Positions 1 to 64,000 of a stretch of 64,000 nt of DNA are shown in pieces. Each line of letters opens with the position of its first letter. Position 1 is the first letter of the stretch. Location of the stretch: assembly GCA_014896315.1 (NCBI GenBank), contig JADBKP010000006.1, forward strand, positions 124,001 through 188,000, written 5' to 3'. The notes below the pieces were generated by a model. That model was given only the letters and a program-made list of their open reading frames with translations, made no database searches and was not told the origin of the DNA. This stretch comes from Limnochordales bacterium (GTDB taxonomy: Bacteria > Bacillota > Limnochordia > Limnochordales > DUMU01). The translations under genes were made by a program, and so were the position numbers.

Positions 1-39
1 GGGCCGGAGCGGAGCAGGGCAGGACGTGGAGGTACCATC

Positions 40-876
40 ATGCAGTGGAGTGCCATTGTTGGATTCGTACTGGGATCGGCCATGCTACTGGTATCGATGG
101 GCATCGGCCCCGAGTTGAAGGGCTTTTGGGACTGGCCGTCGTTGCTGCTGGTCATGGGCGGCGCCCTGGCCGGTACCTCGATCAACTATCCGTTTGCTGA
201 ATTACGCAAACTACCTCGTCTGATCTGGCTTGCTTTGCACAAGAGCGACGTTGATCCGGAAGCGATAGAGGAGCGTATCGTCAGGCTGGCAGAGAAAGCC
301 CGTCGGGATGGCCTGCTCAGTCTCGAGGATGAACTCGAGGATGAGCCCGACCCCTTCCTGCGTAAGGCAATCCAGCTCGTGGTCGATGGGGTCGAGCCGG
401 AGCAGGTGGCAGCCATCCTCGAGAATGACATCGCCCAGATTCAGTACCGGCATCAGACGAGCCGCGGGGTGCTCGAGACCATAGCCCGCCTGCTTCCCGC
501 CTTCGGCATGATCGGTACACTTGTCGGTCTGGTCCAGATGCTGTCCAAACTCTCTGATCCGAGCACCATCGGTCCAGCAATGGCGCTGGCACTGCTTACC
601 ACTTTTTATGGTGCAGTACTGGCCTACCTGATCTTCCTGCCGCTCGCCGGCAGCCTGCGTCTGCGCACCGAGCAGGAAGTTCGCTACCGGCAGGCAGTGG
701 TCGAAGGGATGCTGGCGCTGCAGGCAGGGGAGAACCCGATGCTGATCGCGGAGCGCCTGCGCGGATTCAGACCCTCGCAGCGAGCCACTGAAAAGGGTAC
801 TGACCAGGTACGAGAAGCCATGGCGAGAAGTCGAAGCAGGCACCGTCAGGAGGCGGCCGTCCAGGCCCGCAGCTGA
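40..876 (+). CDS. motA: Flagellar motor stator protein MotA
   Basis: Proton- or sodium-channel stator subunit that works with MotB in the cytoplasmic membrane to turn the flagellar rotor. The 278-residue product has the four hydrophobic segments of the MotA/TolQ/ExbB family, at about residues 4-24, 30-50, 148-170 and 180-205. The family signature LLPAFGMIGTLVGL lies near 150-163 and PSTIGPAMALALLTTFYG near 173-190; both hold the prolines near the channel. The cytoplasmic loop between TM2 and TM3 is charged, as expected for torque contact with FliG. A GGAGG sequence lies about seven bases before the ATG. motB follows after 14 bases, so the two are surely co-transcribed. The promoter must lie upstream of the window. 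Confidence 0.96.
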   Translation: MQWSAIVGFVLGSAMLLVSMGIGPELKGFWDWPSLLLVMGGALAGTSINYPFAELRKLPRLIWLALHKSDVDPEAIEERIVRLAEKARRDGLLSLEDELEDEPDPFLRKAIQLVVDGVEPEQVAAILENDIAQIQYRHQTSRGVLETIARLLPAFGMIGTLVGLVQMLSKLSDPSTIGPAMALALLTTFYGAVLAYLIFLPLAGSLRLRTEQEVRYRQAVVEGMLALQAGENPMLIAERLRGFRPSQRATEKGTDQVREAMARSRSRHRQEAAVQARS

Positions 877-890
877 GGAGGGGGGCAAGC

Positions 891-1658
891 GTGGCAAGAA
901 CCAATGCGAAGGACGAGAAAACAGGAGCCACGGGGAGCAGGCGGCGGGGCGTTACGCTGCTTTCGGCTCCGGCCCCGGACGAGCCATGGATGACCACTTA
1001 CTCAGACTTGATCACCCTCCTGCTCACCTTTTTCGTGGCGCTATACGCCTTCTCTCGTATCGACGTGGCCAGGTTCCGGCAGGTGGCCACCTCTCTTCGT
1101 AGCTCGCTGGGCGTCAACCTCGACCGGCTGGGCGGACTGCCCGATCTCACTGAATCTCCCTGGTTGTTGAAAGAGGCCAGGGAACGTGAGCAGCTGGAGC
1201 AGGTACTGCAGCGCTTGCGGCAAACCCTGCCCCAGGAGGGGAGCGGTATCTCGCTCGTAGAAGAAGAGCGGGGCCTCGTAGTCCGCTTTGCAGATCAAGT
1301 GCTTTTCGATACCGGTAAAGCGGATATCCGCCCCGAGGCAGAACCCGTGCTCCGGCGACTGGCGGAGATTTTGCGTCCGCTGGAAAACCCGTTGCGGGTG
1401 GAAGGGCATACGGACAGTCTGCCCATCAACACCCTGCAATTCCCCTCCAACTGGGAGTTGTCCACCGCACGGGCCTCTCGCGTGGTTCGCTTCTTCATTG
1501 AACAGGGCATACCGTCCGAGCGTCTCTCGGCGGCCGGATATGCCGATCAGCGTCCGGTCGCATCCAACAGTACTGCGGCCGGCAGGGCTAAGAACCGCCG
1601 CGTGGATGTGGTGGTCCTCAGCCTGTCCGAACTCAGCAAGGAACCGCCGCTTCCCTGA
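891..1658 (+). CDS. motB: Flagellar motor stator protein MotB
   Basis: Stator partner of MotA that anchors the motor to peptidoglycan. The 255-residue protein has a short basic N-terminus, one membrane helix (about residues 37-57) with the channel aspartate D39 in TYSDLITLLLTFF, a plug/linker, and a C-terminal OmpA-like domain (about 130-250). That domain carries the peptidoglycan-binding segments VEGHTDSLPIN and NRRVDVVVL. The start is GTG, with a strong GAGGAGGGGG about five bases upstream that overlaps the motA stop. fliM follows 20 bases later. The fliL gene often found between motB and fliM is absent here. Confidence 0.95.
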   Translation: MARTNAKDEKTGATGSRRRGVTLLSAPAPDEPWMTTYSDLITLLLTFFVALYAFSRIDVARFRQVATSLRSSLGVNLDRLGGLPDLTESPWLLKEAREREQLEQVLQRLRQTLPQEGSGISLVEEERGLVVRFADQVLFDTGKADIRPEAEPVLRRLAEILRPLENPLRVEGHTDSLPINTLQFPSNWELSTARASRVVRFFIEQGIPSERLSAAGYADQRPVASNSTAAGRAKNRRVDVVVLSLSELSKEPPLP

Positions 1659-1678
1659 GACCGGAAAGGAGAAGGCCT

Positions 1679-2662
1679 ATGGCAGTGGCACGGGAGCCTG
1701 CGGAGCTACCAATAGCGTGGCGAAGATACCATCACCTCTTAGCCAGGAGACTGGCGACAATCATCAGCGAGCAGGCGGGACTTCTCTGCCGGGTGGAGGC
1801 GACAGAGCAAGGAGTTTATGGCGGGTGGCAATTGATGGGGATGTTTCCACCACTTGCTCTGGCGGCGCGGTGGTGGGTAAGTTTGCGAGTTCCTTCGAGC
1901 AGACGCCGTCTGCCGGCGCTCTTCTGCTTCCAGTCAGAGCTTGCTCAGGTTCTGGTGGACCGGCTGCTTGGCGGACGCGGCCGCTGGCCGGAAGGAGCAC
2001 GGCTTCTGACGGCGCTGGAAGCCAAAGTTATGCGGCCACTGATTCTTCGCCTGTGGGAGGCGACCGGCGAGCTATGGCCGGGCGCAACAGGAGTCGAGTT
2101 CGAATCGGTTCCGGAGCATCCAGGATCTCTCTCTAACCTTTCGCTGCCAGGTGAGCTCCGCTCGGTCCGAGAGCTCCTTGCAGGGCATGACGCAACCTGG
2201 ATTTGGTGGGTAGCCCGGTTTACCGTTCAGCTGCCGGCCGGGCAGGGGATGGCCTCCTTCTGCCTGCCGCTTGAGCTCCTGGAGCGGCAGACTGAGATCG
2301 GCCTGGACGAGGCGAGGCGCAAGGATGATCAGGTTGAGCACCGGGAGAGCCGGGAGGTAGCAGAGTCGGCCGCAGCGCCGCACGAAGTGAGCGCCGGCCA
2401 AGATCGGGGGAGCGAGGAGCGGGGGGCGGATCAACCCGCGCAGGTAACCGTCGTTTTGGGGCGGGTTAGCTTGCGCGCCCACGACCTGCTCAACCTCGAA
2501 TGCGGAGACATCATCAAGCTGGAACAGCCGGTTGAGGGAGAAGTGACTGTTTACGTGAATGGAAGACCCGCGTGGCTCGCTCAGCCGGGAACATTCCGTG
2601 GGCGGTTGGCTGTGCGGTTGCTCCGGAAGCACGCGGCCCAAGAAGAGGTGGTATCCGCATGA
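1679..2662 (+). CDS. fliM: Flagellar motor switch protein FliM, without N-terminal CheY-binding peptide
   Basis: C-ring switch protein that links FliG to FliN/FliY. The 327-residue product has a FliM/CheC-type middle domain with the FliG-contact motif GGRG at residues 98-101 and a C-terminal SpoA (FliMN_C) domain at about 245-315 (VVLGRVSLRAHDLL to FRGRLAVRL). A charged, low-complexity linker (about 215-245) joins them. The usual FliM N-terminal CheY-P-binding peptide (EIDALL type) is missing: the protein begins almost directly with the first helix of the middle domain. The neighbouring FliY-type gene does carry such a peptide. The ATG is preceded by GGAAAGGAGAAGG. The stop overlaps the next start (ATGA). 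It is divergent, but the SpoA domain and context make the call firm. Confidence 0.85.
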   Translation: MAVAREPAELPIAWRRYHHLLARRLATIISEQAGLLCRVEATEQGVYGGWQLMGMFPPLALAARWWVSLRVPSSRRRLPALFCFQSELAQVLVDRLLGGRGRWPEGARLLTALEAKVMRPLILRLWEATGELWPGATGVEFESVPEHPGSLSNLSLPGELRSVRELLAGHDATWIWWVARFTVQLPAGQGMASFCLPLELLERQTEIGLDEARRKDDQVEHRESREVAESAAAPHEVSAGQDRGSEERGADQPAQVTVVLGRVSLRAHDLLNLECGDIIKLEQPVEGEVTVYVNGRPAWLAQPGTFRGRLAVRLLRKHAAQEEVVSA

Positions 2663-3969
2663 GTCATCCCTTGTTGTCGCGAGCTGAGATCGAAGCTTTG
2701 CTGGGCCAGACAAAGCAGAGCCTGCCAGAATCCTCCTCTCAGCTCGGCCTGCAGGAGGCGGGCACTGGGGTGGCGGCCTGGCATGAACTAGTTACCCTCA
2801 TCTGGCAGTCGGTGGCCAATGCTCTCTCTTCGCCGGCCCGTCCGGTCAAGGCGCGGATCATACGAGAGGCCTTGATAAATCAGCCTTTGCCGGCGCTGCG
2901 CCAAAACGGCGAAGGGGCCGAGAAATTGATCTTCGTCCAGCTGGCTGCCAGCCCGGACTGGCTTGGCTCTTTCCTGGTCCTTTCGGACGGTGCTTCCGGA
3001 CGCCTGGAGGAGATGGCGGGCGGGGAATGGCCACCTGCGGTCGGCACGCTTCCCGGGTTGCCGGATGCGGCTGCCTATCCAGCGGCATTTGCGGAGCTGG
3101 TCGCCGCCGAGATGAAGATGGTCCTGCGGGACGTAATCGAAGCGACGGTGACGGTGCTCCCTCGCGGCGTGACCGCACTGCCGGAGCCGGCCCGGGAGAG
3201 CAGTGACGCTCCTACCTGGTTGGGCGTCGAGATCGAACTGGGCTGGGGTAAGCAGAGCGTTCACCTTCTCCACCTCTTTGCTCCGAGCCTGCCTGCGCTG
3301 CTCTACCGCGCACTCACGGGGCCGGCTTCACAGCAAGGAACGGAAGCCGGTGCCGGCCCGCATGGCGAAGGGGCCAACCCGGACTCCGGCCGGAGCGAGG
3401 GGGATCCTTCTTCGTTAGGAACCTCCGAAGCGCTGAGAAAGGCAGGGGCTGCATCCTTTTCGGGAGTGTCCGGCCGAGAGGAGGCGGCCGCAACCCTGTT
3501 TGACCGTGGGGTTCTTCACACCCGTTCGCACCTGCACTCAGAGGAGAGATCCGGAACTGCAAGCAGAGCAACGAGCCGCAAGGGGGCGGGCTCCGCCGAG
3601 GTGCGCGACACATCCGATCCCACCAGCGCACCCGTTCTCATACGTCCAGTCACTTTTGCTCCGCTCGAAGGAGCGGCAACAAGCAATGACGAGGTCGATA
3701 ACCTGGAGTTGTTGATGGACGTTCCCCTTGATATCACCGTGGAGCTCGGCCGGACAAGCCTTTCAATGCGTGAGGTGCTGGCGCTGGGCAAAGGATCGAT
3801 CCTCGAACTCGATCACATGGCGGGGGAGCCGGTAGACATCCTGGTCAACGGCCGGTTGATCGCCAAAGGAGAGGTCGTGGTTGTGGACGACACCTTTGGC
3901 GTCAAGATCACTGCCATCGTAAGCCCAGGCGAAAGGGTGCGGGAAGGGGGTGCCGGCCAGGGTGCTTGA
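2659..3969 (+). CDS. fliY: Flagellar motor switch protein FliY/FliN type
   Basis: C-ring component. The ATG at 2659 was chosen over an upstream GTG at 2572 because it overlaps the fliM stop (ATGA), follows AAGAAGAGGTGG, and gives the canonical N-terminus MSHPLLSRAEIEALLGQ, which matches the CheY-binding peptide of FliM/FliY. The product is 436 residues: peptide, CheC-like middle region (about 20-220), a long charged and Gly/Ala-rich linker (about 225-340), and a C-terminal FliN SpoA domain (about 350-425; VPLDITVELGRTSLSMRE). The CheC/FliY phosphatase signature (D/S-x3-E-x2-N) is not recognisable in either helix, so CheY-P phosphatase activity is doubtful. It is the likely site of CheY input, since the adjacent FliM lacks its peptide. 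Confidence 0.86.
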   Translation: MSHPLLSRAEIEALLGQTKQSLPESSSQLGLQEAGTGVAAWHELVTLIWQSVANALSSPARPVKARIIREALINQPLPALRQNGEGAEKLIFVQLAASPDWLGSFLVLSDGASGRLEEMAGGEWPPAVGTLPGLPDAAAYPAAFAELVAAEMKMVLRDVIEATVTVLPRGVTALPEPARESSDAPTWLGVEIELGWGKQSVHLLHLFAPSLPALLYRALTGPASQQGTEAGAGPHGEGANPDSGRSEGDPSSLGTSEALRKAGAASFSGVSGREEAAATLFDRGVLHTRSHLHSEERSGTASRATSRKGAGSAEVRDTSDPTSAPVLIRPVTFAPLEGAATSNDEVDNLELLMDVPLDITVELGRTSLSMREVLALGKGSILELDHMAGEPVDILVNGRLIAKGEVVVVDDTFGVKITAIVSPGERVREGGAGQGA

Positions 3970-4309
3970 GACGTTCTTGCGCTGGTTTCTGGCCTTGCTG
4001 CTGGTCGCCCCCCTCGCTTACTGGGGCTCCCGCCTGTACTTCAAGGTCCAGCATCCGTGGGCGGTTCTGAGAGGCGCACGGGAGAGTGGCGGGTCACGAA
4101 AGCGGCTTGAGGTGCTGGAAGTCCTCCCACTGGGTCCCGGGAAGATGCTCTGGCTGGTCCGGGCGGATCAGCGGCTGCTCGTGATCGGTTCAGGGGAGAA
4201 GGATGTACGGCTGATCGCCACGCTTCCGCCACACAGGCACGCCGACCAATCGGAGAAAAACGGGAAGGCAGAGAGGGGTGATGGGTGGGCCAGGCATCTG
4301 CCAGGCTGA
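3950..4309 (+). CDS. fliO: Flagellar biosynthesis protein FliO
   Basis: Small membrane protein that helps assemble the FliP-FliQ-FliR export gate. The product has one N-terminal membrane helix (FLRWFLALLLVAPLAYWG) followed by a cytoplasmic beta-rich FliO domain with the motif RLEVLEVLPLGPGKMLWLV, typical of FliO/FliZ. It overlaps the end of fliY by 20 bases. Two in-frame GTG starts are possible, at 3950 and 3962. Each has a purine-rich Shine-Dalgarno candidate 11-12 bases upstream, so the start is not settled. The charged tail after the domain is short. FliO is poorly conserved, but its position directly before fliP supports the call. Confidence 0.82.
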   Translation: MPARVLETFLRWFLALLLVAPLAYWGSRLYFKVQHPWAVLRGARESGGSRKRLEVLEVLPLGPGKMLWLVRADQRLLVIGSGEKDVRLIATLPPHRHADQSEKNGKAERGDGWARHLPG

Positions 4310-4359
4310 GTCTGTTCCCGTGCTGGATGCTGCCTCTGTCGCCGGAGCCGTCGCAGTCT

Positions 4360-4376
4360 CGGGTGACTGTCACCCG
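4360..4376. repeat. Short perfect inverted repeat between fliO and fliP
   Basis: CGGGTGAC and GTCACCCG face each other around one base in the 170-base gap between fliO and fliP. As RNA it would form a six-base-pair stem with a five-base loop. No T-run follows, so it is not an intrinsic terminator. It could be an RNA processing site or a protein-binding palindrome. Nothing else was recognised in this gap. Confidence 0.35.
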
Positions 4377-4482
4377 GGTCTCAGGCATCCTGGCGGGGAG
4401 AGGAGGTGGGTGACAGGCGCCCGTAACGTTTTGCGGCACGCGGACTTAGATCTCGTGTACCGGCCCACCCGGAGGGATGTTT

Positions 4483-5274
4483 GTGAACATCGTGCTCGCT
4501 GCCCAACTTGCTATACCGCGACTTGAAATCGGACTGCAGGAAGCCAGCAGCCCGTCGGAAACGGCGCTGACGCTACAGGTGCTCGCACTCCTTACGGTCC
4601 TGGCGCTCGCGCCGTCAATCCTTATCATGCTCACTTCGTTCACCCGGATAGTAGTCGTGCTCTCCTTTGTGCGGAGCGCACTTGCTACCAATCAGATCCC
4701 TCCCAACCAAGTTATCGTCGGCCTGGCACTTTTCTTGACTTTCTTCACCATGGCGCCCACGTGGAATCAGGTTTACCAGCAGGCGATCAGCCCCTTCCTG
4801 GATGGGAGAATTAGCCAGGAAGAGGCGCTGCGGGCGGCCGAAGAACCCCTGCGTGACTTCATGCTGCGCTCCACCCGCAAGTCCGACCTGGCTCTCTTCT
4901 TGAAGTATGTCGATGCAACTGAGGACACAGCCGGAGCTGCGGCTACCGACCCGGACGACCAGGCGGCCCCCTCCGCCACCGGGCAAAACCTCTCCACCCC
5001 GGACTCCAATTCCGGGAGATGGACTGATAATGTCCCTTTCAGAGCCCTTGTTCCGGCCTTTATCATCAGTGAACTGAAAACCGCCTTTCAGCTCGGGTTT
5101 GTCATTTACATTCCGTTTCTCGTGATCGATATGGTAGTAGCTTCCAGTTTGATGTCCATGGGTATGATCATGTTGCCACCGGTGATGATTTCCCTGCCTT
5201 TTAAGATCTTGCTTTTTGTCCTGGCGGACGGCTGGCATCTGATCACGAGCTCCCTGTTGGAGAGTTACCAGTAG
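4483..5274 (+). CDS. fliP: Flagellar type III export gate protein FliP
   Basis: Core channel subunit of the flagellar export gate. The GTG at 4483 is preferred to the ATG at 4477 because GGAGGG at 4471-4476 touches the ATG but stands six bases from the GTG. The 263-residue product has an N-terminal hydrophobic stretch, then LALAPSILIMLTSFTRIVVV and later FVIYIPFLVIDMVVASSLMS, the classic FliP/SctR signatures. The loop between the second and third helices is longer than usual, with an Ala/Asp/Thr-rich insert around residues 145-180 (PDDQAAPSATGQ). fliQ follows after 60 bases. Confidence 0.96.
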   Translation: MNIVLAAQLAIPRLEIGLQEASSPSETALTLQVLALLTVLALAPSILIMLTSFTRIVVVLSFVRSALATNQIPPNQVIVGLALFLTFFTMAPTWNQVYQQAISPFLDGRISQEEALRAAEEPLRDFMLRSTRKSDLALFLKYVDATEDTAGAAATDPDDQAAPSATGQNLSTPDSNSGRWTDNVPFRALVPAFIISELKTAFQLGFVIYIPFLVIDMVVASSLMSMGMIMLPPVMISLPFKILLFVLADGWHLITSSLLESYQ

Positions 5275-5334
5275 TTATGAAGCGGGAAAGCACCGGTTGG
5301 CTTGAGGCTGGTAAGCAGGGAGGCGAAATGGTCA

Positions 5335-5622
5335 ATGAGTGATGCCACGGTGATCAGTCTGATGGGACAAGCCCTCCGAGCTGCCACGCTGGTAGCAGCA
5401 CCGTTGATCCTGATCGGGCTGCTGGTCGGGTTGGTAGTCAGCCTCTTGCAGGCAGTCACCCAGATTCAAGAACAGTCTTTGACCTTTGTTCCCAAGCTGG
5501 CGGCGATGATTCTCGTCCTGCTGCTGCTTGGTCCCTGGATGCTGCAGGTCTTGGTCGACCTGTCAGTCAGGCTTTGGGGTGATCTCCCTTCGTACATTGG
5601 CTACATGCTGGTGGGGGTGTGA
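5335..5622 (+). CDS. fliQ: Flagellar export gate protein FliQ
   Basis: Small export-gate subunit of 95 residues with two membrane hairpin helices. The motif LVSLLQAVTQIQEQSLTFVP between them is the FliQ/SctS signature. The ATG at 5335 was chosen because GCAGGGAGGCG lies about ten bases upstream and the length then matches the usual 87-90 residue family; an upstream TTG at 5302 would add an unlikely basic extension. The stop is three bases before the fliR-flhB start, so expression is probably coupled. Confidence 0.95.
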   Translation: MSDATVISLMGQALRAATLVAAPLILIGLLVGLVVSLLQAVTQIQEQSLTFVPKLAAMILVLLLLGPWMLQVLVDLSVRLWGDLPSYIGYMLVGV

Positions 5623-5625
5623 GGG

Positions 5626-7584
5626 TTGACGTTGCCCTGGCCGGACCTGCATGAGCTCACTCTCTTTCTTGCGGTCAGCCTGCGGCTGGGAGCGCTCCTG
5701 TCCGTAGTGCCGTTCTTTCGCGGTCCGGGGCTGTCTCCCATATGGCGCGGGGCGCTCACCCTCGCCCTCGCCCTCGCCCTCGCTCCGGCCGCCCGCGCCG
5801 GTCTGGCCGCGCGGGGATGGACGCTCCCTGCGCCTTTGCCCGAGTTCTGGCCGCGGCTTGTGGTGATCGCCATAAGCGAGCTCGCCACCGGTCTGGTGCT
5901 GGGTTTCCTCGTGCTGATTGCCTTCAGCGCGGTCGAGATGGCAGGGATCTTGCTCGACTTGCCTATGGGCTTCAACCTGGATGTCCTCTTCGATCCGGCA
6001 AGTGGTGCGACCGCTTCACTCCTCGGACGATTCTTCCACCTTCTGGCTCTCGTGCTCTTCTCGCTGGCAGGAGGAGTGGAGGCACTGGTCAACCTTGTGG
6101 GTGCGACACTGACCTCTCTCCCTCCGGGTTTTGCTCTTGACCTGGCGGGAGCTGCGGTCCCCGTTTGGGAGTATTATGCCAGCTTCTTTGCGGTTGGCTT
6201 CCGCCTGGCATTGCCGCTCCTGGCCGCCCTGCTGCTTACCGATGTAGCCCTGGGCTTGCTGGCGCGAGCCGTGCCACCACTCAACCTTTTCAGTGTAGGA
6301 TTCTCCATCAAGCAGCTGGGGGGCTTCATACTCTTGCTGGTCCTGTTCCCGTTTCTGGCCAAAGCGGTCGGTGTGATCTTTGAACCCGGCGGTCCGCTCT
6401 GGCGGGGTATTGATCAGCTCTGGCAGCGCATTGTTGGCCAGGGTGGCAGCGCTCCAGCCGCACAGCTTGTTCCGCTTCCCTTCATCTTCAACCTGCAACT
6501 CTTTGCTGGCGACGACAAGACCGAGGCGCCCACCCCGCGTCGGCGGGAGGAAAGCCGCCGCCAGGGGCAGGTGGCACACACGCCGGAGATCGGCGTTGGC
6601 CTCAGCCTGCTGGCAGTAGCTTTCTCCCTGCGCCTTCTCGCCCCGATAGTGGCAGCCGCGGGTCTTCGCCTGGGCGGCGAGGACTGGCAACTGGCCATGG
6701 CAAGGGTGGGGGCAACCGGAGCGCTGAGTCCGAACTCGGCGACGCAGCTCTTCGGCCCGTTCCTGCGGGACGGCCTGCTTCTACTCCTTCCTGTTTTGTT
6801 GCCGGCCGTGCTGGCAGTGGTCGGCGCGCAGGCCGCCCAGACCGGTTTGCTGATCACTCCCGGACTGGCCGCACCCCGCCTAGACCGGCTGAATCCTCTG
6901 GCCGGCCTGGCACGGATTTTCTCCTGGCAGGGAGCGGCCAATCTTCTCAAATCGCTGCTCAAAGCCCTGGTAATCGGTTACGCGGCCTACTCGGTCTTGC
7001 GGGCCAACTATGCTGATCTGCCCCGTCTTGCGGAGTTGCCGGCCGCAAGCGGTGCGGGCCTGGCCGCTTCCTGGTTGCAGGACCTCTTTTGTAAGGTAGG
7101 ATTTGCCACTTGTCTCGTGGGTCTGGCCGACTATGCATTCCAGCGGGTTCAACTCGAAAGACAACTCCGAATGAGCCGGCAGGAAGTACGGGATGAGCTG
7201 AAGCAGACCGAAGGCGATCCGCAGGTCAAGGCGAGGCTCCGCCAGCGGCAGCGCCAGCTTGCCCGCAACCGCCAGATGCAGGAGGTGCGCCGCGCCGACG
7301 TGCTGGTGGTGAACCCGGTACACCTGGCTGTGGCTCTGAAATACGAGGCCAGGACGATGCGGGCTCCGCGGGTGGTGGCCAAGGGGGCAGGCGTTCTGGC
7401 CCGCCGGCTCCGGGAGATTGCCGTGGAAGCCGGGGTGCCTGTCGTGGAGAATCCGCCGCTCGCCCGCAGCCTCTACCGGAGCGTCAAAGTCGGGCGGGAG
7501 ATTCCCGTCGAACTGTATCAGACCGTGGCGGAGGTGCTGGCGTATGTGTATCGTCATCATCCCGAACGGCGGCCCGTCCAGTAG
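5626..7584 (+). CDS. fliR-flhB: Fused flagellar export proteins FliR-FlhB
   Basis: A single 652-residue polypeptide. Residues 1 to about 265 are FliR, the helical core of the export gate. After a short linker (about 275-295), NLQLFAGDDKTEAPTPRRRE marks the normal FlhB N-terminus. FlhB supplies four membrane helices and a cytoplasmic domain that switches substrate specificity by self-cleavage. The cleavage motif, normally NPTH, is NPVH at residues 563-566 (bases 7312-7323), so the threonine is replaced by valine. Such fusions are known in some Clostridium species. The start is TTG with a GTGGGGGTGTGAGGG region upstream. No frameshift or internal stop is seen between the halves, so the fusion is real at sequence level. 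Confidence 0.94.
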   Translation: MTLPWPDLHELTLFLAVSLRLGALLSVVPFFRGPGLSPIWRGALTLALALALAPAARAGLAARGWTLPAPLPEFWPRLVVIAISELATGLVLGFLVLIAFSAVEMAGILLDLPMGFNLDVLFDPASGATASLLGRFFHLLALVLFSLAGGVEALVNLVGATLTSLPPGFALDLAGAAVPVWEYYASFFAVGFRLALPLLAALLLTDVALGLLARAVPPLNLFSVGFSIKQLGGFILLLVLFPFLAKAVGVIFEPGGPLWRGIDQLWQRIVGQGGSAPAAQLVPLPFIFNLQLFAGDDKTEAPTPRRREESRRQGQVAHTPEIGVGLSLLAVAFSLRLLAPIVAAAGLRLGGEDWQLAMARVGATGALSPNSATQLFGPFLRDGLLLLLPVLLPAVLAVVGAQAAQTGLLITPGLAAPRLDRLNPLAGLARIFSWQGAANLLKSLLKALVIGYAAYSVLRANYADLPRLAELPAASGAGLAASWLQDLFCKVGFATCLVGLADYAFQRVQLERQLRMSRQEVRDELKQTEGDPQVKARLRQRQRQLARNRQMQEVRRADVLVVNPVHLAVALKYEARTMRAPRVVAKGAGVLARRLREIAVEAGVPVVENPPLARSLYRSVKVGREIPVELYQTVAEVLAYVYRHHPERRPVQ

Positions 7585-7599
7585 CAAGGAGGTTTGCTG

Positions 7600-9705
7600 A
7601 TGGCGACAATACCTCGGGTCAAGACTGCATGGGCCAACCTGGCCGGGGCGGCCGACCTGGCAGCCGTCGGGGCGGTGATCCTTGTCGTGATCATGATGGT
7701 GCTGCCCGTGCCGGCCCGTCTCCTCGACGTGTTGCTTGCTGCCAACATAAGCCTCTCCTTGCTGCTCCTTCTGCTCAGCATGAACGTTCGGCATGTGCTG
7801 GATCTGTCAGTCTTTCCTACCATGTTGCTCGTCGCCACCCTCTTTCGCCTGGCCCTGAATGTCTCTTCTACCCGGCTCATCCTCCTGCACGGGTACGCGG
7901 GGGAGATAATCCGGGCTTTCGGGCAGTTTGTCGTGGGCGGCAACTTCGTGGTAGGAGCGGTTATCTTTCTGATTTTGGTTATCATCCAGTTTGTTGTTAT
8001 CACCCGGGGCGCTGAACGAGTAGCTGAGGTGGCGGCCCGCTTTACTCTGGATGCCATGCCGGGAAAGCAGATGAGCATCGACGCCGACCTGAACGCCGGG
8101 ATCATCGACGAGCAGGAGGCTCGCCGGCGTCGGGCTGAGATTGAGCGGGAAGCCGACTTCTACGGGGCGATGGATGGTGCAAGCAAGTTTGTCAAGGGAG
8201 ATGCGATTGCCGGTATCATCATCACCTTGGTCAACATTCTGGCGGGGTTTGCGGTGGGCGTCCTCCAGCAGGGGCTAAGCATCAGTGAAGCGCTGGCCCA
8301 CTACACGCTGCTCACCATCGGGGACGGCCTTGTGGCGCAAATACCCGCTCTTCTGGTGTCGACGGCCACCGGCATCATTGTGACGCGTGCTGCCTCCGCC
8401 AATAACCTGGGACGCGATCTCACTCACCAGCTTACGGCCGAACCGACGCTCCTGGCCGTCACCGCCGCAGTCCTGGCCATCCTGGCCATTGTGCCAGGGC
8501 TGCCAACCCTTCCCTTCCTGGTGTTGGCCGCCACTTTCGGCGGCCTGGCCCGGCTCCTGCGCCAGCACAGAACGGCGAACATCTCTTCCGCTGTGGAGAC
8601 TCCGAGGACAGCGGCGGAGAAGCAGAAGGCGACGGCCGGAGGGGAGCAGGCCTCCGCCGAGCAGCTGTTGCCAGCGCTGCAGGTCGATCCCTTCGCCATC
8701 GAGATCGGCTACAGCCTGATCTCTCTCGCTGATACCCAGAGTGGCGGCGAGCTGCTGGACCGGATTGCGGCCCTGCGGCGACGTCTCGCGTGGGAGCTCG
8801 GCTTTGTGGTACCCCCGATTCGTATCCGGGATAACGTGGAGCTACGCCCCAACCAGTACCGTTTCCTGCTGCGCGGGGTCGAGGTGGCCCGTGGCGAGTT
8901 GCTCGTTGACCGCATATTGGCCATGGACACCGGTACGGGCGCGCCTCCTGCGGGTGGAATTGAGACGAAGGAGCCTGCCTTCGGGTTGACCGCCTGGTGG
9001 GTGCGGCCGGAAGACCGGGAACGCCTGGAAGCACAAGGCTACACTCTGGTCGAACCGGCGGCTGTGCTGACCACCCATCTTTGCGAGGTACTGCGGGAGT
9101 GCGCTCCCGATCTTCTGGGAAGGCAGGAGGTCAAGGAGATGCTGGATACCGTTCAAAAGCAGTATCCGGCAGTTACCGAAGAGGTGCGGCAGGTGCTCAC
9201 GCTTGGTGAGATTCAGAAGGTCTTGCAGGGTTTGCTGGCGGAGCAGGTCTCCTGCCGCGATCTTGTTACCATTCTGGAGTCGATCGCCGACGTGGCCCGC
9301 CAGACCCGGGAACCGGCCGAGCTGATCCGCGCGGCCCGGCTAGGCCTGCGACGGCAGATCACCCGGACCTATATCACTCCCGAGGGAGTTCTCCCGGTCA
9401 TAACCCTTTCTCCGCAGGGTGAAAGGTACCTGGCTGAAAGCTTGCAGGGCGCGGCTCCCGGCTCCCCACCGGCGGTTGATCCGGCGGAGTTGCGCCGTCT
9501 TGTGGAGCGCCTGGGACAACTGGTCAGCCAGGCAGCCGCAAGTGGCATCCAACCGGTACTGCTGGTATCGTCAGAAATCCGTTCCGCGCTGCGACAACTT
9601 CTGGAACGCTCGCTACCGCGTTTGCCGGTGCTTGCCTATTCCGAGGTAGCACCTGGTACGACTGTGAGAAGTTACGGAATGGTGGTGTGGCCTGGTGAAA
9701 GTTAA
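7600..9705 (+). CDS. flhA: Flagellar export platform protein FlhA
   Basis: Large export-gate subunit that engages chaperone-substrate complexes and couples proton flow to secretion. The 701-residue protein has eight predicted membrane helices (about 20-330) with the FHIPEP signature region around LARLLRQ and the conserved RxAEVAARFTLDAMPGKQMS segment. A soluble C-terminal domain (about 360-700) follows a linker. ATG at 7600 was chosen over TTG at 7594 because AAGGAGG at 7586-7592 is spaced seven bases from it. The stop overlaps the flhF start by 11 bases. Length and motifs are normal for the family. Confidence 0.96.
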   Translation: MATIPRVKTAWANLAGAADLAAVGAVILVVIMMVLPVPARLLDVLLAANISLSLLLLLLSMNVRHVLDLSVFPTMLLVATLFRLALNVSSTRLILLHGYAGEIIRAFGQFVVGGNFVVGAVIFLILVIIQFVVITRGAERVAEVAARFTLDAMPGKQMSIDADLNAGIIDEQEARRRRAEIEREADFYGAMDGASKFVKGDAIAGIIITLVNILAGFAVGVLQQGLSISEALAHYTLLTIGDGLVAQIPALLVSTATGIIVTRAASANNLGRDLTHQLTAEPTLLAVTAAVLAILAIVPGLPTLPFLVLAATFGGLARLLRQHRTANISSAVETPRTAAEKQKATAGGEQASAEQLLPALQVDPFAIEIGYSLISLADTQSGGELLDRIAALRRRLAWELGFVVPPIRIRDNVELRPNQYRFLLRGVEVARGELLVDRILAMDTGTGAPPAGGIETKEPAFGLTAWWVRPEDRERLEAQGYTLVEPAAVLTTHLCEVLRECAPDLLGRQEVKEMLDTVQKQYPAVTEEVRQVLTLGEIQKVLQGLLAEQVSCRDLVTILESIADVARQTREPAELIRAARLGLRRQITRTYITPEGVLPVITLSPQGERYLAESLQGAAPGSPPAVDPAELRRLVERLGQLVSQAAASGIQPVLLVSSEIRSALRQLLERSLPRLPVLAYSEVAPGTTVRSYGMVVWPGES

Positions 9706-10627
9706 ACAGTTTGTTGCCCCAACTCTGCCACAAGCACTCTCCCGCGTGCGAAAGGAGCTTGGCCCGGACGCCTACATCATCTCTACGGTAACCCGCACCC
9801 GCCGGCAGCGGCTCTGGTCCCGGGAACGGGTAAGCGAGGTGGTGGTCACCGCAGCTTTACCCCGCCAGGAGAAACGATCTGGCCGCCCGGAAGCCTTTCC
9901 CTCTTTTCCGTGGCGGGGACGCCTGGAGCAAGCTGGCTGGGAAGAGGAGATGCTGGCCTGGGTAGAGAAAGAATGGCAGAGAGTGGCGCAATCACTTGCT
10001 GGTGGTAGCTGGGAGCAGACGGTACGCCCGTGGCTGGTCGAATTGCTGCTTGCCGGCGTGCAGACGAGCGGAACCTGGCTTGAAAGCGTCCGTCCCGGTT
10101 TGGTGATAGCCTTTGTCGGTCCGCCGGGGGCGGGCAAGACTACCCTGATAACCAAGATAGCCCGGTGTTATGAGGGAATAGCCCGGTGGAGTGTGGTTAC
10201 TTTCCCCACGCCGCCGCCGCCCGCGGAGGTGGAGGAGGCTCGCAGAGAGGCCGACCTGGTGCTCATCGATACTCCCGGGCTTTCAGTGAAGCACGGGCAG
10301 GAAGAGAAAGAGAAGGCATACCAGGCCGTGGAACAACTGGTTGCCACTGAGATACAGTTGGTTTTACCGGCACAGTGCGGTGGGCCATATCTGGCTCGTC
10401 TGCGCACAACGTTTGGTCCGTTCCGTCCGACACATCTGGCAGTTACCCGCATGGACGAGGTTGGGAGCTGGCTGCCGATATACAATCTTGCCCGACGCGT
10501 CGGTCTGCCGTTGCGGTTCGTGAGTACGGGGCCGGATGATCCGCAGCAACTCGAGGTGGCCGACCTTCCTGCCATGGTGAAAGAGATCATGGCGGAGATC
10601 GACGGATCATCCGCTCCGCGTGGGTGA
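9695..10627 (+). CDS. flhF: FlhF-like SRP-family GTPase with shortened G domain
   Basis: FlhF places the flagellum at the correct cell site. The N-terminus MKVKQFVAPTLPQAL and the KELGPDAYIIST segment are typical FlhF. The G domain has a P-loop GPPGAGKTT at residues 142-150, DTPG at 192-195 and a TRMDE element near 251-255 in place of TKLDE. Only 44 residues separate the P-loop lysine from DTPG, and the DTYR/AVEQL insertion-box region of SRP GTPases is missing; a Pro-rich stretch (TPPPPAEVE) sits there instead. The total of 310 residues is short for FlhF. GTP hydrolysis and NG-domain dimerisation may be altered. No flhG/minD gene follows; a PilZ gene does. Confidence 0.82.
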   Translation: MKVKQFVAPTLPQALSRVRKELGPDAYIISTVTRTRRQRLWSRERVSEVVVTAALPRQEKRSGRPEAFPSFPWRGRLEQAGWEEEMLAWVEKEWQRVAQSLAGGSWEQTVRPWLVELLLAGVQTSGTWLESVRPGLVIAFVGPPGAGKTTLITKIARCYEGIARWSVVTFPTPPPPAEVEEARREADLVLIDTPGLSVKHGQEEKEKAYQAVEQLVATEIQLVLPAQCGGPYLARLRTTFGPFRPTHLAVTRMDEVGSWLPIYNLARRVGLPLRFVSTGPDDPQQLEVADLPAMVKEIMAEIDGSSAPRG

Positions 10628-10677
10628 GGCGGAGCAGAGATGCGGGAATAGACCTACCGGCTGAGGGGGAGAGGTTG

Positions 10678-11370
10678 ATGAGGGACGAGCCCGAGCTGGA
10701 ACTCGGTCTCGCCGTTTCGGTAACGGGGCCGCCAAGCGGCCAGATACGCGCCCGTCTGCGGGAGATTGACGGTGAACGGCTGGTTCTGGCGGCCGGAGAC
10801 GGCGGGTCCCTGCCGCGGCTTGATCCGGAAATGGTGCTGATACTGCAAGTCAGCTTGCCAAGCGGCCAGTGGTGGGGGGAGAGCCGTCTCCTTGGGGAGC
10901 GCTTCGCAGACGAACACCAATGGGTCGTGGCCCGACCGGCAAGGTGGCAGCGGGGACAGCGCAGGTACTTCCGGCTGCCCATCACGCTTCCTTTCCTCTG
11001 GAGCCGAATCGGCCGGGCAGGAGCGTGGGAAAGCGCGGTCACCCGGGATTTGAGCGCGGGAGGGCTCTCTTTCGTGGCTTCGGTGGAGCAGGACATAAAG
11101 CTCGGGGAGCGGGTGGCTATACGGCTCGCACTTGGAGATGAGGTACTGGAATTGCAGGGAGAGGTTGTGCGGCTGTCGGCGGAGGGGACGGCGGAAACAG
11201 GCGCGGGTGAAAGGTTGATCGTTGGAATCCGTTTTGTAGAAGTATCGCCGCGGACGGAGGAACGGCTGGTACGGTATATCTTCCAGGTTGAGACAGCACG
11301 CCGTCGTCTCAGCCGGGCCGCAGATGGTTTTGGGGGAATGGGTCATGGCTCAGCCCGACCGGCTCGATAG
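10678..11370 (+). CDS. PilZ domain protein, YcgR-like flagellar brake candidate
   Basis: A 230-residue protein with an N-terminal YcgR_2-like beta domain (about 1-95) and a C-terminal PilZ domain (about 98-215). The cyclic-di-GMP contacts are intact: RRYFR (RxxxR) at the domain junction and DLSAGG (D/N-x-S-x-x-G) further on. It therefore probably binds c-di-GMP and slows or modifies the flagellar motor, as YcgR/DgrA proteins do; the motor target is inferred from its place in the flagellar operon. ATG at 10678 was chosen because GAGGGGGA lies seven bases upstream; a GTG at 10624 overlapping the flhF stop is the alternative. The end overlaps fliA by 26 bases. Confidence 0.85.
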   Translation: MRDEPELELGLAVSVTGPPSGQIRARLREIDGERLVLAAGDGGSLPRLDPEMVLILQVSLPSGQWWGESRLLGERFADEHQWVVARPARWQRGQRRYFRLPITLPFLWSRIGRAGAWESAVTRDLSAGGLSFVASVEQDIKLGERVAIRLALGDEVLELQGEVVRLSAEGTAETGAGERLIVGIRFVEVSPRTEERLVRYIFQVETARRRLSRAADGFGGMGHGSARPAR

Positions 11371-12187
11371 GTCTGAGGAGAGAGAGGCGGAGGCGCGACA
11401 GGCCGAGGCCGAAAGATTGTGGCGCGCCTACAAAGAGCGGGGAGACAAGAATGCCCGGGACCAGCTGGTTCTCTCCCACGCCCGCCTGGTGAAGTACTGT
11501 GCCGGTCGTATCGCCATGGGACTTCCTCCCAACGTGGAGGCGGATGATCTGATAAGCTACGGGATTTTCGGCCTGCTGGATGCGGTGGAGAAGTACGATC
11601 CGGCACGGGGAGTTAAGTTTGAGACCTACGCCATCGCCCGCATCCGCGGCGCTATTCTCGACGGCCTGCGCGCGGCCGACTGGGTTCCCCGTTCCGTGCG
11701 GCAAGTGGCGCGCGAGATTGAGCGGGCCATTAGCAGGGTGGAGGGCCGGACGGGCCGACCGGCCACCGATGCTGAAGTCGCCACGGAGCTGGGTGTGGAC
11801 CTGGATCGTTACTACCAGATGCTTCAGGAGACTCAAGGTGCAGCCCTTCTCTCTTTAGAGGAGAGCTGGAGTGATGAAGACGGCCATCAAGTCTACTCCA
11901 TTCAGCAACTGGTTCAGGATGCATCCACACGTGACCCGAGTGAGATTGTGGAACTGACGGAGATCCGCGAACGGCTGGCGGAGGCGATCGACCGCCTTCC
12001 CGAGCGGGAAAGACTGGTGATTGCTCTCTACTACTATGAAGGGCTGACCCTCAAGGAGATCGGCAAGGTTCTTGATGTTTCTGAATCGCGGGCCTCGCAG
12101 CTGCATACCAAAGCGGTTTTGCACCTGCGGGCTGCCCTGAGCGAGCTCTATGAATCCGGCCCCGCAGCTAGCCGTTCACAAGGATGA
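11345..12187 (+). CDS. fliA: Flagellar RNA polymerase sigma factor (FliA/SigD, sigma-28)
   Basis: Sigma factor for late flagellar and chemotaxis genes. The 280-residue product shows region 2 (LVLSHARLVKYCAGRIAMG and DLISYGIFGLLDAVEKYDP, then FETYAIARIRGAILDGLR), a region 3 segment with DWVPRSVR, and region 4 (LPERERLVIALYYYEGLTLK and ISESRASQLHTKA type helix-turn-helix, here VSESRASQLHTKA). The WVPRSVR motif marks FliA/WhiG rather than sporulation sigmas. ATG at 11345 lies in a good context after TTTTGGGGGAATGGG; longer frames starting at 11288 lack a convincing site. It overlaps the PilZ gene by 26 bases and closes the flagellar operon. The next promoter starts inside its last codons. Confidence 0.95.
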   Translation: MAQPDRLDRSEEREAEARQAEAERLWRAYKERGDKNARDQLVLSHARLVKYCAGRIAMGLPPNVEADDLISYGIFGLLDAVEKYDPARGVKFETYAIARIRGAILDGLRAADWVPRSVRQVAREIERAISRVEGRTGRPATDAEVATELGVDLDRYYQMLQETQGAALLSLEESWSDEDGHQVYSIQQLVQDASTRDPSEIVELTEIRERLAEAIDRLPERERLVIALYYYEGLTLKEIGKVLDVSESRASQLHTKAVLHLRAALSELYESGPAASRSQG

Positions 12188-12203
12188 TACGGTGTGGTAT
12201 ACT
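12175..12203 (+). promoter_or_regulatory. Sigma-A promoter for rpsB
   Basis: TTCACA at 12175-12180 and TATACT at 12198-12203 are separated by 17 bases, a near-consensus vegetative promoter. The -35 lies within the last codons of fliA. Transcription would start near 12210, giving a leader of about 100 bases before rpsB. It uncouples ribosomal protein synthesis from the flagellar operon. Confidence 0.8.
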
Positions 12204-12219
12204 ACACGACGGCATTTCA

Positions 12220-12272
12220 ACCCACACGTTTCCAGACAAGCCTGTGGGTGCCGGCTGAGCTGCCGATGGCAG
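12220..12272 (+). promoter_or_regulatory. Structured leader of rpsB
   Basis: Two hairpins can form in the leader: ACCCACA (12220-12226) with TGTGGGT (12243-12249), and CTGCC with GGCAG around a three-base loop (12260-12272). Leader structures upstream of rpsB mediate S2 autoregulation in other bacteria. Whether this one binds S2 is inference. Confidence 0.45.
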
Positions 12273-12306
12273 GCTTGGAAGAAGGAAGCGGAGGCATAAC
12301 CCGGAG

Positions 12307-13113
12307 GTGGTTTTTACGGCAGTTGTTTCCATGAAGCAGCTTCTTGAGGCAGGAGTCCATTTCGGTCACCAGACCCGCCGCTGGAACCCCAAGATGCGGG
12401 AGTACATCTTCACCGAGCGAAACGGCATCTACATCATTGACCTCCAGAAAACCCTGCGCAAGCTGGAAGAAGCTTACGAATTCGTTCGCAACATAGCCAA
12501 AGAAGGTAAGAGCATCCTGTTTGTGGGCACGAAGAAACAGGCCCAGGACTCTATTCGGGAAGAGGCTACGCGTTGCGGAATGTACTACGTCAACAACCGC
12601 TGGCTTGGCGGAATGCTGACCAATTTCCGCACCATCCGCGGGCGTATCCAGCGTCTGAAGGAGCTGGAGCAGATGGAGCAGGATGGTTCGTTCTCGCTCC
12701 TGCCCAAGAAAGAAGTGGCCAGACTGCAACAGGAACGGGAGAAATTGGCCAAATACCTGTCCGGTATCAGGGATATGGCCGACCTTCCTGATGCACTCTT
12801 CATCGTCGACCCGCGCAAGGAGCATATTGCGGTGACCGAAGCACGGAAGCTGCATATCCCCATCGTGGCTATTGTGGACACCAACTGTGATCCCGACGAG
12901 GTCGACTACGTCATCCCCGGTAATGACGATGCCATCCGGGCCGTCCGGCTGATTACGAGCAAGATTGCGGACGCGGTCATCGAAGGCCGGGAGGGCCTCG
13001 ACGTCGCTCCGGCGCCCGGCACGGATGAAACCGAGCCGCAAAGCAGTGGCGAACCTGATGAGACTGAGGATGAGGCTTTCGCCCAGGATGCGTATGCGGA
13101 GATCGTCGAATGA
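12307..13113 (+). CDS. rpsB: 30S ribosomal protein S2
   Basis: Small-subunit ribosomal protein needed for late 30S assembly and S1 binding. Family signatures include [41 protein letters not shown] and the [13 protein letters not shown] and [20 protein letters not shown] segments. The annotated start is GTG at 12307, giving 268 residues. However, the expected N-terminus [13 protein letters not shown] aligns from base 12316, where the codon is ACG rather than ATG, five bases after GGAGGTGG. Either ACG is used as the start, or translation begins at GTG 12307, or at ATG 12331. The C-terminus has a short acidic tail. tsf follows, as in most bacteria. Confidence 0.96.
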
Positions 13114-13149
13114 GATCGGCTTAGCAGTTTAAGTAGGCAACGAACGTCC

Positions 13150-13178
13150 CGCCCGGTTCAGCATGTGCCTGCCGGGCG
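13150..13178 (+). other. Hairpin between rpsB and tsf
   Basis: CGCCCGG (13150-13156) pairs with CCGGGCG (13172-13178) around a 15-base loop in the 100-base gap. It is followed by GTTTCG rather than a clear T-run, so it may be a weak attenuator or RNA processing site that sets the S2 to EF-Ts ratio. Low support. Confidence 0.35.
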
Positions 13179-13213
13179 CGTTTCGTGTACGAACAGAGAT
13201 GAGGAGGCAGAAC

Positions 13214-13819
13214 ATGGCAACCATTACAAGTGAGATGGTCAAAGAGCTCCGGGAGAGAACGGGGGCCGGTATGCTCGACTGCAAGAAGGCGCTGGAGGCT
13301 ACCGGCGGTGATATGGAAAAGGCCGTTGAGGAGCTGCGCAAGAAGGGGTTGGCAGCTGCCGCCAAGCGAGCCGGTCGTGTGGCCAGCGAGGGCATCGTCG
13401 ACGCCTACATTCACGGGAACGGGCGTATCGGTGTGCTGATCGAAGTCAACTGTGAGACCGACTTCGTGGCCAGAACGGAGGATTTCCGGCGACTTACCCG
13501 TGACCTTGCCATGCAGGTAGCAGCGGCGCGGCCGGAGTACGTCTCCCGGGAGGACGTACCGTCTGAGGTTCGCGAACGGGAGCTTGAGATTTATCGAGCG
13601 GCCGCCAGGAATGAAGGAAAGCCGGAGCAAGTTGTGGAAAAGATCGCTCAGGGCAGGCTCGAGAAGTACTTCCAGGAGGTCTGCCTGCTGGAACAACCTT
13701 TTATTAAGGATCCCAACAAGAGGGTACGCGACGTGATTTCGGAGGTCATCGCCCGCCTGGGGGAGAACATCACCGTCCGGCGCTTCGTCCGGTTCGAACG
13801 GGGCGAGGGGATGAATTAG
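13214..13819 (+). CDS. tsf: Elongation factor Ts, short form
   Basis: Guanine nucleotide exchange factor for EF-Tu. The 201-residue product has the N-terminal UBA-like domain ([20 protein letters not shown]) and the EF-Tu-contacting motif TDFVA within [15 protein letters not shown]. It is the short type, about 200 residues, with a single core half as in Thermus, rather than the roughly 280-residue E. coli form. ATG at 13214 follows GATGAGGAGG; the upstream in-frame ATG at 13163 would add a non-conserved extension. pyrH starts 22 bases after the stop. Confidence 0.96.
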
Positions 13820-13841
13820 TCTTCCGCTGGGAGGTAGGCTG

Positions 13842-14618
13842 ATGAGTTCCGAACACTCCGCGCCCGTACCTCGCTACCGGCGAGTGGTGTTGAAACTCTC
13901 CGGCCAGGCCCTCGCCGGACAGAGCGAGATCGGGCTCGACCTGGAAGTGGTCCACCAGATTGCCCGGGCAGTCCAGCGCTTGGTCTCCCTGGGTGTGCAG
14001 ACTACCATCGTAGTCGGCGGTGGCAACATCTGGCGAGGGGCTGCCGGTGAGGCCCGCGGCATGGACCGTGCCACCGCCGATTACATGGGGATGCTAGCCA
14101 CCGCCATCAACGCCCTGGCGTTGCAGGATCAGCTCGAGAAGCTGGGCGTGGATACCCGAGTGCAGACGGCCATCGAGATGCGGGCGGTTGCTGAGCCGTA
14201 CATACGCCGCCGTGCCATCCGGCACCTGGAAAAAGGAAGGGTTGTGATCTTTGCCTGCGGAACGGGCAATCCTTACTTTTCTACGGATACCACCGCGGCT
14301 TTGCGGGCAGCGGAGATCGAAGCGGATGTCATCTTGATGGCCAAGCGCGGAGTAGATGGAGTCTACAGCGCCGATCCCCGGTCGGACCCGCGGGCGCGGA
14401 AGTACGAGGCCCTTGAGTACCTGGACGTGGTCAAGAAGAGGCTGGGAGTCATGGATGCCACGGCCGCATCCCTTTGCCGGGAGAACAAGATCCCTATCAT
14501 TGTCTTCAGTCTGGACGATCCGGAGAATATGCTCCGGGCAGTTCTGGGCGAAAAGGTAGGCACGTTCATCGGCGATGTGGCTTCCGTGGACGAGCCGGCT
14601 GAGACGGAGCCCCGGTAG
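13842..14618 (+). CDS. pyrH: Uridylate kinase (UMP kinase)
   Basis: Converts UMP to UDP in pyrimidine nucleotide synthesis; bacterial UMP kinases belong to the amino acid kinase fold. Motifs seen: [12 protein letters not shown] near the N-terminus (most homologues have KLSGEALAG, so the glutamate is glutamine here), [27 protein letters not shown], and [17 protein letters not shown]. The product is 258 residues, slightly long because of a charged C-terminal tail rich in Glu and Pro. The ATG follows GGGAGG by about nine bases. It lies in the conserved tsf-pyrH-frr block. Confidence 0.96.
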
Positions 14619-14651
14619 CGGTCTCTCAGCAAATGCAAGGGAGGGGTGACG

Positions 14652-15215
14652 ATGATCAACACGAAAGACGTGGTCCGTAACCTGGAAAAAGAGATGGAGA
14701 GCGTCACGAGAGACCTGCGACGAGAGTTTGCGGCAATTCGGACCGGCCGGGCCAATCCTGCCATTCTGGAACGGGTGATGGTCGAGTATTACGGTACGCC
14801 TACCCCGCTGCCCCAGTTGGCTACTGTTTCCGTCCAGGACAGTCGCGTACTGGTGGTGCAGCCGTGGGACCGCAATGCCGTAAAGGATATTGAGAAGGCG
14901 ATTCTCAAGTCGGATCTGGCACTGACGCCTACGGTTGACGGCGCGATAATCCGCATCGCCATTCCTCCCCTCACCGCCGAACGGCGGAACGAGCTGACGA
15001 AGCTGGCCCGTAAAATTGCGGAGGAGCACAGGGTTGCCATTCGCAACCTCCGGCGTGACGCGAATGAGCAGATCAAGAAGGCGGAAAAGACGGAGGGCCT
15101 CTCTGAGAACGAATCGCGGCGGCTGCAGGAAGAGGTGCAAAAACTGACCGACCGGTTCATCGCTCAGATCGACCAGCTACTGGCGGAAAAAGAAAAGGAG
15201 ATCCTGGAAGTCTGA
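14652..15215 (+). CDS. frr: Ribosome recycling factor
   Basis: With EF-G splits post-termination ribosomes. The 187-residue product has all family segments: LRREFAAIRTGRANPAILE, VEYYGTPTPLPQLATVSV, VQPWDRNAVKDIEKAI and IRIAIPPLTAERRNEL, and a long C-terminal helix bundle. ATG at 14652 was chosen over GTG at 14646 because the GTG is inside the Shine-Dalgarno sequence GGGAGGGG, which is six bases from the ATG. The N-terminal MINTKDV fits the family. A small gene follows with one base between stop and start. Confidence 0.97.
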   Translation: MINTKDVVRNLEKEMESVTRDLRREFAAIRTGRANPAILERVMVEYYGTPTPLPQLATVSVQDSRVLVVQPWDRNAVKDIEKAILKSDLALTPTVDGAIIRIAIPPLTAERRNELTKLARKIAEEHRVAIRNLRRDANEQIKKAEKTEGLSENESRRLQEEVQKLTDRFIAQIDQLLAEKEKEILEV

Positions 15216-15216
15216 G

Positions 15217-15525
15217 ATGTCGACGCCTGATGAGGCTTGCGCCGGGCCGACGGCATGGCTGGCTTACCCTCTCGAGGCCGTATACGCGAGGTTGGCTCCT
15301 ACGGGCCGGTCCGTAGATATTATTTGTGAACTGGTTACTGGTGGCAGGGTAGAACCCGGTGCGGAGAGAGACCTGCGGCTGGTCCGGGTAGTGCAGGAGG
15401 AGCGGCAGACAGAAGGACCTGTTTGCTTGCGCTTGCTGGTCGACCACAGCCCCACGATGTGCCGTGCGCCGACAGACGCCGGGCGGCGCGGAAGCTGTTG
15501 CGGGAAGGATGTAAGCCGGGCTTAA
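15217..15525 (+). CDS. Small protein of unknown function between frr and uppS
   Basis: A 102-residue product with no recognised domain. The N-terminal half (WLAYPLEAVYARLAP followed by alternating hydrophobic residues up to LRLLVDHSP) looks like a compact alpha/beta fold with segments LRLVRVVQEER and CLRLLVDHS; the C-terminal 25 residues are basic and Cys-rich. The ATG is one base after the frr stop with GGAAG six bases upstream, and the stop overlaps the uppS start (TAATG). This tight packing argues that it is a real coupled gene. Small proteins beginning with a similar YPLE segment occur at this position in some Clostridia, from memory; that link was not tested. No function is proposed. Confidence 0.55.
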   Translation: MSTPDEACAGPTAWLAYPLEAVYARLAPTGRSVDIICELVTGGRVEPGAERDLRLVRVVQEERQTEGPVCLRLLVDHSPTMCRAPTDAGRRGSCCGKDVSRA

Positions 15526-16280
15526 TGAGTGGCGAATTGACTGCATCTGCTCAACCTGTTCTTGATCTTTCCCGTCTCCCCCGCCATGTAGCCGTTATCA
15601 TGGACGGCAATGGCCGCTGGGCAAGAGCGCGGGGAATGCCACGCACGGCGGGTCACCGGGCCGGGGCTGACCGTCTCGAGGAGTTGGTCCGCACCGCGGC
15701 CGAGATAGGTCTGCCGATCCTTACCGTCTTCGCCTTCTCCACCGAGAACTGGCGCCGTTCGCCTGGTGAGGTCCAAGCTCTCTTTCGGCTGGCGGAGGAA
15801 CTCCTGCGCGACAAGCTTGACGAGTTCCACCGGGAGGGGGTTCGGTTGGCCATCCTGGGTGACCGTACCCGCCTGCCCGTGAGCCTGCAGCGCGAGATCC
15901 AACGGGCAGAGGCCGTTACCGCTGCCAACCAGCGTTTGCGCCTCAATATCGCGCTTAATTACGGCGGACGGGCGGATATTCTGCAGGCCGTCAGACGGCT
16001 GGCAGAGGAAGTTAAGCAGGGAGAGCTTGATCCAGCCGACATAAACGAAGAGGTTTTTGCCTCTCGCCTTTATACTGCCGGGCTGCCCGACCCGGACCTG
16101 CTGATTCGTACCGGGGGGGAACTGCGCCTGTCCAACTTCTTGCTGTGGCCGCTCGCCTATACGGAGATCTGGGTCACCGACCGTCACTGGCCGGACTTTG
16201 GCCGGCAGGAGTTCCTGGCTGCACTAGCCGACTATCAACAGCGCCAGCGTCGCTTCGGGCGCGTGGAGTCCAACTCATGA
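15525..16280 (+). CDS. uppS: Undecaprenyl diphosphate synthase (isoprenyl transferase)
   Basis: Makes undecaprenyl diphosphate, the lipid carrier for peptidoglycan and other wall polymers. The 251-residue product has the cis-prenyltransferase signatures: VIMDGNGRWARARGMPRTAG with the catalytic Asp, AFSTENWRR, LNIALNYGGRADI and DLLIRTGGELRLSNFLLWP. ATG at 15525 overlaps the stop of the preceding small gene, which suggests translational coupling, since the nearest purine-rich sequence (GGGAAGG) is about 15 bases away. The longer frame from 15423 has no family match. cdsA overlaps its end by four bases. Confidence 0.96.
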   Translation: MSGELTASAQPVLDLSRLPRHVAVIMDGNGRWARARGMPRTAGHRAGADRLEELVRTAAEIGLPILTVFAFSTENWRRSPGEVQALFRLAEELLRDKLDEFHREGVRLAILGDRTRLPVSLQREIQRAEAVTAANQRLRLNIALNYGGRADILQAVRRLAEEVKQGELDPADINEEVFASRLYTAGLPDPDLLIRTGGELRLSNFLLWPLAYTEIWVTDRHWPDFGRQEFLAALADYQQRQRRFGRVESNS

Positions 16281-17134
16281 TCCCATCCAAGCCTACTATC
16301 CCCGCTGACGGTTCCCTTCGGCCGCGAATCATCACGATTCTTCTGGGTGCGCCTATCTTCTTTGCCGCACTGTGGATGGGTGGCCGGCTATGGCTTGCCA
16401 CTGTCCTGCTGGTGGCGGCAGCGCTTGGCTGGGAACTGGAGCGCCTGACGACGGAAAGGACGGGCGCCGGATCGTCCGCCGGATCGTCCGGCCTGCCAAA
16501 CGCGCGCGGGGGGTGGGAAGGCGCGATTCTGGCTGTTCTTGCTTCCTATGTCGCAGGCCGTTTCGGTTTGACGGGGGCGGGGGCGGTAGCAGTAGGTATA
16601 ACCGTCTACAGTGGCATCCGCGAGCTGTTCTTCTTTCACCAGCGGCCTCTTCGGCGGGTGTTGGCGCTTACCTGGTCGACCCTGTATGTGGGCCTGCTTT
16701 GGGGTTCGCTGATACTTCTGCGCGAAGTAGGCGGATTCTACTGGTGCCTCTGGGCAGTGGGCATAACCTGGAGCTCGGACATCGGTGCGTTTCTTGTGGG
16801 CCGGCGCCTGGGACGCCATAAGATTGCGCCCCAGTTGAGCCCCGGCAAGAGCTGGGAGGGATTCGTGGCCGGGCTGGTGAGCGGGGGAGCGGTGGCGCTG
16901 GTTTTGGGAATGCCCCTGGGCTTACCTCCGCCAGTCCGCTTGGGCCTCGGGCTGCTCACAGCTTTCGCCGCTGCGCTGGGGGATTTCTGGGAATCAGCCT
17001 TAAAGCGGGAGGCGGGGGTTAAGGATACCTCCCTGATCCTGCCCGGACACGGCGGTTTCCTTGATCGGATGGACAGCCTGTTGGTGGCCGGGGCGTTCAC
17101 GCTTCTTATCGCCCGTGCTTACGGTGCGTTGTAA
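16277..17134 (+). CDS. cdsA: Phosphatidate cytidylyltransferase
   Basis: Forms CDP-diacylglycerol from phosphatidic acid and CTP, the entry step to phospholipids. The 285-residue integral membrane protein has about seven or eight hydrophobic helices and a full CDS signature near the C-terminus: WSSDIGAFLVGRRLGRHKIA, LSPGKSWEGFVAGLVSG, and FWESALKREAGVKDTSLILP with GHGGFLDRMDSL. The ATG at 16277 overlaps the uppS stop. An Ala/Gly/Ser-rich loop around residues 60-75 contains a short direct repeat (GSSAGSSG). Confidence 0.95.
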   Translation: MIPSKPTIPADGSLRPRIITILLGAPIFFAALWMGGRLWLATVLLVAAALGWELERLTTERTGAGSSAGSSGLPNARGGWEGAILAVLASYVAGRFGLTGAGAVAVGITVYSGIRELFFFHQRPLRRVLALTWSTLYVGLLWGSLILLREVGGFYWCLWAVGITWSSDIGAFLVGRRLGRHKIAPQLSPGKSWEGFVAGLVSGGAVALVLGMPLGLPPPVRLGLGLLTAFAAALGDFWESALKREAGVKDTSLILPGHGGFLDRMDSLLVAGAFTLLIARAYGAL

Positions 17135-17176
17135 GCTCCGATACGCATCGGGTCGCGGCCGGTCTGGCAAGAGCAA

Positions 17177-17185
17177 TGGTATAAT
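17177..17185 (+). promoter_or_regulatory. Extended -10 promoter for dxr
   Basis: TGGTATAAT contains a perfect -10 hexamer (17180-17185) with the TGn extension. No good -35 was found 16-18 bases upstream. It would give a start near 17192 and a leader of about 40 bases before dxr. Confidence 0.6.
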
Positions 17186-17229
17186 GCCCGTAAGTGGCGG
17201 AGTGCGTGCGAGGGGGCGAACGGCGGCGA

Positions 17230-18474
17230 ATGCGCCTGGCTATTCTCGGATCAACCGGCTCGATAGGACGGCAGGCGCTGGCAGTCATTTCCGAGTTTGC
17301 CCGGGTCAATCCCGATTATCGTGATCAGGTGGAAGTCGTCGGTCTTGCTGCTTTACGGCAGGCAAAGCTGCTGGCAGAGCAGGTAGAGACGTTTCACCCG
17401 CGGATTTGTGTGCTGGTGGACGCTAACGCGGAAGGCCGCGAGCTGCTTGCCGCGGCCTGCACAGCGTCCTCCTCTTCATCGCGTACCAGGTTGCTTCTGG
17501 GTGCAGAGGCGCTGATCGAGTTGGTGACCCGCGATGACGTCGACATGGTGCTGGTAGCGGTGGTGGGTTCGGCTGGTCTGAAGCCAACCCTGGCCGCTTT
17601 GAGGGCAGGGAAGAGAGTAGCGCTGGCCAACAAAGAGACGTTGGTGGTCGGAGGCGAACTGGTACGCAGGATGCTCGGGCGCCGGGCTCTGGCCGGTGAC
17701 CGCCTGCGGCCGATTGACAGCGAACACAGTGCGATCTGGCAATGCCTGGGCACCGGCACAACCGAAGGTGGACCGGATCGTCAATCTCCCTCCTGCTTGC
17801 GCCGATTGATTCTGACGGCATCCGGCGGCCCGCTGCGAAATCTGCCGCTCGACCGCTTCCCCGAGGTTACTGCCGCGCAGGTACTGGCTCATCCAACCTG
17901 GCGCATGGGGCCTCGGATCACGGTGGACTCCGCTACGCTGATGAACAAAGGTTTTGAGGTGATTGAGGCCTGCTATCTTTTTGGTGTGCCGGACGACAAA
18001 GTCGAGGTGGTCGTCCACCCCCAGTCTGTGGTACACTCGCTTGTAGAGTTTGTCGATCGTTCAGTACTGGCACAGCTGGGATGGCCGGATATGCGGCTCC
18101 CAATCCAGTACGCTCTCTTTTACCCGCACCGATACCCTTCTGATTTGCGGCCGCTTGACCTCACCGCCGCCGGTCGGTTGGAGTTTTATCCTGTTGAAGC
18201 TGACCGATATCCCTGTCTCGGTCTGGCGCGGATGGCCGGGAGGCTGGGGAGCACCTATCCGGCTGTTTTGAACGCCGCAGACGAAGAGGCGGTGGCTGCT
18301 TTCCTGGCCGGTGAGATACGCTTCACCGACATTCCCGGCCTGGTGGAGAGGGTGCTTGCCAGGCATCAGCCCGTGCATCCTGACGAGCTATCCGAGGAGA
18401 CGATATTGGCGGCCGACTCCTGGAGTCGCCGCACGGTCCGGAGTATGATCCGGGACCTGGCACGGAAAGGGTGA
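17230..18474 (+). CDS. dxr: 1-deoxy-D-xylulose 5-phosphate reductoisomerase
   Basis: Second enzyme of the methylerythritol phosphate route to isoprenoids; uses NADPH and a divalent metal. The 414-residue product begins with the Rossmann signature MRLAILGSTGSIGRQAL, then ALANKETLVVGGELV, the metal site DSEHSAIWQCL, LTASGGPLRNLP, HPTWRMGPRITVDSATLMNK, and VVVHPQSVVHSLVEF. Slight insertions near residues 85-95 (a serine run) and 180-195 make it longer than the usual 380-400. ATG at 17230 fits the family N-terminus exactly; the GAGGGGG upstream is about 13 bases away. rseP overlaps the stop. Confidence 0.96.
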   Translation: MRLAILGSTGSIGRQALAVISEFARVNPDYRDQVEVVGLAALRQAKLLAEQVETFHPRICVLVDANAEGRELLAAACTASSSSSRTRLLLGAEALIELVTRDDVDMVLVAVVGSAGLKPTLAALRAGKRVALANKETLVVGGELVRRMLGRRALAGDRLRPIDSEHSAIWQCLGTGTTEGGPDRQSPSCLRRLILTASGGPLRNLPLDRFPEVTAAQVLAHPTWRMGPRITVDSATLMNKGFEVIEACYLFGVPDDKVEVVVHPQSVVHSLVEFVDRSVLAQLGWPDMRLPIQYALFYPHRYPSDLRPLDLTAAGRLEFYPVEADRYPCLGLARMAGRLGSTYPAVLNAADEEAVAAFLAGEIRFTDIPGLVERVLARHQPVHPDELSEETILAADSWSRRTVRSMIRDLARKG

Positions 18475-19535
18475 ACACTTTGACCGCGTTAGTCGCCTTC
18501 ATCGTGGTTTTTGGCGCTATCGTCTTCGTTCACGAACTCGGCCACTTTCTGGCTGCGAAGGCGGTGGGAGTGCGGCCCTTTGAGTTCGCCATCGGGTTTG
18601 GTCCGGCGCTCTGGCGACGTCATTGGGGTGAGACCACTTATTACATACGATTGATACCGCTGGGCGGATATGTTCGGCTGCTTGGCATGGATCCTCTGGA
18701 AGAGGAGGGAGGTGATGGGAAGGAGAGCAGGCAGAATCCGGAAGAGATCGACCACCCGCGCAGCTTTGCTCGCAAGCCGCTATGGGCCAGACTCTTCATC
18801 ATAGCGGCTGGCCCGCTGATGAATTTCATCTTTGCTGCGCTGCTCTTTATGGTACTGGCCGCTACCATTGCCGTTCCTCTTACCATCTATCGCGTGGAGC
18901 CGAACTCCCCTGCGGCCGAAGCTGGCCTTCAGGCCGGGGACATCCTGCTTTCCGTAGCCGGTGAACCGGTGGACGAGCCGCGGGATGTCAACCGCATCGT
19001 CAATCCTCGCCCGGGTGTGCCGCTGGAAGTACGCCTGAAGCGGGATGGCCGCGAGATGACCGTGACCGTGACCCCCCGCCCGCTGCACGGCAGCAAGGTG
19101 GCGCTCCTTGGGGTACAGCTTGGGGGACAACCGCGGCTTTCGGGCTTTGCCGCCCTCAAGGCAGGTATTGTCCAGACCTGGTATACGACGCTGGGGATCA
19201 TCACCGCCCTGGGCAGGATGATCCTGCGGCAGGCCCCGGCCGATATCTCCGGGCCGATCGGTATCTTCCAGCTGGTCGGTGAATCGGCCCGCCAGGGACT
19301 GCCCTACGTGGTCAGCCTGGCTGCCTTGCTCAACGTCAACCTGGGTCTCATTAATCTCCTGCCCATCCCCATCCTCGATGGAGGCTGGCTGGCCGTCTTC
19401 GTTTTCGAGGCGATCCGGCGGCGACCGCTGCGGCCGGAGCAACGGGGCTTTGCGCAAGTGGTTGGCTTGGTCCTCATCGCCATGCTGATGCTCTTTGCCA
19501 CCTACAAGGACATCGTCCGCTTGGTCGGGCTATGA
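18471..19535 (+). CDS. rseP: RIP metalloprotease RseP (site-2 protease family)
   Basis: Intramembrane zinc protease that cleaves membrane-bound anti-sigma factors and signal peptide remnants. The 354-residue product has HELGH in its first helix (VFVHELGHFLAAKAVGV), a FIIAAGPLMNFIFA helix, one PDZ domain at about 125-205 (VEPNSPAAEAGLQAGDILLS), and the C-terminal metal/active-site helix NLLPIPILDGG. GTG at 18471 overlaps the dxr stop, and polC overlaps its own stop (ATGA). The dxr-rseP-polC order, without proS or ispG between, fits a subset of Clostridia. Confidence 0.95.
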   Translation: MNTLTALVAFIVVFGAIVFVHELGHFLAAKAVGVRPFEFAIGFGPALWRRHWGETTYYIRLIPLGGYVRLLGMDPLEEEGGDGKESRQNPEEIDHPRSFARKPLWARLFIIAAGPLMNFIFAALLFMVLAATIAVPLTIYRVEPNSPAAEAGLQAGDILLSVAGEPVDEPRDVNRIVNPRPGVPLEVRLKRDGREMTVTVTPRPLHGSKVALLGVQLGGQPRLSGFAALKAGIVQTWYTTLGIITALGRMILRQAPADISGPIGIFQLVGESARQGLPYVVSLAALLNVNLGLINLLPIPILDGGWLAVFVFEAIRRRPLRPEQRGFAQVVGLVLIAMLMLFATYKDIVRLVGL

Positions 19536-22500
19536 GGTGGGTGGATTCCGTGGCTTCCGTTTCTAAGGCCGGGCCATGGGTGATTATCCGTCCGGACGTG
19601 CGGTCACTCTCCGAGTTTCTGGCACGCCTCGCACCGGTGGTCACAGATCTACCGGATACCGTTGCCACTCTCCCCATAAAGGAGCTGGCGGTCGACCCTC
19701 AGCGGGGAATCCTGCGAATCGTTTGCTCGCCAGCAAGCGCGGCTGCCATGGATGAGCTTGCCGCTCTTCTGGACGGCTGGCAGCAGGTGGCCTGCCACCG
19801 CCTGGAAGGGCTCGCCGCCCTGGAGATCACCGCGGACGGGGCAGTAATCCCGGATACCGTCTCTGCCAAAGTCGGGTCAGCAGTAACCCTGCCCGCCGGG
19901 GAACAGCTCGACGATCAGTCTTACATGACGATGCTGATGTCGCTTAAGGCCCAGGGCCTGGCCGGTGAGAACGGGTCCTCGCGGCGGACCGCGGCTGCTC
20001 CCGACGAGCAGGGGGCGCGCACTGATCCGGCCGACCAGGCCTGCACGGGCGAAACGGTCCTCTACGGTCGCGCTTTTACGGGTACGCCGGTTCGCCTGCG
20101 CGATGTGGCGCCGTCGGAAGAGGTCATTTGCATTGCCGGTGAGGTGATGCAGAGTGAACTGCGCGTCACCCGCCAGGGAATCAGGATCTTCCAGTTTGAC
20201 GTTACCGACCTTACCGATTCAATCACGGTTAAGCTGGTGGAAAGCCGCGCCGGGAGCAGGAACGGTGCAAACGGTAGCGCCGGCGCAGGCACGGGCAAAA
20301 GCAAGCTGGAGATCCTGGCGGAGACGCTGAGCGAAGGGGATTGGGTGCTTGTCAGAGGTCAAGCCGTAATCGACCGTTACTCCGGTGAACTGGTGCTGGA
20401 AGCGACAGACATCATCCGTCAGCCGCGCCAGGGTGAAGGCCGACAGGATCTGGCGCCGGTCGGGGAAAAGCGCGTCGAGCTCCACCTTCATACAAAGATG
20501 AGTGCAATGGACGCCACCTGCGATGTGGCCGAGGCCATTAAGCTGGCGGCCGCCTGGGGTCATCCGGCGGTCGCCATTACCGACCACGGGGTCGTTCAAT
20601 CTTTCCCCGCCGCCTACGAGGCGGGAAAGAAGTATGGTATCAAGGTTCTCTATGGCATTGAAGGCTACCTGGTGGATAACGCCGACGAGAATGCCCGGCG
20701 TTACCATGTCATCGTGCTCGCCCGCAACCAGGAAGGACTGCTGGCTCTCTATGAGCTGGTTTCCCTCTCCCATCTGCAGTACTTCTACCGCTTTCCCCGG
20801 CTGCCGCGCGCGGAACTGGCAGCCAGGCGTAAACATCTTATCATCGGCAGTGCCTGTGAGAGCGGAGAGCTGTTTCAGGCTGTCCTGAACCGCCTTCCGC
20901 ACGAGCACCTGCGGGAGATCGCCTCCTTCTACGATTACCTGGAAATCCAACCGCGCTCCAACAATGCTTTCCTGTTGCGGGAGGGCAGGGTAGCGACGGA
21001 AGAGGAACTGCTACAGCTCAACCGCACCATCTACCGGCTGGGTAAGGAGCTGGGGAAACCTGTCGTAGCTACCGGAGACGTACATTTCCTGCGTCCGGAG
21101 GATGAGATCTTTCGGGATATCATCCTGGCGGCCAAAGGTTACGCTGACGTGGAAAGGTCAACACCGCTCTATTTCCGTACCACCGACGAGATGCTTACCG
21201 AGTTCGCCTATCTCGGTGAGGAAGCGGCGCGGGAGGTGGTTGTTCAAAACCCGCAGCTGATTGCATCGTGGATCGAACCGATCATGCCGGTTCCCGACCG
21301 CCTCTACGCCCCGGAGATTCCGGAGGCAGCGGCCGAGATCGAGGAGGCCACCTGGCAGCGGGCAAAGGAGTTGTATGGTGACCCGCTCCCCCAGATCGTC
21401 GAACAGCGCCTGCAGCGCGAGTTGAAGGCGATCATCGGCAACGGCTTTGCCTCCCTCTACTGGATCGCCCGCAAACTCGTGCAAAAGTCGCTGGCGGACG
21501 GATATTTGGTAGGCTCGCGGGGGTCGGTCGGTTCATCCCTGGTTGCGACCATGTGTGGCATCACCGAGGTAAACCCCCTGCCTCCGCACTATCTCTGCTC
21601 GCGCTGTCACTACTCGGAGTTTGTAACCGACGGCTCGGTCGGCGCCGGTGTCGACCTGCCGCCAAAACCCTGCCCGCGCTGCCAGGAGGAGTTGTCGCGC
21701 CAGGGCTTTGACATTCCCTTCGAGGTTTTCATGGGCTTCCACGGCGAGAAGGTGCCCGACATCGACCTCAACTTCTCCGGGGAGTACCAGCCGATAGTTC
21801 ATCAGTATACTGAAGAGCTTTTTGGCAAGGGGCACGTTTTCCGGGCTGGGACCATCTCGACGCTGGCGGACAAGACGGCTTTTGGTCTCGTCAGGGCCTG
21901 GGCGGAGGAGAAAGGGCTACGGCTGCGCCAGGCCGAAGTCAACCGGCTCGCCCGCGGGGTGGCAGGCGTCAAGCGTACCACCGGTCAGCATCCTGGCGGA
22001 CTGATGATCGTCCCTAAGGATCTGGACATCCACCAGTTCACGCCCGTACAATACCCGGCCAACGACCGGGAGAGCGGGACGATAACCACCCACTTCGACT
22101 ACCACTCTATAAGTGAACGGCTGGTAAAGGTCGACATCCTCGGCCACGACGACCCGACCCTGCTGCGGCTGCTGCACGATTTCACCGGGGTCGATCCCCG
22201 GACAGTGCCGCTCGGCGATCCGAAAGTGCTTTCTCTCTTTTCCAGTTGCGAAGCTCTGGGCGTAAAGCCCGAGGAGATTGGCACGACTGTGGGGACGCTG
22301 GGAATACCCGAGTTTAACACGCCTTTCGTCCGCCAGATGTTGGAGGAGACGCGTCCTAAGACCTTTGCCGATCTGGTACGTATCAGCGGCTTCTCTCACG
22401 GGACGAACGTTTGGACAAACAACGCCCAGGATCTGATCCGGTCGGGTCGCGCTACTCTGCAGGAGGCCATCGGTTGCCGGGACGATATCATGCTCGACCT

Positions 22501-23176
22501 GATTCGCTGGGGGGTCGAGCCTCTCAAGGCCTTTAAGATCATGGAGCAGGTGCGCAAGGGCAAAGGGCTCAGTCCGGAGGACGAGGAGCTGCTGCGAAGC
22601 CACCACGTACCCGACTGGTACATAGAGTCATGCAAGAAGATCAGCTATTTGTTCCCGAAGGCACACGCCGTCGCCTACGTGACCATGGAGGTGCGGATCG
22701 CCTACTACAAGTTGTACTATCCCGAAGCCTTCTACGCTGCCCACTTTACCGTCAAATCCGAGGCTTTCGACGCGCTGCTGGTGCAGAAGGGGCTGCCGGC
22801 GATCAAGGCGGCCCGGGCCGAGATTGCGGCCAAAGGGAACGAAGCAACGGCTAAGGAGAAAGATATGGAGGCCATCCTGGAGGTGGTCCAGGAGGCGCTG
22901 GCCCGCCGCGTCCGCTTTCTGCCCGTCGACATCCGCCGTTCGCATCCTACCCGCTTTCAGATAGTCGACGGAGCGCTGCTCCCACCATTGGTGGCGCTTC
23001 CGGGCGTAGGTGTACAGGCCGCACAGGCGATTGCCGCAGCCCGCGACGAAGCGGAGTTTACGTCCGTTGAAGATCTGCGGGTGCGGGCGAAGGTTTCCCG
23101 GGCGGTCATCGATACGCTGCGGCAGGCGGGAGCCCTGGCTGGACTGCCTGAGGGTGCTCAACTCAGCCTCTTTTGA
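19532..23176 (+). CDS. polC: DNA polymerase III alpha subunit PolC without the proofreading exonuclease domain
   Basis: Replicative polymerase of Gram-positive type. The 1214-residue product has an N-terminal domain, an OB domain (about 190-300), a PHP domain starting at HLHT (318-321) with TDHG, YGIEGYL and GDVHFL, the polymerase palm with PDIDLNFSGEYQ and VDILGHDDPT, the PolC zinc motif (CSRCHY and CPRCQ), and a C-terminal clamp-binding peptide QLSLF. PolC normally carries a DnaQ-type 3'-5' exonuclease inserted in the PHP domain after the GIEGYLV segment. Here that site (residues about 374-394, bases 20652-20712) runs straight into RRYHVIVLARN and no DVETTGL motif is present, which accounts for the roughly 200-residue shortfall. 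Proofreading must come from another protein or the PHP domain. Confidence 0.95.
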   Translation: MRWVDSVASVSKAGPWVIIRPDVRSLSEFLARLAPVVTDLPDTVATLPIKELAVDPQRGILRIVCSPASAAAMDELAALLDGWQQVACHRLEGLAALEITADGAVIPDTVSAKVGSAVTLPAGEQLDDQSYMTMLMSLKAQGLAGENGSSRRTAAAPDEQGARTDPADQACTGETVLYGRAFTGTPVRLRDVAPSEEVICIAGEVMQSELRVTRQGIRIFQFDVTDLTDSITVKLVESRAGSRNGANGSAGAGTGKSKLEILAETLSEGDWVLVRGQAVIDRYSGELVLEATDIIRQPRQGEGRQDLAPVGEKRVELHLHTKMSAMDATCDVAEAIKLAAAWGHPAVAITDHGVVQSFPAAYEAGKKYGIKVLYGIEGYLVDNADENARRYHVIVLARNQEGLLALYELVSLSHLQYFYRFPRLPRAELAARRKHLIIGSACESGELFQAVLNRLPHEHLREIASFYDYLEIQPRSNNAFLLREGRVATEEELLQLNRTIYRLGKELGKPVVATGDVHFLRPEDEIFRDIILAAKGYADVERSTPLYFRTTDEMLTEFAYLGEEAAREVVVQNPQLIASWIEPIMPVPDRLYAPEIPEAAAEIEEATWQRAKELYGDPLPQIVEQRLQRELKAIIGNGFASLYWIARKLVQKSLADGYLVGSRGSVGSSLVATMCGITEVNPLPPHYLCSRCHYSEFVTDGSVGAGVDLPPKPCPRCQEELSRQGFDIPFEVFMGFHGEKVPDIDLNFSGEYQPIVHQYTEELFGKGHVFRAGTISTLADKTAFGLVRAWAEEKGLRLRQAEVNRLARGVAGVKRTTGQHPGGLMIVPKDLDIHQFTPVQYPANDRESGTITTHFDYHSISERLVKVDILGHDDPTLLRLLHDFTGVDPRTVPLGDPKVLSLFSSCEALGVKPEEIGTTVGTLGIPEFNTPFVRQMLEETRPKTFADLVRISGFSHGTNVWTNNAQDLIRSGRATLQEAIGCRDDIMLDLIRWGVEPLKAFKIMEQVRKGKGLSPEDEELLRSHHVPDWYIESCKKISYLFPKAHAVAYVTMEVRIAYYKLYYPEAFYAAHFTVKSEAFDALLVQKGLPAIKAARAEIAAKGNEATAKEKDMEAILEVVQEALARRVRFLPVDIRRSHPTRFQIVDGALLPPLVALPGVGVQAAQAIAAARDEAEFTSVEDLRVRAKVSRAVIDTLRQAGALAGLPEGAQLSLF

Positions 23177-23205
23177 CCGCCGGATTATCCTGTTTGCCCT
23201 TTTGG

Positions 23206-23234
23206 TTGCGGGCTTGACCCCAGCGTGCTATACT
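23206..23234 (+). promoter_or_regulatory. Sigma-A promoter of the rimP-nusA-infB operon
   Basis: TTGCGG (23206-23211) and TATACT (23229-23234) are spaced by 17 bases. The start would be near 23241, leaving a leader of about 70 bases that holds a strong hairpin before rimP. Confidence 0.7.
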
Positions 23235-23262
23235 ATCCAAGGTTTTTGAGTTTTCCGCGTGG

Positions 23263-23285
23263 AAGAGTGGGTGTCCCCCACTCTT
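23263..23285 (+). promoter_or_regulatory. Leader hairpin upstream of rimP-nusA
   Basis: AAGAGTGGG pairs perfectly with CCCACTCTT (nine base pairs, five-base loop), followed by TTCC. It may be an attenuator or an RNA-stability element. nusA operons are autoregulated at the leader in E. coli, so NusA-dependent control is plausible but untested. Confidence 0.55.
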
Positions 23286-23312
23286 TTCCGCTGTATGGGG
23301 GAATCACGGAGG

Positions 23313-23786
23313 ATGGCCAAGTCAAGCCGGGTTGTGGACGTAGTGAGCCAACTGGCCGAGCCGGTCGCTGCTGAGTTGGGCCTTGAGCTGGTGGACGTTG
23401 TTTACGAGAAAGAAGGTTCGCGCTGGCTGCTCCGGGTTTTCATCGATAAACCCGGGGGCGTCACCATCGCCGATTGCGAGATGATGAGCCGGCGTCTTGA
23501 CCCGTTGCTGGATGAGGCCGATCCGATCCCCCATGAATATGCTTTGGAGGTATCATCGCCGGGTGTGGAGCGCCCGCTCAAGCGTCCGGCGGACTTCCAG
23601 CGCTTTGCCGGGCAAGAGGTTGCCCTCCGGTTGTTTGCTCCGGTGGAAGGAAGGCGTAACTGGCAGGGCCGATTGCTCGGACTGGACGATGCGGGCAATG
23701 TGAGGCTAGCCACGGAGGCTGGAGAGAAAGCTTTCCCTTTTACCGGGATTAGCCGGGCCCATCTGGTTTTCCGCTTCCCGGACTGA
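23313..23786 (+). CDS. rimP: Ribosome maturation factor RimP
   Basis: Assists 30S subunit maturation. The 157-residue product begins MAKSSRVVDVVSQLAEPVAA, then shows the RimP N-domain core LELVDVVYEKEGSRWLLRVF and IDKPGGVTIADCE, followed by the EVSSPGVERPLKRPADFQRF hallmark and a C-terminal SH3-like domain. ATG at 23313 was chosen by homology. The GGAGG touching it is too close to serve, but GGGGGA ten bases upstream can. The longer frame from 23259 runs through the leader hairpin and is rejected. It is the first gene of the nusA operon. Confidence 0.94.
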   Translation: MAKSSRVVDVVSQLAEPVAAELGLELVDVVYEKEGSRWLLRVFIDKPGGVTIADCEMMSRRLDPLLDEADPIPHEYALEVSSPGVERPLKRPADFQRFAGQEVALRLFAPVEGRRNWQGRLLGLDDAGNVRLATEAGEKAFPFTGISRAHLVFRFPD

Positions 23787-23806
23787 GAGAAAAGAGGAGG
23801 ATCCAA

Positions 23807-25732
23807 GTGGCGCCGAGGGGCAGAGGCAAGAAAGAAGCAGAGAACTCCACTGTGGTGCTGCTGCGGGAGCTTGAGGGTGCGCTGAACGAGCTGGAAAGGG
23901 AGCGGGGAATCCCCAGGGAGGTGCTGCGTGAGGCAATCCAGCAAGCGATAGTCCACGCATACAAGCGGCACTTCGGTGGCTCAGATGAGGGAGTCCGCAT
24001 CGACATCGGGCCGGCTGGAATACGGGTCTTCCGGCGCCTCAAGGTGGTAGCTGACGAAGACGCCTATCAGACCGGCGAAACCCGGGACGAGGAGGGCGAA
24101 CCGCGAGCGGATAAGGGCAAGACAGAGAACGCCGCGGTGACCGCTACGACCGGAGAGAACGGTCAGCTGACCACCGGTGAGAAGGTAGTAAAAGAGCCGG
24201 CGGGAGAAGAGGGAAGCACGAGCAGGCGAAAGCAGCAGCCGCGGCTTCGCCCGGAGGTGATCCCGCTTTCCCGGGCACGGCAGATTCGCCCTGACTACCA
24301 GGTGGGCGATACCGTAGAGGTCGAGGTAACCCCCCGGGATTTCGGACGTATTGCGGCGCAATCGGCCAAGCAGGTGTTGGTGCAGCGATTGCGGGAAGCG
24401 GAACGTGCGCTGGTGTACGAGCAGTTTGCCAACAAGGAGGGTGACATTGTCACCGGCGTCATCACGCGCAGGGAGAACCGTAACATTATCGTCGACCTGG
24501 GCAAGGTTGAGGCGGTTATGCTCCCCAGCGAGCAGGTTCCGAGCGAGAATTACCAGCCCGGAACCCGCCTCAAAGTGTATATCTCCGAGGTACGCAGGGC
24601 GGCCAAAGGTCCACAGGTCTTCGTCTCCCGCACCCACCCGGGGCTGCTCAAACGGCTGTTTGAACTGGAAGTGCCGGAAATCCACGACGGGATTGTGGAG
24701 ATCAAGGCGGTCGCCCGGGAGCCCGGACATCGGTCCAAGATTGCCGTCTACTCCCGGAAGCCGGGTGTCGATCCGGTGGGGGCGTGCGTGGGACCGCGTG
24801 GAATGCGAGTACAGAATGTGGTTCAGGAGCTGCGCGGCGAAAAGGTCGACATTATAACCTGGGACCCGTTGCCGGAGAAGTTTATCGCCCGGGCCCTTGA
24901 ACCGGCCGAAGTACAGCGAGTGTTGTTGCGGCCGCAGGATAAGTCGGCACGGGTGATCGTGCCCGACAATAAGCTGTCACTGGCTATCGGCCGCGAGGGG
25001 CAGAACGCACGGCTGGCAGCCAAGCTTACCGGATGGAAGATCGATATCAAGAGCACCAGCCAGATGGCGGAAATTCTCGCCCAGGAGCTCTTCACACCGG
25101 CCACGCGGACACCGGCGGCGACTGAGATGGCCGGCCGGGAGCAGGCAGCTGCACCCTCGGGGTCAACGGTGGCCGTGCCTGAAGTGCCGGCAGGCGTTGC
25201 CTCTGCGGAGTCGGACGGCGCTGCAGTTGCCAAAACAACACCCGTTGCCGGAGTACATCCGGTGGCAGAAGAGATCCTTCAGGGAGGCGTACCGGAAGCT
25301 GCTGGGGCTGTGGAGTCCGAGCCGGCGGAGGAAGTACCTGTGGAAGAGGCGAGTGAAGAGAAGGATCTGCAGCGCCGGCGGATAGTAGAAGACGAGGAAG
25401 CGGCCCGGCCGGCCAGGCGGAGCCGCGGTGCTCGGCGAGAGAAAGAGGATGAGGTGGAATTGGAGATTCTCGCCGACGGCGACGAACCGCTGCCAACACT
25501 CTTCACGGCCGAAGAGGAGCAGCAGGAGGCGAAATCCACTTCAGGTCCTCCGATTCGCCGAACGGTGCGCAATCTGGACGAACCTCTGGCGGCACCGCTG
25601 GCCGCTCTGCTGAAGGAAAAGGGCCTGAACCTTCCCGGCCTGAATATCGGGGAGCCCGAGCCGGCCAGCGAAAAGAGCGACCAGGGAAAGAAAGAACCGG
25701 GAGCCGCCGGCCGGGAGAAGAAGGGGGATTAG
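23807..25732 (+). CDS. nusA: Transcription elongation/termination factor NusA, with insertion and long acidic tail
   Basis: Binds RNA polymerase and nascent RNA and affects pausing, termination and antitermination. Residues 1-80 are the NusA N-terminal domain; S1 follows at about 170-235 (ANKEGDIVTGVITRRENRN), then KH1 and KH2 (VGACVGPRGMRVQNVVQELR and LSLAIGREGQNARLAAKLTG). Two features are unusual. A charged insert of about 60 residues (about 90-147, Glu/Lys/Thr-rich) interrupts the N-domain to S1 junction. After residue 428 there is a tail of about 210 residues rich in Ala, Glu, Pro and Arg. The total of 641 compares with about 350-420 in most Bacillota. GTG start after AGAGGAGG. Confidence 0.94.
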   Translation: MAPRGRGKKEAENSTVVLLRELEGALNELERERGIPREVLREAIQQAIVHAYKRHFGGSDEGVRIDIGPAGIRVFRRLKVVADEDAYQTGETRDEEGEPRADKGKTENAAVTATTGENGQLTTGEKVVKEPAGEEGSTSRRKQQPRLRPEVIPLSRARQIRPDYQVGDTVEVEVTPRDFGRIAAQSAKQVLVQRLREAERALVYEQFANKEGDIVTGVITRRENRNIIVDLGKVEAVMLPSEQVPSENYQPGTRLKVYISEVRRAAKGPQVFVSRTHPGLLKRLFELEVPEIHDGIVEIKAVAREPGHRSKIAVYSRKPGVDPVGACVGPRGMRVQNVVQELRGEKVDIITWDPLPEKFIARALEPAEVQRVLLRPQDKSARVIVPDNKLSLAIGREGQNARLAAKLTGWKIDIKSTSQMAEILAQELFTPATRTPAATEMAGREQAAAPSGSTVAVPEVPAGVASAESDGAAVAKTTPVAGVHPVAEEILQGGVPEAAGAVESEPAEEVPVEEASEEKDLQRRRIVEDEEAARPARRSRGARREKEDEVELEILADGDEPLPTLFTAEEEQQEAKSTSGPPIRRTVRNLDEPLAAPLAALLKEKGLNLPGLNIGEPEPASEKSDQGKKEPGAAGREKKGD

Positions 25733-25735
25733 AGC

Positions 25736-26032
25736 GTGAAACACGTCCCGCAACGTACCTGCATAGGGTGCCAGGCGGTGCGGCCGAAGCGGGAGTTGGT
25801 GCGAATCGTTCGCACGCCCGCGGGTGAAGTGGCAGTTGACCCCACCGGCCGGCGACCGGGGCGGGGCGCGTACATCTGCCCGGATCCCCACTGTTTGGAA
25901 CGGGCATTGGGCGGAAAGCGGCTGGAGCGAGCACTGGAGCACCCGGTTGCTCCGGAGGTAGCCCTCGCTCTTGAACAGGAATTGCGCAGTCTTATCTCCG
26001 CCAGACAGACGGGACAGGCGGCCGGCAGCTGA
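25736..26032 (+). CDS. rnpM: RNase P modulator RnpM (YlxR family)
   Basis: The 98-residue YlxR/DUF448 protein shows CIGCQAVRPKRELVRIVRTP, then GRRPGRGAYICPDPHCLERA, the family signature. YlxR of Bacillota has been reported to modulate RNase P and bind nucleic acid. GTG start three bases after the nusA stop. The L7Ae-like ylxQ gene that usually follows ylxR in Bacillus and many Clostridia is absent; infB comes next after 28 bases. Confidence 0.92.
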   Translation: MKHVPQRTCIGCQAVRPKRELVRIVRTPAGEVAVDPTGRRPGRGAYICPDPHCLERALGGKRLERALEHPVAPEVALALEQELRSLISARQTGQAAGS

Positions 26033-26060
26033 GTTCCCAATTTCTCTTGGGGGGATGTTC

Positions 26061-28775
26061 ATGAACGAAACGAGGACTGGTCTGACGTTGCAAGAATTGG
26101 CTCGCCAGTTAGGCGTGGAGGTTTTGGCAGTAGCAGAGTATTTGGAACAAGAAGGCTGGAGCTCGCAGGGCACACGCACCCCGCTGCCACCGGAGCTGGT
26201 GGAGCGTGCTCGCCGGCGCTTTGCCGGGAACGGCAACCGGCAGACCTCGCCCCAGCGGCCTCAGCCCGCGGGGGGCGGCCGGACGGCTACCACCGGTAAG
26301 CCTATGGGCTTGCACGGTGCCGGGCTTCCCCAAGGACGAGTCCTTGCTCCCCGCAACCAGCGGGTTGCCGGTTCCAGCACACGCTCCGGGGGTCCGGCCC
26401 TTCCCCCCAGGCCAGCCCGGGCTGCTGAACCTTCTCAACCGGAACCACGCGGCGCAGCCGCTCCCGCGGCGCGCACGGCAACCCCATCTGCGTCGGCCAG
26501 TCCTTTGCCTGAAGCAGCCGTGCCATCGCCATCTGCGCCGTCCGCGCCGGGCACAGCTGCGGCCGAGGCTTCTCAGCCTGTGCCGTCAGCGGTGACTCAA
26601 CAAGCGGCGGGCGCGCCCGCCGCGGCCGCAGCGCCCGCAGGATCAGCGGCGGCCCCTGCGACCGTCTCCCAGCGTTCCCGGCCGGCGGCCGGCACGCCTG
26701 GCGCCGGGGAAGCAGCTGGACCTGCGTCCGAGCGACGGCCAAATGTGACGACAGCACCTCCGGCATCTCCGGCAGCAGCGCCAGCACCGGCCGCTCGGCC
26801 TGCTCCGCCGGTCCAGGAGGGGTCGGCCAAGACAGCAGCCAAGGCCTCGGCCAGATCGGCCGCAGCGAGCAGTAAGGCCAAGCCTGCCACCCCGCCCGGC
26901 AGCAGTGCCGCCGGTGCCGGCAGGCAGGCCCAGGGTCAGGCGCGCCCAGCGGCCGCACCGGCGGCGAGCACGCCTGGCCGCGGTAAGGCCGCCGTCGCTG
27001 CTGCTGCCAAGACGGCCGAACCCGCCCAGCCACTCACCGTAGAGATTGGTGAGCAGATCACTGTGAAGGAGTTGGCCCAGCGACTGGGCCTGCCCGCCGC
27101 CCAGGTCATAAAGACCCTCATGCAAAACGGGATTATGGCCGGGCTCAACCAGAGCCTGGACCAGGAGACAGCAGCCCTGGTGGCCCAGGAGCTCGGGGCA
27201 GAAGTGAAACTGAAGGAAGTTCGTGACATTGAGAAAGAGCTTGAAGATACCCCCGATGCGGAAGAGGACCTCAAGCCCCGCCCGCCGGTGGTGACCATCA
27301 TGGGCCACGTGGACCACGGCAAGACGACGCTACTTGATGCGATCCGCCATAGCAGGGTCGCCGCAGGCGAGGCCGGGGGTATCACCCAGCGCATCGGCGC
27401 CTACCAGGTGGAGATCAATGGTAAGCGGATTACTTTCCTGGATACGCCGGGCCACGCGGCGTTCACGGCGATGCGGGCGCGGGGAGCACAGGTTACCGAC
27501 ATCGCCGTGCTGGTGGTGGCTGCAGATGATGGTGTGATGCCCCAGACCGTCGAAGCCCTCAACCATGCCAAGGCTGCCGGTGTGCCCATCATCGTGGCCG
27601 TGAACAAGATCGACAAAGCCGGTGCTAACCCGGACCGCATCAAGCAGCAGCTGTCCGAATACGGCCTCATTCCGGAGGAGTGGGGCGGTGACACGATTTA
27701 CGTCCCCATATCCGCGCTGCGCAAGCAGGGGCTCGATGATCTGCTGGAGATGATCCTGCTCGTGGCGGAGATGCGGGAGCTCAAGGCGAATCCGGACCGT
27801 CCTGCCCGCGGGCGGGTGATCGAGGCTGAGCTCGATCGCAGCCGCGGCCCGGTCGCCACGGTGTTAGTTCAGAAGGGAACCTTGCGTACCGGGGACATCG
27901 TGGTGGTGGGGACGGCCTATGGCAAGGTGCGCGCCCTCATCAACGAGCAGGGCAAGCGGCTTTCCAAGGCGGGACCGTCGACTCCCGTTCAGATTCTCGG
28001 ATTGGATGAAGTACCTTCTCCCGGCGACGAGCTGGTTGTGGTCAACAATGAGAAACTCGCCCGGGAAGTGGTGGAGAAACGTCGCGAAAGGCAACGGGCG
28101 GAGCAGCAGAGTACTGAGCCGCGTGTGACCCTGGAGAACCTGCTGCAAAAGATCAAGGAAGGGGAGACCAGGCAGCTCAACGTGGTTCTCAAGACCGACG
28201 TCCAGGGTTCACTCGAGGCGGTACGCAATGCGCTGGTCGCCCTCAGTACCGACGAGACAAGGGTTAATATCGTGCACGCCGGCGTGGGTGGTATCACCGA
28301 AACTGACGTGAACCTGGCCGATGCATCCGGAGCGATCGTTATCGGCTTCAACGTCCGTCCGGATCAGACGGGCGCGAAGGCCGCCGAGCGAACGGGGGTA
28401 GACATCCGGCTTTATCAGGTAATCTACGACCTGCTGGAAGATGTCAAGAAGGCGCTGCAGGGGTTGCTGGCCCCGAAGGTAACCGAAGTGATACTGGGCC
28501 GGGCCGAGGTAAGGCAGATCTTCCACGTACCCAAAGTTGGTACCGTTGCCGGTTGTTTCGTCACCACGGGCAAAGTGGTGCGCGGCGCGCAAGTGCGGGT
28601 CCTGCGGGATTCCCGGGTTGTTTACGATGGGCGTATCGAGTCGCTGAAGCGTTTCAAGGATGACGTACGCGAGGTCGCGGAAGGCTACGAGTGTGGTATC
28701 GGCATCGAGAAGTTCAACGATATCAAGGAGGGCGACGTGCTCGAGGCGTACACGCTGCAGCAGATCCCGGCGTGA
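26061..28775 (+). CDS. infB: Translation initiation factor IF-2
   Basis: GTPase that delivers initiator tRNA to the 30S subunit and promotes subunit joining. The 904-residue product has an N-terminal helical module (1-55, [21 protein letters not shown]), a low-complexity Ala/Pro/Ser linker (about 60-320), an IF2_N domain (about 326-380, [19 protein letters not shown]), a G domain with GHVDHGKTT near 414, DTPGHAAF and NKIDK, and domains II-IV to the end. ATG at 26061 follows GGGGGG by six bases and is preferred to the ATG at 26055. The linker is long for the family. It reads through without frameshift. Confidence 0.97.
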
Positions 28776-28827
28776 TGTTTCTGCTACCATATTATGGAGT
28801 ATAACCGGTGAGAGGGAGCGTAGGCCG

Positions 28828-29187
28828 ATGAATGTACGCCTGGAACGTCTGCGTGAGGAGATCAAACGGGAGGTTACCGACATAATCCGGCGGTTTAAGG
28901 ATCCGCGCCTTGGGTTCGTCACGGTTACCGATGTGGAGCTGTCACGCGATCTTGAACATGCGCGGATATTCGTGAGCGCCATGGGGGATGCGGCCGAAAG
29001 GAAACAGACTTTTGCCGTACTGCAAGCCGCCAGCGGCCACGTCCGCTCAGAGCTGGCCAAACGCATCCGCATGCGCCATGTGCCGGAGATTGTCTTCGCG
29101 CAGGACGAGTCCATTGAGCGGGGGCTGCGCATCGATCGCCTGCTGCGTGAGCTGTCCGCCCGCGAAAACCCGGAGGTCCTCAAGTAG
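28828..29187 (+). CDS. rbfA: Ribosome-binding factor A
   Basis: Cold-shock and 16S 5'-end maturation factor with a KH-like fold. The 119-residue product has LREEIKREVTDIIRRFKDPR, VTVTDVELSRDLEHARIFVS and LRIDRLLREL, all typical. ATG at 28828 follows GAGGGAGCG; the longer frame from 28660 overlaps infB and is unlikely. The nrnA ATG follows the stop directly. Confidence 0.95.
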   Translation: MNVRLERLREEIKREVTDIIRRFKDPRLGFVTVTDVELSRDLEHARIFVSAMGDAAERKQTFAVLQAASGHVRSELAKRIRMRHVPEIVFAQDESIERGLRIDRLLRELSARENPEVLK

Positions 29188-30243
29188 ATGTCAGGTCACG
29201 CACAGGCCGAATGGCTGGCTGAGTTTCTTCGCCGTTTCGCCGCCCCGCCCCAGCTCCTCGTTGCTTTGCGCAACGCCAGACGGCCCCTGATCGCCTGCCA
29301 TGAGGATCCTGATCCGGACTGCATCGGATCGATGCTGGCGTTGGGGCAGGGGTTGGCCCGCCTGGGAGCGCGGCCCTGCCTGGTATCGACTGACCCGTTG
29401 CCATGGGCGTTGTCCCAGCTCCCCGGAGCCGACAGGATACTTTCGCCGGAAAGGTTGGCTGAGGCTGCAGCGGAAGGTGTCGGCGCCTGGGATACGGCCA
29501 TCGTCCTGGACTGTGAGCCGGCTCGGACCGGGAAGGCTTGGCCGTTTATCCAGCTGGCGCCGGTTCTGGTCAATGTGGATCACCATGAGACGAATCGTTC
29601 CGGCCCCGGGATTCGCTGGGTCGAGCCCGGCGCAGCGGCCACCGGTGAGCTGGTTTTTGCCCTTTTGCACTCCCTGTCAGTGGAACTGGATGCGTCCATG
29701 GCCAGCAATTTGTTTGCTGCCTTGCAGGGAGACACAGGTTCCTTCCAGTTCGAGAATACCAGCGCGCACACCCTCAGGATTGCTGCCCACCTCGTCGAAA
29801 GAGGGGCGTCTCCAGGCGAGCTGTCGCGGGTTCTCTACGAAAACCGGGAGTTCAGCTATGTGCAGCTGCTCGGCGAAGTGATCCGCACGCTTCAGCGCAA
29901 CAGTGATGGACGCATCGCCTGGGTCTACCTGACGCGGGAGATGATCGCCCGCTCCGGCCTGCCGGCCAGCGAGGTAGAAGGGTTTGTCCGCTATCCGCGC
30001 ATGATCCGCGGAGTGGAAGTGGCGCTGCTATTCCGAGAGAGTGAGGATGGCCGCATACGGGTCTCTCTCCGTTCCCGGGGACGGGTGAACGTGGCCGAGC
30101 TTGCCTCGCGGCTGGGCGGAGGGGGTCACACCCGTGCCTCCGGTTGTACACTGGAGGGTGATCTGCAGACTGCGATGACCAGAGTACTGGCGGAGACGGA
30201 GCGGGCAGTGGCGCAGGCTCTTGCCCGGGATATCGACCGATAA
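29188..30243 (+). CDS. nrnA: DHH/DHHA1 phosphoesterase, NrnA-type oligoribonuclease / pAp phosphatase
   Basis: Degrades short RNA oligonucleotides and may hydrolyse pAp. The 351-residue product has the DHH-family metal motifs: HEDPDPDCIGSMLALG, VLDCEPARTG and NVDHHETNRSG. The DHHA1 domain at the C-terminus ends in LGGGGHTRASGCTL, the substrate-binding glycine motif. The rbfA-nrnA-truB-ribF order is standard in Bacillota. No ATG alternative is needed; GGAGG sits 11 bases upstream. Confidence 0.93.
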   Translation: MSGHAQAEWLAEFLRRFAAPPQLLVALRNARRPLIACHEDPDPDCIGSMLALGQGLARLGARPCLVSTDPLPWALSQLPGADRILSPERLAEAAAEGVGAWDTAIVLDCEPARTGKAWPFIQLAPVLVNVDHHETNRSGPGIRWVEPGAAATGELVFALLHSLSVELDASMASNLFAALQGDTGSFQFENTSAHTLRIAAHLVERGASPGELSRVLYENREFSYVQLLGEVIRTLQRNSDGRIAWVYLTREMIARSGLPASEVEGFVRYPRMIRGVEVALLFRESEDGRIRVSLRSRGRVNVAELASRLGGGGHTRASGCTLEGDLQTAMTRVLAETERAVAQALARDIDR

Positions 30244-30257
30244 GAGCTGGAACTGAC

Positions 30258-31283
30258 GTGGATCTCTCCGGTTTCCTCAACGTGATCAAGCCGGCCGGTC
30301 CGACCTCTCATGATCTGGTGGTGGAGGTGCGCCGGCTGCTGCCGGGAATCAAGGTTGGACATCTCGGAACCCTTGATCCGCTGGCGGCCGGGGTTCTGCC
30401 GCTGGCACTCGGATCAGCTACCCGGCTGGCGGATTACGCCCACCACCATCGGAAAACGTACCGAGCCGAGTTCCTTCTTGGGGTAGAGACGGAAAGCGGC
30501 GACCTCGATGGAGAGGTAGTGGCGACGGCACCTGAGGGACTGGTCGTTCCAGTGGCGGAAGTCTGGTCGTCCCTCAGGCAGTTCACAGGGGAGATACTAC
30601 AGCGACCGCCGGTAAGTTCCGCCATCCGTATCGCCGGCCGGCGGAGTTACGAACGGGCACGGGCCGGAGAGGCGGTGGAACCACCCGCCCGTAAGGTGGC
30701 GGTCTACCGCTGGCAGTGGCTGGCTACCTGGCGGCGGGACGGAACGCTGCAGGACGGGCCGCTTGCTGATGAGAGCACTTGCTCATCGACGGCACCGCTT
30801 GCGGCAGGCGACCGGTTGCTTTTCGAGATAGAGTGTTCGGCCGGTACATATGTCCGGGCGCTCGCCCGTGACCTGGGCAGGGCACTCGGTCTTAGGGCGA
30901 CGCTCTCATACCTCCTTCGTACTCGGGTTGGCCCCTTCTCCATTGCTGACGCCGTCTCGCCGGCCGAGTTGGCTTCCCTTTTGAAGCGGGGGGAAGGATT
31001 GAAGGAGAGAGCGGCAGTCCTGGCTGAGGCGGGACTGATTAAACCGGCCAGGTTCATCTGGCCGGCACAGCTGCCCCGCCTGGTAATCCCGGAGACGCTG
31101 CTCCCGCGCTTGCGAAACGGTCAGACCATCCTCCAGGAGGCGGCGGTGGACGCTGTGCGTAGTGCTGGTAGCCAGGCCGGGGAAGCAACGGAAGTGCTGA
31201 TCGAAACGGAAGCGGGCCAGGCAGTGGCGATCGGAATCTTCTGTGGGCCCGGCCGCTTCCGGGCAAGAAGGATGCTGGTATGA
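30258..31283 (+). CDS. truB: tRNA pseudouridine-55 synthase TruB
   Basis: Makes pseudouridine 55 in the T-loop of tRNAs. The 341-residue product has FLNVIKPAGPTSHDLVVEVR, the catalytic aspartate in VGHLGTLDPLAAGVLPLA, KTYRAEFLLGVETESGDLDG and SAGTYVRALARDLGRALG. The segment usually reading PPMYSAIK is PPVSSAIR, a serine in place of tyrosine at a conserved but non-catalytic site. An insert around residues 150-185 (a Ser/Thr/Cys-rich loop) makes it longer than usual. GTG start with a weak GAGCTGGAA. Its stop overlaps ribF. Confidence 0.94.
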   Translation: MDLSGFLNVIKPAGPTSHDLVVEVRRLLPGIKVGHLGTLDPLAAGVLPLALGSATRLADYAHHHRKTYRAEFLLGVETESGDLDGEVVATAPEGLVVPVAEVWSSLRQFTGEILQRPPVSSAIRIAGRRSYERARAGEAVEPPARKVAVYRWQWLATWRRDGTLQDGPLADESTCSSTAPLAAGDRLLFEIECSAGTYVRALARDLGRALGLRATLSYLLRTRVGPFSIADAVSPAELASLLKRGEGLKERAAVLAEAGLIKPARFIWPAQLPRLVIPETLLPRLRNGQTILQEAAVDAVRSAGSQAGEATEVLIETEAGQAVAIGIFCGPGRFRARRMLV

Positions 31284-32287
31284 GTAGCTGGCAGGTTATC
31301 AATTGGAGCAACTCTGCGGCACTACCCGCCGGAGCGGTCCTGGCGCTGGGGACTTTTGATGGTGTGCACCGTGGACACCAGGCCATACTCGCCCGCGCTC
31401 GGTCACTGGCGCAGGAATGGCGGGTCCCTGCCGGCGTGCTTACCTTCGACCCCCATCCTCTGGCGGTCTTGCGCGGAGATTCTCCCGAACTGCTCACAAC
31501 CCTCCCGGAAAAGCTGGACCTTTTCGCCCGGCTCGGGATGGACGGCGCGGTTATACTGCAGTTTGACCGGGAACTGGCCGAGTTGCCGGCGACTGACTTC
31601 GTGGAGCAGGTACTCATACGCGAGCTGCAGGTGCGCGCGGTTGTCGTCGGATTCAACTTTACCTTCGGCCGCAAAGCGGAGGGCGACGCCTCGCGCCTGC
31701 GCCATGAGGGTGAAGAACGCGGGCTCAAGGTGGAGGTGGTCGGACCTGTCGCGGTCAACGGATTGACAGTCTCCAGTTCCATCATACGTCAGCTGCTTTT
31801 GCGGGGAGACGTGGCCGAAAGTGGCCGGCTTCTGGGACGGCCCTATGCCGTGGAGGGACGGGTGGTGCCGGGCGAGCAGCGGGGGCGACAGCTTGGCATC
31901 CCCACCGCCAATCTGGCTCTGCCGACCGGAAAGCTCTTGCCTGCCGATGGGGTCTTTGCCGGGAGTGCCAGTATCTTGAACGTGGAGACCGGCGAACCGG
32001 AAGCACCGGTTACCGCTTGGCCGGCGGTGATATCCATCAGTGACAAGCCTACGTTTCGAGCCTGCCATGATAGCGCTGGTGAAGTAGCGCGGGTGCTCGA
32101 AGTCCATTTGCTTGACTTTACGGGAGATCTGTACGGCCGCAGGCTCCGTGTCGAATTCTTTGAGTTCTTGCGGCCGATCCAGCGGTTTGCTAATGCTGAG
32201 ATGTTACGGACCCGCATGCTTGCGGATGTTGCCAAGGCGCGAGAGGTGAACAAGCGTTTACAGGTTAGGGACCGCGTGGTAAAATGA
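31280..32287 (+). CDS. ribF: Bifunctional riboflavin kinase / FAD synthetase
   Basis: Phosphorylates riboflavin to FMN and adenylates FMN to FAD. The 335-residue product has the N-terminal nucleotidyltransferase domain (LALGTFDGVHRGHQAIL, TFDPHPLAVL, VVGFNFTFGRKAEGD, VSSSIIRQLL) and the C-terminal flavokinase domain (GRQLGIPTANLALP and VISISDKPTF, which replaces the usual V.IG..PTF motif, then LEVHLLDFTGDLYGRRLRV). ATG overlaps the truB stop. The rpsO leader starts at its stop codon. Confidence 0.95.
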   Translation: MSSWQVINWSNSAALPAGAVLALGTFDGVHRGHQAILARARSLAQEWRVPAGVLTFDPHPLAVLRGDSPELLTTLPEKLDLFARLGMDGAVILQFDRELAELPATDFVEQVLIRELQVRAVVVGFNFTFGRKAEGDASRLRHEGEERGLKVEVVGPVAVNGLTVSSSIIRQLLLRGDVAESGRLLGRPYAVEGRVVPGEQRGRQLGIPTANLALPTGKLLPADGVFAGSASILNVETGEPEAPVTAWPAVISISDKPTFRACHDSAGEVARVLEVHLLDFTGDLYGRRLRVEFFEFLRPIQRFANAEMLRTRMLADVAKAREVNKRLQVRDRVVK

Positions 32288-32289
32288 AG

Positions 32290-32361
32290 TTTAGCCTGGT
32301 CTGATCAGCTTCAGACCGGCTAAACCGCCGCCCCGGCAGGGCAGATCCGAGCTGGGCGGTT
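32290..32361 (+). promoter_or_regulatory. Structured leader of rpsO, candidate S15 autoregulatory element
   Basis: TTTAGCC-GGTCTGA (32290-32304, one bulged T) pairs with TCAGACC-GGCTAAA (32311-32324), a 14-base-pair hairpin. AACCGCC (32323-32329) can also pair with GGCGGTT (32355-32361), overlapping the base of the first stem and ending just before the GGAGG. S15 is known to repress its own mRNA through leader folds in several phyla; S15 binding here is inference. Confidence 0.6.
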
Positions 32362-32383
32362 GGCGATTGGAGGTAAAAACAAG

Positions 32384-32653
32384 ATGGCATTGGACAAGGA
32401 TCAGAAGGCGAGTTTGATCAGGGAGTTTCAGACCCATCCGGGCGATACCGGTTCGCCGGAAGTACAGATCGCCATCCTCACCTACCGAATCAACCAGCTG
32501 ACCGAGCACCTGCGGGTGCATCGCAAGGACCATCATTCGCGGCGGGGTCTATATAAGATGATCGGCCAGCGCCGTGGTTTGCTTAACTACCTGAGGGAGA
32601 AGGACATTGAAAGATACCGGGCTATCATTGATCGCCTCGGGCTGCGCCACTAA
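32384..32653 (+). CDS. rpsO: 30S ribosomal protein S15
   Basis: Primary 16S rRNA binding protein of the platform. The 89-residue product has [37 protein letters not shown] and [20 protein letters not shown], matching the family end to end. ATG at 32384 follows GGAGG by ten bases; the longer frame from 32360 is not needed. A strong terminator follows, so the nusA-rpsO operon ends here and pnp is probably expressed mainly from its own start. Confidence 0.98.
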
Positions 32654-32658
32654 GTTGC

Positions 32659-32695
32659 AAGAGAGCGGGGGAGCCCGCTCTCTTCCTTTTGTCCT
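32659..32695 (+). terminator. Intrinsic terminator after rpsO
   Basis: AAGAGAGCGGG (32659-32669) pairs with CCCGCTCTCTT (32674-32684), an 11-base-pair stem with a four-base loop, followed by CCTTTTGTCC and more T residues. It is a clear Rho-independent terminator, five bases after the rpsO stop. Confidence 0.9.
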
Positions 32696-32791
32696 TTTAT
32701 CCGCATTGACGCCCCCGCCAACCCAGGGGTGGCCGGGTGAACTGCACAAAGTAAGAGGGATAAGCGAGTAAGGTCGACTTACAGGAGGGAA

Positions 32792-34990
32792 ATGAAGACA
32801 ATGGAGGTTTTTACTATGGACCTGGGCGGACGCCCCCTGCGGCTGGAAGTGGGGCAGCTGGCCCAACAGGCCAACGGGTCAGTGCTGGTCCGCTACGGGG
32901 ATACGGTGGTTCTGGTCACTGCCACCATGTCCAAAGAGCCGCGGGAGGGAGTTGATTTCTTCCCGCTGGTAGTTGATTACGAGGAACGTATGTACGCAGT
33001 GGGCAAGATCCCGGGAGGATGGGGCCGGCGTGAAGGCAAACCCGGAGAAGCGGCGGTTCTGCACGCGCGAGAGATCGACCGTCCGATCCGACCCCTTTTT
33101 CCCGAGGGTTTTCGGCACGACGTCCAGGTGATCGCGACCGTACTCTCGGTCGATCAGGATAACGACCCCGATATCGCGGCCATGATCGGTGCCTCTGCCG
33201 CGCTCTCCATCTCCGAAATACCTTTTCAGGGGCCGATCGGTGGTGTAAGAGTCGGATTGGTTGATGGCAAGATCGTGGTAATGCCCGATTTTGCCACACG
33301 GCAACGGAGCATCCTCAACCTGGTGGTCGCGGGTACCAAAGACGCGATCATGATGGTGGAAGCCGGGGCAAACGAGGTTACCGAAGCCCAGATGCTGGAG
33401 GCTATCCTGGCCGGGCACCGGGAGGTCCAGCGGATCGTCGCCCTTATCGAGGAAATGCAGCAGAAGGTGGGCAAGCCCAAGTTCCAGCCGGAGATTCCCC
33501 AGATCGATCCCGAACTGGAACAAGCGGTGCGCGAGTTTGCCCGGGACCGGGTCCTGGAGGCGTTAACGGCGGAGAACAAGCAATCACGCGAAGATGAACT
33601 GGACCGGGTTCACGAGGAGACGCTGGCGCATTTCCAGGAGGTGCTTGGAGAGGAAGCCTTTCTGGAGAAGGCCAAGGATATCGAAAAGATACTGGACAAG
33701 CTCATCAAAGATGAGGTCCGCCGCCTGATCGCCGAGGAAGGCAGGCGGGTGGATGGCCGCAAACTCGATGAGATCCGTCCCATCTCCTGTCAGGTAGGGC
33801 TGCTGCCGCGGGTGCACGGGTCGGGGTTGTTTACCCGTGGGCAAACGCAGGTGCTGACCGCCTGCACCCTCGGGCTCAAGTCCGACGAACAGCTGCTTGA
33901 CGACCTGCGTCCGGAAGACCGGAAGCGTTACATCCATCACTATAACTTTCCGCCGTACAGCGTGGGCGAAGTCCGGCCGCTGCGGGCGCCGGGCCGCAGG
34001 GAGATAGGCCACGGGGCGCTGGCCGAACGGGCCTTGTTGCCGGTCATCCCGCCGGAAGAGGAGTTTCCTTACACCATCCGCCTCGTGTCGGAGGTGCTGG
34101 AGTCGAACGGTTCGACCTCACAGGCCAGCGTCTGCGGCAGTACCCTCGCCTTGATGGATGCAGGCGTTCCCATCCGCAAACCGGTAGCCGGAATCGCCAT
34201 GGGTCTGGTCAAGTACCAGGATAAGTTCGTGGTGCTCACCGACATTCAGGGGATCGAGGATGCTCTCGGGGATATGGACTTTAAGGTTGCGGGCACCAAG
34301 GATGGAATCACTGCCGTCCAGATGGACATAAAGATCAGCGGTGTCACTCCCGAGATCCTCGCCCAGGCGCTGGAACAGGCACGGGTGGCGCGCCTGGCGA
34401 TCCTCGAGAAGATGCTGGCTGTGATCCCCGCCCCGCGTCCGACTCTTTCACCGTATGCACCTCGTATCATCCAGATGGAGATACCGGTCGACAAGATTCG
34501 GGATGTCATCGGTCCGGGCGGCAAGGTGATCCGTAGCATCATCGAGCAGACCGGCGTTGAGATCGACGTCGAAGACGACGGCCGTATCTTCATTGCCTCC
34601 ACTAATGAAGAGGCCGGAAAACGGGCCCAGGAGATGATCGCCAACCTGATACGGGATGTGGAAGTGGGACAGGTATACAAGGGTAAGGTCCGGCGGACCA
34701 CTAACTTCGGCGCGTTCGTGGAGATACTACCGGGTAAAGAGGGTCTCGTCCATATCTCCGAGCTCGCGCGCGAACGTGTAGGACGCGTCGAAGACGTGGT
34801 CAATGTCGGTGACGAGGTGCTGGTCAAGGTGACCGAGATCGACAAGCTGGGTCGCATCAATCTCTCGCGCAAGGAGCTCTTGCCCCCGGTAGAGGAAGAG
34901 GGCCATCGCCGCCGGGAAGAGAAGGGGACGGGACATCCGGTACGCTCCGGTTCGGGCGGCCGCGGTGACGCCAAGTCTCGACGGCGCTGA
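32792..34990 (+). CDS. pnp: Polyribonucleotide nucleotidyltransferase (PNPase)
   Basis: Phosphorolytic 3'-5' exoribonuclease of the RNA degradosome. The 732-residue product has two RNase PH domains ([35 protein letters not shown] and [20 protein letters not shown]), an all-helical linker, a KH domain ([20 protein letters not shown]) and an S1 domain ([20 protein letters not shown]), with a short charged tail. ATG at 32792 is three bases from AGGAGGG; an ATG nine bases later, 12 bases from it, matches the family start better, so the first residue is uncertain. The leader holds a small GTAAG/CTTAC hairpin just upstream. Confidence 0.96.
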
Positions 34991-35002
34991 GGCTGGCACA
35001 AG

Positions 35003-36109
35003 ATGGCGTTCATACGGACGCGCAAGGGTCGGGTCAAGTCAGTGAAGCCGTTGGGACCCGGGATAGACGAGCTGAGGGTAGAGCTCGACGAAAGCCCCGG
35101 GACGGAGAGCAAAGCTCTCCTGTATCCGGATCTGACCGGCCCGGCCCGGGCAGGAGACGTGGTGTTACTTAACACCACCGCCGTTCATCTGGGTCTTGGT
35201 ACGGGCGGCTATCATTTCGTCATGGCCGTAGCCGGCGGCCCCGACCTGGACCTGGCCGGCCCCGGCCATATCATGAAGCTGCGGTACACTCCCTGGCAGA
35301 TTCGGGTGCTGGCGGCCGAGGAGCCCGACAGTCCCCATCACGCTTCACTTCGCGATGCCGATACGCTTGAGGGACGCCCGGTCATCGCTCTGGGGCTTCA
35401 CAGCCAACTTGCACCGGCCGCGCTCGCCTTCAAAATGGAGGCCGGGGCGGCCGCAAGGCTTGCGTACTGCATGACGGATGGGGCGGCGCTTCCGCTCGCC
35501 TTCAGCCAGCAGGTCCGGCAACTGAGAGAGCAAGGCTTGCTTGACACCACCGTCACGATCGGTCACGCCTTCGGAGGTGAGCTGGAGGCTGTCAACGTCT
35601 GGAGCGGGCTGTTGGCGGCCGTTCATGCGGGGCGGGCTGACGCAGTGATCATTGGAATGGGACCTGGTGTGGTCGGAACCGAAACGCGCTGGGGAACCAC
35701 AGCCCTGGAGCAGGCCCAGCTGCTCGACGCCATTGCCCGGCTACAGGGTCGGCCCATAGCTGTTTTGCGCCTCTCCTCCGCAGATCCGCGTCCGCGACAT
35801 TTGGGGGTAAGCCATCACACTCTTACCTCGCTGGGCTATCTCACTTATGCCACCTGCGACGTACCGCTGCCCGTTCTGCCGCAAGAAGAGCTGAGAGAGC
35901 TGATCGATTGGCAGCTTGAAGAAAGTGGTATAAGCCTGCGCCACCGGATCATACGCCTGGAGGCGCGGCAGGTGCTGGACGAGGCCGCCAGGTATAAGCT
36001 TAAGTTTCGCAGCATGGGCCGGGAGGCTACCGAAGATCCCCTGCCTTTCCTCGCCGCAGCCGCCGCGGGTCTTCACGCCGCCCGGCTGTTCAAACAGACA
36101 TGTGGGTAG
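35003..36109 (+). CDS. DUF3866 family protein
   Basis: A 368-residue protein matching the DUF3866 family by its features: MAFIRTRKGRVKSV start, VLLNTTAVHLGLGTGGYHFV, GHIMKLRYTPWQIRVL, VVIIG-type IIGMGPGVVGTETRWG and SHHTLTSL. The GxGPGxVGTGT-like motif and an alpha/beta pattern suggest a nucleotide- or metal-binding enzyme, but no activity is known to me. It is soluble, with no signal peptide. It follows pnp by 12 bases and precedes a histidine phosphatase, so it belongs to the same transcription unit. DUF3866 genes are common in spore-forming Bacillota and some actinobacteria. Confidence 0.85.
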   Translation: MAFIRTRKGRVKSVKPLGPGIDELRVELDESPGTESKALLYPDLTGPARAGDVVLLNTTAVHLGLGTGGYHFVMAVAGGPDLDLAGPGHIMKLRYTPWQIRVLAAEEPDSPHHASLRDADTLEGRPVIALGLHSQLAPAALAFKMEAGAAARLAYCMTDGAALPLAFSQQVRQLREQGLLDTTVTIGHAFGGELEAVNVWSGLLAAVHAGRADAVIIGMGPGVVGTETRWGTTALEQAQLLDAIARLQGRPIAVLRLSSADPRPRHLGVSHHTLTSLGYLTYATCDVPLPVLPQEELRELIDWQLEESGISLRHRIIRLEARQVLDEAARYKLKFRSMGREATEDPLPFLAAAAAGLHAARLFKQTCG

Positions 36110-36118
36110 GTTGTGTTG

Positions 36119-36802
36119 ATGGATACAGCTGCTGCCAGCTCACCAGCACGGACGACCCGCCTCGTACTGGTTCGCCACGGACTGACAGATTGGAATGAGC
36201 AGCGTCGCTATCAGGGTCAGCAAGACCCTGCGCTCAATGCCGCCGGGCGTGAACAGGCGCGTCGACTTGGAGCCTTTCTTGCGAACCGGGGCCTAGCAGC
36301 GCTCGGCCTTGGGGAGATACGTACTATCTACAGCAGTGACCTGCGCCGGGCACGGGAGACCGCTGAGCTCCTCGCCGCATCGCTGGGAAACATCCCTCTC
36401 CGGCTCACCGCGAGGTTACGTGAGATGAACTTCGGCCGCTGGGAGGGGTTGACGGCTGACGAGATCAGTACACTCTTCCCGGACGAACGGAAGGCCTGGC
36501 TGGAGAGCCCGCTGATGGCCCGCCCCGGCTGCGGTGAGAGCCTCGTTGAGGTACAGGACCGTATGTTATCTGTCCTGAACGAGATCGCCACAGCCCACCC
36601 GGGGGAGGCGGTGCTGGTCGTATCCCATGGCGGGGCACTCAAGGCAGCGATCTGCGGCATACTCCGGCTTGACCTGCGAGAACGGTTCCGGTTTCACCTT
36701 GGCAACTGTTCGGTCTCTCTCCTCACCTTCCGCCCCGGAAAGGAACCCCGGCTCGACCTTCTTAACTTCGCTCCCGGCGACCAGGCCGGTCCTGCCTTCT
36801 AG
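36119..36802 (+). CDS. Histidine phosphatase superfamily protein (phosphoglycerate mutase-like)
   Basis: A 227-residue phosphatase with the phosphohistidine motif LVLVRHGLTDWNEQRRYQG, the second catalytic arginine in YSSDLRRARETAELLA, EMNFGRWEGLTADEI and the second histidine in VLVVSHGGALKAAICG. This pattern fits CobC/GpmB-type broad phosphatases; the substrate cannot be told from sequence, so no symbol is given. ATG at 36119 follows GTGGGTAGG by eight bases; GTG at 36113 and TTG at 36116 are alternatives. It sits between DUF3866 and spoIIM. Confidence 0.88.
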   Translation: MDTAAASSPARTTRLVLVRHGLTDWNEQRRYQGQQDPALNAAGREQARRLGAFLANRGLAALGLGEIRTIYSSDLRRARETAELLAASLGNIPLRLTARLREMNFGRWEGLTADEISTLFPDERKAWLESPLMARPGCGESLVEVQDRMLSVLNEIATAHPGEAVLVVSHGGALKAAICGILRLDLRERFRFHLGNCSVSLLTFRPGKEPRLDLLNFAPGDQAGPAF

Positions 36803-36846
36803 ACCCGCCCCCGCCGGCATAAGGGTAGGGAGGGGGGTGGACAGCC

Positions 36847-37488
36847 TTGGGGTTCTGGCGGATCTACCTGGAAAACCGGTGGCATGTTCTGGTTCTGGTC
36901 GTCTTCATACTGCTGGTGGGGGCGATTGCCGGCGCAGGTTGGGCGTTGACCCTGCCGGAAGATGAACTCAGTTCACTGCAGGAGTTACTTGAATCGTTCC
37001 ACCAGTCGGCCTGGCAGGCCACTGGGGCGGCCCCCGCCGAACTCTTTCGCCAGGGGGTAAAGTATGACGTTCTGCGCACCATCGGTCTGCTCTACCTCAT
37101 CGGCCTCTCCTGGGTGGGTGCCCCCCTCATCCTGCTTATGATCTTCGCCCGCGGCTTTGCCCTGGGTTTCACGGCAGCCATCCTCGTCACCCCGCTCTCG
37201 TGGCGGGGGCTTATCGTCGGCACTGCAGCTCTACTTCCCCAAAACCTGCTCCTCGTCCCGGCCGTGGTAGTCGCAGCCGTGGCCAGCCTGCACTTCTCCT
37301 GGGTAAGCCTGGCCTCTCTCCTTGCGCCGCGCAAAGAGTGGCGGGGTGAAGAGGCGGAGATCCGGCGGCAATTTCTGGCGGCGACGGCGATGGTTCTGCT
37401 CGCGGCCGGCATGGCTACGCTGGCCAATCTGGTGACGGCGTACGTCACCCCTCTGCTTCTTACCGTTCTCACGGGGTGGCTCGCTTAA
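36847..37488 (+). CDS. spoIIM: Stage II sporulation protein M
   Basis: Mother-cell membrane protein that forms the septal peptidoglycan hydrolysis/engulfment complex with SpoIID and SpoIIP. The 213-residue product has five hydrophobic helices (about 12-33, 78-100, 105-125, 130-160, 180-205) and the family segment RTIGLLYLIGLSWVGAPLIL followed by FARGFALGFTAAIL. It starts with TTG at 36847, nine bases after a very strong GGGAGGGGGG. Its presence is direct evidence for endospore formation. xerD follows after 24 bases, as in Bacillus and many Clostridia. Confidence 0.9.
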   Translation: MGFWRIYLENRWHVLVLVVFILLVGAIAGAGWALTLPEDELSSLQELLESFHQSAWQATGAAPAELFRQGVKYDVLRTIGLLYLIGLSWVGAPLILLMIFARGFALGFTAAILVTPLSWRGLIVGTAALLPQNLLLVPAVVVAAVASLHFSWVSLASLLAPRKEWRGEEAEIRRQFLAATAMVLLAAGMATLANLVTAYVTPLLLTVLTGWLA

Positions 37489-37512
37489 GGCCGTCAACAA
37501 GCAGGAGGTGGC

Positions 37513-38625
37513 ATGGGGCCGGACCGGCAGGCAGGAAACGGGCGTCAGCTGCCGAACCGTCCAAGGGAGGAGTTTACAGCAGAATTTGAGGTGATCCCCC
37601 CGATGTCGAGAGCTGTGCCAGGCGAGACAACGCGGGGGTTAGATGAGGTCAAAGAGGAGTTCGGCCGCTACCTCCTGGCGGAGAAGCGCTTGAGCCCGGC
37701 GACAGTTCGCGCTTATCTCCATGACGTATCGCGGTTTGCCGGCTACATGGCCGGCATCGTTGGGCGCGAGGGGGCAAGCCGTCCAATCCGCCTGTCTGAC
37801 TGCACACCGGAGCGGATTGTAGCGTATCTGGCAGAGCTTAGTGCCGCGGGCCTGGCTGCCAGCACCCTTGCCCGGACTACCTCAAGTCTGCGGTCCTTTT
37901 TTCGCTTCTGGCAGCGCCTGGAAGGTGAAGCTCCCAATCCTGCCCGCCATCTCGCCTCTCCCCGGCAGGGCAGACCGCTCCCCCGCGTCGCGGGGCGCAA
38001 AGAGGTAGAGATGCTGCTGGCTGCAGCATCCGGGCAGTCGCCGCGTAACCTGCGGGACCGGGCCATGCTGGAGTTGCTCTACGGCTCGGGTTTGCGCATC
38101 TCCGAGCTGGTAAACCTGCGCCTGGACTCAATCGATCTGGAAGAGAGGCTGGTCCGGGTTCTGGGCAAGGGCAACAAGGAAAGGATTGTCCCCCTGGGTG
38201 AAGCAGCCCGGGCGGCTATCCTGGCATACTTGCGTCACGGCCGGCCCGCCCTGGTTGGCCGCAGGCAGACTCCCTACCTCTTCCCCTCGCGAGGAGGGCG
38301 GCCCCTGACCCGCCAGCGCGGCTGGCAGCTGGTCAAAGCTTATGCCCGCCGGGCCGGACTTTCCAGCCCTCCATCGCCTCATACTCTCCGTCACTCCTTT
38401 GCCACCCATCTTTTAGAAGGTGGTGCTGACCTGCGCAGCGTACAGGAGATGCTGGGACACGCTGACATACGTACTACCGAGATCTACACCCATCTCACCG
38501 GCCAACGCCTGACCCGGGTTTATTACCAGGCTCATCCTCGCGCGCGGCTGGCAGGCGCGGCAAAGACTAGGGTCGACACTGAGTACCCTCCCATTAACAG
38601 GGGTGAACTGAATGACAGCAAATGA
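37513..38625 (+). CDS. xerD: Tyrosine recombinase XerD
   Basis: Resolves chromosome dimers at dif with XerC-type partners. The 370-residue product has an N-terminal SAM-like core-binding domain (about 50-150, [16 protein letters not shown]) and the catalytic domain with Arg-I in [14 protein letters not shown], the beta-hairpin lysine [24 protein letters not shown], and [14 protein letters not shown] ahead of the tyrosine. A non-conserved 45-residue N-terminal extension precedes the domain; an internal ATG at 37603 would remove part of it. ATG at 37513 follows GCAGGAGGTGG. It lies in the spoIIM-xerD-deoB-pdp-dacF block known from Bacillus. Confidence 0.92.
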
Positions 38626-39898
38626 TGCATCTTTCGACAGGCGGGTGAGCAGCGGCAATCGAGCCGGGGCACCCGGAGAGAATCGCCTGGTTGATCGGGC
38701 TATAGTGCTGGTAATGGATAGTGTCGGCATCGGTGAACTGCCGGATGCGGACCGCTATGGCGATACGGGCAGCAACACGCTGGTACACACGGCCCAGGCA
38801 GTGGGTGGATTGCATCTTCCCAACTTGTCCCGCCTGGGATTGGGGTGGCTCGTTGCTGACGCGCCGGGTGTGGTGCGCGTAGAGAAGCCGGAGGGAGCAT
38901 ACGGGCGCATGGCGGAAGTCTCCCCGGGCAAGGACACTACCACGGGGCACTGGGAAATGATGGGTCTCCATCTGGAGCGACCGTTTCCCACCTACCCGCA
39001 CGGTTTTCCCCCGGAGGTTATCGAACCTTTTGAGAGGGCGATAGGGCGAAGGGTGCTGGGTAACAAGCCAGCTTCCGGCACCGAGATCATCAAGGAGCTG
39101 GGCGAGCTGCACCTTGAAACAGGATGTCCGATTGTCTACACGTCTGCGGACAGCGTGTTCCAGATCGCCGCCCATGAAGAGGTGATTCCCGTAGACGAGC
39201 TGTACCGCATCTGCGAGGTGGCTCGGAGGATTCTCACGGGCCCGCACGCGGTAAACCGCGTCATCGCCCGGCCTTTTGCAGGGAAACCGGGTAACTTCTT
39301 CCGCACGGAAAGACGACGGGACTTCAGCCTACCGCCCCCGCGCCCGACTGTGCTGGACGCGCTCAAAGAAGCAGGGTACCACGTGCGAGCCGTGGGGAAG
39401 ATCGAGGACATCTTTGCCGGTCGGGGGATCACCGAATCCGTCCATACCGCCAACAACGAAGAGAGTCTGCGCGCCACGTGGAAGTACGCCCGGGAGAGCC
39501 GGCAGCCGGGTCTCATCTTCACCAACTGTGTGGATTTCGACATGCTCTACGGCCACCGCAACGATGCCGAAGGTTACGCCCGAGCTCTTGAGGAGCTAGA
39601 TGCCTGGATTCCCCAGCTCCTGGCGGAGCTTGGACCCCGGGATATCCTGGTCATAACCGCCGATCATGGCTGCGATCCCACGACCCCCAGCACCGACCAT
39701 TCCCGGGAGTACGTACCACTGCTGGTTGCCGGACCCGCCGTTCGCGCCGGAATTGACCTGGGGACGCGCCGAACCTTCGCTGACCTGGGGGTAACTCTGG
39801 TCGAACTGTTTGGCCTTCCGGGTGACCACTGGGCCACGGCGGGCGAGAGTTTTGCCGCGGCGATCCTCGCCTGGGAGTCACCGCCAGGCCGCACGTGA
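38612..39898 (+). CDS. deoB: Phosphopentomutase
   Basis: Interconverts ribose or deoxyribose 1- and 5-phosphates in nucleoside salvage; alkaline phosphatase fold with two Mn ions. The 428-residue product has [20 protein letters not shown], the phosphothreonine region [29 protein letters not shown] and [23 protein letters not shown] at 38612 overlaps xerD by 14 bases and follows AGGGGTGA. The first 25 residues are a variable extension. It works with the phosphorylase encoded next. Confidence 0.95.
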
Positions 39899-39913
39899 GA
39901 GGAGGATCACAAC

Positions 39914-41224
39914 GTGAACATGTACGAGTTGATCAAGAAGAAGCGAGATGGTGGCGAACTGAGCCGCGACGAACTGGCCTGGATAGTGGAGGGGGCAGCC
40001 CGCCGCACGCTTCCGGAAGTACAGCTTGCCGCCTGGCTGATGGCCTGCTTCTTGCGGGGGCTTAGCCCGCGCGAGACGGTCGATCTGACCCTCCTGATGG
40101 CCGAAAGCGGCGAGCAAATAGATCTTTCCCGCATTCCCGGTTGCAAAGTGGACAAGCATTCCACGGGCGGGGTGGGCGACAAGTTGACGCTGATAGTCGC
40201 CCCGCTGGTAGCAGCTGCCGGCCTTCCCGTGGCCAAACTCTCCGGACGAGCTCTCGGCCATACGGGCGGCACCCTCGACAAGCTGGAAAGTATCCCCGGG
40301 CTGCGAACCGAACTGTCTGTTGAGGAGTTCGTCGCGCAGGTTGAACGGATAGGGGTGGCGATCGCCAGTGCGGGGCCACAGCTTGCCCCTGCCGACAAGG
40401 TTTTCTACGCTCTGAGGGATCAGACTGCTACGGTAGACCATGTTGCCTTGATAGCCGCCAGTGTCATCAGCAAGAAGCTAGCAGCCGGTGCGGATGCTTT
40501 CGTACTCGACGTCAAGGTGGGCAGCGGTGCCTTTCTCAAAGAGCTGGACCAGGCAGTCGCACTGGCCCGCACGATGGTGCAGACGGCAGAGGGGGCTGGA
40601 CGCAAGGCGGTCGCCCTTGTAACGGATATGAACCAGCCACTGGGTAACGCCGCCGGGAACGCGGTGGAGGTCGCCGAGGCCGTGGCAGTGCTATCCGGAA
40701 ACGGTCCCCAATCCGTCCGCCATCTTGCACTTGAGCTGGGCAGCGAAATGCTTGTCCTCGGCGGGCTGGCCGACTCGCATGAAAAGGCGCGGCAAGACCT
40801 GGTCCGGATACTCGATTCAGGTAGGGCGCTCGAAAGCTTTCGCGCCCTTGTCGCCGCCCAGGGAGGCGATCCGCGCGTTGCCGATCAACCCGAGCAGGTA
40901 CTGCCACGCGCCAGGTGGCGACTACCGGTGATGGCCATGGCAGATGGTTATGTACAGGCCATCAACGGCGAGGAAGTGGGGCTCTGCCTCGTGGCCATAG
41001 GCGCAGGCCGTGCTGGCGCCACGGAATCCGTGGATCACGCCGCCGGTGTGCTGGTCGAAGCGCACATCGGTGACCGTGTAGAAGCAGGCAAAACCCCGGT
41101 CGCATGGGTGCAGGGCAATGACCGGGGCAGGTTGGAGGCGGTTGTGCCACGGCTTGCGGCAGCATGGACGATAACCCCGGACACGCCGGCGATTCCTCCC
41201 CTCGTCTACGAACGAGTGGCGTAA
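39914..41224 (+). CDS. pdp: Pyrimidine-nucleoside phosphorylase
   Basis: Splits thymidine, uridine and deoxyuridine to base plus pentose 1-phosphate, feeding DeoB. The 436-residue product has LAAWLMACFLRGLSPRETVD, KVDKHSTGGVGDKLTL, the signature SGRALGHTGGTLDKLESIPG and VLDVKVGSGAF. The GTG start at 39914 (or ATG at 39920) follows GAGGAGGATCAC. The stop is only five bases before the sigma-F-like promoter of dacF. Length and motifs are normal. Confidence 0.95.
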   Translation: MNMYELIKKKRDGGELSRDELAWIVEGAARRTLPEVQLAAWLMACFLRGLSPRETVDLTLLMAESGEQIDLSRIPGCKVDKHSTGGVGDKLTLIVAPLVAAAGLPVAKLSGRALGHTGGTLDKLESIPGLRTELSVEEFVAQVERIGVAIASAGPQLAPADKVFYALRDQTATVDHVALIAASVISKKLAAGADAFVLDVKVGSGAFLKELDQAVALARTMVQTAEGAGRKAVALVTDMNQPLGNAAGNAVEVAEAVAVLSGNGPQSVRHLALELGSEMLVLGGLADSHEKARQDLVRILDSGRALESFRALVAAQGGDPRVADQPEQVLPRARWRLPVMAMADGYVQAINGEEVGLCLVAIGAGRAGATESVDHAAGVLVEAHIGDRVEAGKTPVAWVQGNDRGRLEAVVPRLAAAWTITPDTPAIPPLVYERVA

Positions 41225-41228
41225 ACCA

Positions 41229-41257
41229 GCATACCCAGGCAGGGAAAGGGCAGACTA
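41229..41257 (+). promoter_or_regulatory. Sigma-F/G-like promoter for dacF
   Basis: GCATA (41229-41233) matches the forespore sigma -35 (GYWTA); after 14 bases GGGCAGACTA (41248-41257) matches the -10 (GGnnAnAnTA). The start would be near 41264. dacF of B. subtilis is a forespore gene read by sigma-F/G, which agrees. Confidence 0.6.
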
Positions 41258-41295
41258 GCGCCAGACGGGATAACCAATGGGGAGGGAATTGGCGC

Positions 41296-42573
41296 GTGAT
41301 CTGCCAGACTGCTTCCAAGATCCGCAGGTCCGGTGCCAGGCCATCCGTAATCTCGTTGGCCTTCATACTCCTTGGCGGGGTGATGGCCGGCGCCGGGATG
41401 CTCTCTGCTCTGACGCCCGGCCCGGTCTTTGCCCGCGAATCCGGAGGGGAGAGTGGCTTCCGGCTGGAGCAGAACGTTCGCTCAGCTCTTTTGATGGATG
41501 CGGCAAGCGGCCGGGTTCTCTGGTCCCTTAATCCCGACGCCAAGCAGCCGATAGCCAGCGTAACCAAGATCATGACGCTCATACTGGCGCTGGAAGCCTT
41601 GCGCGATGGCCAGGTGAGCTGGGAGACGCCGATCATCGGCAGCGAGCATGCCAAGAGCATGGGCGGCACCCAGATCTGGCTGGAGGTGGGAGAGGAGCGA
41701 CCGTTCAAGGAGATGCTGTACTCCGTGGCAGTCGGCTCGGCCAACGATGCGTCAGTAGCCATAGCCGAACATTTGGCCGGCTCGGAAGCCACCTTTGTCC
41801 AGCGCATGAATGAAAAGGCCCGGGAACTCGGGATGAACAACACTCGCTTTGCCAACGCCACCGGCCTGCCGGTGAACGGCGGCCAGGAGGCCAAAGAGGG
41901 CCACTACTCTACCGCGCGGGATGTGGCGTTGATGAGCAGGTATGCGCTGACGCTCCCCTGGTTTCGTGACATTGTCTCTACCTATGAATACACAGTACGA
42001 CCGGAGGGAATGCGCAAGCCGGTACTCTACAGCTACAACAGGCTGCTCCGCCGCTATCCCGGGCTGGATGGGATCAAGACTGGCTTTACGCAGGAGGCAG
42101 GTTACTGCATCAGCGCTTCCGCGGTACGGGATGGACTCCGTCTGATCGCCGTAGTGCTGGGCGCACCCAGCCGCCAGGAGCGGGATGAGGCCGTGACGGC
42201 CATGCTCAATTGGGGCTTCCGGCAGTTCACCAGTGTCCAGGTGGTGGAGAAGGGGGCTTTCCAGCGAACAGTCCGGCTTTTGCGAGGCTCACCGCCTGAG
42301 GTGCGGGTTGTGGCGGGAGAAGCGCTGGCAATCACTATACCCCGAGGCGAGAAGCCCTCTTTCCAGACAGAGCTCAGCATTCGGGCTGACATTCAGGTCC
42401 CGCTGCCTCAGGGAGCCGTAGTCGGCTGGCTCACCGTACGGCAAGACGGAGAGGAGATTGCCCGCATACCTGTAGTGACTGAGTCGAAGGTGGAGCGCGC
42501 CACCGTCTGGGAGATCGTCGGGCGTAGCGTCAAGCAGACCGTACGTTCGCTCTACCATCAGCACGACCATTAG
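41296..42573 (+). CDS. dacF: D-alanyl-D-alanine carboxypeptidase DacF (penicillin-binding protein 5 family)
   Basis: Trims the terminal D-Ala of peptidoglycan stem peptides; in Bacillus DacF shapes spore cortex cross-linking. The 425-residue product starts at GTG 41296, nine bases after GGGGAGGG, giving a clean signal peptide (basic start, hydrophobic SVISLAFILLGGVMAGAGML, cleavage near FARES). The active-site motifs are SVTKIMT (SxxK), SANDASVA (SxN) and DGIKTGFT (KTG). A C-terminal PBP5 beta domain (about 325-410) follows. A longer frame from 41164 overlaps pdp and would place the predicted forespore promoter inside the gene, so it is rejected. Confidence 0.93.
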   Translation: MICQTASKIRRSGARPSVISLAFILLGGVMAGAGMLSALTPGPVFARESGGESGFRLEQNVRSALLMDAASGRVLWSLNPDAKQPIASVTKIMTLILALEALRDGQVSWETPIIGSEHAKSMGGTQIWLEVGEERPFKEMLYSVAVGSANDASVAIAEHLAGSEATFVQRMNEKARELGMNNTRFANATGLPVNGGQEAKEGHYSTARDVALMSRYALTLPWFRDIVSTYEYTVRPEGMRKPVLYSYNRLLRRYPGLDGIKTGFTQEAGYCISASAVRDGLRLIAVVLGAPSRQERDEAVTAMLNWGFRQFTSVQVVEKGAFQRTVRLLRGSPPEVRVVAGEALAITIPRGEKPSFQTELSIRADIQVPLPQGAVVGWLTVRQDGEEIARIPVVTESKVERATVWEIVGRSVKQTVRSLYHQHDH

Positions 42574-42644
42574 TAATCCAGACTTAGAACCCATTGCTCT
42601 CTTCCGGCTTAAACTAGGTTGAACCGACCGTGAAGGGAGGGACG

Positions 42645-42881
42645 GTGGCGTCTGCCGGCGTACCTATGGACTACAGGTTGGAAGATTTTGAGAACCTGTT
42701 TACAGCGCTGAAGCCCTTTCTGGCAGATCGAGGACGATTGGCTGCTGACGTGGTAATGGGGCTCGCCCGGGCGGCTTTTGTCATCCAGGAACAGGTTGAG
42801 AGTATGCGCCAACCCATGCAGGCCCTCATGGCAATGAGGCGAGCTGAAGCCCAGATGCGAAGGCACACGCAGGCAAACTAG
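42645..42881 (+). CDS. Small helical protein of unknown function
   Basis: A 78-residue product, predicted to be all helical and Met-rich at the end (EQVESMRQPMQALMAMRRAE). No family was recognised. GTG at 42645 is four bases after GGGAGGGA; GTG at 42630 and ATG at 42666 are alternatives. A terminator follows 35 bases after the stop, which supports a real transcript. It lies directly after dacF and might be read from the same forespore promoter. Function unknown. Confidence 0.55.
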   Translation: MASAGVPMDYRLEDFENLFTALKPFLADRGRLAADVVMGLARAAFVIQEQVESMRQPMQALMAMRRAEAQMRRHTQAN

Positions 42882-42914
42882 ATCAGAGTCGGCATCCGAG
42901 TACCGAGTAGAGAG

Positions 42915-42950
42915 GGGGCGGGGAGTCTTAAGACCCCGCCTCGTCGTTTT
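42915..42950 (+). terminator. Intrinsic terminator after the dacF unit
   Basis: GGCGGGG (42917-42923) pairs with CCCCGCC (42934-42940); an inner GTC/GAC can extend the fold around TTAA. It is followed by TCGTCGTTTT. It ends transcription from dacF ahead of two minus-strand genes. Confidence 0.8.
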
Positions 42951-42959
42951 GGGCCGGTT

Positions 42960-43214
42960 TCACTGGTCGGACAGGCGGGTACGAGTCTCCCATTCGCCGG
43001 CCAGCCGCGAGAGGAGTTCCAGCTCCTCCGGGCCCAATTGCTGGAAGAGGTTGCGGGCTTTCTCCATCAAGGCATCGCCACCCTGCTTGAGGGAAACAGG
43101 GCCTGCTTGCTCGCGCAGACGCCTCCTTAGAGCCTCAAGAGCGTTCCTCTCCTGTTCAGACAAGCCCTGGATGCTCTCCTTCAGGATCCGCTTATGACGT
43201 TCGAAGTCTTGCAC
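42960..43214 (-). CDS. Small helical protein of unknown function
   Basis: An 84-residue, highly charged, helical product (SIQGLSEQERNALEALRRRL; FQQLGPEELELLSRLAGEWE). No membrane segment or known domain. It starts with GTG (reverse strand), about ten bases after GGGAAGGGAG. It is the second gene of a minus-strand pair between dacF and spoIIA. Its C-terminal part resembles the end of the plus-strand protein at 43677-44432 (LG-x-E-x-LE then RLAGE), which may mean a shared small helical motif; this is a by-eye match only. Confidence 0.6.
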   Translation of the reverse strand: MQDFERHKRILKESIQGLSEQERNALEALRRRLREQAGPVSLKQGGDALMEKARNLFQQLGPEELELLSRLAGEWETRTRLSDQ

Positions 43215-43274
43215 CTCGTCGACTCTCCCTTCCCCGAGCGGTTCTTACCGCTGATCCCTGCATTCTCTGCCCAC

Positions 43275-43484
43275 TCAAAAAGCAAGGATCAGCAGTATCA
43301 GAATAAGAAACAAGAGAAAGGCGGTGGACTCGTCACCGGGAAGCGCGGGCGGGGCCGGGCCAGGCGTCTCCTCGGGCGGCGGGGTCCCCGGACTTTCCGG
43401 TAACTCATCGCCGGATATGATGTCGATCACGTCCTGCCGGTGATCCCCGGGCGACTGGTCACCGGGAATACCCGTCTCCGTCAA
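43275..43484 (-). CDS. Small tail-anchored membrane protein, possibly sporulation-related
   Basis: A 69-residue product: an acidic, Pro/Gly-rich soluble stretch (PPPEETPGPAPPALPGDES) followed by one C-terminal membrane helix, TAFLLFLILILLILAF, which ends the protein. This layout recalls the short spore-associated YjcZ-type proteins of Bacillota, whose ends are similarly aliphatic; homology was not tested. TTG start on the minus strand, eight bases after GGGGGGGA. It leads a pair with the gene at 42960-43214, 60 bases downstream. Confidence 0.6.
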   Translation of the reverse strand: MTETGIPGDQSPGDHRQDVIDIISGDELPESPGTPPPEETPGPAPPALPGDESTAFLLFLILILLILAF

Positions 43485-43676
43485 TTCTGATCCCCCCCGT
43501 CTGCAGCTGCGGGCTGCGGGAAGCCTTGTGTCTCAGCCTATGAAAGCCGCTGAACATTGCCCTCGGACCCCGTTCCCATTCAAGACGTTGTCTCCTTTGG
43601 TAAGGGCGGCGCCCCGGACGGCCGGTTGCATACACTGGAACGAAGTTAGGCCGCTGAGTACGGAAGGGGAGTTACC

Positions 43677-44432
43677 GTGAGCACCACCAGTCCCGCCCCG
43701 GGCCCGCGCGCTCGCTGGCAACGTCTGGGTGAAGAGCTGCAACTGCTGGCCACCTGCTTTCGGCTGGCCGGTGATGAGCAAGAACCGGACGCACCCCGCC
43801 GCGTTCGCTCCCTTCTGGAAACGGCTCTGCTCCTGCGACCGCTCGTCGCTCGCTTCGATGAAGAGAGCGTCGTCGACCGGCTTGAACGCCAGCTGCAGAC
43901 CGCCAGAGAGTGGTTAGCCTGGCGCCGGCAACAGATCAACGCGCAGGCCCAAACGCCTGCGAATACAAACTGGGGGGAGGGCTTCTCTCTATCCCGGCTC
44001 CTGCCATTGCTGGTACTTCTGCCCGGACTCTCACCCCGACCTGACCAGGGAGGTAAGTCTCAGAGCCGGGACAACGGTCCGCCTGTGGCTCAACTGTTGC
44101 AATCACTGGGCTCGTTGCTGCGCAAGACTCTCGGGGATGGGCTCTCCGGCGTACCGGCGCTACTCACCGCCCTGTTTAAGGCGGGAGAAGAGAGGCCGCC
44201 CGCCGGGACTTCAAGCGACCCGGCCGGGACCCAGGCGCAGGGCGAGCAGGGTACGCTCCCTGCCAATCTCACGGCGCTGCTGCCCCAGGCGCAGAAGCTG
44301 GCCGACGATCCCGAAGCCGTTGATAACCTGCTGCGGCGCGCAGAAGAGAAGCTGGGCAAAGAGGGCCTGGAGAGACTCCATGAGATGGCCCGTCGGCTGG
44401 CCGGCGAGATGGGGTTAGAGAAAGCGAGCTGA
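43677..44432 (+). CDS. Protein of unknown function between dacF and spoIIA
   Basis: A 251-residue product with no recognised family. Residues 15-90 are predicted helical and basic; a hydrophobic patch, LSRLLPLLVLLPGLSP, lies near 103-120; a Gly/Ser/Pro-rich linker follows; residues 195-248 are again helical (DDPEAVDNLLRRAEEKLG). GTG start, about nine bases after GGAAGGGGAG. Upstream, GCATACACT (43628-43636) resembles a mother-cell sigma-E -10, but no matching -35 was found. It converges with the next minus-strand gene across a 7-base gap. A role in sporulation is only suggested by position. Confidence 0.65.
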   Translation: MSTTSPAPGPRARWQRLGEELQLLATCFRLAGDEQEPDAPRRVRSLLETALLLRPLVARFDEESVVDRLERQLQTAREWLAWRRQQINAQAQTPANTNWGEGFSLSRLLPLLVLLPGLSPRPDQGGKSQSRDNGPPVAQLLQSLGSLLRKTLGDGLSGVPALLTALFKAGEERPPAGTSSDPAGTQAQGEQGTLPANLTALLPQAQKLADDPEAVDNLLRRAEEKLGKEGLERLHEMARRLAGEMGLEKAS

Positions 44433-44439
44433 GCCGGAG

Positions 44440-45021
44440 CTACCAGAACCAGCGCCGCCGTCGCGAGTCGGCCCGGCCTTCGGGCGGTGAACCTCCTGCC
44501 GGACCGGAAGCCTCGGCCGCCGCCGGGCGCGCCCGCGCCGGACCCTGGCCCGGCCTTGCCGGGCGTCCGGAGACGGTAGGAGCAGGAGAAGCAGCGGCCG
44601 AAGCTGCCTTACCCGGGGCGGCCACGCGGCCGAAAGTGATGGGCACGATCTGACTCTTCTGATCCGACCCGGGAGATGTTCCCCGGCTTTTCTGCACAAG
44701 TGTGCGTAGCTCGGACGAGACCGCGGCGATCTCTGAACTGATGGAGACGAGCCGGTCGGCCACAGTCTCCAGGCGCTGCCGCGTACCTTCCAGCGCGGCG
44801 CGGTGCTGTTCTAGCAACTTCTGCCATTCCGTCAGCTGGTCGCCGGTGGAAGAAGGCCGGGATTCCGGCTCGCGCTCCCGGATCAAGTCATCCAGCGCGA
44901 GAAGCAGGACCAGCGCTTCATTCAGCTCCACCAGGTGTTGATCAATCCGTTCGAGCCGCTCCATCCACTCGGCACGCCAGTTTCTATCATCTGGAAAGGG
45001 AAGACCGGACTCCTGGCTCAC
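44440..45021 (-). CDS. Coiled-coil protein of unknown function, divergent to spoIIA
   Basis: A 193-residue product when started at GTG 45021, ten bases after GAGGGGGG on the minus strand; an ATG at 45084 would add 21 residues. Residues 20-110 form a likely coiled coil (ERIDQHLVELNEALVLLLAL and LETVADRLVSISSEIAAVSS). The C-terminal 80 residues are Ala/Pro/Gly/Arg-rich and end in the striking RRRRWFW. Such basic-aromatic ends occur in DNA- or surface-binding proteins, but no function is assigned. It is transcribed away from spoIIAA. Confidence 0.62.
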   Translation of the reverse strand: MSQESGLPFPDDRNWRAEWMERLERIDQHLVELNEALVLLLALDDLIREREPESRPSSTGDQLTEWQKLLEQHRAALEGTRQRLETVADRLVSISSEIAAVSSELRTLVQKSRGTSPGSDQKSQIVPITFGRVAAPGKAASAAASPAPTVSGRPARPGQGPARARPAAAEASGPAGGSPPEGRADSRRRRWFW

Positions 45022-45090
45022 GGCTCTGCCGCCCCCCTCACTCACCTGCCATCGTCTAATGCTATGCGCTATCCGCCCGTTCATCTCCCG

Positions 45091-45119
45091 AAAGGAATCG
45101 GTCGCCAGCAGTAGAACTT
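45091..45119 (+). promoter_or_regulatory. Sigma-H-like promoter of the spoIIA operon
   Basis: AAAGGAATC (45091-45099) matches the sigma-H -35 (RNAGGAWWW) at eight of nine positions; 11 bases later GTAGAACTT (45111-45119) matches the -10 (RNNGAATWW) at eight of nine. spoIIAA starts 29 bases further. spoIIA is a sigma-H gene in Bacillus. Confidence 0.72.
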
Positions 45120-45147
45120 AACAACATCTTGTAAACGAGGTGAGCCG

Positions 45148-45522
45148 ATGCATGATCTAAAGGACCTTTCGGTCAGTATCGAGGGTGACGTCTTGCTGGT
45201 TCGTCTGGAGGGAGAGCTGGATCTTAACACAGCGCCAAAGTTCAGGGCAGCTGTGGAGGAGACCATCGGCCGCCGGCCTCATCTGCTCCACCTGGTCCTG
45301 GATCTGACGGGCGTTACCTTCGTTGACAGCTCGGGCCTGGGAGCGATACTCGGACGCTACCGCCAGTTCGCCGAGCGCGGCGGCCGTGTGGTGGTGATCG
45401 GCCTGCAGCCGTCCGTGCGCCGCCTCTTCGAGTTGTCGGGGCTTTTCCGCGTGGTGGAGACGGCGACGTCGTACGCGGAAGCTAAAGCCCGCCTGAAAGG
45501 GGGCGCAGCGGTTGAGCGCTGA
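45148..45522 (+). CDS. spoIIAA: Anti-sigma F factor antagonist SpoIIAA
   Basis: STAS-domain protein that frees sigma-F in the forespore by binding SpoIIAB; SpoIIAB inactivates it by serine phosphorylation. The 124-residue product has LVRLEGELDLNTAPKFRAAV and the phosphorylation motif VTFVDSSGLGAILGRYRQF. The ATG at 45148 is preceded by GAGGTGAG. It overlaps spoIIAB by 11 bases, as in other spoIIA operons. It is the first gene after the sigma-H-like promoter. Confidence 0.93.
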   Translation: MHDLKDLSVSIEGDVLLVRLEGELDLNTAPKFRAAVEETIGRRPHLLHLVLDLTGVTFVDSSGLGAILGRYRQFAERGGRVVVIGLQPSVRRLFELSGLFRVVETATSYAEAKARLKGGAAVER

Positions 45523-46003
45523 ACAGGATCCGATCAACCGTTTCTCCCTCTCCTTTCCCGGTCTGCCCGCCAACGTTTCTTTTGCACGAGCCACGGTCGC
45601 CGCCTTTGCCGCACAGGTCGACCAGTTTACACTGGAAGACCTCGAGGATATCCGCATTGCCGTCTCCGAAGCCGTTTCTAACGCGGTAATCCATGCCTAT
45701 CCACAGAGTGTCGGGCCGGTGGAGGTCGAGGTGGCACTTTTTCCCGATCGGCTGGAGATCAAGGTGGTGGACCACGGCCGGGGCATACCCGATGTGGAGC
45801 AGGCAAAGACTCCCACTTTCACTACGCTGCCGGGAGAAAGGATGGGGCTCGGCCTGACCTTCGTACAAACCTATATGGACGAGGTTACCATCTCTTCCCG
45901 CCCCGGTATGGGAACGACCGTCTGGATGGTCAAAAAACTCCCCGGTACGCTCGCAAACGGCGGAGGGGGGATAGGGACGGCAGTCGGCCGCCCCGCTCCG
46001 TGA
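45512..46003 (+). CDS. spoIIAB: Anti-sigma F factor / serine kinase SpoIIAB
   Basis: Binds and holds sigma-F with ATP/ADP and phosphorylates SpoIIAA. The 163-residue GHKL kinase has the N box EAVSNAVIHAY, the G1 box VDHGRGIPDVEQA and the G2 box ERMGLGLTFVQTYMDEVTI. A Gly-rich tail of about 20 residues extends beyond the usual 145. The TTG start at 45512 lies inside spoIIAA, so translation is probably coupled. sigF starts at its stop codon. Confidence 0.92.
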   Translation: MSAEQDPINRFSLSFPGLPANVSFARATVAAFAAQVDQFTLEDLEDIRIAVSEAVSNAVIHAYPQSVGPVEVEVALFPDRLEIKVVDHGRGIPDVEQAKTPTFTTLPGERMGLGLTFVQTYMDEVTISSRPGMGTTVWMVKKLPGTLANGGGGIGTAVGRPAP

Positions 46004-46773
46004 TGCCGTTGACCGGCGGGATCCCCTCTTTGCCAGCCCCCCTTGACCCTGCTGCAACTCAAGAGCTTTTCCGGAAAGCACGCCAGGGCGACGAATTGGC
46101 CCGTCAGCGACTGGTTGAGCACAACCTGCGCCTTGTACGGGCGGTGGTGCGGCGTTTTCGGGAGGCGCGCCTGTTTATCCCGGTAGACGATGACGATCTG
46201 TTCCAGGCCGGCTGTATCGGGCTTCTCCAGGCTGTAGACGGCTTCGATCCCGAGCGAGGCATCCAATTCTCGACCTATGCCGTACCGTTCATCCTGGGCG
46301 AGATCCGTCGTTACGTCCGTCAGCAGGTCGCTCCTGATCTACCCCGGTCTCTCTGGCAGCGCAGCGGTCAGGTCGCCACGGTCCGTACCCGGTTTCTGCA
46401 GCAATGGGGTCGCGAACCGACCCTGGCCGAACTCAGCCGGCTTACCGGGCTCTCGACGCAGGACGTGGCAGAGGCTCTGGAGGTACAGGAGTGGCTGGGC
46501 GAGCTCAGCCGGACACCGGGAACAGGACTGGCTACGCCTGTACCGGAACCCGGGCAGGAGGACGCCAGGTTGGAGGGAACACATGACAGGGTTGCACTCC
46601 ACGAAGCGCTGGCCCGTCTGCCGCCCGCGGACCGGTTGTTGCTTGAGCTTCGTTTCTTCCGGCAACTCAGTCAGCCGGAAGTGGCGGCCCGCCTGGGACT
46701 CTCTCAGCCGCACATATCGCGGCGAGAGAGACAGCTCCTGGCGAGGCTCCGTTCGGGATTTAGCGACCGGTAG
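46000..46773 (+). CDS. sigF: Forespore RNA polymerase sigma factor SigF
   Basis: First forespore-specific sigma factor. The 257-residue product has region 2 (RLVEHNLRLVRAVVRRF; DDLFQAGCIGLLQAVDGFDP; GIQFSTYAVPFILGEIRRYV, the last typical of SigF/SigG/SigB), region 3 (LPRSLWQRSGQVATVRTRF) and region 4 (LPPADRLLLELRFFRQLSQPE; LSQPHISRRERQLLARL). GTG at 46000 overlaps the spoIIAB stop; ATG at 46003 is equally possible. The order spoIIAA-spoIIAB-sigF identifies it as SigF rather than SigG. Confidence 0.93.
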   Translation: MMPLTGGIPSLPAPLDPAATQELFRKARQGDELARQRLVEHNLRLVRAVVRRFREARLFIPVDDDDLFQAGCIGLLQAVDGFDPERGIQFSTYAVPFILGEIRRYVRQQVAPDLPRSLWQRSGQVATVRTRFLQQWGREPTLAELSRLTGLSTQDVAEALEVQEWLGELSRTPGTGLATPVPEPGQEDARLEGTHDRVALHEALARLPPADRLLLELRFFRQLSQPEVAARLGLSQPHISRRERQLLARLRSGFSDR

Positions 46774-46917
46774 GCAGGTATGGTCGAAATTGCTGGAAGG
46801 GGGCAGCAGACGGGAGACGAACTCTTTCTCGGCGTCGTTGAAACTTACAGATGGCCAATCGTCGTAGCACCATTCTTCCTTGCCTCCAGCAAACTTCGCA
46901 GAAAGGGTTGGCACACC

Positions 46918-47457
46918 GTGGTTCTTATCGGCAAAATGGTTAAGCTTCGTCCCCTCCTTCCGCAGGACTTACCTCTCATAGTCGCCTCCGCACGCGACCC
47001 GCAAATACAGCGCCTCGTAGATGGAGCATATCCGTCTTCTCTGGCGGAGTGCGCGCCCTGGTTCAACGCGCTAAAGGCAAACCGCAACCATAAACATTTC
47101 GCCATCATCGCTCCCGACAACCGGTTCATCGGGGATATTGAACTGGACTCCATCAGCTGGAGGCGAAGGGAGGGTGAGCTGCGCATCTGTATCTGTAACC
47201 CCAACTACTGGAACCGCGGGCTGGGGACGGATGCCGTAGCCACCCTGGCAGCTTATGCCTTCGACCAGCTCCACCTGCGCCTCATCTATCTGCGTGTCTA
47301 CAGGGAAAACCGCCGGGCCATCCGTTGCTACGAGAAGGTAGGCTTCCGGATAGTTGGCTGGCTGCGCCGTCCCACAGAAGCCGGCATCCGTGAGGTGTAC
47401 CTGATGTGCCTGACACCGGCCGAGCTGCAGACGCCGCTGCCGGCCCTGGCTGGCTGA
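46918..47457 (+). CDS. GNAT family N-acetyltransferase (RimJ/RimL type)
   Basis: A 179-residue acetyltransferase with the GNAT fold: VKLRPLLPQDLPLIVASARD, FIGDIELDSISWRRREGELR, then the acetyl-CoA loop NYWNRGLGTDAVATLAAYAF, and RVYRENRRAIRCYEKVGFRI, the RimJ/RimL hallmark. The acceptor could be a ribosomal protein, an amino acid or a small molecule. GTG at 46918, ten bases after AAAGGG, was chosen; the ATG at 46936 also fits, and a frame from 46780 looks non-coding at its start. It lies between sigF and the exbB promoter. Confidence 0.85.
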   Translation: MVLIGKMVKLRPLLPQDLPLIVASARDPQIQRLVDGAYPSSLAECAPWFNALKANRNHKHFAIIAPDNRFIGDIELDSISWRRREGELRICICNPNYWNRGLGTDAVATLAAYAFDQLHLRLIYLRVYRENRRAIRCYEKVGFRIVGWLRRPTEAGIREVYLMCLTPAELQTPLPALAG

Positions 47458-47501
47458 CCCGCCCGCGATCTTGTTTTTTCGAGAGATGCCGATATCACCA
47501 G

Positions 47502-47531
47502 GAAGGAAAGCCTTCTGCCGGTGTAGAATCT
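47502..47531 (+). promoter_or_regulatory. Sigma-H-like promoter of the exbB-exbD-tonB operon
   Basis: GAAGGAAAG (47502-47510) matches RNAGGAWWW at eight of nine positions; 12 bases later GTAGAATCT (47523-47531) matches RNNGAATWW at eight of nine, including the full GAAT core. No sigma-A -35 fits here. A start near 47538 gives a leader of about 120 bases. Confidence 0.6.
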
Positions 47532-47537
47532 GACACA

Positions 47538-47607
47538 ATGGGAGCTTGTCTGAGGAAAGCAGGCAATTCGCTGGACTCAGGAGGCAGAGCCCTCGTCGGA
47601 CTCCCAT
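47538..47607 (+). promoter_or_regulatory. Folded leader upstream of exbB
   Basis: ATGGGAG (47538-47544) can pair with CTCCCAT (47601-47607), closing a domain that holds CTGAG/CTCAG and GAGG/CCTC helices. This is a multi-branched fold about 70 bases long within the predicted 5' leader. It matches no riboswitch known to me; it may be a regulatory leader or only RNA packing. Confidence 0.35.
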
Positions 47608-47661
47608 CACCCGGTACTCCCGGCAGACTTTCAACACATTTCGCACGGAGGTTTACGGTCG

Positions 47662-48279
47662 ATGTTGGATATCTTCGTCAAGGGCGGTCCAGTCATGTAT
47701 GCTCTGCTTGCCTGTTCAATTGTCTCAGTCGCAGTTATTATCGAACGGTTTTGGTATCTTTGGCGCCAGCGGCAACCGGCGGACGAACTCTTTGAAGAGG
47801 TGCGCGAGACATTGGCCGAGGGAAAAGTGCTGGAGGCCCTGCAATTGGCACAACAGTCAGACCACCCGGTCGCCAACATGCTGGCCGAAGCGATTGCCCA
47901 TTATGACGAAGGGCAAGAAGCGATAAAGGAAAGTGTAGAAAGAGTCGGCCAGGAACAGGTTGCCTTGCTGGAACGGGGGCTACCGGCTCTGGACACTATT
48001 GTCACCATAGCCCCGCTCCTTGGGCTTCTGGGCACGGTAACGGGAATTATCAAGGCTTTCAATGTTCTCGGCGCTCTACAGGGTGTCGACGATCCTTTCG
48101 CCCTGAGCGTCGGTATTGCTGAAGCACTTATAACCACCGCAACCGGCCTGACCATTGCCATTCCTACCCTTGTGTTCCATAGGTTTCTGAGCAGTATGGT
48201 AGATGGTATTGTCGCCCAGATGAACGAAAAAGCTGAAGAGATTCTCGCTATGCTGGCAGAAGCCAAAGGGGGGAAGTGA
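47662..48279 (+). CDS. exbB: ExbB/TolQ family proton channel protein
   Basis: Membrane subunit that with ExbD converts proton flow to energise TonB. The 205-residue product has three hydrophobic helices: residues 10-30 (VMYALLACSIVSVAVIIERF), 112-135 and 150-175, with the family motif TIAPLLGLLGTVTGIIKAF and LITTATGLTIAIPTLVFH. The cytoplasmic loop is about 75 residues. ATG follows GGAGG by about ten bases. The following genes exbD and tonB identify it as ExbB rather than MotA or TolQ. Confidence 0.9.
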   Translation: MLDIFVKGGPVMYALLACSIVSVAVIIERFWYLWRQRQPADELFEEVRETLAEGKVLEALQLAQQSDHPVANMLAEAIAHYDEGQEAIKESVERVGQEQVALLERGLPALDTIVTIAPLLGLLGTVTGIIKAFNVLGALQGVDDPFALSVGIAEALITTATGLTIAIPTLVFHRFLSSMVDGIVAQMNEKAEEILAMLAEAKGGK

Positions 48280-48282
48280 GTT

Positions 48283-48711
48283 ATGTACTTCCACCGCCGC
48301 CCCCGGCGCAATTCCGACGTCAATATCGTTCCCCTGATCGATATCTTCACCCAACTACTCTTCTTTTTCATGATTGTAACTACCTTCAAGACAGGTTCGT
48401 CGCAGATCCCGATCAACCTTCCCAAGGCGCAGCAAGCGGCGGCGCAGACCCGGGCCCAGTTTGTTGTCACCATTGACGATCAGGGGTTCATGTATGTTGA
48501 CGGCAGCCGGGTTGATGCTGAGCAACTCCGCCTGGCGACCGCGGCCGCTCTCGAGGCCCAGCCGTCCCTTTTCGTAGTGATCCGCGCCGACAAGGGTGTG
48601 AAGTACGAGGCGGTGATCGGGGCGATTGATGCTGTACGGTCGGCCGGAGTAAGCAGCCTGGGCCTGGCAGTAGAAAGGACGTCAAGTACAACTCCGCCCG
48701 GCTCCGTATAA
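48283..48711 (+). CDS. exbD: ExbD/TolR family biopolymer transport protein
   Basis: The 142-residue partner of ExbB: a basic N-terminus (FHRRPRRNSDVNIVPLIDIF), one membrane helix (FTQLLFFFMIVTTF) with the conserved proton-pathway aspartate D20, and a periplasmic domain ending in IRADKGVKYEAVIGAIDAVR, the ExbD hallmark. It follows exbB by three bases and precedes tonB by 13. The three form a complete energy-transducing unit. Confidence 0.92.
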   Translation: MYFHRRPRRNSDVNIVPLIDIFTQLLFFFMIVTTFKTGSSQIPINLPKAQQAAAQTRAQFVVTIDDQGFMYVDGSRVDAEQLRLATAAALEAQPSLFVVIRADKGVKYEAVIGAIDAVRSAGVSSLGLAVERTSSTTPPGSV

Positions 48712-48724
48712 GGGAGGGAACCCC

Positions 48725-49855
48725 ATGTTTGCCGCACAGGAGAGTCGGCTGGTCCGGACTGCTTCTTTCGGGATTTCCCTGTTGATTCATCTGCTCCTCT
48801 TCCTTCTCTTTCCCCACATGGCCACATTCCTGGAGGGTACGTACGGCGAGGGAATTATGGCCGGGGGTGTTCCCGTGCAAGTGGTTGCTCTAACCCCCGT
48901 TTCGTCCAGCGCGACGCGACCGGTGGAGGTTGCCGGCTACGGCAGCACCGACAACGCACCGGCCACCCGCGCCCGGCCAGCACCGGGTGAACCGACCACC
49001 TTGCCGCAGCCCGATCGCCCCCCTGGTGTCACGCTGCAAACACCCACTCCGGCAGGGGGGGGAGCACCCGTCTCTTCTACCCAGGCCCAAGCCGGAACGG
49101 CCGACAGAAAGGCGGCCATTCTGCCACCGCAGAGTAAGGAGAGTCAGGACGCAGAAGTTCGCGGAGGATCGACTGGCCTTCCGGCAACCCCGACCGGTAA
49201 CCATGAGCTTCTCACAAGCCCGACCGGCACAGATGTAGTGCAGGTTCCCGAGTATAGTCCGGAGGAATCGGCTGGCGTAACGGAAAGCAAGTCGACGAAA
49301 GGTTCACAGGCCAAGTCTCCCACAGTGTCTGTCTCTGCCGATAAGGGTCCCGTATCCGCGGCGGCCGCCGGCGACCAGGTGACATCCGTCTCGAACGCGG
49401 CAGCGCCGCAGGGGCAGAGCAGCAGAGCCGGGGGCGAGGTACGGAATGAGGGCACGGGCGCAGGAGGAAGGCAGGGGATAGGTTCCGAGCCGGCTGCACC
49501 GCCCGCCCCGGCTGTCGGCCGGGGACCCTGGCTGGCCGGTAGCGCACCGGTCTACCCGAAAGCCGCCCTCGACCGGGGGCTCGAGGGTGTCGTTCGCGGG
49601 CAGGTGCTGATAAACGCTGCCGGGCAGATAACGGTTCGTAAGATATCCTCCGCCGGCCACCCCAACATGGACCTGGTGGCCACAAAGACCATTGGCGAAC
49701 GCTGGCAAGCGACCTATCGCCCACCGGAGGGTTGGGTGACGGTCGTCGAATGGGTTGTCCGGTTCGAGCGCAATCAAGTTTTTGTGGAACAGACCGATGC
49801 GTTCAACATCCGGGAGGATCAGGTGCCCGCCACCGGGCCGGTTCTGCGTCCATAG
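48725..49855 (+). CDS. tonB: TonB-like energy transducer
   Basis: Spans the envelope to energise outer-membrane receptors. The 376-residue product has a short cytoplasmic N-terminus, one membrane helix (FGISLLIHLLLFLLF) in which S18 and H22 repeat the SxxxH motif of TonB needed for coupling to ExbB/ExbD, a long Pro/Ala/Ser/Gly-rich periplasmic linker (about 50-275), and a TonB C-terminal domain at about 275-360 (APVYPKAALDRGLEGVVRGQ; LINAAGQITVRKISSAGHP). The linker is long enough to cross a periplasm. ATG follows AAGGGAGGG. Confidence 0.87.
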   Translation: MFAAQESRLVRTASFGISLLIHLLLFLLFPHMATFLEGTYGEGIMAGGVPVQVVALTPVSSSATRPVEVAGYGSTDNAPATRARPAPGEPTTLPQPDRPPGVTLQTPTPAGGGAPVSSTQAQAGTADRKAAILPPQSKESQDAEVRGGSTGLPATPTGNHELLTSPTGTDVVQVPEYSPEESAGVTESKSTKGSQAKSPTVSVSADKGPVSAAAAGDQVTSVSNAAAPQGQSSRAGGEVRNEGTGAGGRQGIGSEPAAPPAPAVGRGPWLAGSAPVYPKAALDRGLEGVVRGQVLINAAGQITVRKISSAGHPNMDLVATKTIGERWQATYRPPEGWVTVVEWVVRFERNQVFVEQTDAFNIREDQVPATGPVLRP

Positions 49856-49901
49856 GCACAGGATTGGTCCGGCAGTACCAAAGGAGGGGTGCGGTGATAG
49901 G

Positions 49902-52010
49902 ATGAACGCGACTTTAGGAAGAGCCCGGTTGATGAGTATGCTCGTCCTTGCCGGACTGGTCGTGCTACCGGCGGCGATCGCGCTGGCCGAATCGAGCCCC
50001 GCCGGAGGGAAGGGGGCTAATACAGGAGATAGAGCAGCTGCCGGCGATAGCACGGTCCTTTCCCTCGCCAATGAGTTCATCCGGGTTGTTATCAACGGCG
50101 GGCCGCAGGATGCGGGGCGCTTCTCCGTAAGCACCACTGGCGGCGACCCGACCCGCAGCGATGATGACTCCAGGCCTCTGGTGTACGGAATGGAGCGACC
50201 CTGGACTAGCTATACAACGGTGAAGGTGGATGACGAGTGTTACCTTTTCGGCGGACCGACCGAGCGGCGCGCGGGGCTTGGAGTTCCAGCGGGGAAGGAG
50301 ATTCTGTCTCCTCGCCAACAGGACGGCCAGTTGGTAACAGCCTGGCAGATCGGCGACATCCGGGTAGAGCAACGCCTCTCAATCGTCCGCAGCTTTGACA
50401 CAGGCCTGGAGGACTCGGTGCGCGTTCAATACGTATTGACCAACACAGGCACTGCCAGTCACGTCGTAGGTCTTCGCATGGTGGTTGACACCATGCTGGG
50501 CGACAACGACGGTGCACCCTTCCGTGTTGGCGAGCATGCCTTCGTAAGCGACGCGCGTCTCGAGGGAGCGGATGTACCCGACTTCTGGCAGGCCTTCGAC
50601 TCGTTAACCAACCCCCATGTGACTTCTCAGGGAACCCTGCGCGGGCCGCAGCTGGTCCCGCCAGATGCGGTAGTTTTTACTAACTGGGGGAAACTGGCCG
50701 ATAATCCGTGGGACGTCCCCCTTGAACCCGGACGCGACTTTACGCGGGCGGGGGAGTATGAGCTGGACTCGGCGATCGCTCTCTTCTGGCAACCCCGGCC
50801 TCTTGCCCCCGGGGAAACCAGGACTATAGCCACTCAGTACGGGTTGGCGGGCATCAGCATTGCTCGCGGCTTCCTGTCCCTGGGATTTTCCTCACCGGTC
50901 CAGGTAGTCTCCGGATCGGCCTTCCAGGTGGTGGCCTACGTTGAGAACAACGAAGGGGAGGCCCGCGACGTCGTTGCCCGTCTGGTTCTCCCCGGCGGGA
51001 TCAAGCTCCTCTCCGGCGAGCTCCAACGCGGGCTGGGGACGCTGAAGCCGGCCGCCAGCCGGCAACTGGTTTGGGTGCTTACTGCTGATAAGCTCGGCGA
51101 ATTCCAGCTCGGCGTGGAGGTAACCTCCAGCAACAGCCAACCGGTCCAGGTGAGCCGACCGATCAGTGTGATATCGCCGGTCCGGTTGAAAGTGGAGACC
51201 AGCGTCCCGGCGTCGTTGCAGGTGGTTGGCGAGGCGCTGACTCCGAATCCGGTGCGCTTGACCGCTCGGGTTGTCAACCTGGGCGCTGCGCCTGCCGAAA
51301 ACGTCACCGTGCAACTACAAAAGACCGATCCCCGCCTGCCACTCGTTCCGGCAGATTCGCCTCTCCGCTACCTCGGTCGTCTCGATCCTGGCGACAGCGG
51401 AGCGGTTGAGGTCTCCTGGTTACTCGCTCCCCGACCGGGGGAGCCAGGGGCGGCCACCCTGGCTCTGCAGGCTGTGAGTGACAACGGTGCCGCAGTGACA
51501 ACCAGCAATGTGGTGCAGGTTCCGGCCATAACACCTCGTCTGTTCTTCGGTCAGCCGCGTCTTGTGCGGCTGGCGGACGGATCGAATATTGTGGAGGTCG
51601 ACCTGTTTGCCACCAATATCCCCCGGTTCCAGCGGGCCCGCATCGGTCTTGTAATACAGCCGGCCGAGTTGCAGCCCCTGGATCCGCTCTCCCTTTCGAT
51701 TCGCCCCGGAACCCTGGCGGTTGGCGATCTATCGCTTTCCGGGCACACCGGCTCCCCGGAGGTCATGTTGAGCTGGGAGCTTGTCCCCGGCGGCGTGCCC
51801 GGGCAGCCGGACCTGCTCTGGCTTTACCTGGATCGCGGTAACCGGGGGGCGGTGGCATGGACCGGGGCGCAAAGCACGGTGGCTACGCTGCGCTTCCGCC
51901 TCCTCAAGCCGACCTTCACACTCTCATTCTCTGTGGGCACGCAGGTCTGGCGGGATGACGGGCAGCCGGTACCGGTGCAGCTTCTGTCGGTACATGGAGA
52001 GTCCAAGTAG
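49902..52010 (+). CDS. Secreted beta-rich protein of unknown function in the TonB operon
   Basis: A 702-residue exported protein: signal peptide MSMLVLAGLVVLPAAIALAE near residues 10-30, then a beta-rich domain of about 280 residues (about 45-325; LANEFIRVVINGG, PLVYGMERPWTSYTTVKV, RLSIVRSFDTGLEDSVRVQY), then two immunoglobulin-like/CARDB-type repeats (about 330-560; VNLGAAPAENVTVQLQ), and a C-terminal domain with a cohesin-like look (about 575-700; STVATLRFRLLKP). I recognise no specific family. No membrane anchor or sorting signal is seen. AAGGAGGGG lies 13 bases before the ATG. Between tonB and an SLH protein, it is probably periplasmic or on the cell surface. Confidence 0.72.
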   Translation: MNATLGRARLMSMLVLAGLVVLPAAIALAESSPAGGKGANTGDRAAAGDSTVLSLANEFIRVVINGGPQDAGRFSVSTTGGDPTRSDDDSRPLVYGMERPWTSYTTVKVDDECYLFGGPTERRAGLGVPAGKEILSPRQQDGQLVTAWQIGDIRVEQRLSIVRSFDTGLEDSVRVQYVLTNTGTASHVVGLRMVVDTMLGDNDGAPFRVGEHAFVSDARLEGADVPDFWQAFDSLTNPHVTSQGTLRGPQLVPPDAVVFTNWGKLADNPWDVPLEPGRDFTRAGEYELDSAIALFWQPRPLAPGETRTIATQYGLAGISIARGFLSLGFSSPVQVVSGSAFQVVAYVENNEGEARDVVARLVLPGGIKLLSGELQRGLGTLKPAASRQLVWVLTADKLGEFQLGVEVTSSNSQPVQVSRPISVISPVRLKVETSVPASLQVVGEALTPNPVRLTARVVNLGAAPAENVTVQLQKTDPRLPLVPADSPLRYLGRLDPGDSGAVEVSWLLAPRPGEPGAATLALQAVSDNGAAVTTSNVVQVPAITPRLFFGQPRLVRLADGSNIVEVDLFATNIPRFQRARIGLVIQPAELQPLDPLSLSIRPGTLAVGDLSLSGHTGSPEVMLSWELVPGGVPGQPDLLWLYLDRGNRGAVAWTGAQSTVATLRFRLLKPTFTLSFSVGTQVWRDDGQPVPVQLLSVHGESK

Positions 52011-52047
52011 TTCGCGCTCGAAGAAGACGGAGTGAGGGGGAATGAAG

Positions 52048-53793
52048 ATGCCTCGTAACATCATCGTTGCCGGGTGGGCCAGGCGGTGGGTCGTCCTGGT
52101 CTTTGTGGCGGTCCTGACGGCCGGTGGCCTTTGCGGTCCGCTCCAGGCAGCCGAGACGGTCAAGATCAAGGATGTGTCCCCAAGCGACCCCAACTATGCC
52201 GCCATCCAGCGCTTGACCTCCCAGGGATGGCTTGCCGTTTACTCCGACAATACCTTTGGGCCAAACCGGGCCGTGGACCGCTATACCCTTGCGGTCGTGC
52301 TCGACAGGTTGCTGAAGGAGCTGGAGCAGGCCAAAGCCAACCCCGAACAGATCGCCCTGCTGCGAGATATCGCCAACAAGCTCCGGCAGGATCTGGCCCA
52401 GGTCAGCAGCGATCAGGCAAAGCTCTCCGCCAGTGTGGACCAGCTTGGCAAGCAACTGAGCGCTCTCGGCATTGATCTGACCAGTACGGCGGGTCTTGTC
52501 TCGCAGCTCAATGAACGTATCAAAGCGCTGGACCAGGCAAACCAGGCAGGCGCGGCCAGGCTGGACAGCCTAACCACGAGGCTGGCACAACTCGAGCAAC
52601 GCGTTGCCACGGAAGCAGGGAATACGCAGGCACTGACAGCCTCCAGTGAGGCGTTAGCTAAGAGCCTGACGGATCTGCAGTCACGGCTGGCCAACGCGGA
52701 GAAAGCGCTGAACTCCACCCAGACCCGCATCCTGGATGTCGAAGAGAAGATCGCCCAGCTGGAAACGGGTCTCCGCCAGGAGATGCAACAGGCTGTGGCG
52801 GGGGTCACAAAGGAGTTGACGGCCACCGCCGATACGACGAAGGCCCTGATGGACTCCAGTACGGCTGTAGGCCAGAGTGTTGCCGACCTGAAGTCTCGGC
52901 TGGAGGCGGCCGAATCCCGGATCGGCGGAATCGAGGAGAGGCTCGACCGGATGGAGGCCGGCCTGGCACAGGCCCAAACCCAGGCGGCAGGGAGAGCTGA
53001 CGCTCTCGAGAACACGGTCAGCACGTTGTCCGCCAGTGTAGCCGATCTCAGCTCCCGGCTGGATGCCGTCGACGGCAAGTTGACTGCTGCCGAAGGACGG
53101 TTTGCCGGCGTCGACCAGCGTCTCGAAGCGGTGGACAAGCGCATCCAGGAGCTGGCGGGGCAGTTGGTGGCAGCAGGAACAAAAGGGGACGCCGTTGCCA
53201 AGCAGGTCCAAGAGCTGAAGGCTGACGTCGACAAGCGGGTGGAAGCTCTCAAGAATGATGTGACCAGCGCGCTCGACCAGCGGGTTGCCACAGAGTCGCA
53301 AGCTCGTACCCAGGCTCTGGAGGAGCTTCGGGAAGAGCTGGCGGAGGCCACAGAAAGCCTGCGCGACACCACAGCCGCCCGCTTAGAGGCGGTGGATGCG
53401 GCGCTTGCAGAGACCCAGGAGAAGGTTGCGCGTATCGAAAGCGGTTTGGGGCAGGAAGCCGAGGCCCGCCAGCAACTGGCCGCCAACTGGGACCAGCGGT
53501 GGCAGGAGCTTACCGACCAGTTAAAGGCCCTGGCCAGCCGGATCGATGGCATCGCCCGGGACGTGGAGGCGTTGAAGGGGAAGGTGAACGTACTCAGCGG
53601 TTCAAATCTCGATGTCAGCACGCAGCTGGCAGCAGCCTTCAACCAGATCACAACGCTGCAGCGCGACCTGGACCAGCTGAAGCGGGAGTTCAACGACTTC
53701 CGGGTGGCCACCAACGAGAGCCTGACCAAGTTCAACAAGAACCTTTGGCTTGTGGGCGGTGCCGCCGGATTGCTGGGAATGTTCGTTCATTAG
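52048..53793 (+). CDS. SLH-domain coiled-coil protein with C-terminal anchor, Omp-alpha-like envelope spacer
   Basis: A 581-residue exported protein. Signal peptide (VVLVFVAVLTAGGLCGPLQA, cleavage near AETV), one SLH domain (about 35-90; IKDVSPSDPNYAAIQRLTSQ, LAVYSDNTFGPNRAVDRYTL), then about 460 residues of nearly unbroken coiled coil rich in Ala, Leu, Gln and Glu (about 95-560), and a final hydrophobic segment NLWLVGGAAGLLGMFVH. SLH domains bind secondary wall polymers on peptidoglycan. This layout matches Thermotoga Omp-alpha, a rod that links peptidoglycan to the outer layer; OmpM and Thermus SlpA have SLH domains too but end in a barrel. ATG at 52048 is seven bases after GAGGGGG. A terminator follows. 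Confidence 0.85.
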   Translation: MPRNIIVAGWARRWVVLVFVAVLTAGGLCGPLQAAETVKIKDVSPSDPNYAAIQRLTSQGWLAVYSDNTFGPNRAVDRYTLAVVLDRLLKELEQAKANPEQIALLRDIANKLRQDLAQVSSDQAKLSASVDQLGKQLSALGIDLTSTAGLVSQLNERIKALDQANQAGAARLDSLTTRLAQLEQRVATEAGNTQALTASSEALAKSLTDLQSRLANAEKALNSTQTRILDVEEKIAQLETGLRQEMQQAVAGVTKELTATADTTKALMDSSTAVGQSVADLKSRLEAAESRIGGIEERLDRMEAGLAQAQTQAAGRADALENTVSTLSASVADLSSRLDAVDGKLTAAEGRFAGVDQRLEAVDKRIQELAGQLVAAGTKGDAVAKQVQELKADVDKRVEALKNDVTSALDQRVATESQARTQALEELREELAEATESLRDTTAARLEAVDAALAETQEKVARIESGLGQEAEARQQLAANWDQRWQELTDQLKALASRIDGIARDVEALKGKVNVLSGSNLDVSTQLAAAFNQITTLQRDLDQLKREFNDFRVATNESLTKFNKNLWLVGGAAGLLGMFVH

Positions 53794-53819
53794 GAAGGAC
53801 GACCAGAGTCGCCGTTTAG

Positions 53820-53868
53820 AGGGGGCAAGCCGTTAACCCGTTTGAGGGCGGGCGTTGCCCCCTTCCTT
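53820..53868 (+). terminator. Intrinsic terminator after the exbB-SLH operon
   Basis: AGGGGGCAA (53820-53828) pairs with TTGCCCCCT (53855-53863), a nine-base-pair stem that can grow through GCC/GGC, followed by TCCTTAT. It lies between the plus-strand operon and the minus-strand DUF554 gene and may act in both directions. Confidence 0.75.
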
Positions 53869-53885
53869 ATCCGGGCAGATACCGG

Positions 53886-54590
53886 TCACAGCGCCACATC
53901 CACAATGGCAGGTAGCAACAGGGCGAAGAAGAGTGAGGGAAGCATGTTGGCCACGGGGAGCTTAGCCACACCCACCATGTTGAGTCCCAGGCCGACGATC
54001 AACAGGCCGCCCGTGCCGGTCAGCAGTTGAAGAGCAGCCTCGGTAACGAGCCGGGTGAATAACCCGGCTCCCAGGGAGATAGCCCCCTGGTAGACGAGGA
54101 CGGCCAGACTGGAGGCGGCTACACCCGGGCCGAGGGTGGAGGCAAAGGCGATTGCCGTCGTCCCATCGATAACCCCTTTGGTCAAGAGGATACGATAATC
54201 ACCGGTGCTTCCGTCCTGAATGCTGCCGACAATGGCCATCGGCCCGACCACAAACAAGAGGCTGGCGGTAATAAATGCCCGGGCAAATCTCCCGGACCCG
54301 GCTGCCATACCGCCAAAGCGGGCTTCAGCTTTCCGGCCGAGCGCCTGCAGTCGCTCCTCCAGGCGCAACAGGCCGCCGATCCAGGTCCCCGCGGTAAGGG
54401 CGGCCAGCGCCCAGAGGGGCTGTTGCACCTGTCGCAGCGAGGCGGCCATCTCTGCCCCAAGGTAGAGGACGAAAAGGCCGATCCCTTGTACCAGCGACTG
54501 GGCGAGGTTGGCACTGAGGCGGCGATGAACCACCATGCCGACCAGCGAACCCACCAGGATCAACGAAGCGTTTATAAGCGTTCCCCTCAC
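53886..54590 (-). CDS. DUF554 family membrane protein
   Basis: A 234-residue integral membrane protein with about seven hydrophobic helices. Family features: MRGTLINASLILVGSLVG start, GIGLFVLYLGAEMA, FITASLLFVVGPMAIVGSIQ, DGSTGDYRILLTKGVIDGTT and LLIVGLGLNMVG. DUF554 proteins (YdfK-like) are possible transporters of unknown substrate. GTG start on the minus strand; a weak AAAGGA lies about 17 bases before it. It is the only sizeable minus-strand gene in the right half. Confidence 0.88.
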   Translation of the reverse strand: MRGTLINASLILVGSLVGMVVHRRLSANLAQSLVQGIGLFVLYLGAEMAASLRQVQQPLWALAALTAGTWIGGLLRLEERLQALGRKAEARFGGMAAGSGRFARAFITASLLFVVGPMAIVGSIQDGSTGDYRILLTKGVIDGTTAIAFASTLGPGVAASSLAVLVYQGAISLGAGLFTRLVTEAALQLLTGTGGLLIVGLGLNMVGVAKLPVANMLPSLFFALLLPAIVDVAL

Positions 54591-54686
54591 TGCCCGATCA
54601 ATCCTTTCACCAGGAGAGAAGGAATGGTACCCAGCTTATGCTACAACGGGTATAACCGGGTATATTGAACGAATCTCTCCCAGGTC

Positions 54687-54708
54687 CTGCTGCTTCGGCG
54701 GCAGTTTT
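54687..54708 (+). terminator. Intrinsic terminator with UUCG loop upstream of miaB
   Basis: CTGCTGC and GCGGCAG (one G-U pair) close a TTCG tetraloop, followed by TTTT. It is a classic compact terminator. No plus-strand gene ends nearby, so it either insulates miaB from read-through or ends a short unannotated RNA. Confidence 0.65.
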
Positions 54709-54748
54709 CCCGGTACGCCTGGCCAGTCCGGAAGAGCGGCGCTGCTTA

Positions 54749-54757
54749 TGGTATAAT
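54749..54757 (+). promoter_or_regulatory. Extended -10 promoter for miaB-mutS-mutL
   Basis: TGGTATAAT has a perfect -10 (54752-54757) and the TGn extension; no clear -35. The start would be near 54765, about 80 bases before the chosen miaB start. An ATG at 54756 overlaps the -10 and cannot be the start of this transcript. Confidence 0.65.
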
Positions 54758-54845
54758 GATAGTCGTTTCTAAGCAAAACGCCTCGTGGCGGGAGTGGCCG
54801 TGGATAACGACCGGTCCATCCCGCCTACCGGGAAAGGGGCCTCGT

Positions 54846-56261
54846 GTGGTGGCCGGCAAGGGTAGAGCGGTCCAGATCAGCCAGTATTCCCCCCCACAAG
54901 CCAAGATCGGCCTGGGCAAGCTGGCGTATATCAAGACATTTGGCTGCCAGATGAATGAACATGACACTGAGATAATCATGGGTGAGCTGGCGCAGCTCGG
55001 CTACGGATTTACTGCGGATCCGGCTGCGGCCGACCTTATTCTTTTCAATACCTGTGCTGTGCGGGAAAACCCGGAGCGGAAGCTCTTCGGGCAGGTAGGA
55101 GATCTGGCCCAGCTGAAACGGGCCCGGCCGGAGCTGATCATCGGCATCTGCGGCTGCCTGGTGCAGCAACAGACGGTGTTGGAACGGATTATCCGGCAGC
55201 TGCCCCATGTCGACCTGATTTTCGGAACTCACAACATTCACCGCCTGCCCGCCCTGCTCCAGATGGTGGCGGAGAGCGGACGCAAGGTCGTCGAGGTGTG
55301 GGACGAAGACCAGGGAATCGTGGAAGGAATGCCCGTACAACGCATCGACGATCTGAAGGCATATGTGACGGTTCACTATGGATGTGACAAATTCTGCAGC
55401 TTCTGCATCGTCCCCCAGACCCGAGGGCGGCAGCGGAGCCGCCGGGCCGGCGATATCCTGCGGGAGATCGAAGAGCTGGCGCGGGAGGGATACAAGGAGG
55501 TCACGCTCCTTGGCCAAAACGTAAATGCCTGGGGTAAAGAGTTCGATCCCCCGGCCGACTTTGCCGATCTTTTGTGGCGCGTCAATGAGATACCGGGAAT
55601 CGAACGGATCCGGTTCACCTCACCGCATCCGCGGGACCTGACAGACCGACAGATAGAGGTGTTACGGGACGCACCCCACGTGATGGAGCATCTGCACCTG
55701 CCGCTCCAGTCCGGCTCGGATAGGATCCTATACCGGATGAACCGCCGTTACACGCAAGCCGAGTACCTGCGGCTTGTGGAAAAGGTGCGGGAGGCTGTCC
55801 CCGATATTGTCCTCACCACCGACATCATCGTGGGCTTCCCCGGCGAAACGGATGCCGACTTTGCCGAGACTCTCAAAGTGGTGCAGGAGGTCGAATACGA
55901 TTCCGCCTTTACCTTTGTCTATTCGCCGCGCCCTGGTACTCCCGCGGCCCGACAGGAGGATCAGGTCCCCCAGGTGGTGAAGAAAGAAAGGATTCAACAG
56001 TTGATCGACCTGCAAAACGAGATCTCCCATCGCAAGATGCAGGCGCGCGTCGGGCGGATCGAAGAGGTGCTGGTCGAGGGGCCGAGCGAGAAGAATCCCG
56101 CGCGGCTGGCGGGGCGCACGCGCGGCAACCAGTGGGTGGTCTTCGACGGTCCGGCCTCCTTGCGCGGCCGGATCGTACCGGTCAGGATCACCGCGGCCCA
56201 GACCTTCAACCTCTTTGGAGAGCTGGTCTCTGTCTGTGAGGCAGCCACCGCAGGGGTGTGA
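54846..56261 (+). CDS. miaB: tRNA-2-methylthio-N6-dimethylallyladenosine synthase MiaB
   Basis: Radical-SAM methylthiotransferase acting on i6A37, the product of MiaA. The 471-residue product has the N-terminal UPF0004 domain with three cluster cysteines (TFGCQMNEHD, FNTCAVREN, GICGCLVQQ), the radical SAM motif YGCDKFCSFCIVPQTRGRQR, LHLPLQSGSDRIL, and a C-terminal TRAM domain (about 400-465). GTG at 54846 lies six bases after GGAAAGGGG; GTG 54849 is close. mutS follows after 63 bases. Both miaB and miaA lie in this block, split by mutS-mutL and a methyltransferase. Confidence 0.95.
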   Translation: MVAGKGRAVQISQYSPPQAKIGLGKLAYIKTFGCQMNEHDTEIIMGELAQLGYGFTADPAAADLILFNTCAVRENPERKLFGQVGDLAQLKRARPELIIGICGCLVQQQTVLERIIRQLPHVDLIFGTHNIHRLPALLQMVAESGRKVVEVWDEDQGIVEGMPVQRIDDLKAYVTVHYGCDKFCSFCIVPQTRGRQRSRRAGDILREIEELAREGYKEVTLLGQNVNAWGKEFDPPADFADLLWRVNEIPGIERIRFTSPHPRDLTDRQIEVLRDAPHVMEHLHLPLQSGSDRILYRMNRRYTQAEYLRLVEKVREAVPDIVLTTDIIVGFPGETDADFAETLKVVQEVEYDSAFTFVYSPRPGTPAARQEDQVPQVVKKERIQQLIDLQNEISHRKMQARVGRIEEVLVEGPSEKNPARLAGRTRGNQWVVFDGPASLRGRIVPVRITAAQTFNLFGELVSVCEAATAGV

Positions 56262-56324
56262 GGCAAGGACAGAAGACGACGACGGGCTGCGAAGCAGGCA
56301 GGTGGCAGGCAGGAGGCTGACCCG

Positions 56325-59241
<2,917 letters not shown>

Positions 59242-59255
<14 letters not shown>

Positions 59256-61203
59256 GCTACTGGCCGACGATGTGGTACAGAAGATCGCCGCCGGCGAAGT
59301 GATCGAATCACCTGCTTCGGTCATCAAGGAACTGGTGGAGAACAGCATCGATGCCGGAGCCCGCCGGATCGAAATCGAGGTGCGGCGGGCGGGCAAGGAG
59401 CTGATCCGGGTCACGGACGACGGAGAAGGGATCGCGCCGGAAGATCTCCCGCTCGCCGTGATGGCCCATGCCACCAGCAAACTGGAGCGGGCCGAAGAGC
59501 TTTCCGCCGTGCGCACGCTGGGCTTTCGGGGTGAGGCGCTGGCCAGCATTGCTGCGGTCTCCCGCCTCGAGATACTCTCTCGCCCGCCAGGGGCCGCCCA
59601 GGCCCATCGTATCCTCGTACAAGCAGGTGTCCCGCAAACCGCCGGGGCAGGCAGTTCACCGGTAACGCCTGCTCCGGGACCGTGCGGGACCAGTGTCATC
59701 GTGCGGGAGCTCTTTTTCAACACACCGGCCCGATTCAAGTTTCTGCGCAGCGACGCCGCGCTGCGGCGGGCGATCGTTGATCTGGTCGGCCGGCTGGCGC
59801 TGGCCCACCCCGAGATCTCCTTCCGGTTGCTTCTCGAGGGAGAGGAGCGCTTCCTGACCACCGGCGATGGGAATCTTACCGGTGCTGCCGCCGCGCTTTG
59901 GGGAGGCCAACTCGCCCGCCAGTTGCTCGCGGTCCCCCGAGAAGAAGGATTGGCCGGCAGTATCTACGGGTTGCTGGGCCGTCCGGGGCTGCACCGGCAC
60001 AACCGCCAGGACGAAGTCTTTATCCTCAACGGGCGGGTTATCGAGAGCCGTCTTCTCTCAGCCGCACTCGAGCGTGCTTACGAATCGCTGCTTCCCGCCC
60101 ACCGTTTTCCCCTGGCGGTGCTGCACCTGGAGATCGACCCGGCGCAGGTGGACGTTAACGTTCATCCGACCAAGCGCGAGGTCCGGTTTCGCGACGAGTC
60201 CGCCGCGTTCCGGCTGGTGCATTTCGCTTGCCGGAGGACGCTGCAAGAGCACGGTTCAGCGGCACGCCGGCTGACGCTACCGGCCGGCGTGCGAGCGGAG
60301 CAGAGACCGCTGTCGGCAGCCATCCTGCCCCCGTCCGCACAGGATCTGCTGCACAGACCAGAGCCAGGGATGGAGATAGAAGCGGCTTACGTCGCCGGCA
60401 AGCCGAGTAGCCGGGAGAGGGAGTATCCCGGCCTGGTGCGGCCGGAGGAAAAGAAGGATCTGGAGCTGGCCGAAGCTCCCCTGGGGCGTGCTTGGGGCGA
60501 AGCGAGTGACGCGCAGCTCGAGAGCTTGCGCGAGGTACTGCCCAGGCTGCAGCTGCTCGGCCAGTTCCATCTAACATATGTGGTGGCGGAAAGTGCTGAT
60601 GCGTTATGGTTTATTGATCAGCACATCGCACACGAGCGGGTTATCTTCGATGAACTGCGGGCCGAATACGAAGCCTCTGCCGCAGCCGGGCAGGCTGCAC
60701 CTGCTCAAGAGCTGTTGCTGCCCGTCCCGGTAACGCTTACACCGGCTATCCTCGCCGCGGTCGGTTCACCCGGCTCCGGTGAAGCATCGTTCTGGTCGGA
60801 GCTGACGCGCCTCGGATTCCGTTGTGAGACATTTGGACCCCGCCAGATACTGGTGCGGAGTGTACCACTGGCGTGGGGAAGACTGGGGCGCGAGCCGGCG
60901 CAACCGGCTGATCTGGAAGCGGCCCTCGCCCAGGCCTGGGCAGCCTGGGGGAATGGGGGGAGGCAGACCGGTAGCCAGGGAGAAGATCCCGAGCTGATTC
61001 GGCGGGAGAGGATATGGGCAACGATCGCCTGCAAGGCGGCGATCAAGGCGGGGGAAAGGCTCGCTCCCGCAGAGATGCAAGAGCTTCTTCAACGGTTAGC
61101 GAGAACCAGGCACCCGTTCACCTGTCCGCACGGCCGACCGGTTGTAGTGGCCTTGCCTCTGGAGGAGATCGACCGCCGCTTCGGACGGCCGTCACGCGCT
61201 TGA
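59242..61203 (+). CDS. mutL: DNA mismatch repair protein MutL
   Basis: GHKL ATPase that links MutS to strand incision. The 653-residue product has IRLLADDVVQKIAAGEVIES, VKELVENSIDAGA, VTDDGEGI, LGFRGEALASIAAV and VDVNVHPTKREVRF. The C-terminal endonuclease region is present: DQHIAHERVIFDE in place of the usual DQHAxxExxxxE (Ala to Ile, last Glu to Asp), ACKAAIKAGERL and FTCPHGRP. The residues suggest an active nicking MutL, though the Glu to Asp change may matter. ATG follows GGGAGGGGAAGG and overlaps mutS. Confidence 0.95.
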
Positions 61204-61244
61204 GGGCGGGCCAAGAAGGTCCGGAAAAGAGGCACGAGGGGGAT

Positions 61245-62099
61245 ATGACTCTACCGTTTACTGCTGATTCGGCCGATACCGGGTTGACCATAGCCGTGAC
61301 CACCAGCCGCCACCCCGACGCGCAGGAGGAGCAAGAGGCGCGGGAGCTGGCCGCACGTGAAGGTTTCCTCTTTCGGCCGCGACGGAGAAGGCCGCTTGAG
61401 GCGCTCTTTGCCGGGGATGCGGCCCGGGGGGAGGTGCCCGTGGCAGTGATCGTGGTTGTCACTCGTGACCAGGTGGTCGCCCACTCCCGTCAAGGTCCTC
61501 CTCTCTTCTTTCACCCCGGCATGGCTAAGATCCGGATACAAAGGTTGCGGCAGGGTGGCGGCGATCCCATGATAACGGCGATGGACTTGGGTCCCGGGCA
61601 AAGGGTTCTCGACTGTACGCTGGGTTTTGGGGCGGACGCTATCGTCAGCAGCTACGTTGTGGGCGAAACCGGTGAGGTTGTGGGCTGGGAGAGTTCGCCG
61701 GTAATTGCCTGCGTGATGCGGCACGGGATGGCCCGTTACCAACAACCCGTGCATGCCGAGCTGCCTGCTCTGGTCGCGGCAATCCGCCGGGTTAAGGTAG
61801 AAAGGGTAGACCACCGCCTGGGGCTGCCACACCTACCGGATGGCGCCTTTGATGTGGTCTATTTCGACCCCATGTTCCGGCATCCGCTTCTCCATTCGCA
61901 GCCGCTCGCGCCTTTGCGCCTGTTTGCCGACCACCGGCCGATCGAGGTAGAGGTACTGGAGCAGGCCAAACGGGTAGCCCGCAGGAGGGTCGTGGTCAAA
62001 GACCGCTCCAGCGGGGAAGAGCTGGACCGGCTCGGCCTGACCACACGGGTGGGAGGTCACAAGAGCCCGGTCACCTTTGGAATCTGGATAAAGGAATAG
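61245..62099 (+). CDS. RsmJ-like class I SAM-dependent methyltransferase
   Basis: A 284-residue protein. The SAM-binding motif is VLDCTLGFGADAIVSSYVVG, then GEVVGWESSPVIACVMRHGM, and the catalytic-type motif DVVYFDPMFRHP. This pattern resembles RsmJ (YhiQ), which makes m2G1516 in 16S rRNA, and the YpiP-like proteins of Bacillota, so the target is possibly rRNA. The N-terminal 100 residues are separate and hold IAVTTSRHPDAQEE. ATG at 61245 is only two bases from GAGGGGG, so the start is less certain. It sits between mutL and miaA. Confidence 0.78.
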   Translation: MTLPFTADSADTGLTIAVTTSRHPDAQEEQEARELAAREGFLFRPRRRRPLEALFAGDAARGEVPVAVIVVVTRDQVVAHSRQGPPLFFHPGMAKIRIQRLRQGGGDPMITAMDLGPGQRVLDCTLGFGADAIVSSYVVGETGEVVGWESSPVIACVMRHGMARYQQPVHAELPALVAAIRRVKVERVDHRLGLPHLPDGAFDVVYFDPMFRHPLLHSQPLAPLRLFADHRPIEVEVLEQAKRVARRRVVVKDRSSGEELDRLGLTTRVGGHKSPVTFGIWIKE

Positions 62100-62147
62100 G
62101 ATAGCTTGTATAGCAGGTAGAAGCTGAAGCCGAGAGGGGACAGGGAT

Positions 62148-63194
62148 GTGCCCGGACCGTTGCTCGTGCTCGTAGGGCCCACCGCTGTGGGTAAGACCAG
62201 TCTGTCGCTGCGCCTTGCAGAGGCGCTGAACGGCGAGGTCGTCTCCGCCGATTCCATGCAGGTCTATATCGGCATGGACATCGGGACGGCCAAGCCGACG
62301 CGAGAAGAGAGGGCACGGGTAGTCCATCACCTGATAGACGTGGTTGAACCGACTGAGCCCTTCAGTGTGGCCCGTTACGCCGAGTTAGCCCACCAGGCGA
62401 TCGCCGCCATCCACACGCGGGGCCATCTGCCGATTCTGACGGGAGGAACGGGCCTCTATATTCGCGCAGTTGTGGACGGATTGCCGCTGCCGCCTGCTCC
62501 ACCCAACCCGGAGATCCGGGCGAGGCTCGCGGAAGAAGCCCGCCGGTTAGGGCCGGCGGCACTCCACGAGCGGCTGGCCCGGGTAGATCCGGTCAGCGCC
62601 GCCCGTCTGCACCCCAACGATCTCCGGCGCATAATCCGGGCTCTGGAGATTTACGAAACAACGGGACGCCCGCGCAGCGCAACACAAGCTCCTTCCGGTG
62701 CGGCCTCGCGTTACCGGGCGCACTGGTTCGGACTTACCAGGCCCCGCGCCTCGCTCTACAAGCGCATCGACGAGCGGGTCGAGGCCCAGATCGCCGCCGG
62801 GCTCGTACAAGAGGTGCAGGCACTGCGCGCCCGTGGGTGGAATCCCCGCGCCACCAGCGTTCAGGCGCTGGGGTACAAGGAGATTCTGGACTATCTGGAT
62901 GGGAAGGTTACCCTTGAAGAGGCCAAGGCCCGGCTGAAGAAGGCAACCCGCCAGTATGCCAAGCGCCAGCTCTCCTGGTGGCGGGCTGATCGTCGTATTA
63001 GATGGATCAATCTCGATGATTGGACCGAGGAAGAGGCGTGTTGCTGGATAGTACAGGCATTTCTCGCCGAAGAGGCGCCCGGAGTTAATGCTGCGCCCAT
63101 GCAGCTCCGTTGTCTGCCTGCGCCACCGCCATCACGACCGGTCTTCCTGACAAGTCCGGACGTCCCGGCCACACCCCGCCTGCAAAACTCGTAG
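62148..63194 (+). CDS. miaA: tRNA dimethylallyltransferase MiaA
   Basis: Adds dimethylallyl to A37 of tRNAs reading UNN codons, giving the substrate of MiaB. The 348-residue product has the P-loop LVGPTAVGKTSLSLRLAEAL, SADSMQVYIGMDIGTAKPT, HHLIDVVEPTEPFSVARYA, LTGGTGLYIRAVVDGL, HPNDLRRIIRALEIYETTGR and RQYAKRQLSWWRAD. A Pro-rich tail of about 30 residues is non-conserved. GTG start at 62148, seven bases after GAGAGGGGA. Confidence 0.95.
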   Translation: MPGPLLVLVGPTAVGKTSLSLRLAEALNGEVVSADSMQVYIGMDIGTAKPTREERARVVHHLIDVVEPTEPFSVARYAELAHQAIAAIHTRGHLPILTGGTGLYIRAVVDGLPLPPAPPNPEIRARLAEEARRLGPAALHERLARVDPVSAARLHPNDLRRIIRALEIYETTGRPRSATQAPSGAASRYRAHWFGLTRPRASLYKRIDERVEAQIAAGLVQEVQALRARGWNPRATSVQALGYKEILDYLDGKVTLEEAKARLKKATRQYAKRQLSWWRADRRIRWINLDDWTEEEACCWIVQAFLAEEAPGVNAAPMQLRCLPAPPPSRPVFLTSPDVPATPRLQNS

Positions 63195-63214
63195 GAGGAG
63201 GGCTCGAGCCAGAG

Positions 63215-63718
63215 ATGATGGGGGATTCGTTGCCCAGGTATTGTCCCCGTTGCGCCGCCCCGCTCTCACCCGGCAGGCCGCCGGGCGATCGGCGCGACAG
63301 ACTGCTTTGTCGTGCTTGTGGTTATGTTTATTACCACAATCCGAACGTAGCAGTGGGTGCCATCCCCTTTCTGGATGGACGTATTGTTCTTGTACGCCGG
63401 GCCATTGAGCCCGGTTATGGCCTGTGGACCTTCCCGGGGGGATATGTCGAGATCGACGAGAGTGTGGAGGAGGCAGCCGTCCGGGAGACCCGGGAGGAGA
63501 CAGGGGCAGAGATCCGTCTGGAGCGTCTCCTCAACGTTTACTCGTTTCCCGTCTCTCAGGTGGTGTTGCTCGTCTATGTGGCACAAGTCCTCGGTGGTGT
63601 GATACGACCGGGGGAGGAGTGCCTTGAAGTGGCCACCTTCGCACCCGTAGAGATTCCCTGGCGGTCACTGGCATTCCGTTCAACAGAGCAGGCATTGCAC
63701 GACCTACTCAAGTACTAA
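63215..63718 (+). CDS. Nudix hydrolase with N-terminal zinc ribbon
   Basis: A 167-residue Nudix protein. A Cys4 zinc ribbon (YCPRCAAPL; LLCRACGYVYYHNP) precedes the Nudix fold, and the Nudix box GGYVEIDESVEEAAVRET continues as REETGAEI, fitting GX5EX7REUXEEXGU. Zinc-ribbon Nudix enzymes of the NudC/YjaD kind often hydrolyse NAD-type dinucleotides or sugar nucleotides; the substrate is unknown. ATG at 63215 is 12 bases after AGGAGGAGGG; ATG 63218 is alternative. It overlaps nothing and precedes the dapF promoter. Confidence 0.9.
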   Translation: MMGDSLPRYCPRCAAPLSPGRPPGDRRDRLLCRACGYVYYHNPNVAVGAIPFLDGRIVLVRRAIEPGYGLWTFPGGYVEIDESVEEAAVRETREETGAEIRLERLLNVYSFPVSQVVLLVYVAQVLGGVIRPGEECLEVATFAPVEIPWRSLAFRSTEQALHDLLKY

Positions 63719-63747
63719 CCGGGACTGACGAAGTAAAATGTGATTAA

Positions 63748-63776
63748 TTGACACTTGCAGGGGACCATGCTACCAT
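63748..63776 (+). promoter_or_regulatory. Sigma-A promoter for dapF
   Basis: A perfect TTGACA (63748-63753) and TACCAT (63771-63776) with a 17-base spacer. The start would be near 63783, 31 bases before the dapF ATG. Confidence 0.75.
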
Positions 63777-63813
63777 CAGGGCACTTGAGCCCCGGCGGCG
63801 GGAGGCGCCAAGA

Positions 63814-64000
63814 ATGGAATTCACCAAGATGCACGGCCTTGGTAATGATTATATTTTCATCAACCTCCTGGATAACCCGGACCAGGAAGAGCAGATTGAT
63901 TGGCAGGCCCTCTCCCGACTGGCCAGCAACCGCTACACGGGAGTGGGGAGCGATGGGATCATCCTCATCTGCCGCCCGGCAGCAGATGGTCACTTCCGCA
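63814..64000 (+). CDS. dapF: Diaminopimelate epimerase (5' part, cut by window end)
   Basis: Interconverts LL- and meso-diaminopimelate for lysine and peptidoglycan. The first 62 residues are visible: MEFTKMHGLGNDYIFINLL, which is the DapF N-terminal signature, and RYTGVGSDGIILI further on. The first catalytic cysteine lies beyond the window. ATG follows GGGAGGCG by six bases. The open frame runs off the window end, so the length cannot be judged. A strong promoter of its own precedes it. Confidence 0.92.
   Translation, partial: MEFTKMHGLGNDYIFINLLDNPDQEEQIDWQALSRLASNRYTGVGSDGIILICRPAADGHFR

Follow-up and report, generated by a model that had tools for sequence, protein, structure and literature searches.

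In the window (the whole 64,000-nucleotide stretch of a Limnochordales contig that was analysed), an operon of five genes encodes a TonB-type motor together with a secreted protein, here called g4, and an SLH/coiled-coil protein, here called the rod. We propose, and give an even chance, that the operon is a proton-driven envelope machine which works without TonB-dependent receptors and is a functional counterpart of Tol-Pal, tethering the outer membrane. The same gene order was found in 64 loci of the phylum, so the five-gene arrangement is well above chance. By role, it is the order of E. coli tolQ-tolR-tolA-tolB-pal, and a Tol-Pal-like machine is proposed because of this shared order together with the absence of bona fide TolB from 398 genomes.

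The operon and its products

The operon (47662-53793) sits downstream of spoIIA with all genes on one strand, and the intergenic gaps in the order exbB-exbD-tonB-g4-rod are 3, 13, 46 and 31 bp. The features of the region are as follows.

45148..46773, + strand: spoIIAA, spoIIAB and sigF, neighbours outside the machine (Pfam STAS, HATPase_c_2, Sigma70_r2/r4)
46780..47457, + strand: GNAT acetyltransferase between sigF and exbB (Acetyltransf_3, E=1.1e-23), upstream in 33 of 64 loci
47662..48279, + strand: exbB/tolQ-type motor subunit, 205 aa (Pfam MotA_ExbB, E=1.9e-31)
48283..48711, + strand: exbD/tolR-type motor subunit, 142 aa (Pfam ExbD, E=7.8e-29)
48725..49855, + strand: tonB-type force transducer, 376 aa (Pfam TonB_C, E=1.2e-7, exceeding the curated cut-off)
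49902..52010, + strand: g4, secreted protein, 702 aa (conserved among 29 aligned relatives; nothing above cut-off in Pfam or NCBIfam)
52042..53793, + strand: rod, 583 aa (Pfam SLH, E=1.1e-6, plus coiled coil)
54756..61203, + strand: miaB, mutS and mutL, downstream neighbours kept in many loci

An earlier note on this DNA had described exbB, exbD, tonB, a gene for a secreted protein and an SLH/coiled-coil gene; their positions and strand are as it claimed, and Pfam agrees wherever families exist. The start of g4 is probably the ATG at 49902, which opens a signal peptide (the listed ORF begins at a TTG within tonB), and the true start of the acetyltransferase probably lies downstream of 46780. 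In a promoter/terminator scan, terminators were at the level of shuffled sequence, and transcript ends are not fixed by the scan.

The motor residues are conserved. T125 and T159 of the exbB product correspond to T145 and T178 of TolQ, D20 of the exbD product corresponds to D23 of TolR, and none of the three varies in any of 60 relatives. Close to its N-terminus the tonB product carries the SxxxH helix, present at S18/H22 just as claimed (MFAAQESRLVRTASFGISLLIH), followed by a Pro/Gly-rich linker and a TonB_C domain at residues 274-340, which Pfam found only this once in the genome. The SxxxH motif is kept in nearly all complete TonBs of the module loci. NCBIfam scores of the motor lean to TolQ/TolR, below cut-off, and this preference was dropped as evidence because receptor-linked paralogues score alike. 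In the ExbB tree, module and receptor-linked copies tend to part, with weak support and long branches. Separately, three gammaproteobacterial loci (L007, L009 and L010) hold exbB (and exbD where seen) flanked by comEC-like and msbA-like genes, outside tol-pal operons and without adjacent tonB, that is, an ExbBD pair with no obvious transducer.

The g4 protein consists of a signal peptide, a conserved N-terminal domain, two Ig-like (NEW3/CARDB) repeats and a C-terminal cohesin-like domain. In an alignment of 29 relatives, 48 of the 59 invariant columns fall within residues 57-328, the N-terminal domain, which is an undescribed domain. The window protein gives only a CARDB match, below threshold, in Pfam; among the 29 members, Cohesin was detected in 16 and NEW3 in 25. 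A g4 profile matched the cohesin of PDB 3l8q (E=2.3e-13), with resemblance to type II cohesin, and a PDB search with the single g4 sequence returned no significant match. The AlphaFold model built from two sequences had a mean pLDDT of 49, too poor for use. No likeness of g4 to TolB was detectable. The N-terminal domain of g4 also opens very large secreted proteins (L153, L155, L156 and L157) carrying RHS repeats, RCC1/lipase or triple SLH, from genomes in which BamA was undetected.

The rod is composed of a signal peptide, an SLH domain at residues 42-80, a long coiled coil and a C-terminal hydrophobic helix (LWLVGGAAGLLGMFV). The Omp-alpha-like character ascribed to it earlier was thus found: Thermotoga Omp-alpha (OmpA1), a proposed anchor between wall and outer sheath, shares the SLH domain, the long coiled coil and the hydrophobic C-terminus, a likeness of layout (PMC3387000), whereas the rod is encoded alongside a proton motor and g4. 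The hydrophobic C-terminus is present in 59 of 61 relatives, and the length among relatives ranges from 213 to 1447 residues (a long example is L098:4531-8874) with both ends conserved. OmpM, the outer-membrane tether of diderm Firmicutes (PMC10628300), likewise combines an SLH domain with a periplasmic coiled-coil stalk, but it bears a C-terminal beta-barrel and the rod terminates in a helix. Because no SLH-barrel (OmpM) protein was detected in this genome, the rod is the best tether candidate of this organism; the one other SLH protein found there has two SLH repeats and no sign of a barrel. In some families a second, shorter rod-like SLH protein is encoded upstream of exbB (L086:5611-6201, L129:10572-11264, L141:10303-10995, L159:2033-2767).

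Missing receptors and distribution of the module

The host genome (2.59 Mb, 96.8% complete) carries in one cluster BamA with POTRA domains, LpxD, LptF/G, LptC, an LptA-type protein, LpxI and LpxB. A 752-aa protein (L004:2370-4625), encoded between LptF and LptC where LptD would be expected, has no Pfam match and is probably a divergent LptD. The genome also encodes SpoIVA (E=1e-110), and SpoIIM is found at 36847-37488 in the window (E=1.6e-17). Judged by gene content, the host is a diderm, LPS-bearing Firmicute and a spore-former, and the diderm spore-former put forward earlier is borne out by BamA, Lpt and Lpx genes standing in the same genome as SpoIIM, spoIIA and SpoIVA. Two isolates of the class have been observed to possess an outer membrane (PMC11456536), and the reference list of that paper points to an already published Gram-negative spore-former of the same class.

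A search of the rest of the genome recovered the BamA and lpx genes that the earlier note had looked to, with Lpt genes besides, and no TonB-dependent receptor. Both the barrel (PF00593) and the plug (PF07715) were absent from the genome, with E. coli, Caulobacter and Bacteroides controls positive. Therefore, the assumption that this TonB energises receptors falls, and receptor energising does not explain TonB here.

Motor and transducer belong to the ExbBD-TonB type by Pfam, and the module shares with Ton systems the ExbB/ExbD motor, the SxxxH transducer helix and the TonB_C domain, so that g4 and the rod might be merely bystanders or accessory parts of a Ton system. Undetected receptors were one option raised, another function being the other, for Halothermothrix orenii, in which ExbB and ExbD accompany a putative TonB and no receptors were noted (PMC2626281). 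However, the models that found neither barrel nor plug in the host do detect receptors elsewhere in the phylum, and the plug is absent from 58 of 88 module genomes. Receptor-bearing genomes hold the module as a separate locus: among 101 relatives, TonB_C was found in 73 and the plug in 11, seven of which have two TonB_C hits, and the fetched receptor-linked TonB loci (L078, L087, L089, L097 and L101) are without g4 and rod. These two proteins, instead of a receptor, are the constant partners at every module locus. For want of a receptor the module does not qualify as a Ton system, and we regard the reading of g4 and rod as bystanders as unlikely. Among Firmicutes, Ton systems have been found in Negativicutes only (PMC12204202). 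The ExbB, ExbD and TonB of Halothermothrix orenii are probably the same system as the module; the report on them (PMC2626281) concerns one genome and describes neither g4 nor the rod, nor the conservation and distribution of the operon. The main text of PMC5007114 makes no mention of TonB, Exb or Tol. No paper linking ExbB with SLH and cohesin was found in the literature searched, and an earlier mention (Taib 2020, Witwinowski 2022) is possible.

The order exbB-exbD-tonB-g4-rod holds in 64 of 64 inspected loci, from many families, as far as the contigs extend. The loci counted are those with full-length g4, and since L006 and L063 come from one genome they represent 63 independent loci. Both exbB and exbD lie ahead of g4 in 61 loci and the rod follows g4 in 61, the other three being cut off by the contig edge in either case. 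The tonB gene was recognised by profile in 63 loci, and L130 has a divergent ORF with an SCLLH helix at the expected place.

The distribution was surveyed in 398 genomes, evenly drawn and all from the phylum, which contain full-length g4 in 88, BamA in 102 and the plug in 44 cases. Both g4 and BamA are present in 87 genomes, g4 only in 1, BamA only in 15 and neither in 295. The genome having g4 without detected BamA (G425) is a fragmented draft. The 15 genomes with BamA only comprise 10 of family f44, 3 of family f74, G266 and G310; G266 is 84% complete and its family otherwise has g4, and G310 gives a marginal BamA match. Families f44 and f74 are receptor-rich (plug in 12 of 13) and are probably Negativicutes. 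Fisher's test of g4 against BamA gives an extreme value, but shared ancestry means that the genomes do not count as independent, and we rely on the pattern rather than on the P-value. The module is common to nearly all sampled diderm Firmicutes outside one branch, and the closeness with which it tracks BamA shows that it has some role connected with the outer membrane, though not which one.

If g4 acted outside the cell, the motor might drive a surface apparatus, such as the assembly of an S-layer or toga-like sheath, or the export or attachment of cohesin-bearing proteins. The cohesin-like domain at the C-terminal end of g4 is consistent with this, as are the very large secreted proteins, from genomes with BamA undetected, that share its N-terminal domain. 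However, the operon contains neither a dockerin partner nor a secretion channel, and full-length g4 is restricted to outer-membrane-bearing genomes, as would fit a periplasmic part; a surface apparatus is an improbable explanation.

Sporulation neighbourhood

In the earlier note, the envelope operon was placed beside the spoIIA sporulation switch. The two are indeed neighbours, an arrangement conserved in the class, but the operon proved independent of it. Of the 64 module loci, 33 have sigF upstream, mostly accompanied by dacF and spoIIA, an arrangement that the window shares. Loci of halanaerobial type have some or all of rny, ymdB, spoVS, spmA, spmB and a PHP gene upstream of the operon and a gene for a SleB-like wall hydrolase downstream. 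Two loci (L086 and L139) have spoIIAB-sigF-spmA-spmB ahead of the operon and miaB behind, a pattern that suggests a single old neighbourhood.

Several further features of the flanks were observed. Between 36847 and 46773 the window holds SpoIIM, an xerD-like recombinase, a deoB-like gene, a DacF-like carboxypeptidase and spoIIAA/AB/sigF, an order which we take to resemble that of Bacillus subtilis. A DUF554 membrane protein is encoded on the reverse strand (53886-54590) between rod and miaB, as also in L064. In L132, L137, L140, L142, L144, L146, L147, L152 and L163, the gene after the rod, or after ndk where that intervenes, encodes a SleB/CwlJ-like cell-wall hydrolase (Hydrolase_2). The gene is kept in L146 although its genome, G292, is without SpoIVA, and this hydrolase may serve the vegetative wall.

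That the module is a sporulation device, its motor acting on the outer membrane or wall in engulfment or forespore maturation and hence encoded beside spoIIA, spmAB or spoVS, is quite unlikely: the flanking genes described above and the presence of SpoIVA in 73 of 80 module genomes favour it, but the module is kept in 7 of the 80 without SpoIVA (four families, mostly near-complete), about one third of the loci are without a sporulation gene nearby, the module is missing from most spore-formers of the phylum, which are monoderm, and the promoter and terminator scans were uninformative. The seven genomes indicate that the machine is not limited to spore-formers. The machine may also act at the spore septum, as a special case of the septum.

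Comparison with Tol-Pal and proposed mechanism

Tol-Pal and the module share an order of two motor subunits, transducer, soluble secreted protein and wall-binding, membrane-anchored protein, with no receptor. The parts differ: the transducer of the module bears TonB_C, g4 with its N-terminal, Ig-like and cohesin-like domains is no TolB propeller, and the SLH rod is no OmpA-type lipoprotein like Pal, to which it has no detectable likeness, and is without an OmpA domain in Pfam. Bona fide TolB (TIGR02800) was above cut-off in 0 of 398 genomes, with no match whatever in the host and with E. coli and Caulobacter positive. The OmpA-domain search for Pal was swamped by MotB, the matches in the genome being MotB-sized and one lying beside MotA in the window. 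Our claim is thus one of functional likeness; lacking TolB and Pal, the module is not a member of Tol-Pal. Curated Tol-Pal has been found in Gracilicutes only and is not known from diderm Firmicutes (PMC12204202).

From the observed gene order, conservation, motor residues, domains, absence of receptors and of bona fide TolB, and co-distribution with BamA, we infer the protein contacts, the placement of the rod C-terminus and a role in division. ExbB and ExbD would form an inner-membrane proton channel that drives TonB through the SxxxH helix. The C-terminal domain of TonB would span the wall and tug a dedicated partner, most likely g4, which may contact the rod in the manner of TolB with Pal. 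The rod would bind peptidoglycan or a wall polymer by its SLH domain, with the C-terminal helix inserted in the outer membrane, and pulling would free or shift this outer-membrane anchor. The likely outcome would be invagination of the outer membrane at septa, the asymmetric spore septum included, and general outer-membrane stability. The C-terminal helix of the rod could instead lie in the inner membrane. The spread of rod lengths exceeds the need of a plain periplasmic spacer, which counts against the tether model.

A wider proposal, tentative and a little short of even, is that the module represents a second, independent class of Tol-Pal type, ancestral to diderm Firmicutes, which is built round a motor of TonB type, with a new secreted adaptor and an SLH rod taking the place of TolB and Pal, and which was lost along with the outer membrane in monoderms. 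If true, this class would give diderm Firmicutes the force-driven outer-membrane tethering that they apparently miss. The module is a near-universal candidate, with its genes named, for constricting and holding the outer membrane in diderm Firmicutes without Tol-Pal, and further outer-membrane-stabilising systems are held still to be revealed (PMC12204202). It also bears on the puzzle left in 2009 by a halanaerobial genome with ExbB, ExbD and TonB yet no receptor (PMC2626281). Because the module follows the outer membrane through the phylum, its loss may mark, and may even help explain, transitions from diderm to monoderm.
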